Origin: Planctomycetota bacterium
GTDB lineage: Bacteria; Planctomycetota; B15-G4; JADJEK01
NCBI GenBank assembly: GCA_016213895.1
Contig: JACQZJ010000027.1
Location: 1 to 47,070, forward strand
Direction of reading: 5' to 3'
Length of the DNA: 47,070 bases
This document shows positions 1 to 47,070 of the stretch, piece by piece. The position numbers and the translations under genes were made by a program. The notes beneath the pieces were generated by a model. It ran no database searches, was not told the origin of the DNA, and was given only the letters and a program-made list of their open reading frames with translations. How positions within the stretch are numbered: the stretch's first letter is position 1; every line of letters begins with the position of its first letter.

Positions 1-462
1 CCGGTCACGCTCGGCGCGTTCGACACGACGCTCAGCGGGGTCGACGCGTACGTGGCGGCGTTCGACTTCTGCGGTCCGGTGGACCCGTACGGAGCCGCCT
101 GTCCTGGGAGCGGCGGGTTCCTGCCGACCCTCTCGCTCTCGGGCTGTTCCGCTGCCGGCGCGACCGTGGCGATCGAGGTGGCGGGCGCGCTCGGCGGCAG
201 GAACGCGTTCTTGTTCCTGGGCACGCAGCAGGCCACGCTGCCAATCGGCGGGGGGTGCTCTGCCCTGGTGTTCCCGCTGATCGGACCCTTCGGTCCCTTG
301 CCGCTCTGCCCCGGCGGGCCGGGCGGGGGATCGGTGAGCGTGGAGGCGCTGGTCCCTGCCGCCTGCGCCTTCGCCACCGTGACCATGCAGGGGTTCGTGG
401 ACGACCCCGCTGGCGCAGCCGGGCTCTCGGCCACGAACGGCCTCGAGGTCAAGATCGAGTAG
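1..462 (+). CDS. C-terminal part of a secreted protein (5' end outside window)
   Basis: The frame is open from base 1 to the stop at 460-462, so this is the last ~153 residues of a longer protein; the GTG at 52 is internal and not a likely start. The visible part is Gly/Pro/Ala rich with scattered cysteines (CGP, ACPGSGG, GGGCS, PAACAF) and ends in a beta-rich stretch that includes GLSATNGLEVKIE. From memory this resembles a C-terminal module repeated in many exported proteins of Planctomycetota; the cytochrome downstream ends in a comparable stretch (GLAASNALRAATP). The N-terminal domain and function cannot be seen. An extracellular or cell-surface location is inferred from the module type only. 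Confidence 0.7.
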   Translation, partial: PVTLGAFDTTLSGVDAYVAAFDFCGPVDPYGAACPGSGGFLPTLSLSGCSAAGATVAIEVAGALGGRNAFLFLGTQQATLPIGGGCSALVFPLIGPFGPLPLCPGGPGGGSVSVEALVPAACAFATVTMQGFVDDPAGAAGLSATNGLEVKIE

Positions 463-850
463 CGAGGCACTTTCCGTCGACGCTCGCGCGCTCACGCCTC
501 TTGAACGTCCTCCGGGTATTCTTGGCGAGGCTGCAGCCCAGTTTCCGCGGCTGGAGAAGTCGGATCGTTTCTCTTGAAGGACTTGCGCTCGTTCGGGCCA
601 AGGACCTGCCACTACATCCGGTAGGGCGCGCAGGGTCCCTCGGGCGGAGGCGGTCAGTGGTCTCCGGCCTCGCCGGAGCGTTGAAGCCCGGCGTCTCGAA
701 GGGATTGGAGGCTGCGAGCAGGCAACGACGCGGGTTGGGTCTGATCCGGTCTTCGCGTTTGTTGGCAGGGTCTTGCGGTTCCCCAATGCACGAGTTGCGA
801 GACCGCCACGCGCTACCCGCGGAGGTGCCGCGCCCCGGGGTCGCGTCGTG

Positions 851-856
851 TAGACT
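851..856 (+). promoter_or_regulatory. Possible -10 box TAGACT for the cytochrome transcript
   Basis: TAGACT is set in GC-rich DNA and resembles the TAnnnT boxes found before several other genes in this window. Transcription from here would give a leader of ~220 nt containing the three hairpins at 958-1046. No good -35 element is visible, so this is a pattern-based guess. Confidence 0.3.
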
Positions 857-957
857 GCGTCTCGCACCGCAGGCTAGCGCCCGCAACCCAACTTCAGGAC
901 GGACGCCATGCCCATGTTCTCATCCCGTCACGCCGACGGAGTCACTGGTGTTCCAAG

Positions 958-1046
958 CTCAGGCAATCCGCCTGAGAATCGTGGATTTCAGACGAGCCTC
1001 TCCTGCGGAGAGGCTCAGGGAATGGGCCGGCCAGCGCGAAACGCTG
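958..1046 (+). promoter_or_regulatory. Structured 5' leader with three consecutive hairpins
   Basis: Three perfect inverted repeats follow one another: CTCAGGC/GCCTGAG (958-964 with 970-976, 5-nt loop), GAGCCTCTCC/GGAGAGGCTC (994-1003 with 1007-1016, 3-nt loop) and CAGCG/CGCTG (1032-1036 with 1042-1046, loop CGAAA). They end 26 nt before the Shine-Dalgarno of the multiheme cytochrome gene. No T-run follows any stem, so simple termination is unlikely. I could not match the block to GEMM, SAM, cobalamin, glycine or fluoride riboswitch consensus features from memory. A cis-regulatory RNA is an inference. Confidence 0.4.
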
Positions 1047-1085
1047 CCCGGCGCTGCCACCCGTTCCCGAACAAGGAGGCGGCTC

Positions 1086-3395
1086 ATGCGCGCGCTCGCC
1101 TGGTTCGGATCCCCCCTTCTCTCCTTCCTCGTTTTCGCGTCGTTCTCCGCCGGCGCCTTCGGCCAGGTTCCCACGGACGTGCAGGAACCCGGCACGCAGC
1201 CCGGCGAGGTGAGCGGCATCGAAACGGTCGACAAGTGCAACAACTGCCACGGCGGCTATGACGTCTCCGCCGAGCCCTGGCACCTGTGGGCCGGCGGCAT
1301 GATGTCTCACGCCACCCGCGATCCCATCTTCTGGGCGACCGTCGCCGTTGCGGAAGATACCTTCGGCGGCGCCGGCGACCTGTGCCTGCGCTGCCACACG
1401 CCGGACGGCTGGCTGGGAGGGCGCTCCGTACCGACCGATGGATCGGCTCTGGGGCCGGGCGACGCCAACGGAGTGTCGTGCGATGCCTGCCACCGCATGA
1501 CCAACCCGGACAGGTCGGAGCACCTGGGCGTGCAGGTCGCGCCGTTCCTCGCCAACGACGAGCTGAACCCGGCGACCGGCTACTACGGGAGCGGCATGTA
1601 CGTCATCTGGAACGCGAGCTCGAAGCTCGGGCCATACGCCGACGCTCAGCCCAAGCACCAGTGGCTGCCCTCGAGCTTCCACCGCGATGCCCGCTTCTGC
1701 GGAACCTGCCACGACGTGTCGAACCCGGTCGTGGGGGACCTGGCGCACAACAACGGCGCCCAGGTGCCGCTGCAGCCCGGCACGTTCAGCGGCGTGCCTG
1801 GGGCGCCGGTGAACCTCAAGGCGGCGTTCAACAACTTCCCGTTCCAGTACGGCGTGGTCGAGCGCACCTTCAGCGAGCACCAGTCCAGCGCCTTCGCCAC
1901 CCTGCTCGTCTCTCAGTATCCAAGCCTCCCGGCGGACCTGCGGGCCGGCGCCATCGAGACCGCCTGGCAGGCGGCCCTGGCCGGCGGGGTGAACGGCAAC
2001 TACGCCGACGGGACGCCGCGCTCCTTCACCTGCCAGACCTGCCACATGCGGCCCACGACCGGCTACGGCGCCAACAAGCCCGGCATTCCGCTGCGTCCCG
2101 ACCTGCCGACGCACGATCAGACGGGCGGCAACGCCTGGACGCCTCAGACCATCCAGTACCTCGATGCGCAGGGAAAGCTGGTCATCGGCGGCGGGCTGAC
2201 GGCAGCCGAGCAGCAGGCCCTGCAGGACGGCAGCCTGCGCGCCATCGACAACCTGCAGCAGGCGGCCGCGTTGGAAGTGGCGGGGAACACGGTGAGGGTG
2301 ATCAACCTGACCGGCCACAAGCTGATCTCGGGCTTTCCCGAGGGACGGCGCATGTGGCTGCGGGTCACCTGGCGGGACGGCGCCGGCCAAGTCGTGCGCC
2401 AGGACGGCGCGTACGGCCCGCTCCAGGTCGTGCTGCAGGGGCAGCTGCTGGCCGTCGACACCATCCTCGACCCGGAGTCGCCGCACACGCGCATCTACCA
2501 GGCGCACTACGCCATGACAGAGGAATGGGCGAGCCAGCTCGTGAGCCTCGGCTTCCCCGCGTCCCTGCCCCTCTCATTCGACCGGATCACGGGCGCCGTG
2601 ACGAAGACGCTCGGCCAGCTTGCCGCACAGCCGTCCGGCAGCCACCACGAGACGTTCCACTTCGTGATCAACAACATGGTCGCCTACGACAACCGCATTC
2701 CCCCCTATGGCTTCTCCTTCGACCAGGCGAGCGCGCGAAACGCGCTGCCGGTGCCGGCGAGCCAGTACGGCGACCCGGGACCGGGCGGCGTGTTCGACTA
2801 CTTCGACGTGGTCGACCTGGATCCGCCCGCGGGCGCGGAGAGCGCCGTGATCGAGCTGCTCTACCAGTCGACGAGCTGGGAGTACGTGCAGTTCCTCAGG
2901 CTGGCCAATCAGGGAGGCGTGCCGCACCTCGCGAGCACCGGCCAGAACCTGCTGGATGCGTGGCTGAACACGGGCATGGCCGCGCCGATCGTCATGGAGA
3001 CCGCGACCTGGACCGCGCCCTTCGATCCGTGGACCGATCTCGGGTCCGGTCTGGCGGGCACGAACGGCGTGCCGACCCTCGCGGGGATCGGCGGGCTTGT
3101 CGGCGGAGAGCCCGTGACGCTGATCCTCGACAACGCGCTGGAGAACACGACGGCGAACCTCATCGTCGGGCTCGCGGCGCTCCACGCCCCGTTCTACGGC
3201 GGCACCCTGGTGCCCAGACCTGATCTGCTGATCCTGGGGTTTCCCACCGGCGCGGGCGGCGGAGTCACCCTCGGAGCGACCTGGCCCACGGGCCTGCCGT
3301 CCGGCTTCTCCTTCTACTTCCAGTACTGGATCAGCGATCCCGCTGCGCCGCAGGGCCTCGCGGCCTCGAACGCGCTGCGCGCCGCCACGCCCTGA
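1086..3395 (+). CDS. Secreted five-heme c-type cytochrome
   Basis: The 769-residue product begins with a clear signal peptide (hydrophobic LLSFLVFASFSAGAFG, cleavage expected near residue 27). The ATG at 1086 is chosen because AAGGAGG lies at 1073-1079 with ideal spacing and the signal peptide begins there. Five CXXCH heme motifs lie in the first 320 residues: CNNCH at 51, CLRCH at 100, CDACH at 132, CGTCH at 205 and CQTCH at 316. A beta-rich region containing TGHKLISGFPEGRRMWLRV follows, and the last ~60 residues form the planctomycete-type C-terminal module. It probably carries electrons outside the cytoplasmic membrane; its redox partners are unknown. The next gene encodes an ETF-quinone oxidoreductase, but ~66 bp and a possible promoter separate them. 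The family is multiheme cytochrome c (cytochrome c554-like); the exact enzyme activity, if any, is not determined. Confidence 0.9.
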   Translation: MRALAWFGSPLLSFLVFASFSAGAFGQVPTDVQEPGTQPGEVSGIETVDKCNNCHGGYDVSAEPWHLWAGGMMSHATRDPIFWATVAVAEDTFGGAGDLCLRCHTPDGWLGGRSVPTDGSALGPGDANGVSCDACHRMTNPDRSEHLGVQVAPFLANDELNPATGYYGSGMYVIWNASSKLGPYADAQPKHQWLPSSFHRDARFCGTCHDVSNPVVGDLAHNNGAQVPLQPGTFSGVPGAPVNLKAAFNNFPFQYGVVERTFSEHQSSAFATLLVSQYPSLPADLRAGAIETAWQAALAGGVNGNYADGTPRSFTCQTCHMRPTTGYGANKPGIPLRPDLPTHDQTGGNAWTPQTIQYLDAQGKLVIGGGLTAAEQQALQDGSLRAIDNLQQAAALEVAGNTVRVINLTGHKLISGFPEGRRMWLRVTWRDGAGQVVRQDGAYGPLQVVLQGQLLAVDTILDPESPHTRIYQAHYAMTEEWASQLVSLGFPASLPLSFDRITGAVTKTLGQLAAQPSGSHHETFHFVINNMVAYDNRIPPYGFSFDQASARNALPVPASQYGDPGPGGVFDYFDVVDLDPPAGAESAVIELLYQSTSWEYVQFLRLANQGGVPHLASTGQNLLDAWLNTGMAAPIVMETATWTAPFDPWTDLGSGLAGTNGVPTLAGIGGLVGGEPVTLILDNALENTTANLIVGLAALHAPFYGGTLVPRPDLLILGFPTGAGGGVTLGATWPTGLPSGFSFYFQYWISDPAAPQGLAASNALRAATP

Positions 3396-3418
3396 CGGTG
3401 CCTCGCCGCGCGCGGCGC

Positions 3419-3424
3419 TATACT
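3419..3424 (+). promoter_or_regulatory. Possible -10 box TATACT for the ETF-QO gene
   Basis: TATACT lies 37 nt before the ATG at 3462, in otherwise GC-rich DNA after the cytochrome stop. The only -35-like sequence (CTGACG, 3392-3397) is 21 nt away, too far for a standard spacer. The match rests on the box alone. Confidence 0.35.
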
Positions 3425-3461
3425 GGCCCGCTTCTTTCCAGGCGACGGAGTCGGAGCCGAC

Positions 3462-5153
3462 ATGGGCGCGGAACGCGAGGTTCTCGAACTGGACGCGGTG
3501 ATCGTGGGCGCCGGGCCGGCCGGCCTCGCCGCCGCGTATCACCTGCAGCGGCTGATCCAGCGGCACAACGAGGACGCGGCCGCCGGCCGCGGCCAGGGCC
3601 CCGACCTGAGCGAGGCGATGATCGCGGTGCTCGAGAAGGGCGCCGCCGCCGGGGACCACGTCCTCTCGGGCGCGGTGATGGACCCGCGCGGGCTCGCCGA
3701 GCTCATGCCCGACTTCGAGGCGCAGGGCTGCCCCGGCATCCCCTGCGTCGCGGATGACGTCTACTACCTGACGCGCGGCGGGAAGATCCGGGCGCCGTTC
3801 GTGCCGCGGCCGCTCAGGAACGAGGGGAACCGCATCCTCTCTCTCAACGAGATGGTGCGCTGGCTGAACGGGAAGGTGGAGGAGCTGGGAGTGCAGGTCT
3901 TCGCCTCGTTTCCCGCGGCGGGCCTGCTCGTCGAGGAGGGGAAGGTGCGGGGCGTGACGACCGGCGACAAGGGCGTGGACCGGAACGGCGGCAAGAAGCC
4001 GAACTTCGAGCCGGGCATGGACGTGCGCGCCAAGGTCACCATCCTCGCCGAGGGAGCGCGCGGCTCGCTCACCAAGAAGCTGGTGAACGAGCTGGGACTC
4101 TGCGCGGGCCGGAACCCCCAGGTCTACGCCACCTGCGTCAAGGAGCTGTGGCGGGTCAAGGGGATCGACGAGAAGCACAAGGGCCGCGTCATCCACACGC
4201 TCGGCTTCCCGCTGGACAGGAAGACCTACGGCGGCGGGTTCATCTACTTCCCGGGCGGGGACCAGGTCGTCGTCGGCTTCGCCACTGGGCTCGACTACGC
4301 TGACCCGACCACCGATCCGCACGCCTGCTTCCAGCAGTACAAGACGCACCCGTTCCTGAAGGAGCTGCTCGCCGGCGGCGAGATGATCCGCTACGGCGCC
4401 AAGACCATCCCGGAGGGGGGCTACTGGTCGCGGCCGAAGTCGTACGCTTCCGGCTGCCTGATCGCCGGCGACTGCGGCTCGAACCTGAACCCCTCGCGCC
4501 TGAAGGGCGTCCACACCGCCATCAAGACGGGCATGCTCGCCGCCGAGGCCGCCTTCCGCGCCATCGTGAGCAACGACTCCTCGGAGGCGGTGCTCGGCGG
4601 CTACGAGGACGCGATCCAGTCCTCATGGGTGAAGGAGGAGCTCTTCCGCAGCCGCAACTTCCACCAGGCGTTCGACAAGGGCATGCCGCTGGCGATCCTC
4701 GACCTGGGCCTGCAGCTCGCCACGGGCGGGCGCGGCCTCAGGGACAGGTATGCGCTCGAGCCCGGGCACACGCGCATGCGCCGGACTGGCCGTGCGCCGA
4801 CTGCGGAGAAGATCAAGCCCGACGGCACGCTGACCTTCGACAAGCTGACCGACGTCTACCGCTCCGGCACGACGCACGAGGAGGACCAGCCCTGCCATCT
4901 CGTGGTCACGGTCGCTCCGGACCACTGCAGCACCACCTGCGCCGACGAGTACGGCAATCCTTGCCAGCACTTCTGCCCGGCGGCCGTCTACGAGATGGTC
5001 GAGGCGCCGGAGCGCGCGGACGGGAGGCGGAAGCTGCGTATCAATGCCTCCAACTGCGTGCACTGCAAGACGTGCGACGTCATGGACCCCTACCAGGTGA
5101 TCGAGTGGAGGACGCCGGAGGGGGGAGGCGGCCCGGTCTACGCCGGCCTCTGA
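3462..5153 (+). CDS. Electron transfer flavoprotein-ubiquinone oxidoreductase
   Basis: This 563-residue protein fits ETF-QO over its whole length. It has an N-terminal FAD-binding Rossmann motif (VIVGAGPAGLAAAYHL), the conserved GDHVLSGAVMDPRGL segment, and a C-terminal ferredoxin-like domain whose cluster cysteines are C505, C532, C535 and C538 (FCPAAVYE, then NCVHCKTCD). In the family, the enzyme takes electrons from reduced electron transfer flavoprotein and passes them through FAD and a [4Fe-4S] cluster to the quinone pool at the membrane, linking acyl-CoA and amine dehydrogenases to respiration. No etfA or etfB is in the window. It stands alone after the multiheme cytochrome and is convergent with the chemosensory operon. 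The family is certain; the physiological donors are inferred. Confidence 0.96.
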   Translation: MGAEREVLELDAVIVGAGPAGLAAAYHLQRLIQRHNEDAAAGRGQGPDLSEAMIAVLEKGAAAGDHVLSGAVMDPRGLAELMPDFEAQGCPGIPCVADDVYYLTRGGKIRAPFVPRPLRNEGNRILSLNEMVRWLNGKVEELGVQVFASFPAAGLLVEEGKVRGVTTGDKGVDRNGGKKPNFEPGMDVRAKVTILAEGARGSLTKKLVNELGLCAGRNPQVYATCVKELWRVKGIDEKHKGRVIHTLGFPLDRKTYGGGFIYFPGGDQVVVGFATGLDYADPTTDPHACFQQYKTHPFLKELLAGGEMIRYGAKTIPEGGYWSRPKSYASGCLIAGDCGSNLNPSRLKGVHTAIKTGMLAAEAAFRAIVSNDSSEAVLGGYEDAIQSSWVKEELFRSRNFHQAFDKGMPLAILDLGLQLATGGRGLRDRYALEPGHTRMRRTGRAPTAEKIKPDGTLTFDKLTDVYRSGTTHEEDQPCHLVVTVAPDHCSTTCADEYGNPCQHFCPAAVYEMVEAPERADGRRKLRINASNCVHCKTCDVMDPYQVIEWRTPEGGGGPVYAGL

Positions 5154-5194
5154 GCCGCGGCGCGCGCCCCGGCCGGGACGGCATTGCTGCACGG

Positions 5195-5249
5195 AGCCCG
5201 TTGAAGAAGTGCTGCGCCGCCGCAGGCAGGAGGACTTCTTCGACGGGCT
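5195..5249. repeat. Long palindrome between convergent genes (possible bidirectional terminator)
   Basis: A 16-bp inverted repeat with one G-T wobble has arms 5195-5210 and 5234-5249 (AGCCCGTTGAAGAAGT / ACTTCTTCGACGGGCT). The loop holds a second hairpin, CTGCG/CGCAG, at 5212-5225. It sits between the stop of ETF-QO (5153) and the stop of the CheC/X-like gene (5251), where a bidirectional terminator would be expected. The stem is unusually long and structured, so a dispersed palindromic (REP-like) element is also possible. No second copy was noticed in this window. Confidence 0.5.
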
Positions 5250-5250
5250 G

Positions 5251-5730
5251 CTAGAGCAGGAAGACGGCGATCGCGCCGCTCTTGTAGCCCGGGATCTCCA
5301 GCGTCAGGTCGACTCGCTCGGCCGGCTTGAGCAGCAGCGCCTGCGCGTCCTTCGGCAGCTCGGCCGGGAGCCGCAGCACCTGGGAGAGCCTGAGCGGCGG
5401 CCCGGCCTGGAACCAGCCGCGCGCGATGTTGTACACCTCGCTGAGGTTCTCCAGCAGGTTGTCCGGGATCGAGCCGTGCCTCTCGCCGTCGGCCGCGACG
5501 CTGGCCGGGATCAGGGCGAGCGCGGCGCCGGCGCTGCACGAAGCCGCCAGGTCGAAGTGGATCACGGCCGCCGCCTTGCCGTCCTCCGCCACGAAGGTCG
5601 CGAGGGTGCCCTTCGACCTGACGTTGGCGGCGATCTTCGCGGCCTTGCTGACCTTCACGGCCTTGCCGAACAGGCTGCCGAGGAGGAAGCCGAGCTGCGC
5701 CGGCGCCGGCAGCGTATGAACCGCAGCCAT
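5251..5730 (-). CDS. CheC/CheX-like phosphatase-family protein, last gene of the chemosensory operon
   Basis: A 159-residue cytosolic protein with no signal peptide or clear membrane segment. The central segment NLLENLSEVYNIARGW carries E94-x3-E98-x2-N101, close to the D/S-x3-E-x2-N signature of CheC/CheX/FliY aspartyl-phosphate phosphatases. The C-terminus (LTLEIPGYKSGAIAVFLL) is beta-strand-like. The first acidic/hydroxyl position is Glu instead of Asp or Ser, and the rest is diverged, so activity is uncertain. It ends the minus-strand run cheB-cheR-cheX-cheY, 69 bp after cheY. A role in dephosphorylating the neighbouring receiver protein is inferred from context. It could instead be a non-catalytic relative. 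Confidence 0.6.
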   Translation of the reverse strand: MAAVHTLPAPAQLGFLLGSLFGKAVKVSKAAKIAANVRSKGTLATFVAEDGKAAAVIHFDLAASCSAGAALALIPASVAADGERHGSIPDNLLENLSEVYNIARGWFQAGPPLRLSQVLRLPAELPKDAQALLLKPAERVDLTLEIPGYKSGAIAVFLL

Positions 5731-5799
5731 CGTTGCACGCTCCTCTCATGCCGCCGGACCAAGGACCGCGGCGGCCAACGCGTTCGGGCCGCGCCGGCG

Positions 5800-6162
5800 T
5801 CAGGAGATGACCGACGCGAGCGCGTCCTGGAAGGCCTCGACGGAGAACGGCTTGGTGACGAAGAACAGGGCGCCTGCGTCCCGCGCCGTGGTCTTCATCT
5901 CCGGGTTGCCCTCGGAGGTCACGAAGCCGAACTTCACTCCTCGGCCCTCCGCGCGCAGCCGGCCGAGCAGCTCGATGCCGCTCATCTCCGGCATGTTCCA
6001 GTCACAGAGCACGAGATCGGGCGGTTCGCTCTCGATGCTCTTCAGGGCCTCGGCGCCATTCGCGGCTTCCGCCAGCTTGTGGTCGGCGAAGCCCGCCTGC
6101 CGCAGGGTGCGCATGACGATCATGCGCATCGCCCTACTATCGTCGACGATGAGGATCTTCAT
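5800..6162 (-). CDS. cheY: CheY-like single-domain response regulator
   Basis: A 120-residue stand-alone receiver domain of exactly typical length. All key residues are visible: acidic pair D7/D8 (ILIVDDSRAM), phosphoacceptor D54 (LVLCDWNMPEMSG), switch residues T82/S83 (FVTSEG) and K104 (FVTKPF). There is no output domain, so it signals through protein contacts, as CheY does at flagellar or other motors. It follows cheX by 30 bp and precedes the CheC/X-like gene, so both neighbours are candidate phosphatases for it. The kinase that phosphorylates it (CheA or another histidine kinase) is not in the window. The start ATG at 6162 is preceded by AGAGAGAG-type purines rather than a strong Shine-Dalgarno. 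Confidence 0.93.
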   Translation of the reverse strand: MKILIVDDSRAMRMIVMRTLRQAGFADHKLAEAANGAEALKSIESEPPDLVLCDWNMPEMSGIELLGRLRAEGRGVKFGFVTSEGNPEMKTTARDAGALFFVTKPFSVEAFQDALASVIS

Positions 6163-6192
6163 GAGTGGCTCTCTCTCTTCACGGTGCGTGTT

Positions 6193-6681
6193 TCATCCTC
6201 GGCCATCGCTCCTGTTGCAAGCACTTCTCGCCCGCGCTACCACCGCCACGGACAGGGTCTCTCCGTCGCACGCGAAGTCCTCGCGGGCGATCAGCCGGCT
6301 GCCGGGGATGAACGTCCTGTAGGCAGTGCCCTCGGTCACCGCCGGCAGCGAGAGGCTGACCGGCGGCTCGAGCCGCGACTTGAAGTTGCCGCCCACCATG
6401 TTCGCCATCTCGCCGAGCGCGTCGCGCACCTCCTCGTCGCCGGCCGGCCCCGCGCCGGATCCGAACATGGTGGTCGCGATGATGTTGGCCAGGCGCCGCG
6501 TCACCACGATCGTGACCGCTCCTTCCCACTTGCCCGTGATTTGGACCTGGCCGGTGAGCCTCTCGACGACGCCGTCCTCCGGGCCGGCCGCGCGCGGCCG
6601 GGTGAGCGTCTTCCCCAGCATGGAGCTGAAGACGCCCTCGGTGATCTGGGCGATGTCGTTGTTGGCTGTCTCCAGGGGCAT
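6193..6681 (-). CDS. cheX: CheX chemotaxis phosphatase
   Basis: The 162-residue product has the CheX signature DALGEMANMVGGNFKSRL with catalytic E91 and N94. In the family these residues position water to hydrolyse the CheY aspartyl-phosphate. The N-terminus (NNDIAQITEGVFSSMLG) and the following beta strand are also typical. I start at the ATG at 6681 because GGAGCAAGG lies just upstream and the family begins there; an open frame 35 codons longer runs into cheR and is rejected. The gap to cheR is only 13 bp, so the two are co-transcribed. A cytoplasmic protein acting on the CheY encoded downstream is the natural reading. Confidence 0.85.
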   Translation of the reverse strand: MPLETANNDIAQITEGVFSSMLGKTLTRPRAAGPEDGVVERLTGQVQITGKWEGAVTIVVTRRLANIIATTMFGSGAGPAGDEEVRDALGEMANMVGGNFKSRLEPPVSLSLPAVTEGTAYRTFIPGSRLIAREDFACDGETLSVAVVARARSACNRSDGRG

Positions 6682-6694
6682 GGTTCCTTGCTCC

Positions 6695-7519
6695 TCACGC
6701 GGACCGTCTGGTGTAGAAGGCGGCTCCGCCGGCCGTCCTTCTCTCGAATGCGCTGTCCAGCTTGAACATCGTCTCGGCGCTGCCAAGGATCAGGTATCCG
6801 CCCGGTTCCAGCACCCTCTCGACGTGCTGCAGCACCCGCTGTCGCGTTGCCACGTCGAAGTAGATCATGACGTTGCGCAGCAGGACCAGGCCGGCGTGCG
6901 GCAGCGCCGGCCAGAGTCCGGCCAGGTTGAGCCGCCGGAACTCGATCAGCGCGCGGATCTCCGGCTTCACCTGCCAGGCCCTGCCGCGAGGCACGAAGTG
7001 CCGCGCGAGCATGCTCGCCGGCAGGCCGCGGCTCACCTCGAGCTGGTCGTAGATTCCCTGCCGCGCGCGCAGCAGCATCGACTCGCAGACGTCCGTGGCG
7101 AGGATGGCGACCTTGCGGCCGGCCAGTTGTCCCGCCATCTCGTGCAGGAGCAGCGCGAGCGAGTAGGGCTCCTGGCCGCTCGAACAGGCGCAGGACCAGA
7201 TGGTCAGGCGCTCGCCGCGGGGCCGGGCCGCCAGCAGCTCCGGGATCAGCTTGTCCTGCAGCAGCGCGAAGCACGCCTGGTCGCGGAAGAAGCTCGTCTC
7301 GTTGGTGGTCATCGCCTCGACGACCTCCTCGCAGAGGCCGTCTCCGGGAGCGGCGCGCAGCAGGCTCACGAGGTCGCCGAGGCTGGGGATCTTCCTGGCG
7401 CGCAGGATGCGCGCGAGCCTCGACTCGACCAGGTACTCCTTCCCGAAGTCGATGACGACGGCGCTGCGCTCCCGCACCAGCTTCCTGATGAACTCGAAGT
7501 CGCGCGGGTCAATGGTCAT
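6695..7519 (-). CDS. cheR: CheR protein-glutamate O-methyltransferase
   Basis: A 274-residue class I SAM-dependent methyltransferase with CheR hallmarks: the N-terminal helical domain, MTTNETSFFRD, the SAM-binding WSCACSSGQEPYSLA, ATDV, and LLRNVMIYFD. In chemosensory systems CheR methylates receptor glutamates for adaptation. No receptor gene is in the window, so its substrate lies elsewhere. It sits between cheB (18-bp gap) and cheX (13-bp gap), giving the usual opposing methyltransferase/methylesterase pair in one operon. There is no C-terminal pentapeptide-binding or TPR extension. Length and motifs are complete. Confidence 0.95.
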   Translation of the reverse strand: MTIDPRDFEFIRKLVRERSAVVIDFGKEYLVESRLARILRARKIPSLGDLVSLLRAAPGDGLCEEVVEAMTTNETSFFRDQACFALLQDKLIPELLAARPRGERLTIWSCACSSGQEPYSLALLLHEMAGQLAGRKVAILATDVCESMLLRARQGIYDQLEVSRGLPASMLARHFVPRGRAWQVKPEIRALIEFRRLNLAGLWPALPHAGLVLLRNVMIYFDVATRQRVLQHVERVLEPGGYLILGSAETMFKLDSAFERRTAGGAAFYTRRSA

Positions 7520-7537
7520 GGCGCACGCGCTTTTCCA

Positions 7538-8650
7538 TCATGCGTTCACCGGGGAGGGGCTGGCCGCGCGCGGGCCGCCGGCCACGCGCTGCACGATCTC
7601 CGCGGCGATGCGCTCGACCGGGAGGACCTTGTCGGCGAGCCCGGCGGCGACCACCGAGCCTGGCATGCCCCAGACCACGGACGTCGGCTCGTCCTGGGCG
7701 AAGATCCCTCCCCCCGACTCGCGCACGGCGCGGGCGCCGAGCATGCCGTCGTGCCCCATGCCCGTCAGGATCACGGCCAGGGTGCTGCGCCCGCAGGCCG
7801 CCGCGACCGAGCGCAGCATCACGTCGACCGAGGGACGGCAGAAGTTCTCTTCCGGGTCCACGTTGAGCCGGACGACGCGTCTTGTTCCCTCACGCGCCAC
7901 CGTCATGTGGTGCCCGCCCGGGGCGATGAGCGCGGCTCCAGGGCGCACCGGCGCTCCCTCGCAGGCCTCCTCCACGGCGATCGCGGTCTGGCCGGCGAGG
8001 CGCTGGGCGAGGAGCCGCGTGAAGATCGCCGGCATGTGCTGGGTGATCACGATGCCGGCGGCGAAGCCGCGCGGGATGGCGGAGAGAACCGTGGCCAGGG
8101 CGTTCGGTCCGCCGGTCGAGGAGCCGATGGCGACGAGGTCGATCGCTCCCTGCGCCGCGCCGCGGCCGCCGCTCGGCGCGGCCCGCGCCTCCACGCGCGC
8201 CGCGCGCATGACCTGCGGGGAGGGCGTGAAGCGCGGCACGTGCAGCCGGCAGAGGGCGCGCAGCTTGGGGATGAGCTCGCCCGTGATGCGCTCCATCGAC
8301 TGCGCGGCGTTCGCCACCCGCGCCGGCTTGGCGACGTAGTCGGAGGCGCCGCGCGCGAGCGCTTCGATCGTGGCCGCGCCGCCCGCCTCGGTCAGCGTGC
8401 TGAACATCACGACCGGCAGGCGCGTCCAGCGCGCGCGGATCTCGCGGATCGCCTCCAGCCCGTCCATCACCGGCATCTCGACGTCGAGCGTGACGATGTC
8501 CGGCTTGACGCGTTCGATCGCCTCGATGCACTGGCGGCCGTCGCGCGCCGTGCCGGCGACCACGAGGTCGGCGTCGGCGTTGATCACGTCGCTCAGCACC
8601 TTGCGGAAGAGCGCGGAGTCGTCGACGACCAGGACGCGGACCTTGTTCAT
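7538..8650 (-). CDS. cheB: CheB protein-glutamate methylesterase/glutaminase
   Basis: The 370-residue protein has a receiver domain (residues 1-125, VLVVDDSALFR, phosphoacceptor D56 in TLDVEMPVMDG, K109) joined by a variable linker to a methylesterase domain (~170-360). The catalytic triad is intact: S178 in AIGSSTGGPNAL, H205 in ITQHMP and D301 in TGMGHDGMLGA. In the family, phosphorylation of the receiver activates demethylation of receptor glutamates and amidated side chains. It is the second gene of the minus-strand run, 185 bp after the HDOD gene, and probably has its own promoter in that gap or is read from the HDOD promoter. CheA, the usual phosphodonor, is not encoded nearby. Confidence 0.96.
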   Translation of the reverse strand: MNKVRVLVVDDSALFRKVLSDVINADADLVVAGTARDGRQCIEAIERVKPDIVTLDVEMPVMDGLEAIREIRARWTRLPVVMFSTLTEAGGAATIEALARGASDYVAKPARVANAAQSMERITGELIPKLRALCRLHVPRFTPSPQVMRAARVEARAAPSGGRGAAQGAIDLVAIGSSTGGPNALATVLSAIPRGFAAGIVITQHMPAIFTRLLAQRLAGQTAIAVEEACEGAPVRPGAALIAPGGHHMTVAREGTRRVVRLNVDPEENFCRPSVDVMLRSVAAACGRSTLAVILTGMGHDGMLGARAVRESGGGIFAQDEPTSVVWGMPGSVVAAGLADKVLPVERIAAEIVQRVAGGPRAASPSPVNA

Positions 8651-8835
8651 CTGTTCAGCTCGTGGCCTCGAACGTGCCGCAGGCGGCTCCCTCGACCGGG
8701 GCTTTCAGCGCGGCCCGGCGCGCGCGCGACGCCGTGGACACCTATCGGACGGCGGCGGCGGCGGCGTTGAGGAAGTCCTGGGGGACGATTCCTCCGCGGC
8801 GAGCACCGTGTTGCGCGCCAGGACAGCTCTCGACC

Positions 8836-9723
8836 TCAGCAGTACGAGGAGAGCAGCTCCGCCAGGCGCTGCCCGGTGGCTTCCGCGGCCGCCTCGAGCG
8901 CGGCAGGGTCCAGCTTCAGGGCCGCGAGCGCATGCGGGGCCACTTCCGGCTCCTGCTGGTTCGCGTGCGGCGCGACGCGGTGGGCGAGCGCGTCCGCGGC
9001 CTGGGTGAGCGCGGCCACGGCGTCCATCGCCGCCGTGCTGCGCCCGCCGCCGTTCGCGTACTCGCAGACGTGCTCGGCCGCTTCCGCGGGGGCATGGTGG
9101 AACTTGATGCCGTGCGTGATGCTGTCCGGCAGGTTCCAGGCGCGGCTGACGAGAGCGCCCAGCTCGGCGTGGTGGACGCCGAGGACCTCGGTCTCGGCAT
9201 CCAGGCGGGACATGCCCCGGCCGTCGCTCGCTTCGCTCAGGATCCTCAGCACGTCTTCGTCCAGGAAGCGCCCAAGCACCAGCTTGCCGACGTCGTGCAG
9301 GAGCGCTGCGGTGAACGCTTCCGGGGGGACCGGCGCCCCGCGGCATCTCGCCTTCAGGGTCTCGGCCGCGAGGGCGGCGCACACGGAATGCTGGAACAGC
9401 TCTCCTTCGGCGTAGCCGTAGGCGGGCAACGCGCCGGCCATGCGGCCGCGCATGGCCGAGGCGATGGCGTAGGAGAGAACCACTCCCGAGCCGAGGCGAG
9501 CCACCGCGTCCTTGACCGTGGCGATCTCGCGCGAGCCGCCGCGCAGCACCGAGTTGGCGCTCCTCAGCACGCGCCCGGTCAGCGCCTGGTCGTAGGACAC
9601 GACTTCCGCCACCTCGCGCAGGTCGAAGTCCTCCGCGCTGACGATGTCCGCGAGCCTTGAAGCGGTCGCGGAGAGAGGCTCCAGGCTCATCGCCGAGTCG
9701 ATGACTTCGGCTAGATTGATCAT
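8836..9723 (-). CDS. HDOD-domain signalling protein
   Basis: A 295-residue cytosolic protein made almost entirely of an HDOD domain, a non-catalytic HD-fold domain common in bacterial signalling. Visible features are VVSYDQALTGRVLRSANS near residue 45, the helical stretch LGSGVVLSYAIASAM and the HD-like ALLHDVGKLVLGRF. HDOD proteins usually act as scaffolds or sensors in chemotaxis, motility and cyclic-di-GMP networks. Its position upstream of cheB on the same strand suggests it feeds this module. A second HDOD domain, fused to GGDEF, is encoded at 28426-30294. The start ATG at 9723 follows a possible TACGAT box at 9776-9781. Function beyond signalling is unknown. Confidence 0.85.
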   Translation of the reverse strand: MINLAEVIDSAMSLEPLSATASRLADIVSAEDFDLREVAEVVSYDQALTGRVLRSANSVLRGGSREIATVKDAVARLGSGVVLSYAIASAMRGRMAGALPAYGYAEGELFQHSVCAALAAETLKARCRGAPVPPEAFTAALLHDVGKLVLGRFLDEDVLRILSEASDGRGMSRLDAETEVLGVHHAELGALVSRAWNLPDSITHGIKFHHAPAEAAEHVCEYANGGGRSTAAMDAVAALTQAADALAHRVAPHANQQEPEVAPHALAALKLDPAALEAAAEATGQRLAELLSSYC

Positions 9724-9775
9724 GCTCTGCTCCAGGCGCGCGCGGCGCCGCCTTGGGCTTGGGCCGCCTGCGAAG

Positions 9776-9781
9776 ATCGTA
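9776..9781 (-). promoter_or_regulatory. Possible -10 box TACGAT upstream of the HDOD/che operon
   Basis: Read on the minus strand, TACGAT lies 52 nt before the HDOD start codon, in GC-rich DNA. It resembles the TAnnnT boxes before other genes here. No clear -35 is visible. Confidence 0.3.
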
Positions 9782-9876
9782 CGGCCCCCTCTCGGTCGCT
9801 TTTCGGCATGCGCCGCCGCCGTTCTTCTCGAAAAAAAGGGCGATGTGCGGCCGCGGCGGCCCGCGCGCGCGGCGCG

Positions 9877-10371
9877 TCAGCGGCTGGCGCCTTCCCTCGG
9901 GCCGGCCGGACTCTCCTCCAGGCGCCGCGTGAACTCCTCGTAGCGCGCGGGCGACACCGCGCGCCCTTCCCGATAGGCGATAGCGGCGAGCGGCTCCAGG
10001 CCGGCCGCGCGCGCCTTGTCGCCCAGCTTGCGGTACAGCTCGCCCAGGTCGATGTTGAAGCGCGCCACGTCCTCGGCCGCGAGCTCGCCGAGCACGCCCA
10101 GCGCGCCGCTCAGGTCGTTTCCCTCGATCCGGGAGCGCGCCAGGCGGTAGCGCAGATCGGAGCGCTCCTCGTCCCTGAGGACCAGGTCCTCGAGCGCCGC
10201 CTCGTAGGCGAGAACGGCTTCCGAGAAACGCTGGTTCTCCTCCATGCGGGCGCCGTGGTCCACCGCTTCGACGTAGCGGGCGCGGCGGCTGCCCTCGTTC
10301 CAGCGATAGACGAAGTACCCTCCTGCGAGCAGCACGAGGGCGAGCGCGAGGAGCAGGTACTTGCGCGGCAT
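9877..10371 (-). CDS. Membrane-anchored TPR-like protein
   Basis: A 164-residue protein with an N-terminal transmembrane anchor (LLLALALVLLAGGYFVYRW, residues ~5-23) preceded by basic residues. The rest is a periplasmic helical region with TPR-like paired helices, such as ARMEENQRFSEAVLAYEAAL and LGELYRKLGDKARAAGLEPL. The frame is open for 63 codons further upstream, but the ATG at 10371 is preferred because the anchor begins there and a TATGAT box lies only 6 nt upstream, which would make the message leaderless. TPR proteins mediate protein contacts; the partner is unknown. It lies 153 bp upstream of the HDOD gene on the same strand but probably has its own promoter. Confidence 0.7.
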   Translation of the reverse strand: MPRKYLLLALALVLLAGGYFVYRWNEGSRRARYVEAVDHGARMEENQRFSEAVLAYEAALEDLVLRDEERSDLRYRLARSRIEGNDLSGALGVLGELAAEDVARFNIDLGELYRKLGDKARAAGLEPLAAIAYREGRAVSPARYEEFTRRLEESPAGPREGASR

Positions 10372-10377
10372 GCGCTT

Positions 10378-10383
10378 ATCATA
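10378..10383 (-). promoter_or_regulatory. -10-like box TATGAT 6 nt before the start codon (leaderless candidate)
   Basis: On the minus strand, TATGAT is followed by AAGCGC and then the ATG at 10371. A transcript from this box would start at or next to the ATG, and no Shine-Dalgarno fits between them. The box also supports the short form of the downstream protein. Confidence 0.45.
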
Positions 10384-10628
10384 GGGCAGAAGCCCCGGCG
10401 AGACCACGACTTCGGTCGTTCCGCCGCCACGGCGCGAGCACGGCGCGCGCCGCGCACGCTCCGCCGCGCCGCGGCCAAAACCGCGGACACATGCGCCTGA
10501 ACCGTTTACCGGACGGCCGCGTTTCGTATAGACCAGTCTGCTCCGGCGCCGCGCGGGCAAAGAGCGGGTCTTTCCGCACGGGCCGAGCGGGTCCGGCGGA
10601 ACCGACCAGGAGTTGAAAAGAGGTGAGG

Positions 10629-12554
10629 ATGTTTGCGACGGCCGGCCGCTCTGGCGCGAGGACGAGGAGGCTTCCGCTCCTTGCGCTCTGCCTTGCCGTC
10701 TCCACGCTGCTCGCCCCCTGCTGCCTCGCGGGCTTCAAGACCCAGCGCGATCCTGTCCACAAGTTCTCGCTCAAGGTCTTTGCCGACTGGAAAGAGGTTC
10801 CGACCGAGGCCGGGGACGAGATCGAGGTCATGAAGTTCTACGAGCCGGTGAGCCGGGGCGACTACCCGTCTCCCGAGCTCCGGGTCGTGCGCGTGGTGAA
10901 GGACGGGGCGCAGGCGCCGGTCACCGGACCGGGCGGCATCGACCTCAGCCAGATCCCGGAGGAGTTTCGGGACCAGTTCCGCGTGAAGTCGGCGTGGGAC
11001 GCGACCATGGGGCGCCTCTCCCAAATGGGCCTCGAGGCTCCCGATCCGGAGAAGGTCGAGCACCAGGACATCACCACGGCGCGCGAGAAGGTGCGCGGCC
11101 GGCTGTGGATCCACACCGCGTCCCTGGGCGCCACCCTCGGCCTCGACGCGGTCCTGTACGCGACTCTCGCCGTTTTCGAGAAGGACGGCGTGGAATACGG
11201 CATCTTCCTCACCTGCTCGGAGCGGCGCGGCAAGAAGTTCGCCCCGGACTTCAAGTCGATCGCCCGGTCGTTCACCTTCTTCGACGAGCACGCGCAGGAG
11301 GTCGAGGAACTGGACGTCCTGAAGGACGTGAGCATCAGCCCCAAGCGCAAGGCCGCCATCGAGGCCAGCATCGTCAAGGGCTGGGCGGTGATCGTCAGCC
11401 CGAAGCGCAACTACATCGTCATCTACAACACCAAGAACAACAAGAACCACCTGCTGGCCAAGGAGATCGCCGAGCGCATCGAATGCCTGCGGCAGCAGGT
11501 CTACGAGGTGCAGTTCCCGCCGCTCCAGCCGGTCGAGGCGGTGTCGATCGTGCGCGTCTGCGGCGACCGCACCGACTACCACTCCTACGGCGGTCCCATG
11601 GGCTCGGCCGGCTACTGGAACAGCGGCACCGAGGAGCTGGTCTTCTACGACGCCAGCCCGGCGAAGAAGCCGGACGACGACACCCTGGCCGTGCTCTACC
11701 ACGAGGCCTTCCACCAGTACATCTACTACGGCGTCGGGAACGTGGCGCCCCACTCCTGGTTCAACGAGGGGCATGGCGACTACTACTCCGGGGCGAAGTA
11801 CCAGCGCGGCAAGTTCCAGATCGGGACGTTCCGCTGGCGCATCGGCGTGGTCAAGGCCGCCATGCGCGAGGGCCCGCGTCCCTGCCGCATCGAGGTCGAC
11901 GCCGCCACGCAGGCGGAGCGCAAGGTCTGGGAAGCCAAGGGCTACACGCCGCTCAAGGACCTGATCACGTTCAGCCAGCAGGAGTACTACTCGTACCCGA
12001 GCGTGAGCTACGCCCAGGGGTGGAGCCTGGTCTACTTCCTGCGCGAGATCGTGCCGAAGAACAAGGAATGGAACAGGAAGTGGGGGCACATCCTGGACGC
12101 GTACTTCGACACGCTCAAGGCGGAGGTGGGGAAGAGCGGTGAGCTGATTCCCGGAGGCCGCGGGGACGAGGGCGAGGGAGAGGGCGGCGAGGGGGGCGGG
12201 GCGGACGGCGGCGGCGAGGAGCCGCGGCCAGAGGAGCCGGCCGAGCCGGTCGAGCCCGCGGGGCCTGCCGAGCCGGCAGGACCGACCGAGCCAGGAGACG
12301 GCGGCGAGACGGGCGGCGCGCCGGGCGGCGAGCAAGAGGGCGGGGAGGAGGGGGAAGGCGAGGACGGAGAGGGTGAGGAAGGCGGAGAGGACGGCGGAGC
12401 CGGAGAGGGTGTATCCGACATCCCGCCTCCGCCCCCGGACTACATCAGCCCCCAGGAGGCGCTGCAGAAAGCCCTGGAGGAAGCGTTCAAGGGCGTCGAT
12501 ATCGCGGAGCTGGAGAAGGCCTGGATCGAGTCGATCCTCAAGGTGGCCGGCTGA
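10629..12554 (+). CDS. Secreted gluzincin-type metalloprotease (DUF1570-like) with acidic low-complexity tail
   Basis: The 641-residue product has a signal peptide (RLPLLALCLAVSTLLAPCCLAG) and a zinc site HEAFH at residues 358-362 with a third ligand E380 in WFNEGHGDYY, 18 residues on, the gluzincin arrangement seen in peptidase-MA/DUF1570 proteins common in Planctomycetota. Residues ~40-220 form a separate N-terminal domain of unknown type. Residues ~508-597 are a Gly/Glu/Pro-rich repeat-like tail with almost no hydrophobics, followed by a short conserved-looking helical end (EALQKALEEAFKGVDI). I use the ATG at 10629; a GTG two codons earlier is possible. It is convergent with the TraB-like lipoprotein gene, 27 bp apart. 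Peptidase activity is predicted from the motif; the substrate is unknown. Confidence 0.8.
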   Translation: MFATAGRSGARTRRLPLLALCLAVSTLLAPCCLAGFKTQRDPVHKFSLKVFADWKEVPTEAGDEIEVMKFYEPVSRGDYPSPELRVVRVVKDGAQAPVTGPGGIDLSQIPEEFRDQFRVKSAWDATMGRLSQMGLEAPDPEKVEHQDITTAREKVRGRLWIHTASLGATLGLDAVLYATLAVFEKDGVEYGIFLTCSERRGKKFAPDFKSIARSFTFFDEHAQEVEELDVLKDVSISPKRKAAIEASIVKGWAVIVSPKRNYIVIYNTKNNKNHLLAKEIAERIECLRQQVYEVQFPPLQPVEAVSIVRVCGDRTDYHSYGGPMGSAGYWNSGTEELVFYDASPAKKPDDDTLAVLYHEAFHQYIYYGVGNVAPHSWFNEGHGDYYSGAKYQRGKFQIGTFRWRIGVVKAAMREGPRPCRIEVDAATQAERKVWEAKGYTPLKDLITFSQQEYYSYPSVSYAQGWSLVYFLREIVPKNKEWNRKWGHILDAYFDTLKAEVGKSGELIPGGRGDEGEGEGGEGGGADGGGEEPRPEEPAEPVEPAGPAEPAGPTEPGDGGETGGAPGGEQEGGEEGEGEDGEGEEGGEDGGAGEGVSDIPPPPPDYISPQEALQKALEEAFKGVDIAELEKAWIESILKVAG

Positions 12555-12581
12555 GGGCAGCGCCCGCCGCCGAGTCGCGCC

Positions 12582-13460
12582 TCACTTCCGCTTCACCGGC
12601 CGCGGCATGTCCCAGGCCGTGAGCCAGGAGTCCGCGCTCCTGGTGAAGCCGTGATCGTGCAGCAGGCGGCGTTCCATGTCCGGCATGTGCGCCGCGCCGT
12701 AGAAGATGGCGGTGAGGTCGTCCCCTTCCTTCAGCCGCGCCTCCAGCGCGGCCAGCGCCGCCTTGTTGCGCTCGACCACGAGCACCGAGTCCTCTCCCTT
12801 GAGGCCCTTCTCGAGCCCGGCCGCGAGCCGTTCCAGGTCGCCGATCTGCCTGCCGAGGACCAGCTTCAGGGCGCGAGCCTGGTCCTTCGAGAAGAGCGCT
12901 ACCAGCATGAGCGCCTGCTGTTCCTGCATGTCCTTCGCGTTGCCCGGCCCCTGCTTCAACTGCGTGAGGATCGCCTGCAGCAGGAGGGTGAAGAGGTTCT
13001 CGCCCTTCTCGTCCATGAGCGCCTGGAACTCGTGCGGCGTGAGGTCGGCGTGGACGAAGTTGTCCTTCGAGTAGTCCACGGCGTCGAGCTGGAACTCGAG
13101 CCCGAGGAAGTCCTTCAGGGCGCGCTGCACCATGCTCACCGCCGAGTCCCCGCCCGGCTCCGGGCGCCGATCCTTGGGCATGACCGCCTCGAAGAGGAGC
13201 GAGTCGTAGGTCGAGAAGAGCGCGTTCAGCTCGTCGTAGTACGCCCGGTCGCCGACGTGCACCGCGGCGATCAGGTCGACCACGCGGTTCTCTGCGCCGC
13301 GATAGCGCACGACCGCCGTTTCCAGGCGCGCCGCGCCGTCCTCGTCCTCGACGAAGCGCATGAACTCGGCCTTGTCCGGGGCGTCCTCCTCCTCGGGCAG
13401 GCAGCCGGCGAGCGCCCAACCGCCGAGCAGGAGAGAGAACAGCGCTGCTTTGGTCTTCAT
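12582..13460 (-). CDS. TraB/PrgY/GumN-like lipoprotein
   Basis: A 292-residue protein with a lipoprotein signal (SLLLGGWALAGC, lipobox LAGC with Cys20), so probably membrane-anchored on the periplasmic side. It has features of the TraB/GumN (TIKI-related) family: AAVHVGDRAYYDELNALF near the start of the domain, SLLFEAV, and a C-terminal FYGAAHMPDMERRLLHDHGF. Members of the superfamily are thought to be metal-dependent proteases, with GxxH and E motifs; both IAAVHVG and YGAAHMPDME are present here. The substrate is unknown. It lies 22 bp upstream of the exonuclease III stop codon on the same strand, so the two could be co-transcribed. Confidence 0.75.
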   Translation of the reverse strand: MKTKAALFSLLLGGWALAGCLPEEEDAPDKAEFMRFVEDEDGAARLETAVVRYRGAENRVVDLIAAVHVGDRAYYDELNALFSTYDSLLFEAVMPKDRRPEPGGDSAVSMVQRALKDFLGLEFQLDAVDYSKDNFVHADLTPHEFQALMDEKGENLFTLLLQAILTQLKQGPGNAKDMQEQQALMLVALFSKDQARALKLVLGRQIGDLERLAAGLEKGLKGEDSVLVVERNKAALAALEARLKEGDDLTAIFYGAAHMPDMERRLLHDHGFTRSADSWLTAWDMPRPVKRK

Positions 13461-13482
13461 GTTGCTCCTTGCGGGCGCCGTT

Positions 13483-14256
13483 TCAGAGCCCGGAAAAGGC
13501 GGCCAGGACCGGCGCGTGGTCGCTGGGCTTCTGGCCCCCGCGCGCCTCCAGGTCGATCTCCACGCCGGTGCAGGCCGCGAGCGCGCTTGGCGACAGCAGC
13601 ACGTGGTCGAGGCGCAGCCCCTGGTTATTCTTGAAGCCGAACGTGCGGAAGTCCCACCACGTGTAGTGTCCGCCCTCCTGGTGGAAGGCGCGGAAGGCGT
13701 CGCAGAGGCCGAGATCCATGACGCGCGCCAGGGCCGCGCGCTCCGGCGTGGAGCAGAGGATCCGCTCGCGCCACGCCTCCGGGTCGTGCACGTCGCGGTC
13801 GTCGAAGGTGACGTTGAAGTCGCCGGCGAGGAGGAAGGGCTGGGCCAGGTCGAAGTCGCCGGCGATGTAGGCGCGCAGCCGATCGAGCCAGGCGAGCTTG
13901 TCGTCGTACTTCTCGCAGCCGACCTCCTGGCCGTTCACCACGTACACGTTCAACACCTGCAGGCGGCCGATCGTGCCGCCGATGACGCGCCTCTCCAGCC
14001 CCTCTGGATCGCCGGGCAGGCCCTTCACCACGCCCGCGATCGGCTCGCGCGAAAGCAGGGCGACGCCGTTGTAGGTCTTCTGGCCGAACGTCTCGACGTT
14101 GTAGCCCAGCTCCTCGAGCGGCTCGCGCGGGAACGCCTCGTCCACGCACTTCAGCTCCTGCAGGCAGACGACGTCCGGCCGGCGCTCCTTGAGCCACGGC
14201 AGCAGCCGGGGCAGGCGGGCGCGGACCGAGTTCACGTTCCAGGTGGCGATGCGCAC
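13483..14256 (-). CDS. xth: Exodeoxyribonuclease III (AP endonuclease family)
   Basis: A 257-residue ExoIII of normal length. All active-site blocks are visible: IATWNVNSVRARL at the N-terminus, CLQELKCVDEAFP (metal-binding Glu), GVALLSR, NVYVVNGQEVG, LAGDFNVTFDDRDVHDP (Asp/Asn), TWWDFRTFGFKNNQGLRLDHVLLS and SDHAPVLAAF (Asp-His). The family cleaves DNA 5' to abasic sites and acts as a 3'-5' exonuclease in base excision repair. The open frame extends 100 codons upstream, but the conserved protein begins at the GTG at 14256, and a TAGAGT box 7 nt upstream supports that start. It is divergent from the methyltransferase gene. Confidence 0.95.
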   Translation of the reverse strand: MRIATWNVNSVRARLPRLLPWLKERRPDVVCLQELKCVDEAFPREPLEELGYNVETFGQKTYNGVALLSREPIAGVVKGLPGDPEGLERRVIGGTIGRLQVLNVYVVNGQEVGCEKYDDKLAWLDRLRAYIAGDFDLAQPFLLAGDFNVTFDDRDVHDPEAWRERILCSTPERAALARVMDLGLCDAFRAFHQEGGHYTWWDFRTFGFKNNQGLRLDHVLLSPSALAACTGVEIDLEARGGQKPSDHAPVLAAFSGL

Positions 14257-14263
14257 GACCAGC

Positions 14264-14269
14264 ACTCTA
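14264..14269 (-). promoter_or_regulatory. -10-like box TAGAGT 7 nt before the xth start codon
   Basis: On the minus strand, TAGAGT is followed by 7 nt and then the GTG of exonuclease III. No Shine-Dalgarno fits in the gap, so a leaderless message is likely if the box is used. It independently supports the short start chosen from family length. Confidence 0.45.
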
Positions 14270-14286
14270 CGCGAAAGCGCCGCCGC

Positions 14287-14292
14287 TATCAT
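14287..14292 (+). promoter_or_regulatory. Possible -10 box TATCAT for the methyltransferase gene
   Basis: TATCAT lies 19 nt before the ATG at 14312 and 18 bp from the oppositely oriented TAGAGT box of xth, giving back-to-back divergent promoters. Only a weak purine stretch (GAGGTC) lies between the box and the ATG. Confidence 0.35.
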
Positions 14293-14311
14293 CAGGCGCC
14301 GAGGTCCAGCA

Positions 14312-15127
14312 ATGTCCGGCCCGTCGCAGCACCGCCGCGAACAGATCGAGATGCACCGCGCCGTGGCGGACATGTACCGCGGGCGCGCGCGCCACCGCTT
14401 CGCCGCGGAGTTCCAGCAGGAGCGCAACGACATCCTGATCGCGCTCGCGCCCGCGGGCGCGGGGGGCGCGGCCCTCGACCTGGGGTGCGGGACGGGCCTC
14501 ACGCTCAACCACCTGGCCATGCGCTTCGATCGCGTCATCGGGTTGGACATCAGCAAGGAGATGCTCCGCGGCTACGAGGGCGGACACCGCGCGGAAGCGC
14601 GCGTCGCCCTGCTCCTGGCCGACATGACGGCGCTGCCGATCGCGTCCGGGTCGGTCGACGTCATCCTCTGCCGTTCCGCGCTGCACCACATGGACGACGA
14701 GGCGGCGGCGCTCGCGGAGATGGGGCGCACGCTCAAGCCCTCGGGCCGCCTGGTCATCGGCGAGCCGGCGAACGACAACCCGCTCTTCCGCCTGGCGCGC
14801 TTCTGCGCGCGGCGCCTCCCTTCCTTCGGCAAGATCCACACCATCGACCGCGCCTACACCAGGCGGCAGCTGCGGAGCCTGCTCGCGCGGGCCGGGCTCC
14901 GCGTGTGCCGCGAGGTGCGCTACGGCTTCATCGGCTACCCCCTGTGCGACAACCCCGAGCTCGTGCCCGTGCTCAAGTGGCTGCCGGCGCCGCTCGCCGC
15001 CTGTCTGGGCCGCGCCCTGCGCGCGCTCGATCGCCTGCTGGCCAGGATTCCGCTGATCCGCGGGCTCTCCTGGTACGTGATGCTGCAGGCAGGCCGCCAG
15101 GAGGAGCGGCCGCCGGCGCGCGCGTGA
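14312..15127 (+). CDS. Class I SAM-dependent methyltransferase
   Basis: A 271-residue cytosolic protein with the Methyltransf_11 pattern: SAM-binding ALDLGCGTGLTLNHL (residues ~53-68), acidic loop VIGLDISKEML, LLADMTALPIASGSVDVILCRSALHH and a C-terminal LKPSGRLVIGEP strand. The last ~100 residues (IHTIDRAYTRRQLRSLL and on) resemble the tail of methyltransferases acting on small molecules or lipids, but no substrate can be assigned. The ATG at 14312 is chosen because the protein would otherwise run back into the xth gene on the other strand. It is divergent from xth and convergent with the next gene, with 9 bp between the stops. Confidence 0.85.
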   Translation: MSGPSQHRREQIEMHRAVADMYRGRARHRFAAEFQQERNDILIALAPAGAGGAALDLGCGTGLTLNHLAMRFDRVIGLDISKEMLRGYEGGHRAEARVALLLADMTALPIASGSVDVILCRSALHHMDDEAAALAEMGRTLKPSGRLVIGEPANDNPLFRLARFCARRLPSFGKIHTIDRAYTRRQLRSLLARAGLRVCREVRYGFIGYPLCDNPELVPVLKWLPAPLAACLGRALRALDRLLARIPLIRGLSWYVMLQAGRQEERPPARA

Positions 15128-15136
15128 CGGATCAAG

Positions 15137-16219
15137 CTACTCGGCGAGGCAGCCGCGCTCGCGCAGGACGCTGCGCGCGGCATTGGCCACCAGCCAGCGC
15201 ACGCGGTTCCGCTCCCTCTGCCACGCCTCGCCGGCGTGGAACAGCCCCGCGTCCTTCTCGGTGAGGGCGTCGATCGCCGCGATGAAGGAGTCGCGGTCGC
15301 CCGCCTGGATCAGGCGCGCGCGGATGCGCTCCACGCTGGAATCGGCCAGGGCGAACGTCACCAGCAGGCGGTTGCGCAGCCCCTCGTGCTCGTCGCGCAG
15401 CGGCGTCTCCGGGTTGACGAAGAGGTTGGCCGCCGCCTCGGTCAGGACGCGGCTCTTGAAGTAGTCGAGGAAGCCGTCCCTGATGCGGTCGTAGAGGCGC
15501 TGGCGCCGCGCGTCCGGCGGGATGGGGGAGACGTAGGAGCGGTCGCGCAGGACCAGGCGCGCGTAGGCGATCACGTCCACGTCGGACATCTCGACCTGGC
15601 TCTGCGAGGCGAATGCGTCGTAGATCGTGATCTCGGAGTAGCAGTTGCCGGCGCGGTCGCAGTAGGCGTGCTCGAAGTAGTCGGCGATCGCGTCGAGGGA
15701 GCGCTCGTGGTCGAACTGCTGCTCGAGCCAGGCAATGAGGAGGTCGGCGTCGGGCGGGTAGCCGTAGAGCAGGTCGGCCAGGCTCTGGGACGGCGCCGGC
15801 GGGCTGCCCAGGTCGAAGGCGTGGTTCCGCGCGTAGTCGTAGCGGACGCGGCGGAAGTACTGCGGGGCGTTCTCCCAGGGCCGTATCAGCTCGTACTGAG
15901 CCGCGGCGTCCGGGCCGCCCGCGGGCACGAAGCTGCGCGCCTGCTGCACCGGAGCGTAGATCGAAGGCTCGAAGAAGCACGCTCCCGGCCAGGGCTTCAC
16001 CGCCAGCTCGCGCCGCGCCCGCTCGCGCAGGTCGAGCAGGTCCGCGAGTCCCGGATCCTCGATTTCCGCGAGGCGCGCGTGGATGTCCTGGATCATCGCC
16101 TGCTGGATCTCGAGGTCCATCTCGGCGAAGAGCGCGAAGGCGCGGGCGAGCGGATCGGGCTGCTCCTCGTCCGCCTGGGCGGCGAGAACGCAGAGAAGCA
16201 GCAGAGCGGATGCCGTCAT
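15137..16219 (-). CDS. Secreted protein of unknown function
   Basis: A 360-residue protein with a short signal peptide (MTASALLLLCVLAAQADEEQ). I recognise no family. The mature part is mostly helical and acidic, with a His/Asp/Tyr-rich middle (EQQFDHERSLDAIADYFEHAYCDRAG split over ~residues 175-200), three tryptophans in the N-terminal half, and an EIQQAMIQDIHARL helix near the N-terminus. The ATG at 16219 is chosen for the signal peptide; an ATG 11 codons upstream and a longer open frame exist. It is convergent with the methyltransferase and divergent from the ABC gene pair. A periplasmic location is inferred. Confidence 0.7.
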   Translation of the reverse strand: MTASALLLLCVLAAQADEEQPDPLARAFALFAEMDLEIQQAMIQDIHARLAEIEDPGLADLLDLRERARRELAVKPWPGACFFEPSIYAPVQQARSFVPAGGPDAAAQYELIRPWENAPQYFRRVRYDYARNHAFDLGSPPAPSQSLADLLYGYPPDADLLIAWLEQQFDHERSLDAIADYFEHAYCDRAGNCYSEITIYDAFASQSQVEMSDVDVIAYARLVLRDRSYVSPIPPDARRQRLYDRIRDGFLDYFKSRVLTEAAANLFVNPETPLRDEHEGLRNRLLVTFALADSSVERIRARLIQAGDRDSFIAAIDALTEKDAGLFHAGEAWQRERNRVRWLVANAARSVLRERGCLAE

Positions 16220-16329
16220 GACGCGGTCCCGATCCAGTGCGAGGCCCCGCATCGTACCCGCCGCCGCAAGGGACTCGCCACCACGCCTTCTCGACCACCG
16301 CCGATCTCCAACGACCCTTCCGTTTCTCC

Positions 16330-16335
16330 TATGCT
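16330..16335 (+). promoter_or_regulatory. Possible -10 box TATGCT for the ABC-CPBP operon
   Basis: TATGCT lies 21 nt before the ATG at 16357, followed by a purine-rich AAGAGAGGA stretch that could act as a Shine-Dalgarno. A short T-rich segment (TTTCTCC) lies just upstream. The match rests on position and box only. Confidence 0.35.
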
Positions 16336-16356
16336 CGCTGAAGAGAGGACCGCCGC

Positions 16357-17130
16357 ATGGATGAGCCGATCGTGGAAACCCGGGGGCTGGGCAAGCGGTA
16401 CGGGCGATTCGACGCCCTCCAGGGGCTTGACCTCGACGTCCGTCGCGGCGAGGTCTTTGCATTCCTGGGGCCGAACGGGGCCGGCAAGACCACGACGATC
16501 CGCATGCTCATGGGGCTCCTGCAGCCCAGCTCCGGCACGGCGCGGATCCTCGGCCTCGATTGCTTCGGCGACCGGGCCGAGGTGAAGCGCGCGGTGGGCT
16601 ACTTGCCGGACGACCCGATCTTCTACGACTTTTTGCGGGGCCGGGAGTTGATCCAGTTCGTGGGGGAAATGCACGGGCTGACGAGGAGGGAGATCCGACA
16701 GCGTTCCTCGCCGTTGATCGAGCGGTTCGATCTGAAGGACGCCCTCGAGGAGTACGCGGTCAACTACTCCCGGGGGATGAAGAAGAAGCTCGGCATGATC
16801 TGCGCACTGCTGCACGATCCGACGCTCTTGATCCTCGACGAACCAACCAGCGGGCTCGATCCTCTGGCCTCCCGGCTGCTGCATGAGCTGATCCGGGAGC
16901 GGGCGCGAGAGGGACGCTCCGTGTTCTTCAGCACGCATCTCCTGGATCAGGCGGAGAAGCTCTGCGACCGCGTCGGGATCCTGTTCAAGGGGAGGAAGGT
17001 CGCCGACGGCGCGCTCGAGCAACTGCGGGCCGACCTGGCGGAGGGAGGCTCCCTGGAAGTTGTCTTCTTCGCCGTCACCTCCGCGAGCGTGCCGGCCGAG
17101 GGGCCTGATCCGGGCCGGGCGAGAGCATGA
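16357..17130 (+). CDS. ABC transporter ATP-binding protein
   Basis: A 257-residue ABC-2-type exporter ATPase. Walker A is GPNGAGKT (residues 38-45), the signature is YSRGM (137-141, a variant of LSGGQ), Walker B is LLILDEP (D161, E162) and the switch His is H194 (FFSTHLL). The last 4 bases overlap the ATG of the next gene (ATGA), so ATPase and permease are translationally coupled. In the family, paired ATPases drive export of drugs, lipids, ions or peptides. Here the partner is a permease fused to a CPBP protease, which hints at a peptide or lipid-modified substrate; that is inference. Confidence 0.93.
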   Translation: MDEPIVETRGLGKRYGRFDALQGLDLDVRRGEVFAFLGPNGAGKTTTIRMLMGLLQPSSGTARILGLDCFGDRAEVKRAVGYLPDDPIFYDFLRGRELIQFVGEMHGLTRREIRQRSSPLIERFDLKDALEEYAVNYSRGMKKKLGMICALLHDPTLLILDEPTSGLDPLASRLLHELIRERAREGRSVFFSTHLLDQAEKLCDRVGILFKGRKVADGALEQLRADLAEGGSLEVVFFAVTSASVPAEGPDPGRARA

Positions 17131-19472
17131 CCGGCCCGGCGTCCGAGGACCTGCGCGCCTGCCGCGCTCTGATCAAGGTGGCGCTGCGCCGCAAGCTGAA
17201 CCGGATCGCGGCCGGGTTCGCGAGGCACGGCAAGAAGCAGACCGCGACCGTCCGCGGCGCGACGCCCCCCAAGGCGGCAGGGAATCGCGTCCTGTTCGGT
17301 GTGCTCACCATCGGCATTCTCTTCTACAGCGGCCTCTTCACTGCGAACTTCTACTCCAACCTCGAACGTGTGGCCGGAACTCCGGGCACGTCCGGCGCTT
17401 CCCTGACGGCTCCCGCTGAGACAGCGATCCGCCTCGCCATCCCGGTGCTCCTGACCGTGGTGTCGCTCGCGCTCCTCTTCCTGAACGCTGGCATGGCGAA
17501 CCGGGACCTCGGACAGGTCGAGTGGAGCCTGGAGTGGCTCTTCACCTTTCCGGTGAAGTCGCGGGTGCTGCTTCTGTCTCAGCTTGCCGTGCACACCCTC
17601 GGCAATGAGTGGGGCTGGTTCATCTACTTTCCCTTTCTCTGCGTGAGCTACTGGCGAGCGGGGTTCGGGTACGTCTCGCTGTTGACGGCGCTCGTCTGCA
17701 CCCTCTACCTTCAGCTCATCCTCGCGGCCCTCCGGGTGTTCGCGGAGACATGGCTGCGCAAGCATCTCGCCCGCGCGCAACTGAAGAACGTCCAGGCCGT
17801 CTGCACCGTGGTCGGCATCGTGCTCCTGTTCGGCAGCGTCTGGATGGTCCTGGGACAGGGGCAGCAGGGGCCGGACGCGCTGCTCCTGTGCGGCAGAGCC
17901 CTCGGCGCGCCCCTGGCGTGGACGCCGTTCGCGGTTCCGGCCCAGCTCTGCCATGGGGCGGCAACGGCGGTGAGCGCCTCTTTCGTCATGGTGCTCTATG
18001 CGGTCGGCTTCGGGCTTGGTGGCTCCGCCGGGGCCGGGAGGCTGATTCGGACTGGCCTGATTGCGGAGACGGGAGCATACCAGGGCACGCGCAGCCCCTC
18101 GGCCGCCCGGCGCGCCGGGACCGATCGCCTCGGTTGGTTCCGGGGAATCGTGGCGAAGGACCTGCGCCTGCTGTTCCGCGACCGCAGCTTCCTGGTTCAG
18201 ACCCTCTTCGTGCCGGCGGCGATCATCAGCCTCCAGATCTTGATCAATCCCGGGCTGCTCCACGCCATTGGCTCGAGCTTCAACCATGCCGCGATGACGG
18301 CGTTCGGCGTGGGGGCGTACGTGCTGATGTTCAGCGCCTCTCGCGTTCTGGTCGCCGAGGGGAAGTCGCTCTGGCTCCTCTACACTCTGCCGGTTCCGAT
18401 CGAGCGGGTCCTCCTGCAGAAGGCGGTGCTCTGGGGGGTCTTCGCGACGGGCTTCCCGTTGGTGGTGCTGATCGGCTCTCTCACCCGGCTCGAGGCGTTC
18501 GAATTCCAGATCGCCGTCAACACCTTCATGGTCTTTCTCGGCCTGTTCATCTACGCCTTGATCGCCGCCGGCATCGGCGCTCTCGGCACCAACCTCTCCG
18601 AGGACAATCCGCGGCGCCAGATCAGGCCGGCCATGGCCTACCTCATCATGTTCCTCGCCGGGTTCTACAGCTTCGCGATCTACACGCCCGAGATCTGGAA
18701 CAAGGCGGCGATGGTGATCCTCTGCTCCATGCTGGCCTATGCCGTCTGGCAGCGGGTTCGCGATCACGCACCGTATCTTCTCGATCCGACCCAGGCCCCG
18801 CCGCCCACCATCTCCCTGGCGGACGGCCTGGGCGCGGCGCTGGCCTTCTTCGTGGTCCAGGGCTTCTGCTTCGGGTTTCTCACCGCGGAGGGGAGGCTTG
18901 CTCCGGGGCCGGGCCTGATCCTGGCGTACGGCGTGGCCGGGATCAGCGTCGTTCTCCTCACGAGCCTGATTCTGGCAAGGCGACATGTCCCGGCGCTGCC
19001 GGAGCGGATTGGTTTCCGCCGGACGCCTGAGGACCGGATCCCTGCGGCGGGAAAGGCGCTTCTGGAGGGGATCGGTCTTGGCGTCGCCGCCCTGGTCATC
19101 GGCAAGGCCTATACCTTCGGCATCGACCACGTGGAGCCCCTCATACACATGAAGGAAGCGATGATGCCCCACGTGGAGCAGATGCCCGAAGGGACGGGAG
19201 TCTGGTTCGTCCTCTTGGCCGTGCTGCTCGCCCCGCTCTTCGAGGAGTTCATCTTCCGGGGACTGGTGTTCCGAGGTCTCCGGCGGAGCTGGCCAAAGGG
19301 AGTGGCGATTCTGGCGAGCGCGGCCGTCTTCGCCGTGGTCCACCCGCCCATCTCCATGATCCCGGTCTTTGCGCTCGGCGTGGCCACCGCCGTCAGCTTC
19401 GAGCGAACGCGGCTGCTGGCGGCTCCCATGATCGTGCATGCCGTCTACAACGCGGGCATCCTGCTCCTCTAG
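17127..19472 (+). CDS. ABC permease fused to CPBP (CAAX-type) intramembrane protease
   Basis: A 781-residue polytopic membrane protein. The first ~540 residues hold many hydrophobic segments (e.g. VLFGVLTIGILFYSGLF, IAAGIGALGT) and the permease-like pattern of ABC-2 exporters, with a cytosolic Arg-rich patch before GIVAKDLRLLFRD. The C-terminal ~200 residues are a CPBP metalloprotease with all motifs: EE at 706-707 (LFEEFIFRG), H739 (FAVVHPP) and H771/N775 (HAVYNAG). In eukaryotes and bacteria this fold cleaves membrane-associated peptides or protects against bacteriocins. The gene overlaps the ATPase gene by 4 bp. Similar permease/CPBP fusions exist elsewhere; the substrate here is unknown. 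The pair looks somewhat less GC-saturated than its neighbours, which may mark a transferred unit. Confidence 0.88.
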   Translation: MTGPASEDLRACRALIKVALRRKLNRIAAGFARHGKKQTATVRGATPPKAAGNRVLFGVLTIGILFYSGLFTANFYSNLERVAGTPGTSGASLTAPAETAIRLAIPVLLTVVSLALLFLNAGMANRDLGQVEWSLEWLFTFPVKSRVLLLSQLAVHTLGNEWGWFIYFPFLCVSYWRAGFGYVSLLTALVCTLYLQLILAALRVFAETWLRKHLARAQLKNVQAVCTVVGIVLLFGSVWMVLGQGQQGPDALLLCGRALGAPLAWTPFAVPAQLCHGAATAVSASFVMVLYAVGFGLGGSAGAGRLIRTGLIAETGAYQGTRSPSAARRAGTDRLGWFRGIVAKDLRLLFRDRSFLVQTLFVPAAIISLQILINPGLLHAIGSSFNHAAMTAFGVGAYVLMFSASRVLVAEGKSLWLLYTLPVPIERVLLQKAVLWGVFATGFPLVVLIGSLTRLEAFEFQIAVNTFMVFLGLFIYALIAAGIGALGTNLSEDNPRRQIRPAMAYLIMFLAGFYSFAIYTPEIWNKAAMVILCSMLAYAVWQRVRDHAPYLLDPTQAPPPTISLADGLGAALAFFVVQGFCFGFLTAEGRLAPGPGLILAYGVAGISVVLLTSLILARRHVPALPERIGFRRTPEDRIPAAGKALLEGIGLGVAALVIGKAYTFGIDHVEPLIHMKEAMMPHVEQMPEGTGVWFVLLAVLLAPLFEEFIFRGLVFRGLRRSWPKGVAILASAAVFAVVHPPISMIPVFALGVATAVSFERTRLLAAPMIVHAVYNAGILLL

Positions 19473-19702
19473 CATTCTGCTTGCGCGTGCGCTCGCTCCC
19501 AGGGTCGACAGGTTCCTGGCGCCGCCGCGACCGCCGCGGCGGTCTTCGCCACTCGCGGCGGGGGCGGCCTCTCGAGACGGCAGCCGAACAACTTGCCAGA
19601 CGCCGTCGTCGCTGGCGCGATTCCACTCCGAGCGGATTTGTTGCTGCGCCGCCGCGCTGTGCGCTTGCGCCGGCCCCTTCCCGGCGTCCAGAATCGGCGA
19701 CC

Positions 19703-21892
19703 GTGAGAACTACGACAGCCCTGCTCCTCGTCTGTCTTTGCGCCGTCCTGTCCTGCGATGCGCTCAGCGACAGGTACGACCGCTTCATGAAGGGGACCGA
19801 ACCGGACCGGGCCGAGCCGACGGTTCCGCCGCCGCCGCAGGCGCCGCGCGAGGCGCCCGCCGAGCCGAAGGTGGCGGTGCTGGCCTTCCCCGGCCTCGAT
19901 CTCGCCTTGGTCGAGCGGGGCATGATGGAAGGGTGGCTGCCGGGCTTCCGGCGCCTGCGCACCAGCGGCACGCGGCTCCAGCTCGACGCCCGCGTGCCTG
20001 CCTCCGCCACGGCCGCCGCCGCCACGTTCCGCGTGGGCGCCGGGACGAGCCGGCACGGCGTGCTGGACGACTGGACCATGGACCTGGAGGGCGGGCGTCC
20101 GGTCCCCGCGCCGGGCGCCTGCCGCGTGCGCATGGCGCCCCTCGCCGAGCTCTTCCCGCGCGGCGCGCCGCAGGGCTTTCCGCCGGCCTTGCCGCTCCTC
20201 GAGTCGCGCCTCGAGCAGCGCTCCTTCCTGCAGGACTGCGGCGCGGGCGGCTTGCGCTGCGTGGTGCTGCGCTGCGCCGTGGGCTTCCCCGCGCTCACGG
20301 GCGGGAAGCTCAAGGTCCTGGGCGCGGGCGCGCTCCCTGACCTGTCGTTCGGCACGGGCGCCTACACCTTCGCCGTCGAGGACGCCGCCCTGCCGGAGCG
20401 GCGCGAGACCGCACGCGGCGGGGTCATCCTGCGGGCGCTGCCGGCCACGCGCGGCGCGGCCTGCGACACGTTCTTGATCCCGGTGGCGGGGCCGCCTCTC
20501 CTGGGCGAGGGCGCGAGCGGGCGCGCCGTGGCGACGATCGAGCTGCGCGCCGCCCCGGACCGCGCGCGCGCCACGGCCATCACCTCCGACCACCGGATCG
20601 AGGTCGAGGCCGGACGCTGGTCGGAGCCGCTCGTGCTGCGCTTCGCCGCCGCGCCCGGGCTCGACGTGTTCGGGCGCGCGCGGCTCTACATCCGGCCGAC
20701 CGGGACGCGGCGCATGGAGCTGTACGTCGAGCCGCCGGACTTCGATCCGGCGCGGCCGCCGGCGTGGCAAGCGCTCTCCTGCCCGCGCGACTGGGGGCGC
20801 GAGCTGACCGCGCGCACCGGGCCGCTGCCGCGCCTGGCGCCCGCCTTCCCGGGCGCCGCCTTCGCGGACGCGGTCCTGGACGCGCGCGACGCCGCGGCCG
20901 CGGTCGCGGCGCAGTTCGCCGCCGAGCGCCGTCTCTTCGAGTGGGCGCTGGTGCAGGGCGACTACGACGTCCTCTACCAGTCGTTCTCGCTGCTCGAGGA
21001 CGCGGCGGCGATCGGGCCGGGCGCGGCCGAGGAGATCGAGTTCCTCGGCGAGCGCGTCCCGCGCCAGCTCCTGCTCGACGCGGCCACGGCCGCCGCCGAC
21101 CAGCTCGTCTGCGCGACCCTCGCGTTCGTGGACGGCGGCGCTCTCGGCCGGGGAGCGACGGTGATCATCTACTCGCCCTACGGCGCGAAGGCGGCCATGC
21201 GCGCCGTCGACCTGAACCGCGTGCTGGTGGAGCGCGGCGATCTCGTGCTCTCCGGGCCGCCGGAGCGGCCGCTCTGGCAGCGCATCGACTGGAGCCGCAC
21301 GCGCGCCTGGTCCGCGGGCGGAGGCGGCATCCACGTCAACCTGCGCGGCCGGGAGCCCGCGGGCATCGTCGAGCCGGCCGCGCTCGACGCGTACCTTGCC
21401 GGGCTGGCCGCGCATCTCCTGGCGCTCCAGGACCCGGTGACCGGCGCGAGGATCGTGCTGTCGGCGCGGCGCGGCGCGGAGCTGGCGCCCGGGCAGGCCG
21501 GGGCGCCCGACCTGCAGGTCGGCCTGGCGGAGGGGTGCACGGTTTCCTTCGACGCGGCGCGCATGCTGCGCGCCGGCCCCTGGCTCAGCTCCATCAGCAC
21601 GGCCGCCGGCAGCGGCCCGGCGGGCTCTGATCCCTCGGTCGTGCCCGGGCTCTTCGCCATGACGCGCCGCACGCTCATGCGCGGGAGCGTCTCGCTGGAG
21701 CAGGTCGCCGCGACCATCCCGGCGCTGCTCGAGCAGGACGCGCCGCCCGGCCTGGCCGCGGCGCCGCTGCTCATCGGCAGGCCGATGGAGCGCGCGCCCG
21801 AGGAGGTCATCCGCCGCGAGCGCAAGGAAGAGCCGGAGGATGGCGGAGAGGAAGAGGCGCGGGAGCCGGACGAGGACGGCGGCGAGGAGTGA
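19703..21892 (+). CDS. Alkaline-phosphatase-superfamily lipoprotein (type I phosphodiesterase-like), probably catalytically inactive
   Basis: The 729-residue product starts at a GTG (19703) and has a lipoprotein signal ending in AVLSC. The body follows the type I phosphodiesterase/nucleotide pyrophosphatase layout: VAVLAFPGLD near residue 57, WLPGFRRLRTSGTRL, GAGTSRHGVLDDW, and late IDWSRTRAWSAGGGGIHVNL and GREPAGIV. The metal-binding motifs are changed: the usual D-G of the first strand reads P63-G, and the usual S-D-H-G reads S491-P492-Y493-G494. The middle D-x2-D-H region is also lost. A non-catalytic, binding or structural role is therefore likely. The Glu-rich C-terminus (EERKEEPEDGGEEE-like) is low complexity. 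It is convergent with the next gene, 11 bp apart. Confidence 0.75.
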   Translation: MRTTTALLLVCLCAVLSCDALSDRYDRFMKGTEPDRAEPTVPPPPQAPREAPAEPKVAVLAFPGLDLALVERGMMEGWLPGFRRLRTSGTRLQLDARVPASATAAAATFRVGAGTSRHGVLDDWTMDLEGGRPVPAPGACRVRMAPLAELFPRGAPQGFPPALPLLESRLEQRSFLQDCGAGGLRCVVLRCAVGFPALTGGKLKVLGAGALPDLSFGTGAYTFAVEDAALPERRETARGGVILRALPATRGAACDTFLIPVAGPPLLGEGASGRAVATIELRAAPDRARATAITSDHRIEVEAGRWSEPLVLRFAAAPGLDVFGRARLYIRPTGTRRMELYVEPPDFDPARPPAWQALSCPRDWGRELTARTGPLPRLAPAFPGAAFADAVLDARDAAAAVAAQFAAERRLFEWALVQGDYDVLYQSFSLLEDAAAIGPGAAEEIEFLGERVPRQLLLDAATAAADQLVCATLAFVDGGALGRGATVIIYSPYGAKAAMRAVDLNRVLVERGDLVLSGPPERPLWQRIDWSRTRAWSAGGGGIHVNLRGREPAGIVEPAALDAYLAGLAAHLLALQDPVTGARIVLSARRGAELAPGQAGAPDLQVGLAEGCTVSFDAARMLRAGPWLSSISTAAGSGPAGSDPSVVPGLFAMTRRTLMRGSVSLEQVAATIPALLEQDAPPGLAAAPLLIGRPMERAPEEVIRRERKEEPEDGGEEEAREPDEDGGEE

Positions 21893-21903
21893 CGCCGCGG
21901 CGC

Positions 21904-24279
21904 TCAGTCGTCGAGCGGCTCGAGCGCGATGCGGCAGTGAGCCGTCGCGCCGTTGGTGATGATCAGCGCCGGCACGTCGCGCGCCCGGAAATCCCGCGCC
22001 TCCACGCGCAGGGTGTAGCGGCCGGCCGGGAGGTTGTCCCAGTGCACGGCTCCGTCCGAGTGGGGGTAGTACCCCGGGAAGGTGTCGGGGTCGAGGTCTG
22101 GCTCATCCAGCCAAACCGGCTGGATCCGGACCCAGTCGAGCGCGGCGCCTTCAGCGCCTGAGACCGTCACCTCCAGCGATCCCAGGGCCAGGGCGAACTC
22201 GACCTCGTTCTCCGCTCCCGGCGCCAGCTCGACCGTGCGCTTCTCGGCGTACACGGGGCCATCAAGACCGTCGCCAGTGACCATGCCCGGGGCGCCTGCC
22301 AGCACCTCGTAGCTGCCGGCGAGCAGGCCCGAGAGGGCGGCCGTGCCCGAGGCGTCGGTCTCGACCTTGGCCTGGAAGTCGCGGGCAGGGTTGGCCACGA
22401 ACACGCGGGTTCCCGGCAAGCGCTCACCGCCGATGCGCGCCATGCGTACGCGCAGGTCTGCCCGCTGCAGGCCGGCGAGGTCGAAGGCCACCTCGGCGTG
22501 ATCTCCCTCGGCGAGCCTGACGTCGCGCACGAGCGCCCGGACGAGCGCGCCGGAGACGTCCAGCTCGCAGGTGACGCGCGCGTAGCCCGCGGGTAGGCAG
22601 TCGAAGCGGAAGGCGCCCTGCTCGTCCGGGAGAGCGCGGCGCAGGATGCCGTGCTCCTGCATGCGGAGCGAGACGATCGGTCTCGGGCCCGAGTCGTCCT
22701 CCCAGCCGCGGACCGTTCCGGCCACGGAGGCCGAGGCGGGCAGCACCAGGTCGAGGACGAGCCGATTCTGCGCGGGCGGCTCGATGGCGCGGGCGAGCAG
22801 GGGATAGCCTGTGGCGCGCACATGCAGGCGGTGCGGCACGCGCGGCCGGCACGTGAAGCGGAAGGCGCCGTCCGCCTCCGTGCGGCACGCCGTCTCCGCG
22901 CCGGGAAGTGCCGTTTCCGGCCTCTCCTCGACGAGGCGCAGCCGCGCGCCAGGCACGGGAGCGCCGGCGCAATCGAGCACGCGGCCCTCGATGCAGAAGG
23001 AGGGCTGCAGCAGCAGCGTCTCCGTGATCGGGTCGTGCGGCGCGGGGGCCGGGACCGTGAAGTCCACGCCGGCTGATGCGCCCGCGGCGCCGGTCACGAT
23101 GACCCGGTAGCGCGCGCCGGGCTCGAGTCCGGCCGCCTGGAAGCGGTCCTCCGCGGTCCAGCGCACGCCGCTGGTGCGGATCGCGTCGGGCAGGAAGCCG
23201 GCCCGTGCGTCGCAGGAGAGGAAGTGCCGCTCCACTTCCACGCGCGGCCGCGCGCCCGGCGCAGCGCCCGCGACGATCCCGGTGAAGGCCGCGCCGCCCT
23301 CGAGGACCACCGTGGCCTCTTGCCCCGGGTGGGCGTGGCAGTGGGCGAAGCCCTGGGTCTCGTGCTCGGCCCAGATGGAGAACGGGTCGTCCAGGTGCGG
23401 GACGATCGTGAAGAGGAACTCGCCCCTCTCGTCGCTCAGGCAGACGTCTCCGCCCGGGATCATGACCCTCGCCCCGACTACCGGCACGAGGGTCGCATCC
23501 ATGACCCGCCCGAAGATCGCGGCAGCCGGCGCCAGCCGGATCGTCACGGGGCGGTCGCTTGCGCCCACGAAGACCCTGGCCGTGCCGCGCTCGTGCCCTT
23601 CGGCCTCGGCCTCGAGGAGCGCTTCACCCCTCGCCACGTGGGGGAAGGAGAACGCGCCGCTGGAGTCCGTGGTCTGCTCTGCGCCGCGCAGCGAGACGCA
23701 GGCGCAAGCGAGCGGGTTGCCCGCCGGGTCGAGGACCGCGCCTCGCACCGCTCCCGTCGCGGTCAGGCGCAGGGGCCCGAGGTCCAGCTCGCCGTCCGGC
23801 TCGACGAGAAACGGCCCACAGTTCACTCCGAGAGCGCCGTCCGCCGACACGGCGGCCAGGCGGACCCGACCCGGAAAGACGGAAGCAAAGAGGAAGCCGC
23901 CCTGGGCGTCCGCGTCCTGCGCGTGCACCGCGGGCGAGTCGTCGCAGAGAACGACGTGGGCCCAAGGAACGGGCTGATCATCGCTGCCGGAGACCAGGCG
24001 CCCGCGCACGAGCGGCAGGGGCGCGTCCCCGTCCTGCGCCGGCGCCGCGGCGGTGTCTTCGAGAGCGCTGGCCTCGAGGGCGCCGGGAGCCGCCGCCTCG
24101 CGCTGTTCCTGTTGAGGCGCGAGGGGCTCGGGCCCGCCGGGCCGCTCCTGCGGCACGGTCAGGCCCGAGGGAGGCACGGCGGGCAGGTCCGACTCGCCGT
24201 CCCTGAGCAGCAGCAGCGCCGAGGCGAGAGCCAGCAGGACGATCATTCCGGCGAGGGAGCGCGCCGTGCGAGCGTTCAT
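21904..24279 (-). CDS. Membrane-anchored protein with carboxypeptidase-regulatory-like repeats
   Basis: A 791-residue protein with one N-terminal transmembrane segment (GMIVLLALASALLLL) and a Pro/Glu/Ala-rich linker (residues ~30-90). The rest is a series of beta-sandwich repeats of the carboxypeptidase regulatory-like (CarboxypepD_reg) type, e.g. VRGAVLDPAGNPLACACVSL, TTDSSGAFSFPHVARG, IEGRVLDCAGAPVPGARLRL and ASVAGTVRGWEDD. No catalytic domain is seen. Such proteins are usually extracellular binding or structural proteins and are abundant in Planctomycetota. It begins 7 bp after the stop of the small secreted protein encoded upstream, so the two are co-transcribed. Ligand unknown. Confidence 0.8.
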   Translation of the reverse strand: MNARTARSLAGMIVLLALASALLLLRDGESDLPAVPPSGLTVPQERPGGPEPLAPQQEQREAAAPGALEASALEDTAAAPAQDGDAPLPLVRGRLVSGSDDQPVPWAHVVLCDDSPAVHAQDADAQGGFLFASVFPGRVRLAAVSADGALGVNCGPFLVEPDGELDLGPLRLTATGAVRGAVLDPAGNPLACACVSLRGAEQTTDSSGAFSFPHVARGEALLEAEAEGHERGTARVFVGASDRPVTIRLAPAAAIFGRVMDATLVPVVGARVMIPGGDVCLSDERGEFLFTIVPHLDDPFSIWAEHETQGFAHCHAHPGQEATVVLEGGAAFTGIVAGAAPGARPRVEVERHFLSCDARAGFLPDAIRTSGVRWTAEDRFQAAGLEPGARYRVIVTGAAGASAGVDFTVPAPAPHDPITETLLLQPSFCIEGRVLDCAGAPVPGARLRLVEERPETALPGAETACRTEADGAFRFTCRPRVPHRLHVRATGYPLLARAIEPPAQNRLVLDLVLPASASVAGTVRGWEDDSGPRPIVSLRMQEHGILRRALPDEQGAFRFDCLPAGYARVTCELDVSGALVRALVRDVRLAEGDHAEVAFDLAGLQRADLRVRMARIGGERLPGTRVFVANPARDFQAKVETDASGTAALSGLLAGSYEVLAGAPGMVTGDGLDGPVYAEKRTVELAPGAENEVEFALALGSLEVTVSGAEGAALDWVRIQPVWLDEPDLDPDTFPGYYPHSDGAVHWDNLPAGRYTLRVEARDFRARDVPALIITNGATAHCRIALEPLDD

Positions 24280-24286
24280 GCGGCGC

Positions 24287-24580
24287 TTACGGATTGGGGC
24301 TGACGCGCGTCACCTGGTTGTCGGTGACGGTCACCGTGGCGTTGCCGCCCTCGTCGGCGATGCGCTTCAGGATCGTCCACAGCTGCGGGTTGTCGTGGAA
24401 GGAACCGTAGTCGACGGTCACGAAGCCGGCCTCGCCGGCGACCTTGATGAAGTCCTGATTGTGCGCGTCCTTGTACGTGGTGGCCCTGCCCGTGACCGTG
24501 CACGTCGCGCCGAAGAGGGCGGGACACAGGCAGAGCAGCAGGGCGAACGGAGCGAGGCGGGCGGCGAATCGCGAGATCAT
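24287..24580 (-). CDS. Small secreted protein of unknown function
   Basis: A 97-residue protein with a signal peptide (FALLLCLCPALFGA) and a ~68-residue mature part, TCTVTGRATTYKDAHNQDFI and on, ending in VTDNQVTRVSPNP. I recognise no family. The mature protein is Thr/Val/Asp rich with one Cys and looks beta-stranded. The ATG at 24580 is preferred over a GTG 8 codons upstream because GGAGGAAAGC lies just before it. It is the first gene of a two-gene unit with the regulatory-repeat protein (7-bp gap), so the two probably act together at the cell surface. Confidence 0.65.
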   Translation of the reverse strand: MISRFAARLAPFALLLCLCPALFGATCTVTGRATTYKDAHNQDFIKVAGEAGFVTVDYGSFHDNPQLWTILKRIADEGGNATVTVTDNQVTRVSPNP

Positions 24581-24982
24581 GCTTTCCTCCGGGAAGGGGG
24601 CCACGAAACAACGCCCCTATCAATCCGCCAGCAGGAGAATGTAACGCGGCCTCGCGAGGAACAACACAAGGAACAACAGCGAGGCGCGGTTGTTGCACGG
24701 CATCGCTCCGTCGCCAGCGAGGTGTGGAACCGCGGGGACGAGGCGGCGCGCCGGGAACGCGGCTCGCGCACAGGAAGCTGGAAGAGGAGTGCCTCGGCGA
24801 ACGGCACGAGGCGCTGCGTCCCTTCGTCCGGCCGGAGGTGTTCGAGCGGGTCATGGAGCCGTGGAGCGAGGCCTCACTCGAGGACGACGGGGGCTGAGGT
24901 GCGCCCGCGGGTCTGTAACCCCGTTGCCCACGCTCCGTCTCTCGCTCCGGCGGCGTGATGCTGCCGCCTGGAGCGCTCCCGC
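24581..24982. other. 402-bp intergenic region
   Basis: The region separates divergent genes and should hold both promoters. The left half is less GC-rich, with a direct repeat of GGAACAAC near 24660-24680. The right half contains a coding-like remnant (24724-24897). No RNA gene or clear terminator was seen. Confidence 0.4.
24724..24897 (+). pseudogene. Possible short ORF or remnant of a gene C-terminus
   Basis: A frame closed by TGA at 24895 reads, in its last ~45 codons, LAHRKLEEECLGERHEAL followed by RPFVRPEVFERVMEPWSEAS. Its amphipathic composition is typical of real protein rather than of shadow frames. The only in-frame start in reach is a GTG at 24724 without a Shine-Dalgarno, and the first ~13 codons are Arg/Gly/Pro-rich. 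It could be the end of a decayed gene or a 57-residue peptide. I recognise no family. Confidence 0.25.
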
Positions 24983-26047
24983 ATGAAGAGACGCCGGGGC
25001 AAGCCTCATGACCGCCTGCTGCGCGCGGTGATGCGCCGCCCGGCGGACGCGCGCGCCGTACTCGGGGTCCTGCTGCCCGCGGAGATCCGCGGCCTGTCCC
25101 AGTTCGAGTCCTTGCGCCGCGTGCCTGGCAGCTTCGTGGACGAACGGCTGGCCGCGCGTTTCTCGGACGTGCTCTTCAGCGTGCGGGCGCGTGGCGAGGA
25201 TCTGCTCGTGTACGTACTCGTGGAGCACGTCCGCACCGCCCCGCGGCGGCTGCCGCTCCACGTGCTGTGCTACGTGACGCGCGTGCTGGAGCAACACGAC
25301 GAGAGCCATCCGCTCGAGGACACGCTGCCGCGCGTGGTGGCGCTCGTGATCCACCAGGGAGACGCTCCGTACCGCGGCGCGCGGCGCATGGCCGACCTCT
25401 TCCCGTCAGGCGAGGACAGCCCGTACGCGCGGTTCTCGCCGGAGGTGGACTTCGTCTTCGCCGATCTGGCTTCAATCCCGGACGACGTGCTGCTCGGCCT
25501 GCGTCTCATGGGAGCAGCCTTCTCCGGGGCAGCGCTGCTTCTGATGAAGTATGTTGGAGATGAGAAACTCTCGCGGCGCATGGCAAGCTGGACGGAGGTC
25601 TTGCAGGCGGCCGTGGCCGGCGGCCCGCCGCGTCTGGCGCTGAGGCGTTTGCTGACCTATCTGAACAAGGCGGCGCGGGATGAAGCTGCCGCGAAGGCGC
25701 TGGCCCGCTCCGTGCCTGAGGGCGAGGAGGTGTACATGACATTGGAGAAGCGCTTGCTGCAGGAGGGGCGCGCCGAGGGACGCAGCGAGGGGCGCGTCGA
25801 GGGACGCAGCGAGGGGCGCGTCGAGGGACGCAGCGAGGGGCGCGCCGAGGGACGCAGCGAGGGGCGCGCCGAAGGGCGCAGCGAGGCGATGCGTGTCGCG
25901 CTGATACGCCTGCTCGAGTCGCGGTTCGGTCCGCTGGACGCGGCGATCCGCGCCCGGCTGGAAGCGGCCGAGTTGGCGTCCCTGGAAGCGTGGTTCGACC
26001 GCGCCCTGAAGGCGCGATCGCTCGAGGAGGTCCTCGCCACCCCCTGA
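24983..26047 (+). CDS. Rpn-family (PD-(D/E)XK, transposase_31-like) nuclease with internal repeats
   Basis: A 354-residue protein whose N-terminal ~200 residues fit the Rpn recombination-promoting nuclease family: DRLLRAVMRRPADARAVL, catalytic-type D62 in RFSDVLFSV and E81 in VYVLVEHVRT, then LHVLCYVTRVLEQH. The usual EHQS reads EHVR, so one active-site position is changed. Residues ~261-300 are five tandem copies of EGR(A/V)EGRS, encoded by a 24-bp repeat. The C-terminus (ALIRLLESRFGPLDAAI, then LASLEAWFDRAL) is like the DUF4351-type tail of this family. In E. coli, Rpn proteins promote recA-independent recombination. The gene stands alone. Confidence 0.8.
   Translation: MKRRRGKPHDRLLRAVMRRPADARAVLGVLLPAEIRGLSQFESLRRVPGSFVDERLAARFSDVLFSVRARGEDLLVYVLVEHVRTAPRRLPLHVLCYVTRVLEQHDESHPLEDTLPRVVALVIHQGDAPYRGARRMADLFPSGEDSPYARFSPEVDFVFADLASIPDDVLLGLRLMGAAFSGAALLLMKYVGDEKLSRRMASWTEVLQAAVAGGPPRLALRRLLTYLNKAARDEAAAKALARSVPEGEEVYMTLEKRLLQEGRAEGRSEGRVEGRSEGRVEGRSEGRAEGRSEGRAEGRSEAMRVALIRLLESRFGPLDAAIRARLEAAELASLEAWFDRALKARSLEEVLATP
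25763..25882 (+). repeat. Five tandem 24-bp repeats inside the Rpn-like gene
   Basis: The unit GAGGGGCGCGYCGAGGGACG plus CAGC occurs five times head to tail. Units differ only at the Y position and by two bases in the last copy. Each unit encodes EGR(A/V)EGRS. Length change by slippage would keep the reading frame. Confidence 0.95.
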
Positions 26048-26095
26048 GGCGCTCAGTCTTCAGCGCGCGACGCAGCTCGTCGAGCGCCGGCCGGC

Positions 26096-27043
26096 CTAGC
26101 GCGTGTACAGGCAGGTCTCGCAGAGCAGCCCCTTCATGCCGTGATGCAGGAAGAGGTCGCGCGCGCGCTTGTAGGCCGGGCCGTTCCAGACCTCCTCGAT
26201 GGAGCTGTGGCGCAGGTTGCCGAGGATGGTGGTGCGGTTCCAGTCGCAGCAGCACAACACGCAGTCGCCGTTGTAGAGGACGTAGATCTGCGTGAAGAGC
26301 CGCCGGCACCAGGTGTAGGGCCGCCACTTCTCCCAGTTGATCCCCTGCATCTCCACGCTCTTGTTGTTGCGGTTGCCGAGCGGGCGGATGTTGCAGCCGA
26401 TGTCGTGCTGCGCCCAGAAGGCCTTGATCTCCTCCTGTTCCGCCACGATGTCCTTGGTCTTGACCATCGTGATCCTGAGGCCGGGCTTCTTGCCCTTCTT
26501 CGCCTCGAGCATCTCCTTGAGGCGCAGCACGTTCCTCAGGATCGGCTGAAACTTCAGGTTCCCCATGTTGAACTCGTACACCTCGGGGCGCACGCCGTGG
26601 AACGAGACGTTGATCTTGTCCAGGCCGGAGTCGATGAGGCGCTCCGCCATCTCCCTGGTCAGGAGCGAGCCGTTGGTGTTGATCTTGGTCTTGGTGCAGC
26701 GCTGCTTGCGCTCGGCGATGTAGCGGATCTTCTCCGGCAGCTCCTTGTCCATGAGCGGCTCGTTCATCAGGAAGACGTGGATCTCGTCCATCTCCTGGCT
26801 GCACAGCTCGTCGGCGATCTTGCGGAACAGGTCCCAGTCCATCGTTCCCGGCGATAGGTGCGAGCCGACCGAGGTGTTGGGGCAGAAGGCGCAGCGGCCG
26901 TTGCAGGCGGTGCGCGTCTGGATCTGGGCGCGCGGCGGGAAGCCCGGGATGGGGCGCTGCCCCTTCATGCGCCGCACCACGGTCGTCGCGAACGACTCCC
27001 GCTCCTGATCGAAGTACTTCTGGCACTTGGCGGCCACGCGCAT
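26096..27043 (-). CDS. Radical SAM/SPASM-domain protein
   Basis: A 315-residue protein with the canonical radical SAM cluster motif CNGRCAFC (C47, C51, C54), followed by the TIM-barrel core (NEPLMDKELPEKIRYIAE, INTNGSLLT, INVSFHG). The C-terminus is a cysteine-rich SPASM-like region (CVLCCCDWNRTTILGNL and GLLCETCLYTR) expected to bind one or two auxiliary Fe-S clusters. SPASM proteins often modify peptides or act on sugars or cofactors; no precursor peptide was seen nearby, so the substrate is open. GGAGGTGATG precedes the gene closely: the ATG at 27043 sits only 2 nt from GGAGG, so the GTG at 27037 may be the real start. It is convergent with the Rpn-like gene. Confidence 0.85.
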   Translation of the reverse strand: MRVAAKCQKYFDQERESFATTVVRRMKGQRPIPGFPPRAQIQTRTACNGRCAFCPNTSVGSHLSPGTMDWDLFRKIADELCSQEMDEIHVFLMNEPLMDKELPEKIRYIAERKQRCTKTKINTNGSLLTREMAERLIDSGLDKINVSFHGVRPEVYEFNMGNLKFQPILRNVLRLKEMLEAKKGKKPGLRITMVKTKDIVAEQEEIKAFWAQHDIGCNIRPLGNRNNKSVEMQGINWEKWRPYTWCRRLFTQIYVLYNGDCVLCCCDWNRTTILGNLRHSSIEEVWNGPAYKRARDLFLHHGMKGLLCETCLYTR

Positions 27044-27089
27044 CACCTCCGCGGCGGCCCGGCGGTTCGCGGGCCAGACCGATCCGCAG

Positions 27090-27095
27090 ATGATA
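27090..27095 (-). promoter_or_regulatory. Possible -10 box TATCAT for the SPASM protein gene
   Basis: On the minus strand, TATCAT lies 46 nt before the start codon, between the purM stop (27108) and the radical SAM gene. It suggests this gene is transcribed separately from purM. Confidence 0.35.
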
Positions 27096-27107
27096 GCCTC
27101 GCGGTTG

Positions 27108-28208
27108 CTAGGTGCGGAAGAAGTGCCCGTCCTTGCCGATCATGTCGAAGGCCGGCACGCTGATCTTCTTCTCCCGGTCGGCCACCGCTCGGCCGATGAC
27201 GTTGGCCTCCATGGGAAACGCGGCCAGCACGCGCAGCGCGTCGTTGACCTCGTCGCGCGGCACGACGAAGCAGAAGCCGATCCCCATGTTGAACACGCGG
27301 TACATCTCCTCGACCGGGACGTTCCCGCGCGCGCGGATCTCGTCGAAGATCGGCTGGGGCTCGGGCAGGTGGTCGATGACGAAGCCCACCGGCGCGTCCA
27401 CGCGCGCCATGTTGAACAGCCCTTCGCCGGTGATGTTGAGGATCGCGTGCAGCGCCACCTTCTGGCGTTTGAGTTCCTTGAACTCCCTGACGTAGATGTG
27501 CGTCGGTTCGAGCAGCTCCTCGCCCAGCGGCCTGCCGACCGATTCCAGCACCGTGTCGAGCGAGAGCCGCGCCTGGTCGAGGAGCACGCGGCGCGCCAGG
27601 GTGAAGCCGTTGCTGTGCAGTCCGGTGCTGCGCAACCCGATCACCGCGTCCCCCGGCCGGCAGGCCCGGCCGCAGTTGACCTCGCCGACGTCGACCAGGC
27701 CGAACGCCGCTCCGGCCAGGTCGATGCCCGAGCCCTCGCGCGCGCCGGCGATCATCTCCTTGAGCTGGGCCAGCTCGCCTCCCGGGATGCTGATCTCCGC
27801 CTCGCGGCAGCCGTCGTAGAGGCCCTTGCCGATCTGGCTCGCGACCTCAGGGTCGAGGTCCTGGACGGCCAGGTAGTCGACCATGGCGATCGGCTCCGCG
27901 CCCACGCAGATCAGGTCGTTCACGTTCATGGCGACGCAGTCGATGCCGATCGTGTCGTACTTCTCGGCCAGCTCGGCCACGAGGATCTTGGTGCCCACCC
28001 CGTCGGTGGTCACGGCGAGGCCGATGCCCCGGCCGATGTCGAGGACCGCGGCGTAGTAGCCCACGTCCACGATCGGCCTGCCCACCACCGGCCGGAATTC
28101 GGCGGTCCTCTTGACCCACTCCAGCAGGCGGTCGAGGAACGCATCGGCCCGGCTGGTGTCGACGCCGGCCTTGGAGTAGTCGAGACCGCGCTTCGTGCTT
28201 CTGGCCAT
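27108..28208 (-). CDS. purM: Phosphoribosylformylglycinamidine cyclo-ligase (AIR synthetase)
   Basis: A 366-residue PurM. Clear family blocks are LDYSKAGVDTSRADAFLDRL, the substrate-binding TTDGVGTKILVAEL, IGIDCVAMNVNDLICVGAEP, the IPGGELAQLKEM loop, GLRSTGLHSNGFTLARRVLL and NITGEGLFNMAR. The enzyme makes 5-aminoimidazole ribonucleotide from FGAM with ATP in purine synthesis. The start ATG at 28208 has a strong GAGGAGG Shine-Dalgarno 4 nt upstream. No other pur gene is in the window. It is divergent from the HDOD-GAF-GGDEF gene, with a TACAGT box at 28262-28267 as likely promoter. Confidence 0.95.
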   Translation of the reverse strand: MARSTKRGLDYSKAGVDTSRADAFLDRLLEWVKRTAEFRPVVGRPIVDVGYYAAVLDIGRGIGLAVTTDGVGTKILVAELAEKYDTIGIDCVAMNVNDLICVGAEPIAMVDYLAVQDLDPEVASQIGKGLYDGCREAEISIPGGELAQLKEMIAGAREGSGIDLAGAAFGLVDVGEVNCGRACRPGDAVIGLRSTGLHSNGFTLARRVLLDQARLSLDTVLESVGRPLGEELLEPTHIYVREFKELKRQKVALHAILNITGEGLFNMARVDAPVGFVIDHLPEPQPIFDEIRARGNVPVEEMYRVFNMGIGFCFVVPRDEVNDALRVLAAFPMEANVIGRAVADREKKISVPAFDMIGKDGHFFRT

Positions 28209-28261
28209 CGGTCCTCCTCGGGAACAGCCGCCTGACGCGAGCCGCCAGGCGAGAAGGGGCT

Positions 28262-28267
28262 ACTGTA
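28262..28267 (-). promoter_or_regulatory. Possible -10 box TACAGT for purM
   Basis: On the minus strand, TACAGT lies 53 nt before the purM ATG, in the 217-bp divergent region shared with the diguanylate cyclase gene. No PurR-like operator was recognised. Confidence 0.35.
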
Positions 28268-28425
28268 CCAGCTCCGCCGCCGGACGGAGCGCGCTCTCAA
28301 GTCCGCGCCGCGCCGTGGCCGAAAACGTGGCAGCGTCTGTCACCGCAGCTCCTTCGGTCCGGGACGACGGCCCGCCGCGCGCGCGGGGCGGGGCGCGCCC
28401 GGCACGCCGGTCGCGCAGGTCACCG

Positions 28426-30294
28426 ATGACGGTTTCACCTTCGTCTTCCACGGTCGTCGCCGGTCTCCCGCAGGCGTCCACTGCTCTGACCCGGCTGCTT
28501 CTCGCCATCGACGAGATCAAGACGGCGAAGTCGATCGCCGCCGCCGTCGGCGCGGATCAGGACGTGACCGCCCTGTTCCTGAGGCTTTCCCGCCGCGCCC
28601 TCCCCGGCAGGCGCTTCACCAGCGCGCGCGAGGCGGTGCCGCTGCTCGGCGAGTCGATCGCCATGCGCCTCGCCCTGCTGGCCGCGGGCGCCACCTGGAT
28701 GCTGCAGATCCTGGGCGACGAGCCGGCGGCCGGCCCCCTGCTGCGCCACGCCGTCGCCGCGGCCTTCGCGGCCGAGCCCCTCGGGCGGGAGAGCGGCATC
28801 GTCGACGCGCTGCACGCCTTTGCCCTGGGCCTGCTGCATCACGTCGGAGAAGCGGCCTGGCTCTCGGCGCGCCATTGCCGGGAAGCCAAGGCGGACGACT
28901 TCGACTGCGCGGCGCTCGGCGGCGAGCTCTTGCGCTCGGCGGGCGCGACGGACGCGCTCGCGGCGGCTGTGGTCGAGTACGGCGCCTTCATGAAGGACCG
29001 CTGCCGCCCGCTCGCGCTGGAGACGCGCATCCTGGCCGCGGCCGACCACGCCGTGTCGGCGCTCGGCTACGCCGCGCCCTCTCCCTGCGCGCAGCCGGCG
29101 GTCAACGCGCAGATCATGGACGCGGTCGCGAGCCTGTTCGACGCCAAGCGCCGGCTGTGCCGGTCGATCGAGGACGCCCTGGCGGTCATCGCGGAGCCGG
29201 AGGAGAGGGTCTCGGCCGCGCCGGCGCGGGAGGCCGCGCACGCCGTGCCGTTGTCGCCGGTCGTGCTGCCGGACGTCCTGGACGGGGTCTCGACGCGCGA
29301 CCTCGGCCCGCTGCCGGTGCTCTTCTCGCGCATCGCGGGCGCGCAGGACGCCGAGTCCATCGAGGTGGCGGGCACCGCGGGGCTGGTCGAGGAGATGGGC
29401 GTGAGCCGGGCCTACTTCCTGAGAAGGGAGGACAAGGGCAACCTCAGGGGCGGGGTGCTCAGCGCGCGCGGGAACGTGCCGCTGCCGCTGCACGAGGTCG
29501 TCCTGCACCCGAACCAGTTGCCGCGCTCGATGCACCTGGCGCTGGTCACGGGACGCCCGATCCTGCACGAGCAACTCGGCGACGGCCTGGAGGCCCTCTG
29601 GTCCGAACCGAGGCCGCCGACCTTCTTCGTGCCGGTGACCGCCGGCCGGGAGTCGCTCGGCGTCCTCGGCGTGGAGGTCGAGGACTCGAGCATGATCCTG
29701 CCCGACCTGCTGGCCGCGGTGGCCGTGCACATGGGCCTGGCCTTGAAGGCGGTCGAACTGCGGCGCCAGTCCGACGAGGCCAGGATCGACGAGCTCACCG
29801 GCCTGTTCAACCGCCGCGGCATCCTCGACGCCCTCGACCGGCGCCTGGAGCGCCTGGGGCCCGAGATGCCCGACCTCGCCATCGCCATGATCGACTGCGA
29901 CCACCTCAAGATGGTGAACGACAACTTCGGCCACCTCATGGGGGACGAGTTCGTGCGGCGCATCTCGGAGGTCGTCCGCCAGAGCCTGCGCAGCAGCGAC
30001 GAGCTCGGCCGCTACGGCGGCGACGAGTTCCTGGCCGTGATGCCCGACATGACCTTCGAGCAGACGTGCGCGGCGGTGGAGCGCGCCCGGGCGAACGTCG
30101 AGCAGAAGGGGCTGGAGTCGCAGGACGGACTGCTCCTCTCGGTGAGCATCGGCGCCGTGGTGCGCGGCCAGAGCGAGGCGTCGCGCGAGCGGCTGCTCAA
30201 GCTGGCCGACTTCGCCCTGTACCGCGCCAAGGCGCGCGGCCGCAACGCCGTCGAGGTCATCGACGCGGCGCAGCCCCCCGACCTGGCCATGTGA
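28426..30294 (+). CDS. HDOD-GAF-GGDEF protein, predicted diguanylate cyclase
   Basis: A 622-residue cytosolic protein. Residues ~20-210 are an HDOD-type helical domain (LLAIDEIKTAKSIAAAVGAD, FALGLLHHVGEAAWL). Residues ~260-440 look like a GAF sensor domain (LPVLFSRIAGAQDAESIEVA, FFVPVTAGRESLGVLGVEVE). The C-terminus is a complete GGDEF domain: DELTGLFNRRGILDAL, IDCDHLKMVNDNFGH and the active site GGDEF at 531-535. The RxxD inhibitory site (R522-D525) is present at the usual 5-residue spacing, so product inhibition by c-di-GMP is expected. The frame is open upstream, but the ATG at 28426 is where the domain architecture begins. It may connect c-di-GMP to the HDOD/che module at 5251-9723, but this is inference. 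Confidence 0.88.
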   Translation: MTVSPSSSTVVAGLPQASTALTRLLLAIDEIKTAKSIAAAVGADQDVTALFLRLSRRALPGRRFTSAREAVPLLGESIAMRLALLAAGATWMLQILGDEPAAGPLLRHAVAAAFAAEPLGRESGIVDALHAFALGLLHHVGEAAWLSARHCREAKADDFDCAALGGELLRSAGATDALAAAVVEYGAFMKDRCRPLALETRILAAADHAVSALGYAAPSPCAQPAVNAQIMDAVASLFDAKRRLCRSIEDALAVIAEPEERVSAAPAREAAHAVPLSPVVLPDVLDGVSTRDLGPLPVLFSRIAGAQDAESIEVAGTAGLVEEMGVSRAYFLRREDKGNLRGGVLSARGNVPLPLHEVVLHPNQLPRSMHLALVTGRPILHEQLGDGLEALWSEPRPPTFFVPVTAGRESLGVLGVEVEDSSMILPDLLAAVAVHMGLALKAVELRRQSDEARIDELTGLFNRRGILDALDRRLERLGPEMPDLAIAMIDCDHLKMVNDNFGHLMGDEFVRRISEVVRQSLRSSDELGRYGGDEFLAVMPDMTFEQTCAAVERARANVEQKGLESQDGLLLSVSIGAVVRGQSEASRERLLKLADFALYRAKARGRNAVEVIDAAQPPDLAM

Positions 30295-30451
30295 CGCGGC
30301 AACCCGCCGCGGCGCCCCCGCGCCGCGCGGCCGCCGGGGGAAGTTCAGCGAGCATCGAGACGGGCGCGTCTTGCGCCGCGGGCCGGGACCCTCCTATCCT
30401 CGCCCCTCTCTCGTGAGGCTCCGCCCTCCGTGACCCTTCCCGCGGCCGCAC

Positions 30452-31852
30452 ATGCCTGAGCGACGACTCATCGAAGCCTTGCTGCTGCTCCTGCCCCTGG
30501 CGGCGCTGCCGGCCGTGCTCCTGGCCCTGTCCAGCGGCGAGGAGCGCTACGCCTATCCCGCGCCGCCGCGGCGGATTCAGGAGCTGGTGATCACCTCGCC
30601 GCAGTGGGAGGGGATCAAGGTCGAGTTCGAGGACGGCTTCAAGCGCTGGCTGTACGAGCGCGACGGGTCGGGCGTGGACATAAAGTGGCTCGACCACGGC
30701 GGCGGCACCAAGACCGTGCGCTGGATCGAGGAGCAGTTCCAGCAGAAGCCGGACTCCATCGGCGTCGACCTGCTCTTCGGCGGGGGCACGGACCCGTACG
30801 AGACTCTCGGCGCGAGCGGCCTGCTCTTGCGCTACGACCCGCCCGCCGAGATCCTGGACGGCGTGGCCGAGAGCATCGGCGGCTACCCCATCCTCGACCC
30901 GCAGCGCCGCTGGTTCGGCACCACGCTCACCGGCTTCGGCATCATGCTCAACCTCAAGGTGTTCGAGAAGGTGGAGGCCCTGCGCGGCCTCGTCGTGCGC
31001 GACTGGCGGGACCTGGCCGATCCGCGGCTCTTCGGCTGGGTCGGCGGCGCCGACCCGCGCGGCTCGTCCTCGCACCACACCTTCCACGAGATCCTGCTGC
31101 AGGCGTACGGCTTCGAGGAGGGCATGCGCGTCACGCGCTTGCTGGGCGCCAACTGCAGCGCTTTCCTCAAGTTCTCGGCGGAGATCCCCAAGAGCTGCGC
31201 GGTCGGCCAGGTGGCCTGCGCGCCGACCATCGACCACTACGCCCAGGCGCAGATCGAGATGGCGGGCGACTTCATCGCCTTCGTCCTGCCCGAGGGGAAG
31301 ACGCTGGTGAACGCCGACGCCGCCGGGATCTTGAAGGGCGCGCCGCACCTGGAGACGGCGGAGCGCTTCATCGACTTCCTGCTGTCGCGCGAGGCGGGGC
31401 TCTTGTGGATGCTCAGGACCGGAGAAGAGGGGGGGCCGCGCCGCCACCCGCTCTGCCGGGCCACGGTGCGCCCGCGGCTCTTCGCCGAGACCGCGGGGCG
31501 CTCGAACGTGCGCGAGAACCCGTTCCTCATGGAGCAGACCTTCCGCTACGACTATGACAAGGCGTCCCTGCGCTGGACCATGCTCAACGACGTGCTCGGC
31601 GCGCTGGTCATCGACACGCACGCCGAGCTGCAGGCCGCGGTGCAGGCCTACCACGCGCTCGAGGGCGGAGCGCGCGAACGCGCGGCGGAGCTGCTCTTCC
31701 GCAACCCGTTCAGCGAGGAGGAGATGCTGGAGATCGCCGGCGGCCGCTGGCGGGACGAGGCCTCCTTCCGCGAGCAGATGAGGATCGACTGGGCAGATTT
31801 CGCCCGGCAGAACTACCGGGCGGTGGCCGCAATGGCGGGAGGCGCGCGGTGA
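30452..31852 (+). CDS. ABC transporter substrate-binding protein, iron(III)-type
   Basis: A 466-residue extracytoplasmic binding protein with a long N-terminal hydrophobic segment (IEALLLLLPLAALPAVLLAL) acting as anchor or signal. The fold fits the bacterial solute-binding class of iron(III), thiamine and phosphonate importers: GVDLLFGGGTDPYETLGASG, RRWFGTTLTGFGIMLNLKVF, LADPRLFGWVGGADPRGSSS, GKTLVNADAAGILKGAPHLE and FIDFLLSREAG. It is ~100 residues longer than most. The following ATPase gene starts inside its stop codon (GTGA overlap), so the operon is substrate-binding protein, ATPase, permease. Specificity for iron is a family-level guess. Confidence 0.82.
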   Translation: MPERRLIEALLLLLPLAALPAVLLALSSGEERYAYPAPPRRIQELVITSPQWEGIKVEFEDGFKRWLYERDGSGVDIKWLDHGGGTKTVRWIEEQFQQKPDSIGVDLLFGGGTDPYETLGASGLLLRYDPPAEILDGVAESIGGYPILDPQRRWFGTTLTGFGIMLNLKVFEKVEALRGLVVRDWRDLADPRLFGWVGGADPRGSSSHHTFHEILLQAYGFEEGMRVTRLLGANCSAFLKFSAEIPKSCAVGQVACAPTIDHYAQAQIEMAGDFIAFVLPEGKTLVNADAAGILKGAPHLETAERFIDFLLSREAGLLWMLRTGEEGGPRRHPLCRATVRPRLFAETAGRSNVRENPFLMEQTFRYDYDKASLRWTMLNDVLGALVIDTHAELQAAVQAYHALEGGARERAAELLFRNPFSEEEMLEIAGGRWRDEASFREQMRIDWADFARQNYRAVAAMAGGAR

Positions 31853-32665
31853 CATCCGTCAGGATCCGGGCCCTCACCGTGCGCTACGGCAAGAGCGCCG
31901 TGCTCGACGGCGTCGACCTCGAGGTCGCCGATGGCGAGTTCTTCTTCCTGCTCGGTCCCTCCGGCTGCGGCAAGACCACGCTGCTGCGCACGATCGCCGG
32001 CTTCGTCGAGCCGGCTGGCGGCGACGTCCTCTTCGCCGGCCGCTCCATGGCCGGCGTGCCGCCGGAGCGGCGCGACTGCGGCATGGTCTTCCAGAACTAC
32101 GCCCTCTGGCCCCACCTCACCGTGGCGCAGAACGTCGCGTTCGGCCTGGACGTGCGCCGGATCGCGCGCGACGAGAAGGCGCGGCGCGTGCGCGAGGCGC
32201 TGCGCCTGGTGCGCATGGAGGAGTTCGCCGAGCGCGCTCCCGCCAGCCTCTCGGGCGGGCAGCAGCAGCGCGTGGCGCTGGCGCGCGCCCTGGCGGTCGA
32301 GCCGGCGGTGCTGCTCCTCGACGAAAGCGGAGACGGCGCCTTGCGGCGGCTGGCGCGTGCGCGGCGCCTTCGGCGCGGTCGCGGCGCGCGCCTCGGGCAG
32401 GGCGCCCGCCGCCGGCGATCACGTCCTCCTGGTGCTGCGGCCGGAGCGCCTGCGCCTCGTGGACGGCGCGGGCGGCGGCAGCGGCGACGGCCACCTTTCG
32501 GGCAGAGTGGCGCGCCGGACTTTTCTTGGCGAGGTGGTGCAGCACGACGTGCTGCTGCAGGGCGGGGCGGCCGTGCGCGTGCTCTCTCTCGGCGGCGCGC
32601 CGTCCTTCAGCGAGGGCGCGGCGGTGACGGTGCGGGTCGAGGACGCCCTGGTGTTTCCCGCGTGA
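31849..32665 (+). pseudogene. ABC transporter ATPase gene broken by an internal deletion and frameshift
   Basis: The first 159 codons encode a normal FbpC/PotA-type ATPase: Walker A GPSGCGKT (36-43), Q-loop MVFQNYALW, signature LSGGQQQRVALARAL and Walker B VLLLDE (158-159). Then the frame turns into Arg/Gly-rich nonsense, ending at 32673. In the +2 frame the C-terminal TOBE domain resumes (WRVRGAFGAVAARASG, GDHVLLVLRPERLRLV, RRTFLGEVVQHDVLL) and stops at 32663-32665. The D-loop, H-loop and ~80-110 residues normally between Walker B and TOBE are missing. The break lies near 32325-32345. As read, no working ATPase can be made. Either the gene is a recent pseudogene or the assembly lost a segment here. 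Confidence 0.75.
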
Positions 32666-32669
32666 CGGC

Positions 32670-34370
32670 ATGACGAGAACCGGCGCAGCGAGAATCCGCC
32701 GCGCGCTGCCGGCGGCGCTCCTGATCGCGTTCTTCGCGGTCTTCCTGGCCTATCCCGTGGCGCACGTGTTCCGCGGGGCCTTGCTCGTCGACGGCCGCCT
32801 CTCCCTCGCGGCCTTCCGCCAGGCGCTGGACAACCAGGTCTTCGTCGCCTCGCTCTGGAACTCCCTGTGGGTGGCGGCGCTCGTCACCTTCCTTTCCAGC
32901 CTGGTCTCCTTCCCGCTGGCGCACCTGTTCGTGCACTACGAGTTCCGCGGCAAGGGAGTGCTGCAGGGGCTGCTCCTGTCGGCGCTCGTGCTGCCGCCCT
33001 TCGTCGCCGCCATCGGCATGCGCCAGCTCTTCGCGCGCTTCGGATCAATCAACCTGGCGCTCCTCGAGCTGGGCGTGATCAGCGAGCCGATCGACTTCCT
33101 GGGCGCGAACCCCCTGGCCGGGGTGGTGCTCATGGAGACCCTGCACCTCTACCCGATCCTCTTCCTCAACCTCATCGCCGCGCTCGCCGGCGTCGACCCT
33201 TCCCTGGACGAGGCGGCGCAGGGCATGGGCGCGAGCTGGCGCACGCGCTTCCTGCGCGTCACGCTGCCACTCGTGCTGCCCGGCTACTTCGCCGGCGCGG
33301 TCATCGTCTTCATCTTCGCCCTGACCGACCTGGGCACGCCGATCGTGTTCGACGCGCGCGACATGGTCGCGATGCAGATCTTCGAGCGCGCCGTCGAGGG
33401 GAGCCGCGATCCGGTGGGGTACGCGCTCGTGCTGGTGGTGCTGGTGCTGTCGCTGCTCTTGTTCCTGCTCGGGCGCCGGGCGGTGGCGCAGAAGTCGGCG
33501 GTGCAGGCGACCAAGGGAACGGTCGCGGCGCGGACGCGCCGCGTGCCGGCGCTCATGCGGCCGCTCCTCGTCCTCGGCCTCGGCCTGCTCGTCTTCGTCA
33601 CCCTGCTGCCGCACGCCGCCATCGCGCTCGTCGCGTTCTCCGAGAAGTGGTTCTTTACCGTGCTGCCGGAGCGCTTCTCGCTGGTCCATTTCGAGCGCGT
33701 GCTGACCGACGAGGTCGCCTTCCTGGGCGTGAAGAATTCGCTGGTCTATGCCTCCTGCGCGACGCTCCTCGACGTGGTGCTCGGCGTGGCCATCGCCTGG
33801 CTCGCGGTGCGCCGCGGCGGGCGCCTGGGCGCGGCGCTCGACGCCTGCGCCATGCTGCCGCTCGCCCTGCCTGGCGTGGTCCTCGCCTTCGGCTACGCCA
33901 TGTGCTACGCCGGCACGCCGCTCGGCGACTACCTCGATCCGCTGCAGGATCCGTTCCTGCTGATCGTCATCGGCTACTCGGTGCGCCGCCTACCCTACGT
34001 GGTGCGCTCGGCCGACGCCGGCTTCCGGCAGGTGCCGGTGGCGCTGGAGGAGGCGTCCCGCAACCTCGGCGCCACGGGAGCGACCACGCTGCGGCGCGTG
34101 ACGCTGCCGTTGCTTGCCGGCAACCTGCTGGCCGGGGCGCTGCTCGCCTTCTCCTTCGCCATGCTCGAGGTCTCGGAGAGCCTGATCCTCGCGCCAGCCA
34201 AGGAGGACTTCCCCATCGCCAAGGCGATCTACCAGCTCCTCGGCGACATCCAGTTCGGCGCGCAGATCGGCTGCGCCATGGGCGTCATCGGCGCCGCCCT
34301 CCTGCTCTACTCGCTGATCGCCGCCAGCCGGCTGCTGGGCAGGAGCTTGGGCGAGCTGTTCCGCGCCTGA
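32670..34370 (+). CDS. ABC transporter permease, FbpB-type double permease
   Basis: A 566-residue membrane protein with two homologous binding-protein-dependent permease halves, each with ~6 transmembrane segments. The cytoplasmic EAA loops read DEAAQGMGASWRTRFLRVTLPL (first half, split here over ~residues 176-197) and EEASRNLGATGATTLRRVTLPL (second half). This is the iron(III)/thiamine/phosphonate importer type and matches the binding protein two genes upstream. It begins 4 nt after the stop of the ATPase's TOBE frame, as expected in an operon. The permease itself is intact, so it would need an ATPase from elsewhere if the upstream gene is really broken. Confidence 0.9.
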   Translation: MTRTGAARIRRALPAALLIAFFAVFLAYPVAHVFRGALLVDGRLSLAAFRQALDNQVFVASLWNSLWVAALVTFLSSLVSFPLAHLFVHYEFRGKGVLQGLLLSALVLPPFVAAIGMRQLFARFGSINLALLELGVISEPIDFLGANPLAGVVLMETLHLYPILFLNLIAALAGVDPSLDEAAQGMGASWRTRFLRVTLPLVLPGYFAGAVIVFIFALTDLGTPIVFDARDMVAMQIFERAVEGSRDPVGYALVLVVLVLSLLLFLLGRRAVAQKSAVQATKGTVAARTRRVPALMRPLLVLGLGLLVFVTLLPHAAIALVAFSEKWFFTVLPERFSLVHFERVLTDEVAFLGVKNSLVYASCATLLDVVLGVAIAWLAVRRGGRLGAALDACAMLPLALPGVVLAFGYAMCYAGTPLGDYLDPLQDPFLLIVIGYSVRRLPYVVRSADAGFRQVPVALEEASRNLGATGATTLRRVTLPLLAGNLLAGALLAFSFAMLEVSESLILAPAKEDFPIAKAIYQLLGDIQFGAQIGCAMGVIGAALLLYSLIAASRLLGRSLGELFRA

Positions 34371-34416
34371 GAGGCGCTCTTGCCCGCGCCGCGCGCGCGT
34401 GCTGTGCTGGAGGACG

Positions 34417-36861
34417 ATGTCTCGAAGGGGCGAGTTTCCGAACGAGGAGCAGCGGGCGATCGTGGAGGCGACCGGCGGGGCGCGGCTGATCCTCGCGCCG
34501 GCCGGCACCGGGAAGACGCTCGTCATGGCGGCGCGTCTGGCCCAGGCGGTGCTGGAGGGAGTTGCTCCGGAGCGCGCGCTGTGCGTGACCTTCACCAACC
34601 GGGCCGCCGCCGAGATGCGCGCGCGCGTGGCAGAGCGCCTGCCGCGGGAGGCGCAGCGCGTGCACGTGCGGACGTTCCACGGGCTGTGCGCCTGGATGCT
34701 GCGCCGCGACGCGCCGCTCCTTGGCCTGCCCCGCGACTTCGTGGTCTACGACGACCAGGACAGCGGCGAGCTGCTGGAGAGGATCCTGGCCGAACTCCCC
34801 GGCAAGCTGCGCGCGGAGCGGCCGGCGGACTTCTACCAGCGCCTCTCCAGCCGCAAGTCGAACGCGAGCGGCGACGAGCTGGCGCTCTTGCGCATCCCGC
34901 CGCTCTTCCTCGGCTCGGGCGAGGAGGCGGAGCGGCGCGCCGCGCAGCGCTACCACCTCATCCTCGCCGAGCGCCACGCGCTCGACTTCGCCGACCTGGT
35001 CTACCGGGTGCGCGCCCTGCTCTGCCTCGACGCGGGCGCGCGCGACTTCTGGGCCGCGCGCTTCGACTGGGTGCAGGTGGACGAGGTGCAGGATACGCAC
35101 CATTCCGAGTACGAAGTGATCCGCGCGCTGGCGCTCTGCCACCGCAACCTCGCGCTTTTCGGCGACGTCGATCAGACGATCTACGAGTGGCGCGGCTCGA
35201 ACCCCGCGGCCGTCATCGGCCGCTTCCGCGCCGAGTTCGACCCGGTGCGGCAGCACTTCCTCGCGCTCAACCACCGTTCGACCAAGCGCCTGCTGGCCGC
35301 GGCCGATTGCTTCGCCGCCACGTTCGCGGAGCGCAAGACGCGCCTCGTGCCCCACCCGGACCTCGAGGAGGGCGAGCCGATCGTGCGGCACCAGGCGCGC
35401 ACCGCGGCGGACGAGGCGCACTGGGTCGCGGCCCAGGCCGCGCGCCTGCGCCGCGCCGCGCCCGCGAGCCGCGTCGGCATCCTCGCGCGCACGCACCGGC
35501 GCCTCGCCTGCCTTTCCCAGGCGCTCGCCGCGGCGCGCGTGCCGCACGTCACCGTGGAGCAGTTCGAGTTCTTCCGGCGCCAGGAGATCAAGGACGCGGT
35601 GGCGCGGCTCAGGCTCGTCCTCAATCCGCACGACTCCGGGGCGCTGCGCCGCATCCTGGTGCGCCCGCCGAGCCGCCTGGGCGAGAAGGCGCTGGCCGAA
35701 CTCTACGAGCAGGGCGCTCCCGCCGGCCTGCGCCTGACCGATCTCGCGCTCATGGAGACGCACGAGCAAGGCGAGCCCTTCGCCGCGCTGCTCGCGGCGC
35801 TGGAGCGCGAGCAGGTCGTCGTCCTGGACGTGGAGACGACCGGCCTCTCCCCGGCCGAGGACGAGGTGGTCGAGATTGCCGCGCGCCGCGTCGGCCGTGA
35901 AGGGGTCGGCGCGGCCTTCCATCGGCTGCTCAGGCCGGCGCGGCCGGTGGGGGACTCACTTGCCATCCACGGCTGGTCGGACGAGTTCCTGGCGGCGAAC
36001 GGCGCCGACCCGGCCGTCGCCCTGAGGGAGTTCGCCGCGTTCGTTGGCGGCTGCCACCTCGCGGGCCACAACTTGCGCTTCGACCTGGCCATGCTCGGCC
36101 ACCACGGCGCGCGGCTCGGCGTGGCCCTCGAGCAGCGGCCGTGCAGCGACACGCTGGACGTCGCGCGGCGCCTGGTCAACGCGGACCGGTACGACCTGGC
36201 CACGCTCTGCCGGGTCCTCGGCCTGGACGCGCGTCCAGAGCACCGCGCCCAGGCCGACGCCGACGCGGCGGCCGCGCTCTTGCTTGCTCTCGAGCCCGCG
36301 CTGCGCGAGAACGGCGCCCGGCGCGCGGCGCTCGTCGCCAAGCACGGCCGGCGCTTCCTGCAGATCGCACGTTCCCTCGGGGAGTGGCGCGACGCCGCGC
36401 GCGCGACGCGTCCGGCGCTGCTGCTCGAGCGCGTTCTCGAGGAATCCGGCCTGCAAGCGTTCTATCGCCCCAGCCCGGGTCGCCTGGCGCACCTCGAGGA
36501 GCTGGTCGCTCTCTTCCGCCGGCGCGACGCCGAGGCGCTGCATCCGTGGACCGCCCTGCAGGAGCTGACCCAGTACGCCGCCCTCGCGCGCAACGTCGAT
36601 CACCTGCCCGAGGACGATCCGCGCATACCGGTGGTGACGGTGCATCAAGCCAAAGGGCTCGAGTTCGACGCCGTCTTCGTCGCCGGCCTGTGCGAGGGCG
36701 AGTTCCCCAGCTTACTGGCAGAGAGGGAGGGGCGCCTGGAGGAGGAGCGCAGGCTGTTCTACGTGGCCTTGACGCGCGCCCGCTCCCGCTTGTTCCTCTC
36801 CGGACACGAGGAGAACGACCAGGGCCGCAGGCGTGGGATGAGCCGTTTCTTCGCGGTTTGA
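34417..36861 (+). CDS. UvrD/PcrA-like helicase with a DEDDh exonuclease inserted in the 2B region
   Basis: The 814-residue protein has all SF1A helicase motifs: Walker A APAGTGKT (27-34, K33), Ia CVTFTNRAAAEMRARV, II DEVQD (222-226), III GDVDQTIYEWRGS, IV LNHRSTKRLL, V TVHQAKGLEFDAVF (from ~741) and VI LFYVALTRARSRLFLSG. Between motifs IV and V, residues ~467-630 form a complete DnaQ-like exonuclease: D471/E473 (VLDVETTGL), D556 (GHNLRFDLAML), H609 and D614 (HRAQADAD). The nuclease thus interrupts the helicase, apparently in subdomain 2B, with all five DEDDh residues kept. A 3'-5' helicase-nuclease in DNA repair is the natural reading. The ATG at 34417 is preferred over the GTG at 34399 because GGAGG precedes it. 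Confidence 0.88.
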   Translation: MSRRGEFPNEEQRAIVEATGGARLILAPAGTGKTLVMAARLAQAVLEGVAPERALCVTFTNRAAAEMRARVAERLPREAQRVHVRTFHGLCAWMLRRDAPLLGLPRDFVVYDDQDSGELLERILAELPGKLRAERPADFYQRLSSRKSNASGDELALLRIPPLFLGSGEEAERRAAQRYHLILAERHALDFADLVYRVRALLCLDAGARDFWAARFDWVQVDEVQDTHHSEYEVIRALALCHRNLALFGDVDQTIYEWRGSNPAAVIGRFRAEFDPVRQHFLALNHRSTKRLLAAADCFAATFAERKTRLVPHPDLEEGEPIVRHQARTAADEAHWVAAQAARLRRAAPASRVGILARTHRRLACLSQALAAARVPHVTVEQFEFFRRQEIKDAVARLRLVLNPHDSGALRRILVRPPSRLGEKALAELYEQGAPAGLRLTDLALMETHEQGEPFAALLAALEREQVVVLDVETTGLSPAEDEVVEIAARRVGREGVGAAFHRLLRPARPVGDSLAIHGWSDEFLAANGADPAVALREFAAFVGGCHLAGHNLRFDLAMLGHHGARLGVALEQRPCSDTLDVARRLVNADRYDLATLCRVLGLDARPEHRAQADADAAAALLLALEPALRENGARRAALVAKHGRRFLQIARSLGEWRDAARATRPALLLERVLEESGLQAFYRPSPGRLAHLEELVALFRRRDAEALHPWTALQELTQYAALARNVDHLPEDDPRIPVVTVHQAKGLEFDAVFVAGLCEGEFPSLLAEREGRLEEERRLFYVALTRARSRLFLSGHEENDQGRRRGMSRFFAV

Positions 36862-36978
36862 CGCGTTCCCCGGCAGGCGGCCAGACCCGCGGCGGCGGGC
36901 AGGGCGCGCGCAAAGCGCAGCGGGGGACCACGCATGAACGCGCGGGCCCCCGCTTGCTGCGAGCTGTTACCGCGAGGA

Positions 36979-37185
36979 CTAGAGGTCCTGCGGCCGCATC
37001 GTCGAGCGACGGTTCGCCTGAGTGCGCGTCGCCGCGCGATCGACGATCTCGTGAACTCGCTCGCTGATCGCTTCGAGCAGGTCGCCAGCGGCCATCAGGC
37101 CCTTGCCGCGGACCAACTCCTTGACCTTGCTCCCGACCACGAGCATGTCGCGCTTGCCCTTCTTCGCCTTCTTCTTGGCCGCCAT
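36979..37185 (-). CDS. Bacterial histone-fold protein with lysine-rich N-terminal tail
   Basis: A 68-residue protein with a basic tail (MAAKKKAKKGKRD) followed by a single histone fold. Helix 1 is VVGSKVKELVRGKG, helix 2 is AAGDLLEAISERVHEIVDRA, and the C-terminal block RTQANRRSTMRPQDL has the R-x-x-A-N-x-R-x-T-x-R-P-x-D-L pattern (N58, R60, T62, R64, P65, D67) of bacterial histones such as the Bdellovibrio protein and of DUF1931 relatives. Such proteins form dimers and bind DNA. The start is firm: GGAGGG lies 6 nt upstream of the ATG at 37185. A much longer frame continues upstream but overlaps the mod genes on the other strand and is rejected. It is convergent with the helicase gene and divergent from the molybdate operon. 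Confidence 0.88.
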   Translation of the reverse strand: MAAKKKAKKGKRDMLVVGSKVKELVRGKGLMAAGDLLEAISERVHEIVDRAATRTQANRRSTMRPQDL

Positions 37186-37276
37186 CTCAGCCCTCCAGTG
37201 TGTGTGATAGGGAAACTGACCCAGTGGATGTATGCGCGGGAAAGTAACTCCGCCGGACGGACGTGGCAAGTGCGTT

Positions 37277-37314
37277 TTGGCGAATTCTCGCATTCTGCTC
37301 GCGAGAATCGCCAA
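37277..37314. promoter_or_regulatory. Long inverted repeat in the histone/mod divergent region
   Basis: Arms 37277-37291 (TTGGCGAATTCTCGC) and 37301-37314 (GCGAGAATCGCCAA) pair over 14 bp with a single bulged A, around a 9-nt loop. It lies 92 bp upstream of the histone ATG and 163 bp upstream of the small membrane protein gene. No T-run follows in either direction. It could be an operator, a terminator of a short transcript, or a DNA-protein site; nothing in it matches a ModE box that I can recall. Confidence 0.4.
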
Positions 37315-37422
37315 GCCGATGAGGGGCCGCGGGACCCGTCCGCCCGCCTTTCCGCCAGCCGCCGCCGCCAAGCAGGGACCGCGGGTCCGCGCCGAGGGGA
37401 GGGTCGCCCGCGGCCCATCGGC

Positions 37423-37428
37423 TATGCT
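37423..37428 (+). promoter_or_regulatory. Possible -10 box TATGCT for the molybdate operon
   Basis: TATGCT lies 49 nt upstream of the ATG at 37478, the first gene of the operon, in GC-rich DNA. No good -35 is visible. Confidence 0.35.
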
Positions 37429-37477
37429 GCGCGCGTGTCCGCCCGTGCGCGCCGGTCCTTGGCGCCAAGGAGTTCGC

Positions 37478-37693
37478 ATGCCCCTCGTCTTCTGCATCGC
37501 GCCCGAGCCCGGATACGCGGTCGGTTGGTTCGCGCTCAGCCTGATCAACGCCGGCCTAGCGCAGAGCAAGAACCGCAGCGGCCTGGGCTGGTGGCTGGCT
37601 TCCGTGTTCCTCGGCCCGGTCGCCACGTTCTTCCTCGTCGCCTTCTGCGACAGGCTCGCCGCCGCCCCCGGGAAGCCGGAGCAGGACGCATGA
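37478..37693 (+). CDS. Small membrane protein at the head of the molybdate operon
   Basis: A 71-residue protein with two hydrophobic segments (residues ~10-25, GYAVGWFALSLINAGL; ~38-56, WWLASVFLGPVATFFLVAF) around a short polar loop QSKNRSGLG. A good Shine-Dalgarno (AAGGAG) precedes the ATG at 37478. Its last codon and stop overlap the modA start (ATGA), so the two are translationally coupled. Small proteins with the INAGLAQ-NRSGLGWW pattern occur in several bacteria from memory, without assigned function. A link to molybdate transport is inferred only from coupling. Confidence 0.7.
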   Translation: MPLVFCIAPEPGYAVGWFALSLINAGLAQSKNRSGLGWWLASVFLGPVATFFLVAFCDRLAAAPGKPEQDA

Positions 37694-38427
37694 CGCGACT
37701 GGCCGCGCTGCTCTTGGCGCTTGTTCCGTGCGCGTGCGGCCGGCCGGAGGGCGAGGTGATCCTGCTCGCGGCGGCGAGCCTGGAGCCGCACTTCGCGCCG
37801 CTTCTCGCGCAGCGCAGCGGCGTGCGCGTGGCCTATGGCGCCTCCGGCGCTCTCGCCCGCCAAATGGAGCAGGGCGTACCCGCCGAGGTCGTGATCCTCG
37901 CCGACGCGCGGGACGGGGAGCATCTCGTCCAGCAGGGCGTGCTGGAGGAGGGCTCCCTGGTCCCGTTCCTGCAGAACCGGCTGGTCCTGATCTCCGCGCG
38001 GCCGGAGCTGCGCTCGCGGCGCCTGGCTCTGGAGGACCTCGCGGCGGCGCCGTTCGCGCGCATCGCCGTCGGCGACCCGGATCTCGTGCCGGTCGGCCGC
38101 TACACGCTGGAAGCGCTCGAGGCCAAGGGGCTTCTCGAGCAGCTCAGGCCGCGGCTCGTGCCTCTGCAGACCGTGCGCGCCGTGTGGTCGGCCGTGACCG
38201 TGCTCGCTTGCGACGCCGGCTTCGTCTACGCCACGGACGTCACCGAGGCCGAGCAGGCACAGATCCTCTGCGAGGTCGATCCCGCCCTGCACCGGCCGAT
38301 CGTCTTCGTCATCGGCCTGCGCCGGGAAGCGTCGCCCGCTGCGCGCGCTCTCTATCAGGAACTGCGCTCTCCGGCAGTCCTCGCCCGGTTGACCGGCGCC
38401 GGCTTCCTTCGTCCTCGTGGTGAATGA
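37690..38427 (+). CDS. modA: Molybdate ABC transporter substrate-binding protein
   Basis: A 245-residue extracytoplasmic protein of normal ModA length. The N-terminus (LAALLLALVPCACG) is a signal peptide with a possible lipidation Cys. ModA features are LLAAASLEPHFAPLL, VAYGASGALARQMEQGVPAEVVILAD, PFLQNRLVLIS, IAVGDPDLVPVGRYTLEAL and the C-terminal CDAGFVYATDV. In the family it binds molybdate or tungstate outside the membrane and delivers it to ModB. It starts inside the stop codon of the upstream small membrane protein gene. The neighbouring ModB and ModC make the assignment firm; tungstate specificity is not excluded. Confidence 0.9.
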   Translation: MTRLAALLLALVPCACGRPEGEVILLAAASLEPHFAPLLAQRSGVRVAYGASGALARQMEQGVPAEVVILADARDGEHLVQQGVLEEGSLVPFLQNRLVLISARPELRSRRLALEDLAAAPFARIAVGDPDLVPVGRYTLEALEAKGLLEQLRPRLVPLQTVRAVWSAVTVLACDAGFVYATDVTEAEQAQILCEVDPALHRPIVFVIGLRREASPAARALYQELRSPAVLARLTGAGFLRPRGE

Positions 38428-38437
38428 GAGACGCGCG

Positions 38438-39112
38438 ATGCCCGGCAGGGAGGAATGCGAGGTTGCGCTCCTGACCTTCAAGGTCGCCGTCTGCGCGGTC
38501 GCCTGGGTCTTCCCGCTGGCGCTGTTCCTCGGCTGGCTGCTGGCGCGCCGGCGCTTTCCGCTGCGCTCCCTGGTGGAGACGCTGCTCCTCCTGCCGCTCG
38601 TCCTGCCGCCCTCGGCGCTCGGCTTCCTGCTGCTCTGGCTCTTGAGCGAGCAGAGCCCTTGCGGCCGCGCTCTCGGCGCGCTCGGCCTCGAGCCGCTCTT
38701 CACCTGGCAAGCTGCGGCCCTCGCCTCCGGCGTCATCGCCTTTCCGCTCATGCTGCGCTTCTGCCAGGCCGGCTTCCAGTCGGTCGACCGGCGCCTCGAG
38801 TCGATGGCGCGCACGCTCGGCGCGTCGCGGCTGCGCGTTCTCGGCGCGGTCACCCTGCCGCTCGCCCGGCGCGGGCTCCTCGCCGCCCTGGTCATCGGGT
38901 TCGCCCGCGCCATCAGCGAGTTCGGCGCCACGTTGATCGTGGCCGGCAACATCCCGGGCCAGACCAGGACCCTGCCTCTCGCCATCTACTCGTCGCTGCT
39001 CACCGGGCAGGACGCGCTGGCGCTGCGCTTCGCCGCCATGTCCATCGCGCTCGCCCTGCTCGCCTTGATCCTGTTCCGGCGCCTCGAACCCGCCGGCGAG
39101 GGCGAGCGGTGA
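38438..39112 (+). CDS. modB: Molybdate ABC transporter permease
   Basis: A 224-residue membrane protein with ~5-6 transmembrane segments and the ModB signature at the EAA loop: LGASRLRVLGAVTLPLARRG and then ISEFGATLIVAGNIPGQTRT, which is nearly diagnostic for ModB. It forms the channel for molybdate uptake with ModA and ModC. The start is uncertain: the ATG at 38438 is chosen, but GTG codons at 38417 and 38420, overlapping the modA stop, are possible. Its stop overlaps the modC GTG start (GTGA), so translation is coupled. Confidence 0.92.
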   Translation: MPGREECEVALLTFKVAVCAVAWVFPLALFLGWLLARRRFPLRSLVETLLLLPLVLPPSALGFLLLWLLSEQSPCGRALGALGLEPLFTWQAAALASGVIAFPLMLRFCQAGFQSVDRRLESMARTLGASRLRVLGAVTLPLARRGLLAALVIGFARAISEFGATLIVAGNIPGQTRTLPLAIYSSLLTGQDALALRFAAMSIALALLALILFRRLEPAGEGER

Positions 39113-40182
39113 TCCGCGTCGCGGCGCGCCACGCCTTCGGCGCCTTCCGCCTCGAGGTCGACTTCCGCTCGGACGAGCCGGTCTTGGCGCTGTTCGGGCC
39201 GAGCGGGGCGGGGAAGAGCACGGTGCTGCGCATCGTCGCGGGGCTGCTGCGGGCCGACGCGGCCGAGGTCGAGGTCGCTGGACGGACGCTCTGCTCGAGC
39301 GCGGCGCAGCTCTTCCTGCCGCCCGAGCACCGCGCGGTCGGCTACGTGGCGCAGGAGCCTTTCCTCTTCCCCCACCTGAGCGTCGCCAAGAACCTCTCTT
39401 TCGGGTCGCGCCGGGCGCGCGAGAACGGCACGGGCATCTCCCGCGCGAAGGTGCTGCAGGTGCTGGAGATCGAGCCGCTGCTCGATCGTTCGGTGCGGAA
39501 CCTCTCGGGCGGCGAGGCGCGGCGCGTGGCGCTCGGGCGGGCGCTGCTCTCCGGCCCGCGCCTGCTGCTCCTCGACGAGCCGCTCGCCGGCCTGGACGCC
39601 GGCCTGCGCCTGCGCATCGTGCCGATGCTGCAGCGCGTGTTCGAGGAGTTCGGAGTTCCCGCCCTGCTGGTCAGCCACAGCCGGGCCGAGGTGCTGCAGC
39701 TCGCGCGCGGGATCGTCGTTCTCGACCGCGGCCGCCAGGTGCACAGCGGCGGGGCGGCCGAGGTGCTGAACGAGGCGGAGGTGCTCTCGCTGAGCGGCGA
39801 GGCGGGGCTCGAGAACCTCATCGAGGGGACGGTCCTGGCCAGCGACGCGGTTGGCGGCGTGACCACGCTCGAGCTGGTGCGCGGCGGGCGGCTGGTCATC
39901 CCGCTGGTCGAGGCGCAGCCGGGCGACCGGCTGCACGTGGCGGTGCGCGCCGAGGACATCATCATCGCCACGCGCCGCCCCGAGTGTCTGTCGGTGCGTT
40001 CCCTGCTGTCCGGCACGGTGACCGCGCGCCGCGAGGCGCGCGGCGGCTGCTTCGTCGAGGTCGACGCCGGCGCGCCGCTCGTCGCGCTCGTCACTCCCGC
40101 CGCGGCGGCCGAGCTCGGCCTCGCGCCGGGCGTCGCGGTCTTCCTGCTGGTCAAGGCGCACGCGGTGCGGCGCGTCGGCTGA
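39109..40182 (+). CDS. modC: Molybdate ABC transporter ATPase with C-terminal TOBE/MOP domain
   Basis: A 357-residue ATPase starting at a GTG overlapping the modB stop. Motifs are Walker A FGPSGAGKST, Q-loop YVAQEPFLFPHL, signature LSGGEARRVALGRALL, Walker B LLLLDEPLAGLDA and H-loop LLVSHSRAE. The last ~65 residues form a MOP/TOBE oxyanion-binding domain (LLSGTVTARREARGG, VEVDAGAPLVALVTPAAAAELGL over two segments), which in ModC binds molybdate and gives feedback. All catalytic residues are intact, in contrast to the broken ATPase gene at 31849. Confidence 0.93.
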   Translation: MIRVAARHAFGAFRLEVDFRSDEPVLALFGPSGAGKSTVLRIVAGLLRADAAEVEVAGRTLCSSAAQLFLPPEHRAVGYVAQEPFLFPHLSVAKNLSFGSRRARENGTGISRAKVLQVLEIEPLLDRSVRNLSGGEARRVALGRALLSGPRLLLLDEPLAGLDAGLRLRIVPMLQRVFEEFGVPALLVSHSRAEVLQLARGIVVLDRGRQVHSGGAAEVLNEAEVLSLSGEAGLENLIEGTVLASDAVGGVTTLELVRGGRLVIPLVEAQPGDRLHVAVRAEDIIIATRRPECLSVRSLLSGTVTARREARGGCFVEVDAGAPLVALVTPAAAAELGLAPGVAVFLLVKAHAVRRVG

Positions 40183-40204
40183 GGCGGCGAGAGGCCGCGG
40201 CCGC

Positions 40205-40210
40205 TAAGAT
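40205..40210 (+). promoter_or_regulatory. -10-like box TAAGAT 8 nt before the radical SAM start codon
   Basis: TAAGAT is followed by CGCCGGGG and then the ATG at 40219. The gap is too short for a normal leader with a Shine-Dalgarno, so this is another leaderless candidate. It also indicates that the radical SAM gene is transcribed separately from modABC. Confidence 0.45.
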
Positions 40211-40218
40211 CGCCGGGG

Positions 40219-41385
40219 ATGGGCGCGCCTGGACAACCCGGAGAGGAATATCGCGGGTTCGAGCAGGGACCGATTCGGCCGCCCAGCGAGGCGCACAGCC
40301 TGCTCCTGCGCGTCACCCGCAACTGCCCCTGGAACCGCTGTGCGTTCTGCCCGGTCTACAAGGGAACGCGCTTCTCCTTGCGCCCGGTGGCGCACGTCAA
40401 GCGGGATCTCGACGCGGTGCGCGACGTCGTCGAGCTGATCCGCGGAGCGGCCGGCGAGGACGGCGCGCTCGCGGACGCGCGCGTCGCCGAGGCCTTGGCG
40501 CGCGGCGCCGCCTGCGACCAGCAGGCGCTCGCCGCGGCCTGGCACTGGGCGGCGGGGGGAATGCGCTCCGTCTTCCTGCAGGACGCCAACAGCCTGGCCG
40601 CCGGGGCGGAGCGGCTCGTGGAGATCCTCTCCCACGTGCGCGCGCTCTTCCCCTGGGTCGAGCGCGTGACCTCCTACGCGCGCTCGCAGACCCTCGCCAA
40701 GATGGCGGACGGCGACCTGCGCGCGCTCGCCGTCGCCGGCCTGAACCGCATCCACGTCGGCCTGGAGTCCGGAGCGGACGAGGTGCTGCGCTTGGTGAAG
40801 AAGGGCGTCACCCGGGAGATGCACATCGCGGCCGGGCTCAAGGTGAAGAGCGCGGGCATCGAGCTCTCCGAGTACGTCATGCCGGGGCTCGGCGGCAGGC
40901 GCCTGTCCGAGGCGCACGCGCTCGCCACGGCGGACGCCCTGAACCGGATCGATCCGGACTTCATCCGCCTCAGGACGCTGGCCGTGCCCGCCGGAGTCGA
41001 GCTGGCCGAAGAGGTGCGGAGCGGCCGCTTCCAGGTCTGCTCCGACGTGCTCGTGGCGCGCGAGATCCTGCTCCTCATCCAGTCGCTCGAGGGCATTCAC
41101 AGCGTGGTGAAGAGCGACCACATCTTGAACCTCTTCGAGGACGTCGAGGGCAGGCTGCCGGAGGACCAGGAGCGCATGCTTGCCACCATCCGCGCCTTCC
41201 TGGACATGGACCCGCGGCGCCAGGTTCTCTACCAGGTCGGCAGGCGTCTGGGCTACTTCACCGGGCCCAGCGGCCTGGACGATCCTGCCGCGCTGGCGCG
41301 CGTGGAGCGCGTGTGCGAGCAGCTCGGCGTCGGCCCCGAGAACGTCGAGGAGATGACGCGCGAGCTGATGACGCGCTTCGTGTAG
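40219..41385 (+). CDS. Radical SAM protein with a Cx4Cx2C cluster motif
   Basis: A 388-residue protein. The cluster-binding motif near residue 35 reads NCPWNRCAFCPVYKG, i.e. C-x4-C-x2-C, one residue longer in the first gap than the classic Cx3Cx2C. The core follows the Elp3/HemN-like pattern: RSVFLQDANSLAAGAERLVE, VTSYARSQTLAKM, LNRIHVGLESGADEVLRLVKKG and GIELSEYVMPGLGG. The C-terminal ~120 residues contain DHILNLFEDVEGRLPEDQER and a helical tail. I cannot assign the reaction. It is convergent with the PiT transporter gene and probably leaderless. Confidence 0.85.
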   Translation: MGAPGQPGEEYRGFEQGPIRPPSEAHSLLLRVTRNCPWNRCAFCPVYKGTRFSLRPVAHVKRDLDAVRDVVELIRGAAGEDGALADARVAEALARGAACDQQALAAAWHWAAGGMRSVFLQDANSLAAGAERLVEILSHVRALFPWVERVTSYARSQTLAKMADGDLRALAVAGLNRIHVGLESGADEVLRLVKKGVTREMHIAAGLKVKSAGIELSEYVMPGLGGRRLSEAHALATADALNRIDPDFIRLRTLAVPAGVELAEEVRSGRFQVCSDVLVAREILLLIQSLEGIHSVVKSDHILNLFEDVEGRLPEDQERMLATIRAFLDMDPRRQVLYQVGRRLGYFTGPSGLDDPAALARVERVCEQLGVGPENVEEMTRELMTRFV

Positions 41386-41416
41386 CAGCGGGTGCGCGGG
41401 GCCGGCGCTCGAACCG

Positions 41417-43663
41417 TCAGACGAGCACTTTCGAGCGCAGCGGGTCGCGGAAGATCTGCAGCAGCAGGACGGACTGGCGCGCGATGGTCCTCGAGTTCCA
41501 CATGAAGGCGTAGAAGAGGATGCTCAGGCGCGTCTTCGAGCTGTTGTCCTGGATGCGCATGATCTGGTTCTGGTTGAACTCGAGGATCAGGGCGTTCAGC
41601 CGGTCGGTCTTCTCCTTGAAGAGGGCGTCGTCCGGCGGCTCCCGTTTCATGAGCGCGGCGGCGGTGGCGTCCAGGACGTCGCAGATCGCGCCTTTGATCA
41701 GGTTCAGCTCCGCGACCTGGGTCTCGAGCAGGCCGGCGTGATTGTTGGCCACGTGCATGTAGGCGCGCATGACCACGTCCCGCTGGCTCTCGGCGATGCG
41801 CTGCACCGTGCCCATGGTCTCCGCGTAGCGCTGCGAGTTCTCGACGTGCTCCCACTGCAGCAGCCTGAGCACCTTGAAGATGTTGGCGATGATGATGTTC
41901 GCCCACTGCTGGATGCTCTTCTGGCGCCGCCGCGCCTCGCGCAGCTTGGCCAGGTCCTGGTCGAACAAGCCCTCGAAGCCGTCGGCGAGCGTGCGCCGCA
42001 CCTCTTGCAGGAAGATCCCGGCGTGGCGGAAGGAGACGTTGATCGCCGCCGCCGAGTCCTTGATCTTCCGCAGGTTGAACACCTCCATCGCCTCGACCTC
42101 GCGTTCGCGGGAGCGGTGCAGCGTGCGGTTGCGCAGGATGAGGACGGAAGCGAGCAGCATGATGGCGATGACGCCCGGCACGCGGCCGTGGTAGATGACC
42201 ACGGCGAACACCGAGGAGACCGCGAAGGCTACCACGGCGGTGAAGAACCAGCCTCCGACCACGGTCAGGACGCCGGTGACGCGATAGACCGCGCTCTCCC
42301 TGCCCCAGGCCTGATCCGACAGCGACGTGCCCATCGCCACCATGAAAGTCACGTAGGTGGTGGACAGCGGCAGCTTGAGGGAGGTGCCCCAGGAGATGAG
42401 CGCGGCCGCGACCGTCAAGTTGACCGAGGCGCGCAGCAGGTCGAAGGAGGGAACGGTCCCGTCCGCCGCCGGCGCGGGCCGGTAGCGCGCGCGGTCGAAG
42501 CGGTGCGCGATCCAGGCGCGCGCGGCCGGCGGGACGAGCTTCCTGATCAGGTCGAAGGATGTCCCCACCATGCGCACGATGGTCTGGGAAAGGACCGTGG
42601 CCTCGAACCTCTCGTAGCCCTCCTCCTGGCGTCCAAGCGTGACCGTGGTCCTGGTGACCGTGCGCGCCTTGCGCGAGATCCAGAGCGTGGCGGTCATGAT
42701 CGCGCCGGCGATCAGCAAGTAGAGGGTGTTCGACCTGACCGGCTGGCGTAGGGCCTCCATGGTCTGGCCGAGCAGGTCGCCGCTTTCCTGCGCGGACTCG
42801 TAGGCGCTCAGGCTCGCGAGTGGCACGCCGATGAAGTTGACCAGGTCGTTCGCCGCGAAGGCCATGGCGATGGCGAAGGTCCCGACCAGCACCAGGACCT
42901 TCAGGACATTGACCTTGGCCAGCACCATGAGGAGCTGCAGCAGCAGCCCGCAGGCGAGGAACGTCCAGCCGAGGATCAGCCAGTTGTGCTCGTGCATCCA
43001 GTCCACGGTCGCGTTCGAGATGAACGACGCGCCCTTGGCGCCCTCGATGAGGATGAAGTGGACGATCGCGGCGAAGGCCAGTCCGCCCCAGAGCGCGCCG
43101 TAGCGCCGCACGCGCTTCTCGAAGTTGAAGGTGAAGACGACCCGCGTGACGAACTGGACGGCCGCCCCGACCACGAAGGCGATGGCCACGGAGAGAAGGA
43201 TGCCGGAGATGATCGCCAGCGCCTTGCTGGTGTTGATGTAGGCCACCATCTCCGCGAGGCTCTTCCCGGCCTGGACGATTTTGATCACCGAAACGGCGAC
43301 AGCGGCCCCGAGCAGCTCGAAGACCAGGGACACGGTCGTGGACGTGGGCAGCCCGAAGGTGTTGTACAGGTCGAGCAGAATGACGTCCGTGAGCATCACC
43401 GCCAGGAACGCGACCATGAGTTCCGGCATGGTGAAGTACTGCGGGTTGAAGATCCCCTTGCGCGCCACCTCCATCATCCCGCTGGAGAAGGTCACGCCCG
43501 CCAGGATGCCGAGCCCGCCGACGACCATGATCACGCGGAACGAGGCCGCGCGCGAGCCGATCGCGGGGCTGAGGAAGTTGACGGCGTCGTTGGCCACGCC
43601 GACGACCAGGTCGGACACCGCGAGCAGGAGCAGGATGGCGATCGCGCCCTGGAAGATGTCCAT
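41417..43663 (-). CDS. PiT-family inorganic phosphate transporter with long cytosolic tail
   Basis: A 748-residue membrane protein. It has the PiT (SLC20) repeats: GVANDAVNFLSPAIGSRAA near residue 22 and FAANDLVNFIGVPLASLSAY further on, with TFGLPTSTTVSLVFE and TSLKLPLSTTYVTFMVAMGT as the matching second motifs. There are ~10-12 transmembrane segments. The last ~240 residues are helical and soluble-looking (LREARRRQKSIQQWANIII, IAESQRDVVMRAYMHVAN), resembling a PhoU-like domain. It probably couples phosphate uptake to Na+ or H+. The protein is longer than typical PiT carriers. A TATGCT box at 43783-43788 (minus strand) could be its promoter, leaving a ~120-nt leader. Confidence 0.9.
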   Translation of the reverse strand: MDIFQGAIAILLLLAVSDLVVGVANDAVNFLSPAIGSRAASFRVIMVVGGLGILAGVTFSSGMMEVARKGIFNPQYFTMPELMVAFLAVMLTDVILLDLYNTFGLPTSTTVSLVFELLGAAVAVSVIKIVQAGKSLAEMVAYINTSKALAIISGILLSVAIAFVVGAAVQFVTRVVFTFNFEKRVRRYGALWGGLAFAAIVHFILIEGAKGASFISNATVDWMHEHNWLILGWTFLACGLLLQLLMVLAKVNVLKVLVLVGTFAIAMAFAANDLVNFIGVPLASLSAYESAQESGDLLGQTMEALRQPVRSNTLYLLIAGAIMTATLWISRKARTVTRTTVTLGRQEEGYERFEATVLSQTIVRMVGTSFDLIRKLVPPAARAWIAHRFDRARYRPAPAADGTVPSFDLLRASVNLTVAAALISWGTSLKLPLSTTYVTFMVAMGTSLSDQAWGRESAVYRVTGVLTVVGGWFFTAVVAFAVSSVFAVVIYHGRVPGVIAIMLLASVLILRNRTLHRSREREVEAMEVFNLRKIKDSAAAINVSFRHAGIFLQEVRRTLADGFEGLFDQDLAKLREARRRQKSIQQWANIIIANIFKVLRLLQWEHVENSQRYAETMGTVQRIAESQRDVVMRAYMHVANNHAGLLETQVAELNLIKGAICDVLDATAAALMKREPPDDALFKEKTDRLNALILEFNQNQIMRIQDNSSKTRLSILFYAFMWNSRTIARQSVLLLQIFRDPLRSKVLV

Positions 43664-43782
43664 GGGATCCCGCAGAAGGGGAAGGAGACCGCGGCGCGGG
43701 CGAGCTCAGGGCCGCGCCGTGGCAGCTCGCCGGCCCGTTCTCCGGACCATGCTCTCTTCGACCTCCGAACAGAGACAAAGGG

Positions 43783-43788
43783 AGCATA
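43783..43788 (-). promoter_or_regulatory. Possible -10 box TATGCT for the PiT transporter gene
   Basis: On the minus strand, TATGCT lies ~120 nt before the ATG at 43663, in the 178-bp gap after the ferredoxin reductase-like gene. A leader of that length could hold regulatory structure; none was identified. Confidence 0.3.
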
Positions 43789-43841
43789 GGGGATGCGGCG
43801 TTGATTGCAACACGGTGTACGCTGGCCAAGCCGCGCGCGGG

Positions 43842-45260
43842 TCACCCGCGCCGCAGGTCCAGGACGAGGCGAAGCATCTCCGCCGTGGACGGGATCTTGC
43901 AGCGCGGCTTGCCGAGGCTCGCGCCGCGTTCCCGCTCGTGACGGTCGAGCCGCTCCCAGTCCGCGAACGTCACGCAGTCGACTCCCCGCCGCGCGAGCAA
44001 GCGCGGCACGGCCTGGTCGAATCCCGCCGGCAGCGGCTCGGCGGAGCGCCTGACCACGTCGCCCGCCAGGCGCTCCGCGGTCTTCCTGGCGTTCTGGACG
44101 CTGGCGCCGATCAGAGTGACCGGCCCGGTCGCGGCCCAGCCCGCCGCGTACTGCCCGGGCAGGGGAGCGCCGCCGTCCGACGCGAGGACGCGGCCCGCGT
44201 CGTTCGGGATGACCGCGCGGTTCGCGTCGAAGGGCAGGCCAGGGAGCGGCACGCCGCGATAGCCGGCGGCCACGATCACCAGGTCGACGTCCACCTCGCT
44301 GAACTCCCCGGAGGCGACCGCGCGCGGTGCGCCGTTCTCGTCCAGGCTGAGGACGTTCCGCTCCAGGCGCATACCCACTACCCGCCCGCCGCGGCCCAGG
44401 ATCTCGCGGGGCGAGACACGGAAGCAGCAGCGCAGGATGCGCGCGGCCGCTGCTGGTTTCGCCGCCGCCTGCCTCCTCAGGATCTCGAAGTTCTGTGCCG
44501 CGCTCGGTGGAGCGCCGGCGGCGAGCCAGCGCCTGCTGGCCTCGTCCAGCTCCGCGTCGGCCGGATCGACGACCACAGCCACGCCCGCGAGGTCGAGGAT
44601 CTCGCGCAGCTCGCGCGGCGAGAACGCCGCCTGCGCCGGCCCGCGCCGGCCCAGGAGAAGCACTTCCCGGAGCGCGCTCCGGCGCAGCGTGTCCAGGGCG
44701 TCCTCGGCGATGTCGGTCGCGGCCAGCTCTTCGGGCAGCCGGGCGAGCACGCGCGCCGCGTCGATGGCCACGTTGCCGTTGCCGACCACCGCCGCGCGCG
44801 TCACGCCGTCCAGGCGGATCGGCGGCCCGCAGTAGTCCGGGTGGGCGTTGTACCAGCCCACGAACTGCGCCGCCGAGTAGACGCCCTGGAGGTCCTCTCC
44901 GGGGATGCCCAGGGAGGAAGGGCGCTCTGCGCCGGTCGCGTACACGACGCAGTCGTAGTGCGCGTTCAAGTCCTCGACCCGCAGGTCGCGTCCCAGCATG
45001 ACGTTGCCGAAGAAGCGCAGCGCCGGATGGCGCGCGGTGCGCTCGAAGCCGCGGATCACGGACTTCGCCTGCTGGTGGTCCGGCGCCACGCCGTTGCGCA
45101 CCAGCCCGAAAGGCGCGGGCAGGCGCTCGAAGAGGTCGATGCGCGCGTGCAAGCCGTCCGTCTTCAGCAGGGTCTCGGCAGTGGAGAAGCCCGCGGGGCC
45201 CGCGCCCACGATGGCCACGCGGGCGGGCCTGCCTTCGCTGCCGAGCTTCATCTCCGCCAT
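43842..45260 (-). CDS. Adrenodoxin-reductase-like ferredoxin-NADP+ reductase (FprA type)
   Basis: A 472-residue flavoprotein. The FAD-binding start is VAIVGAGPAGFSTAETLL, followed by DLFERLPAPFGLVRNGVAPDHQQAKSV (split over ~residues 40-65) and an NADP-binding segment AAVVGNGNVAIDAARVL. The pattern LLLGRRGPAQAAFSPRELREI is diagnostic of adrenodoxin reductase/FprA enzymes, which move electrons between NADPH and ferredoxin. The C-terminus has GWAATGPVTLIGASVQNARKT. The ATG at 45260 is preferred because GGAGG lies 6 nt upstream; in-frame starts at 45296 and 45251 also exist. It is divergent from the truncated TIM-barrel gene. No ferredoxin gene is adjacent. Confidence 0.92.
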   Translation of the reverse strand: MAEMKLGSEGRPARVAIVGAGPAGFSTAETLLKTDGLHARIDLFERLPAPFGLVRNGVAPDHQQAKSVIRGFERTARHPALRFFGNVMLGRDLRVEDLNAHYDCVVYATGAERPSSLGIPGEDLQGVYSAAQFVGWYNAHPDYCGPPIRLDGVTRAAVVGNGNVAIDAARVLARLPEELAATDIAEDALDTLRRSALREVLLLGRRGPAQAAFSPRELREILDLAGVAVVVDPADAELDEASRRWLAAGAPPSAAQNFEILRRQAAAKPAAAARILRCCFRVSPREILGRGGRVVGMRLERNVLSLDENGAPRAVASGEFSEVDVDLVIVAAGYRGVPLPGLPFDANRAVIPNDAGRVLASDGGAPLPGQYAAGWAATGPVTLIGASVQNARKTAERLAGDVVRRSAEPLPAGFDQAVPRLLARRGVDCVTFADWERLDRHERERGASLGKPRCKIPSTAEMLRLVLDLRRG

Positions 45261-45332
45261 GCCGCGCCTCCGGGGGCGGGCATTCTCGCTGATCATGCGC
45301 GCCGCGTCACCCAGGAAGGCGGGCTGCCGCGC

Positions 45333-45338
45333 TAGACT
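45333..45338 (+). promoter_or_regulatory. Possible -10 box TAGACT for the TIM-barrel gene
   Basis: TAGACT lies 23 nt before the ATG at 45362, with AGGAGG at 45349-45354 in between. The arrangement looks like a complete, short-leader gene start. Confidence 0.4.
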
Positions 45339-45361
45339 GGCCGCGCTTAGGAGGAGCGCGC

Positions 45362-45901
45362 ATGGGCGACATCCAGATCGGGATCAACCTCGAGTTCGTG
45401 CGGCACGACGACAAGCCCTTCGAATGGGCCGTGGAGAAGGCCGCGGAGATCGGCTACGAGTTCGTCGAGCCCATGGTCCACTGGGGCCGGGAGCTCCTGA
45501 GCGAGGCGGGCTACTTCCACAGCGTCTCGCTCCTCGATGACCCGTACCGCGTGAAGCGCGCCTGCGCCCGGGCGGGAGTGCGCCTTTCCGGGCTCTCCTC
45601 CCACACGCCGCTCTGCAAGCCGGAGATCAGCCTGGAGTATCTCAAGCAGGCGATTCGCTTCGCCGCGGAGTGCGGGGCGCCGGTGGTGAACACGGATGAG
45701 GGGCCGAAGCCCGCCTGGACCAGCGCGGAGGAGGACCACGTCCTCATGCGCTACGTGCTGAAAGAGGCCGCGGCCGTGGCCGAGGCGCGCGGCGTGCGGC
45801 TCGGCTGCTCGATGCTCGGCCTCGCGCGCGACGCCGAGCGCATGCTGCAGCGCTACATCGACCAGACGCAGAAGCGCCGAAGGATGATGTCGCTCGACTG
45901 A
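45362..45901 (+). CDS. Sugar phosphate isomerase/epimerase-like protein, apparently truncated
   Basis: The 179-residue product begins like a complete xylose-isomerase-like TIM-barrel protein (IQIGINLEFVRHDDKPFEWA, AAEIGYEFVEPMVHWGRELL, ARAGVRLSGLSSHTPLCKPE, RFAAECGAPVVNTDEGPKPA). Family members are usually 260-300 residues. After VAEARGVRLG, at about position 45800, the expected metal-binding strand is absent and the protein ends in an unrelated basic helix (RMLQRYIDQTQKRRRMMSLD). So about the last 100 residues of the barrel, with catalytic ligands, are missing. The start has a strong AGGAGG and a promoter-like box. It may be a decayed gene or lie at an assembly junction, since the next gene looks foreign. 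Confidence 0.65.
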   Translation: MGDIQIGINLEFVRHDDKPFEWAVEKAAEIGYEFVEPMVHWGRELLSEAGYFHSVSLLDDPYRVKRACARAGVRLSGLSSHTPLCKPEISLEYLKQAIRFAAECGAPVVNTDEGPKPAWTSAEEDHVLMRYVLKEAAAVAEARGVRLGCSMLGLARDAERMLQRYIDQTQKRRRMMSLD

Positions 45902-45972
45902 AGCGACGCCTTGTCGTCGCCGCGCGTCAACGGCGCCGGCGCGGCGCCGTGCCGGACCGCGCCGCGGCCGGG

Positions 45973-47013
45973 CTAACGCAGCACCAGCCGCGCCGGCCCG
46001 GCCTCGACCGCGCCGACCACCGCCGCCGTCTCGAAGCCTCCGCGGCGGAACACGCCGAGCACGTCGTCGACCGCGGCCGCGTCGCATGACACGAGCAGGC
46101 CGCCGCTGGTCTGCGGGTCGGTCAGCAGCGCGCGGTCTTCGGCGGCAAAGCCCTCGGGCAGCGACACGTCGCGGCCGTAGCTCGCCCAGTTGCGGCCCGA
46201 CGCGCCGGTCACCATGCCCTGCGCGGCGAGCTCGCGCACGCCGGGCAGCAGCGGCACCTTCGACCAGTCGATCGCGACGGTCGCCCGCGCGCCGCGCGCG
46301 AGTTCGAGCGCGTGGCCCGCCAGGCCGAAGCCCGTCACGTCGGTCAGCGCGTGCACGCCGGGCAGGTCGGCCAGTTCGGTGCCGGGCTTGTTGAGCTTCG
46401 TGGTGGTGGCCACCATGCGCGCGTAGCCGTCGGCCGGCAGCGCGTCCTTCTTCAGCGCGGCCGACAGCACGCCCACGCCGAGCGGCTTGCCGAGCACCAG
46501 CACGTCGCCGGCGCGCGCGTCGGCGTTGCGCTTGACCTTCTTCGGGTGCACGAGGCCCATCACCACCAGGCCGTAGATCGGCTCGACCGAGTCGATCGTG
46601 TGGCCGCCCGCGATGGGGATGCCGGCGTCGCGGCACACCGCCTCGCCGCCTTCGAGGATGCGGCCGATGGTCTCGAGCGGCAGCACGTTGATCGGCATGC
46701 CCACCAGGCCCAGCGCCATGATCGGGCGGCCGCCCATCGCGTAGACGTCGCTGATCGCGTTGGTGGCGGCGATGCGGCCGAAGTCGTACGGGTCGTCGAC
46801 GATCGGCATGAAGAAGTCGGTGGTCGCGATCAGCGCCTGCTCCTCGTTGAGCTGGTAGACCGCGGCGTCGTCGGCGGTCTCGATGCCGACCAGCAGCTCC
46901 GGCGGCATCGGCATCTTCGCGGTGCCCTTGAGGATCTCGGACAGCACGCCGGGCGCGATCTTGCAGCCGCAGCCGCCGCCGTGCGACAAACCGGTCAATC
47001 GAACGTCCGACAT
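45973..47013 (-). CDS. selD: Selenophosphate synthetase (selenide, water dikinase)
   Basis: A 346-residue SelD of normal length. The active-site loop is SHGGGCGCKIAP, with C15 and K18 aligning to Cys17 and Lys20 of E. coli SelD. Other blocks are ADDAAVYQLNEEQALIATTD, DPYDFGRIAATNAISDVYAM, GGHTIDSVEPIYGLVVMG, DVTGFGLAGHALELARG and TDPQTSGGLLVS. It makes selenophosphate from selenide and ATP for Sec-tRNA and selenouridine. GGAGGTGTGCT precedes the ATG. It begins 18 nt after the 3' end of the tRNA-Sec gene, giving a selC-selD unit. By memory the sequence looks betaproteobacterial rather than planctomycete. No gene with an in-frame TGA/SECIS was noticed in the window. Confidence 0.95.
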   Translation of the reverse strand: MSDVRLTGLSHGGGCGCKIAPGVLSEILKGTAKMPMPPELLVGIETADDAAVYQLNEEQALIATTDFFMPIVDDPYDFGRIAATNAISDVYAMGGRPIMALGLVGMPINVLPLETIGRILEGGEAVCRDAGIPIAGGHTIDSVEPIYGLVVMGLVHPKKVKRNADARAGDVLVLGKPLGVGVLSAALKKDALPADGYARMVATTTKLNKPGTELADLPGVHALTDVTGFGLAGHALELARGARATVAIDWSKVPLLPGVRELAAQGMVTGASGRNWASYGRDVSLPEGFAAEDRALLTDPQTSGGLLVSCDAAAVDDVLGVFRRGGFETAAVVGAVEAGPARLVLR

Positions 47014-47031
47014 AGCACACCTCCATTAAAT

Positions 47032-47070
47032 TGGCGGAAGAGAGTGGGAGTCGAACCCACCAAGGACCGG
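47032..47070 (-). tRNA. selC: tRNA-Sec (selC), 3' part only; 5' end beyond the window
   Basis: On the minus strand the window ends in the 3' half of a tRNA. It has the T-arm stem GTGGG/CCCAC around TTCGACT, acceptor strand TCTCTTCC, discriminator G and encoded CCA. The 8-bp acceptor plus 5-bp T-stem pattern and the preceding CCGGTCCTTG segment (end of a long variable arm) match bacterial tRNA-Sec, e.g. the GGAAGA...TCTTCCGCCA frame of E. coli selC. The anticodon lies outside the window, so identity rests on this half and on the adjacent selD. Confidence 0.85.

Follow-up and report, generated by a model that had tools for sequence, protein, structure and literature searches.

The locus at positions 36979..37185 (minus strand) of the window, the whole 47,070-nucleotide stretch of Planctomycetota DNA analysed here, raises the question of whether its short gene encodes a bacterial histone, of which type, and whether that protein is tied in function to the helicase-nuclease gene beside it. 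The coding sequence, stop codon included, translates into MAAKKKAKKGKRDMLVVGSKVKELVRGKGLMAAGDLLEAISERVHEIVDRAATRTQANRRSTMRPQDL*, which is 68 amino acids and a stop and agrees with the length, tail and terminal motif quoted in the initial annotation. The protein has a net charge of +9 and consists of a Lys-rich N-terminal tail, MAAKKKAKKGKRD (codons 1-13; 37147..37185, minus strand), with a net charge of +6 and predicted by AlphaFold2 to be disordered, followed by a histone fold (36982..37146, minus strand). Translation, the match to the histone HLp, a family profile, AlphaFold2 with Foldseek and signs of purifying selection were the evidence used to annotate it as a face-to-face (FtF) alpha3 histone.

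Pfam and NCBIfam searches gave nothing usable for the window histone, the best being TAF at 0.06 together with a meaningless PigE match, and neither the PF00808 profile nor the PF09123 (DUF1931) profile matched it. Other members of the family reach histone profiles only at 0.003-0.01. PF09123 represents the doublet histones of Aquifex and Thermus, which have two histone folds per chain; the window histone shares with them a bacterial histone fold, and the PDB attaches the name DUF1931 to entry 9QT0, but the 68-amino-acid protein contains a single fold. The profile check proposed in the initial annotation, against bacterial histone and DUF1931 models, thus left the protein undetected, and the absence of a histone-profile hit had been named there as a reason to abandon the proposal. 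On its own this result would have led to that outcome, but it was overruled by a search of solved structures and by fold comparison.

Among the solved structures, phmmer found HLp, the FtF alpha3 histone of Leptospira perolatii (PDB 9QT0, 9QT1 and 9QT2; PMC12701072), at 1.3e-13, HBb or Bd0055, the bacterial dimer histone of Bdellovibrio (PDB 8CMP and 8FVX; PMC10627809, PMC11317129), at 0.0029, and HTkC, the archaeal FtF histone of Thermococcus kodakarensis (PDB 9F2C; PMC11390915), at 0.049. With a profile of 20 family members the values were 9.4e-28, 6.8e-13 and 6.7e-12, respectively. The AlphaFold2 monomer contains helices at residues 15-27 (alpha1) and 34-57 (alpha2) and a one-turn helix at 65-67 (truncated alpha3), with residues 1-15 disordered and a mean pLDDT of 73.8; the confidence of the model is moderate (pTM 0.48), for which the disordered tail and the small input of five sequences are partly responsible. 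The best PDB matches of this model in Foldseek were bacterial and archaeal histones, with HLp first (E 1.1e-3, TM 0.56), then HTkC and HBb, an unambiguous ranking in which the modest E value reflects the shortness of the chain. All three comparisons, of sequence, profile and fold, therefore place HLp, a proven FtF member, nearest to the window histone among the solved structures. The predicted helices and the fold matches agree on one histone fold, and together with the HLp match and the profile they bear out the proposal of a bacterial histone with a basic tail; the description of the fold as helix-strand-helix-strand-helix had to be corrected, since histone helices are joined by loops, not strands.

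The alpha3 histones are defined by a truncated alpha3, and their FtF subtype by a torus-shaped, closed homotetramer in which R48, N52, R54, T56 and D61 (profile numbering) are conserved (Schwab et al., PMC11390915). In the window histone alpha3 comprises three residues and the protein ends at residue 68, a truncation typical of FtF alpha3 histones, whose alpha3 has 3-4 residues, and different from the long alpha3, of about 10 residues, of nucleosomal histones. The conserved FtF positions are occupied by R54, N58, R60, T62 and D67, with R54 and N58 (R48 and N52 of the profile) at the interface, R60/D67 as the RD clamp and T62 in the loop. According to the conservation table, R54, N58, R60 and D67 are identical in all 26 homologues, and T62 is Thr in 25 of them; R-x3-N-x-R-x-[TI] was found in 37/37 homologues readable to the end in a second, overlapping set. 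The RxTxxxxD motif reads R60-S-T62-M-R-P-Q-D67, and the DNA-binding lysines of alpha1 are represented by K20 and K22, each of which is Lys in 24 of the 26 homologues and Arg in the other two. In HLp, R49, N53 and R55 lie in the tetramer interface, and R55-D62 forms the clamp (Hu et al., PMC12701072). By analogy, the window protein is most likely an FtF alpha3 histone forming a tetramer that would wrap about 60 bp.

A different reading, that of a bacterial dimer histone which bends DNA as a dimer and forms no tetramer, draws on HBb, a homologue detectable by both phmmer and the profile, which also has a single histone fold, the same truncated alpha3 and the RxTxxxxD motif. Nevertheless, bacterial dimer histones lack R48 and N52 (Schwab et al., PMC11390915), the dimer-dimer residues, and these are present in the window histone as R54 and N58, whereas HBb, known only as a dimer, has S and D at these positions. 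Given also that every measure places HLp much nearer, a dimer histone is quite improbable here.

The likeness to HLp extends to size, the truncated alpha3, the alpha1 lysines, an N-terminal tail, the tetramer residues and the RD clamp. The residues that contact DNA in HLp include S14, K15, K17 and K21 (PMC12701072), which correspond to S19, K20, K22 and R26 of the window histone; the DNA-contacting loop residue T27 of HLp is replaced by Ala (A32), which counts against a full likeness. The window histone also differs in having a more strongly basic tail and other gene neighbours, the HLp gene being adjacent to SMC and MAP. With HTkC it shares the histone fold with a short alpha3 and, probably, the FtF type of tetramer, although HTkC is archaeal and more remote in sequence, and archaeal FtF histones are generally tailless, unlike the window histone.

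The HLp tetramer wraps about 60 bp of DNA and binds non-specifically (PMC12701072). On this model, two chains of the window histone would form a handshake dimer, and R54/N58, together with the C-terminal turn, would link two such dimers at both ends to close the tetramer. A DNA segment of about 60 bp could then pass round the basic rim of the tetramer regardless of its sequence; the alpha1 lysines and loop residues would hold it, while the tail would probably add loose, non-specific electrostatic contacts. For the other role raised initially, that the tail may be modified, no evidence emerged in either direction; the tail is short and differs between lineages.

The initial annotation had suggested a role as a nucleoid protein and recommended a search for HU/IHF in the same genome. 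An HU-family protein was found to be encoded elsewhere in this genome (C33:21251-21514, 4.3e-27) and in 57 of the 58 genomes in the set of relatives, indicating that the histone works beside HU and does not replace it; no second histone was found in the genome. This differs from Leptospira, which lacks HU (PMC12701072). A role in the nucleoid is thus likely from the homology to HLp, but not in place of HU. The gene, the fold, the family, the signature residues, their conservation and the presence of HU were observed or computed directly, and the tetramer, the wrapping, the abundance and the role of the tail are suggested by homology. Taken together, they make it very probable that the window encodes a chromosomal FtF alpha3 histone with a short Lys-rich N-terminal tail, which would act as a DNA-wrapping tetramer and an additional nucleoid-associated protein alongside HU.

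The proposal that the histone lies next to a helicase-nuclease gene was correct as to position. The neighbour (34399..36861, plus strand) encodes a helicase of the UvrD/PcrA type, the UvrD_C region of which is interrupted by a DnaQ-like (RNase_T) exonuclease domain (residues 474-628), as identified with Pfam and NCBIfam; none of the 25 NCBIfam models listed attains its cut-off for this protein. A UvrD-exonuclease gene adjoins the histone gene only in two near relatives, G001 (where the gene is partial) and G002, both of family f1; in G003, a third member of f1, the histone gene is cut off by the end of the contig. In the six members of the sister family f2 (L039, L040, L041, L042, L044 and L045) a DUF6687 gene lies closely downstream of a tailless histone gene on the same strand, an arrangement which suggests that the two may be co-transcribed, and in other families unrelated genes adjoin the histone.

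The retained adjacency in G001 and G002 could indicate a locus-specific or repair-linked DNA-binding protein that partners the UvrD-exonuclease and has no general packaging role. However, the two genes converge and are separated by a hairpin, the neighbour changes from one family to another, and binding by HLp is non-specific (PMC12701072), so that such a partnership is very unlikely, marginally more so than a dimer histone. Because the genes are convergent and their adjacency is limited to two near relatives, a functional link has no support beyond family f1, and the helicase-nuclease is not part of the histone system. The packaging histone proposed above is encoded in a transcription unit of its own, convergent with the helicase gene and divergent from a small ORF (37478..37693), also conserved in near relatives, from which it is separated by a gap of about 290 nt.

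The signals around the gene are consistent with this organization. A Shine-Dalgarno sequence, GGAGGG (37191..37196, minus strand), is located 5 nt upstream of the ATG, in agreement with the strong ribosome site noted initially, and is kept, together with the upstream region, in a genome of the same genus. A candidate sigma-70-type promoter, TTGCCA-17 nt-TACTTT (37241..37269, minus strand), was read by eye and scored under the threshold of a simple promoter scan, and both of its hexamers are identical in the same-genus genome; with the gap to the divergent ORF, it makes the divergent promoter region of the initial annotation a fair description. Directly upstream of the candidate -35 is an inverted repeat, ATTCTCGC-N9-GCGAGAAT (37284..37308), whose arms are partly retained in the same-genus genome. 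No other copies were detected genome-wide within 3 mismatches when a regulon was considered, and the repeat is possibly a private operator of the histone gene. The GC-rich inverted repeat between the convergent 3' ends (36919..36954), which has a similar counterpart in the same-genus genome, is a probable shared terminator or transcript-end hairpin. No Rfam families were found in the window.

The same-genus histone is 91% identical, with 10 synonymous and 6 non-synonymous codon changes (dN 0.050, dS 0.346, NG86; dN/dS of about 0.14), and the gene is under purifying selection. This pattern of codon changes, along with homologues in 31 of the 58 genomes of relatives (its own genome counted), identifies 36979..37185 as a true gene and not a chance ORF. 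It lies within a 668-codon open frame, a by-product of DNA with 71% GC and the only ground for supposing a chance or decayed ORF, a reading of negligible probability that is already refuted by the homologues with their invariant signature residues, the dN/dS value and the conserved ribosome site.

The tail varies between lineages. Basic tails of 13-15 residues were found in family f1 and of 13-24 residues in f3, whereas all six f2 members, from the same order, lack a tail and have MADKE-type starts with a net charge of -1 to -2; these lengths are approximate, as starts were picked by hand or with a simple ribosome-site rule, which for the f2 member G012 gave a longer start than the one chosen by hand. 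The tail is thus labile, present or absent within one order, which is mildly new. The longest tail was observed in L065 (G290), an FtF histone with a 54-residue, Lys/Thr-rich, linker-histone-like extension with a net charge of +30. Tails of bacterial FtF histones are common, mostly positive and show no sequence conservation (Schwab et al., PMC11390915). It could be speculated, although this is rather unlikely, that in this phylum a wrapping FtF histone and HU constitute a two-component chromatin with an evolutionarily tuned tail, whose share in compaction is possibly regulated; such a regulated contribution in bacteria would be comparable to that of eukaryotic tails.

The window histone is real, functionally plausible and largely expected, since it belongs to a published class: the FtF alpha3 histones, positively charged bacterial tails and the presence of histones in Planctomycetota have all been reported, and the persistence of histones in this phylum was already noted (Hocher et al., PMC10627809). 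The additions made here are modest, namely the co-occurrence of histone and HU in almost all relatives checked, the presence or absence of the tail within a single order, and the conservation of the upstream region. Structural and functional characterisation exists for just two bacterial histones, HBb and HLp (PMC12701072). A lineage that has both an FtF histone and HU, with close relatives that carry or lack the Lys tail, would offer a direct test of the role of the tail and would also show how an FtF histone and HU share the work.

Within the set of relatives, the histone was present in 12 of the 14 genomes of the same order; a DNA-level look-up among genome contigs recovered four relatives only, fewer than the whole-genome search. 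Across the phylum, 125 of 294 sampled genomes had a histone match, although some of the weaker matches may represent other alpha3 types, and among well-assembled genomes the count was 79 of 154. The view that histones are rare in bacteria consequently holds for bacteria overall but not for this phylum. Two or three histone matches each, the second often much weaker, were detected in G073, G025, G018, G088, G178, G279 and G288, suggesting that several genomes of the phylum hold more than one alpha3 type per cell.
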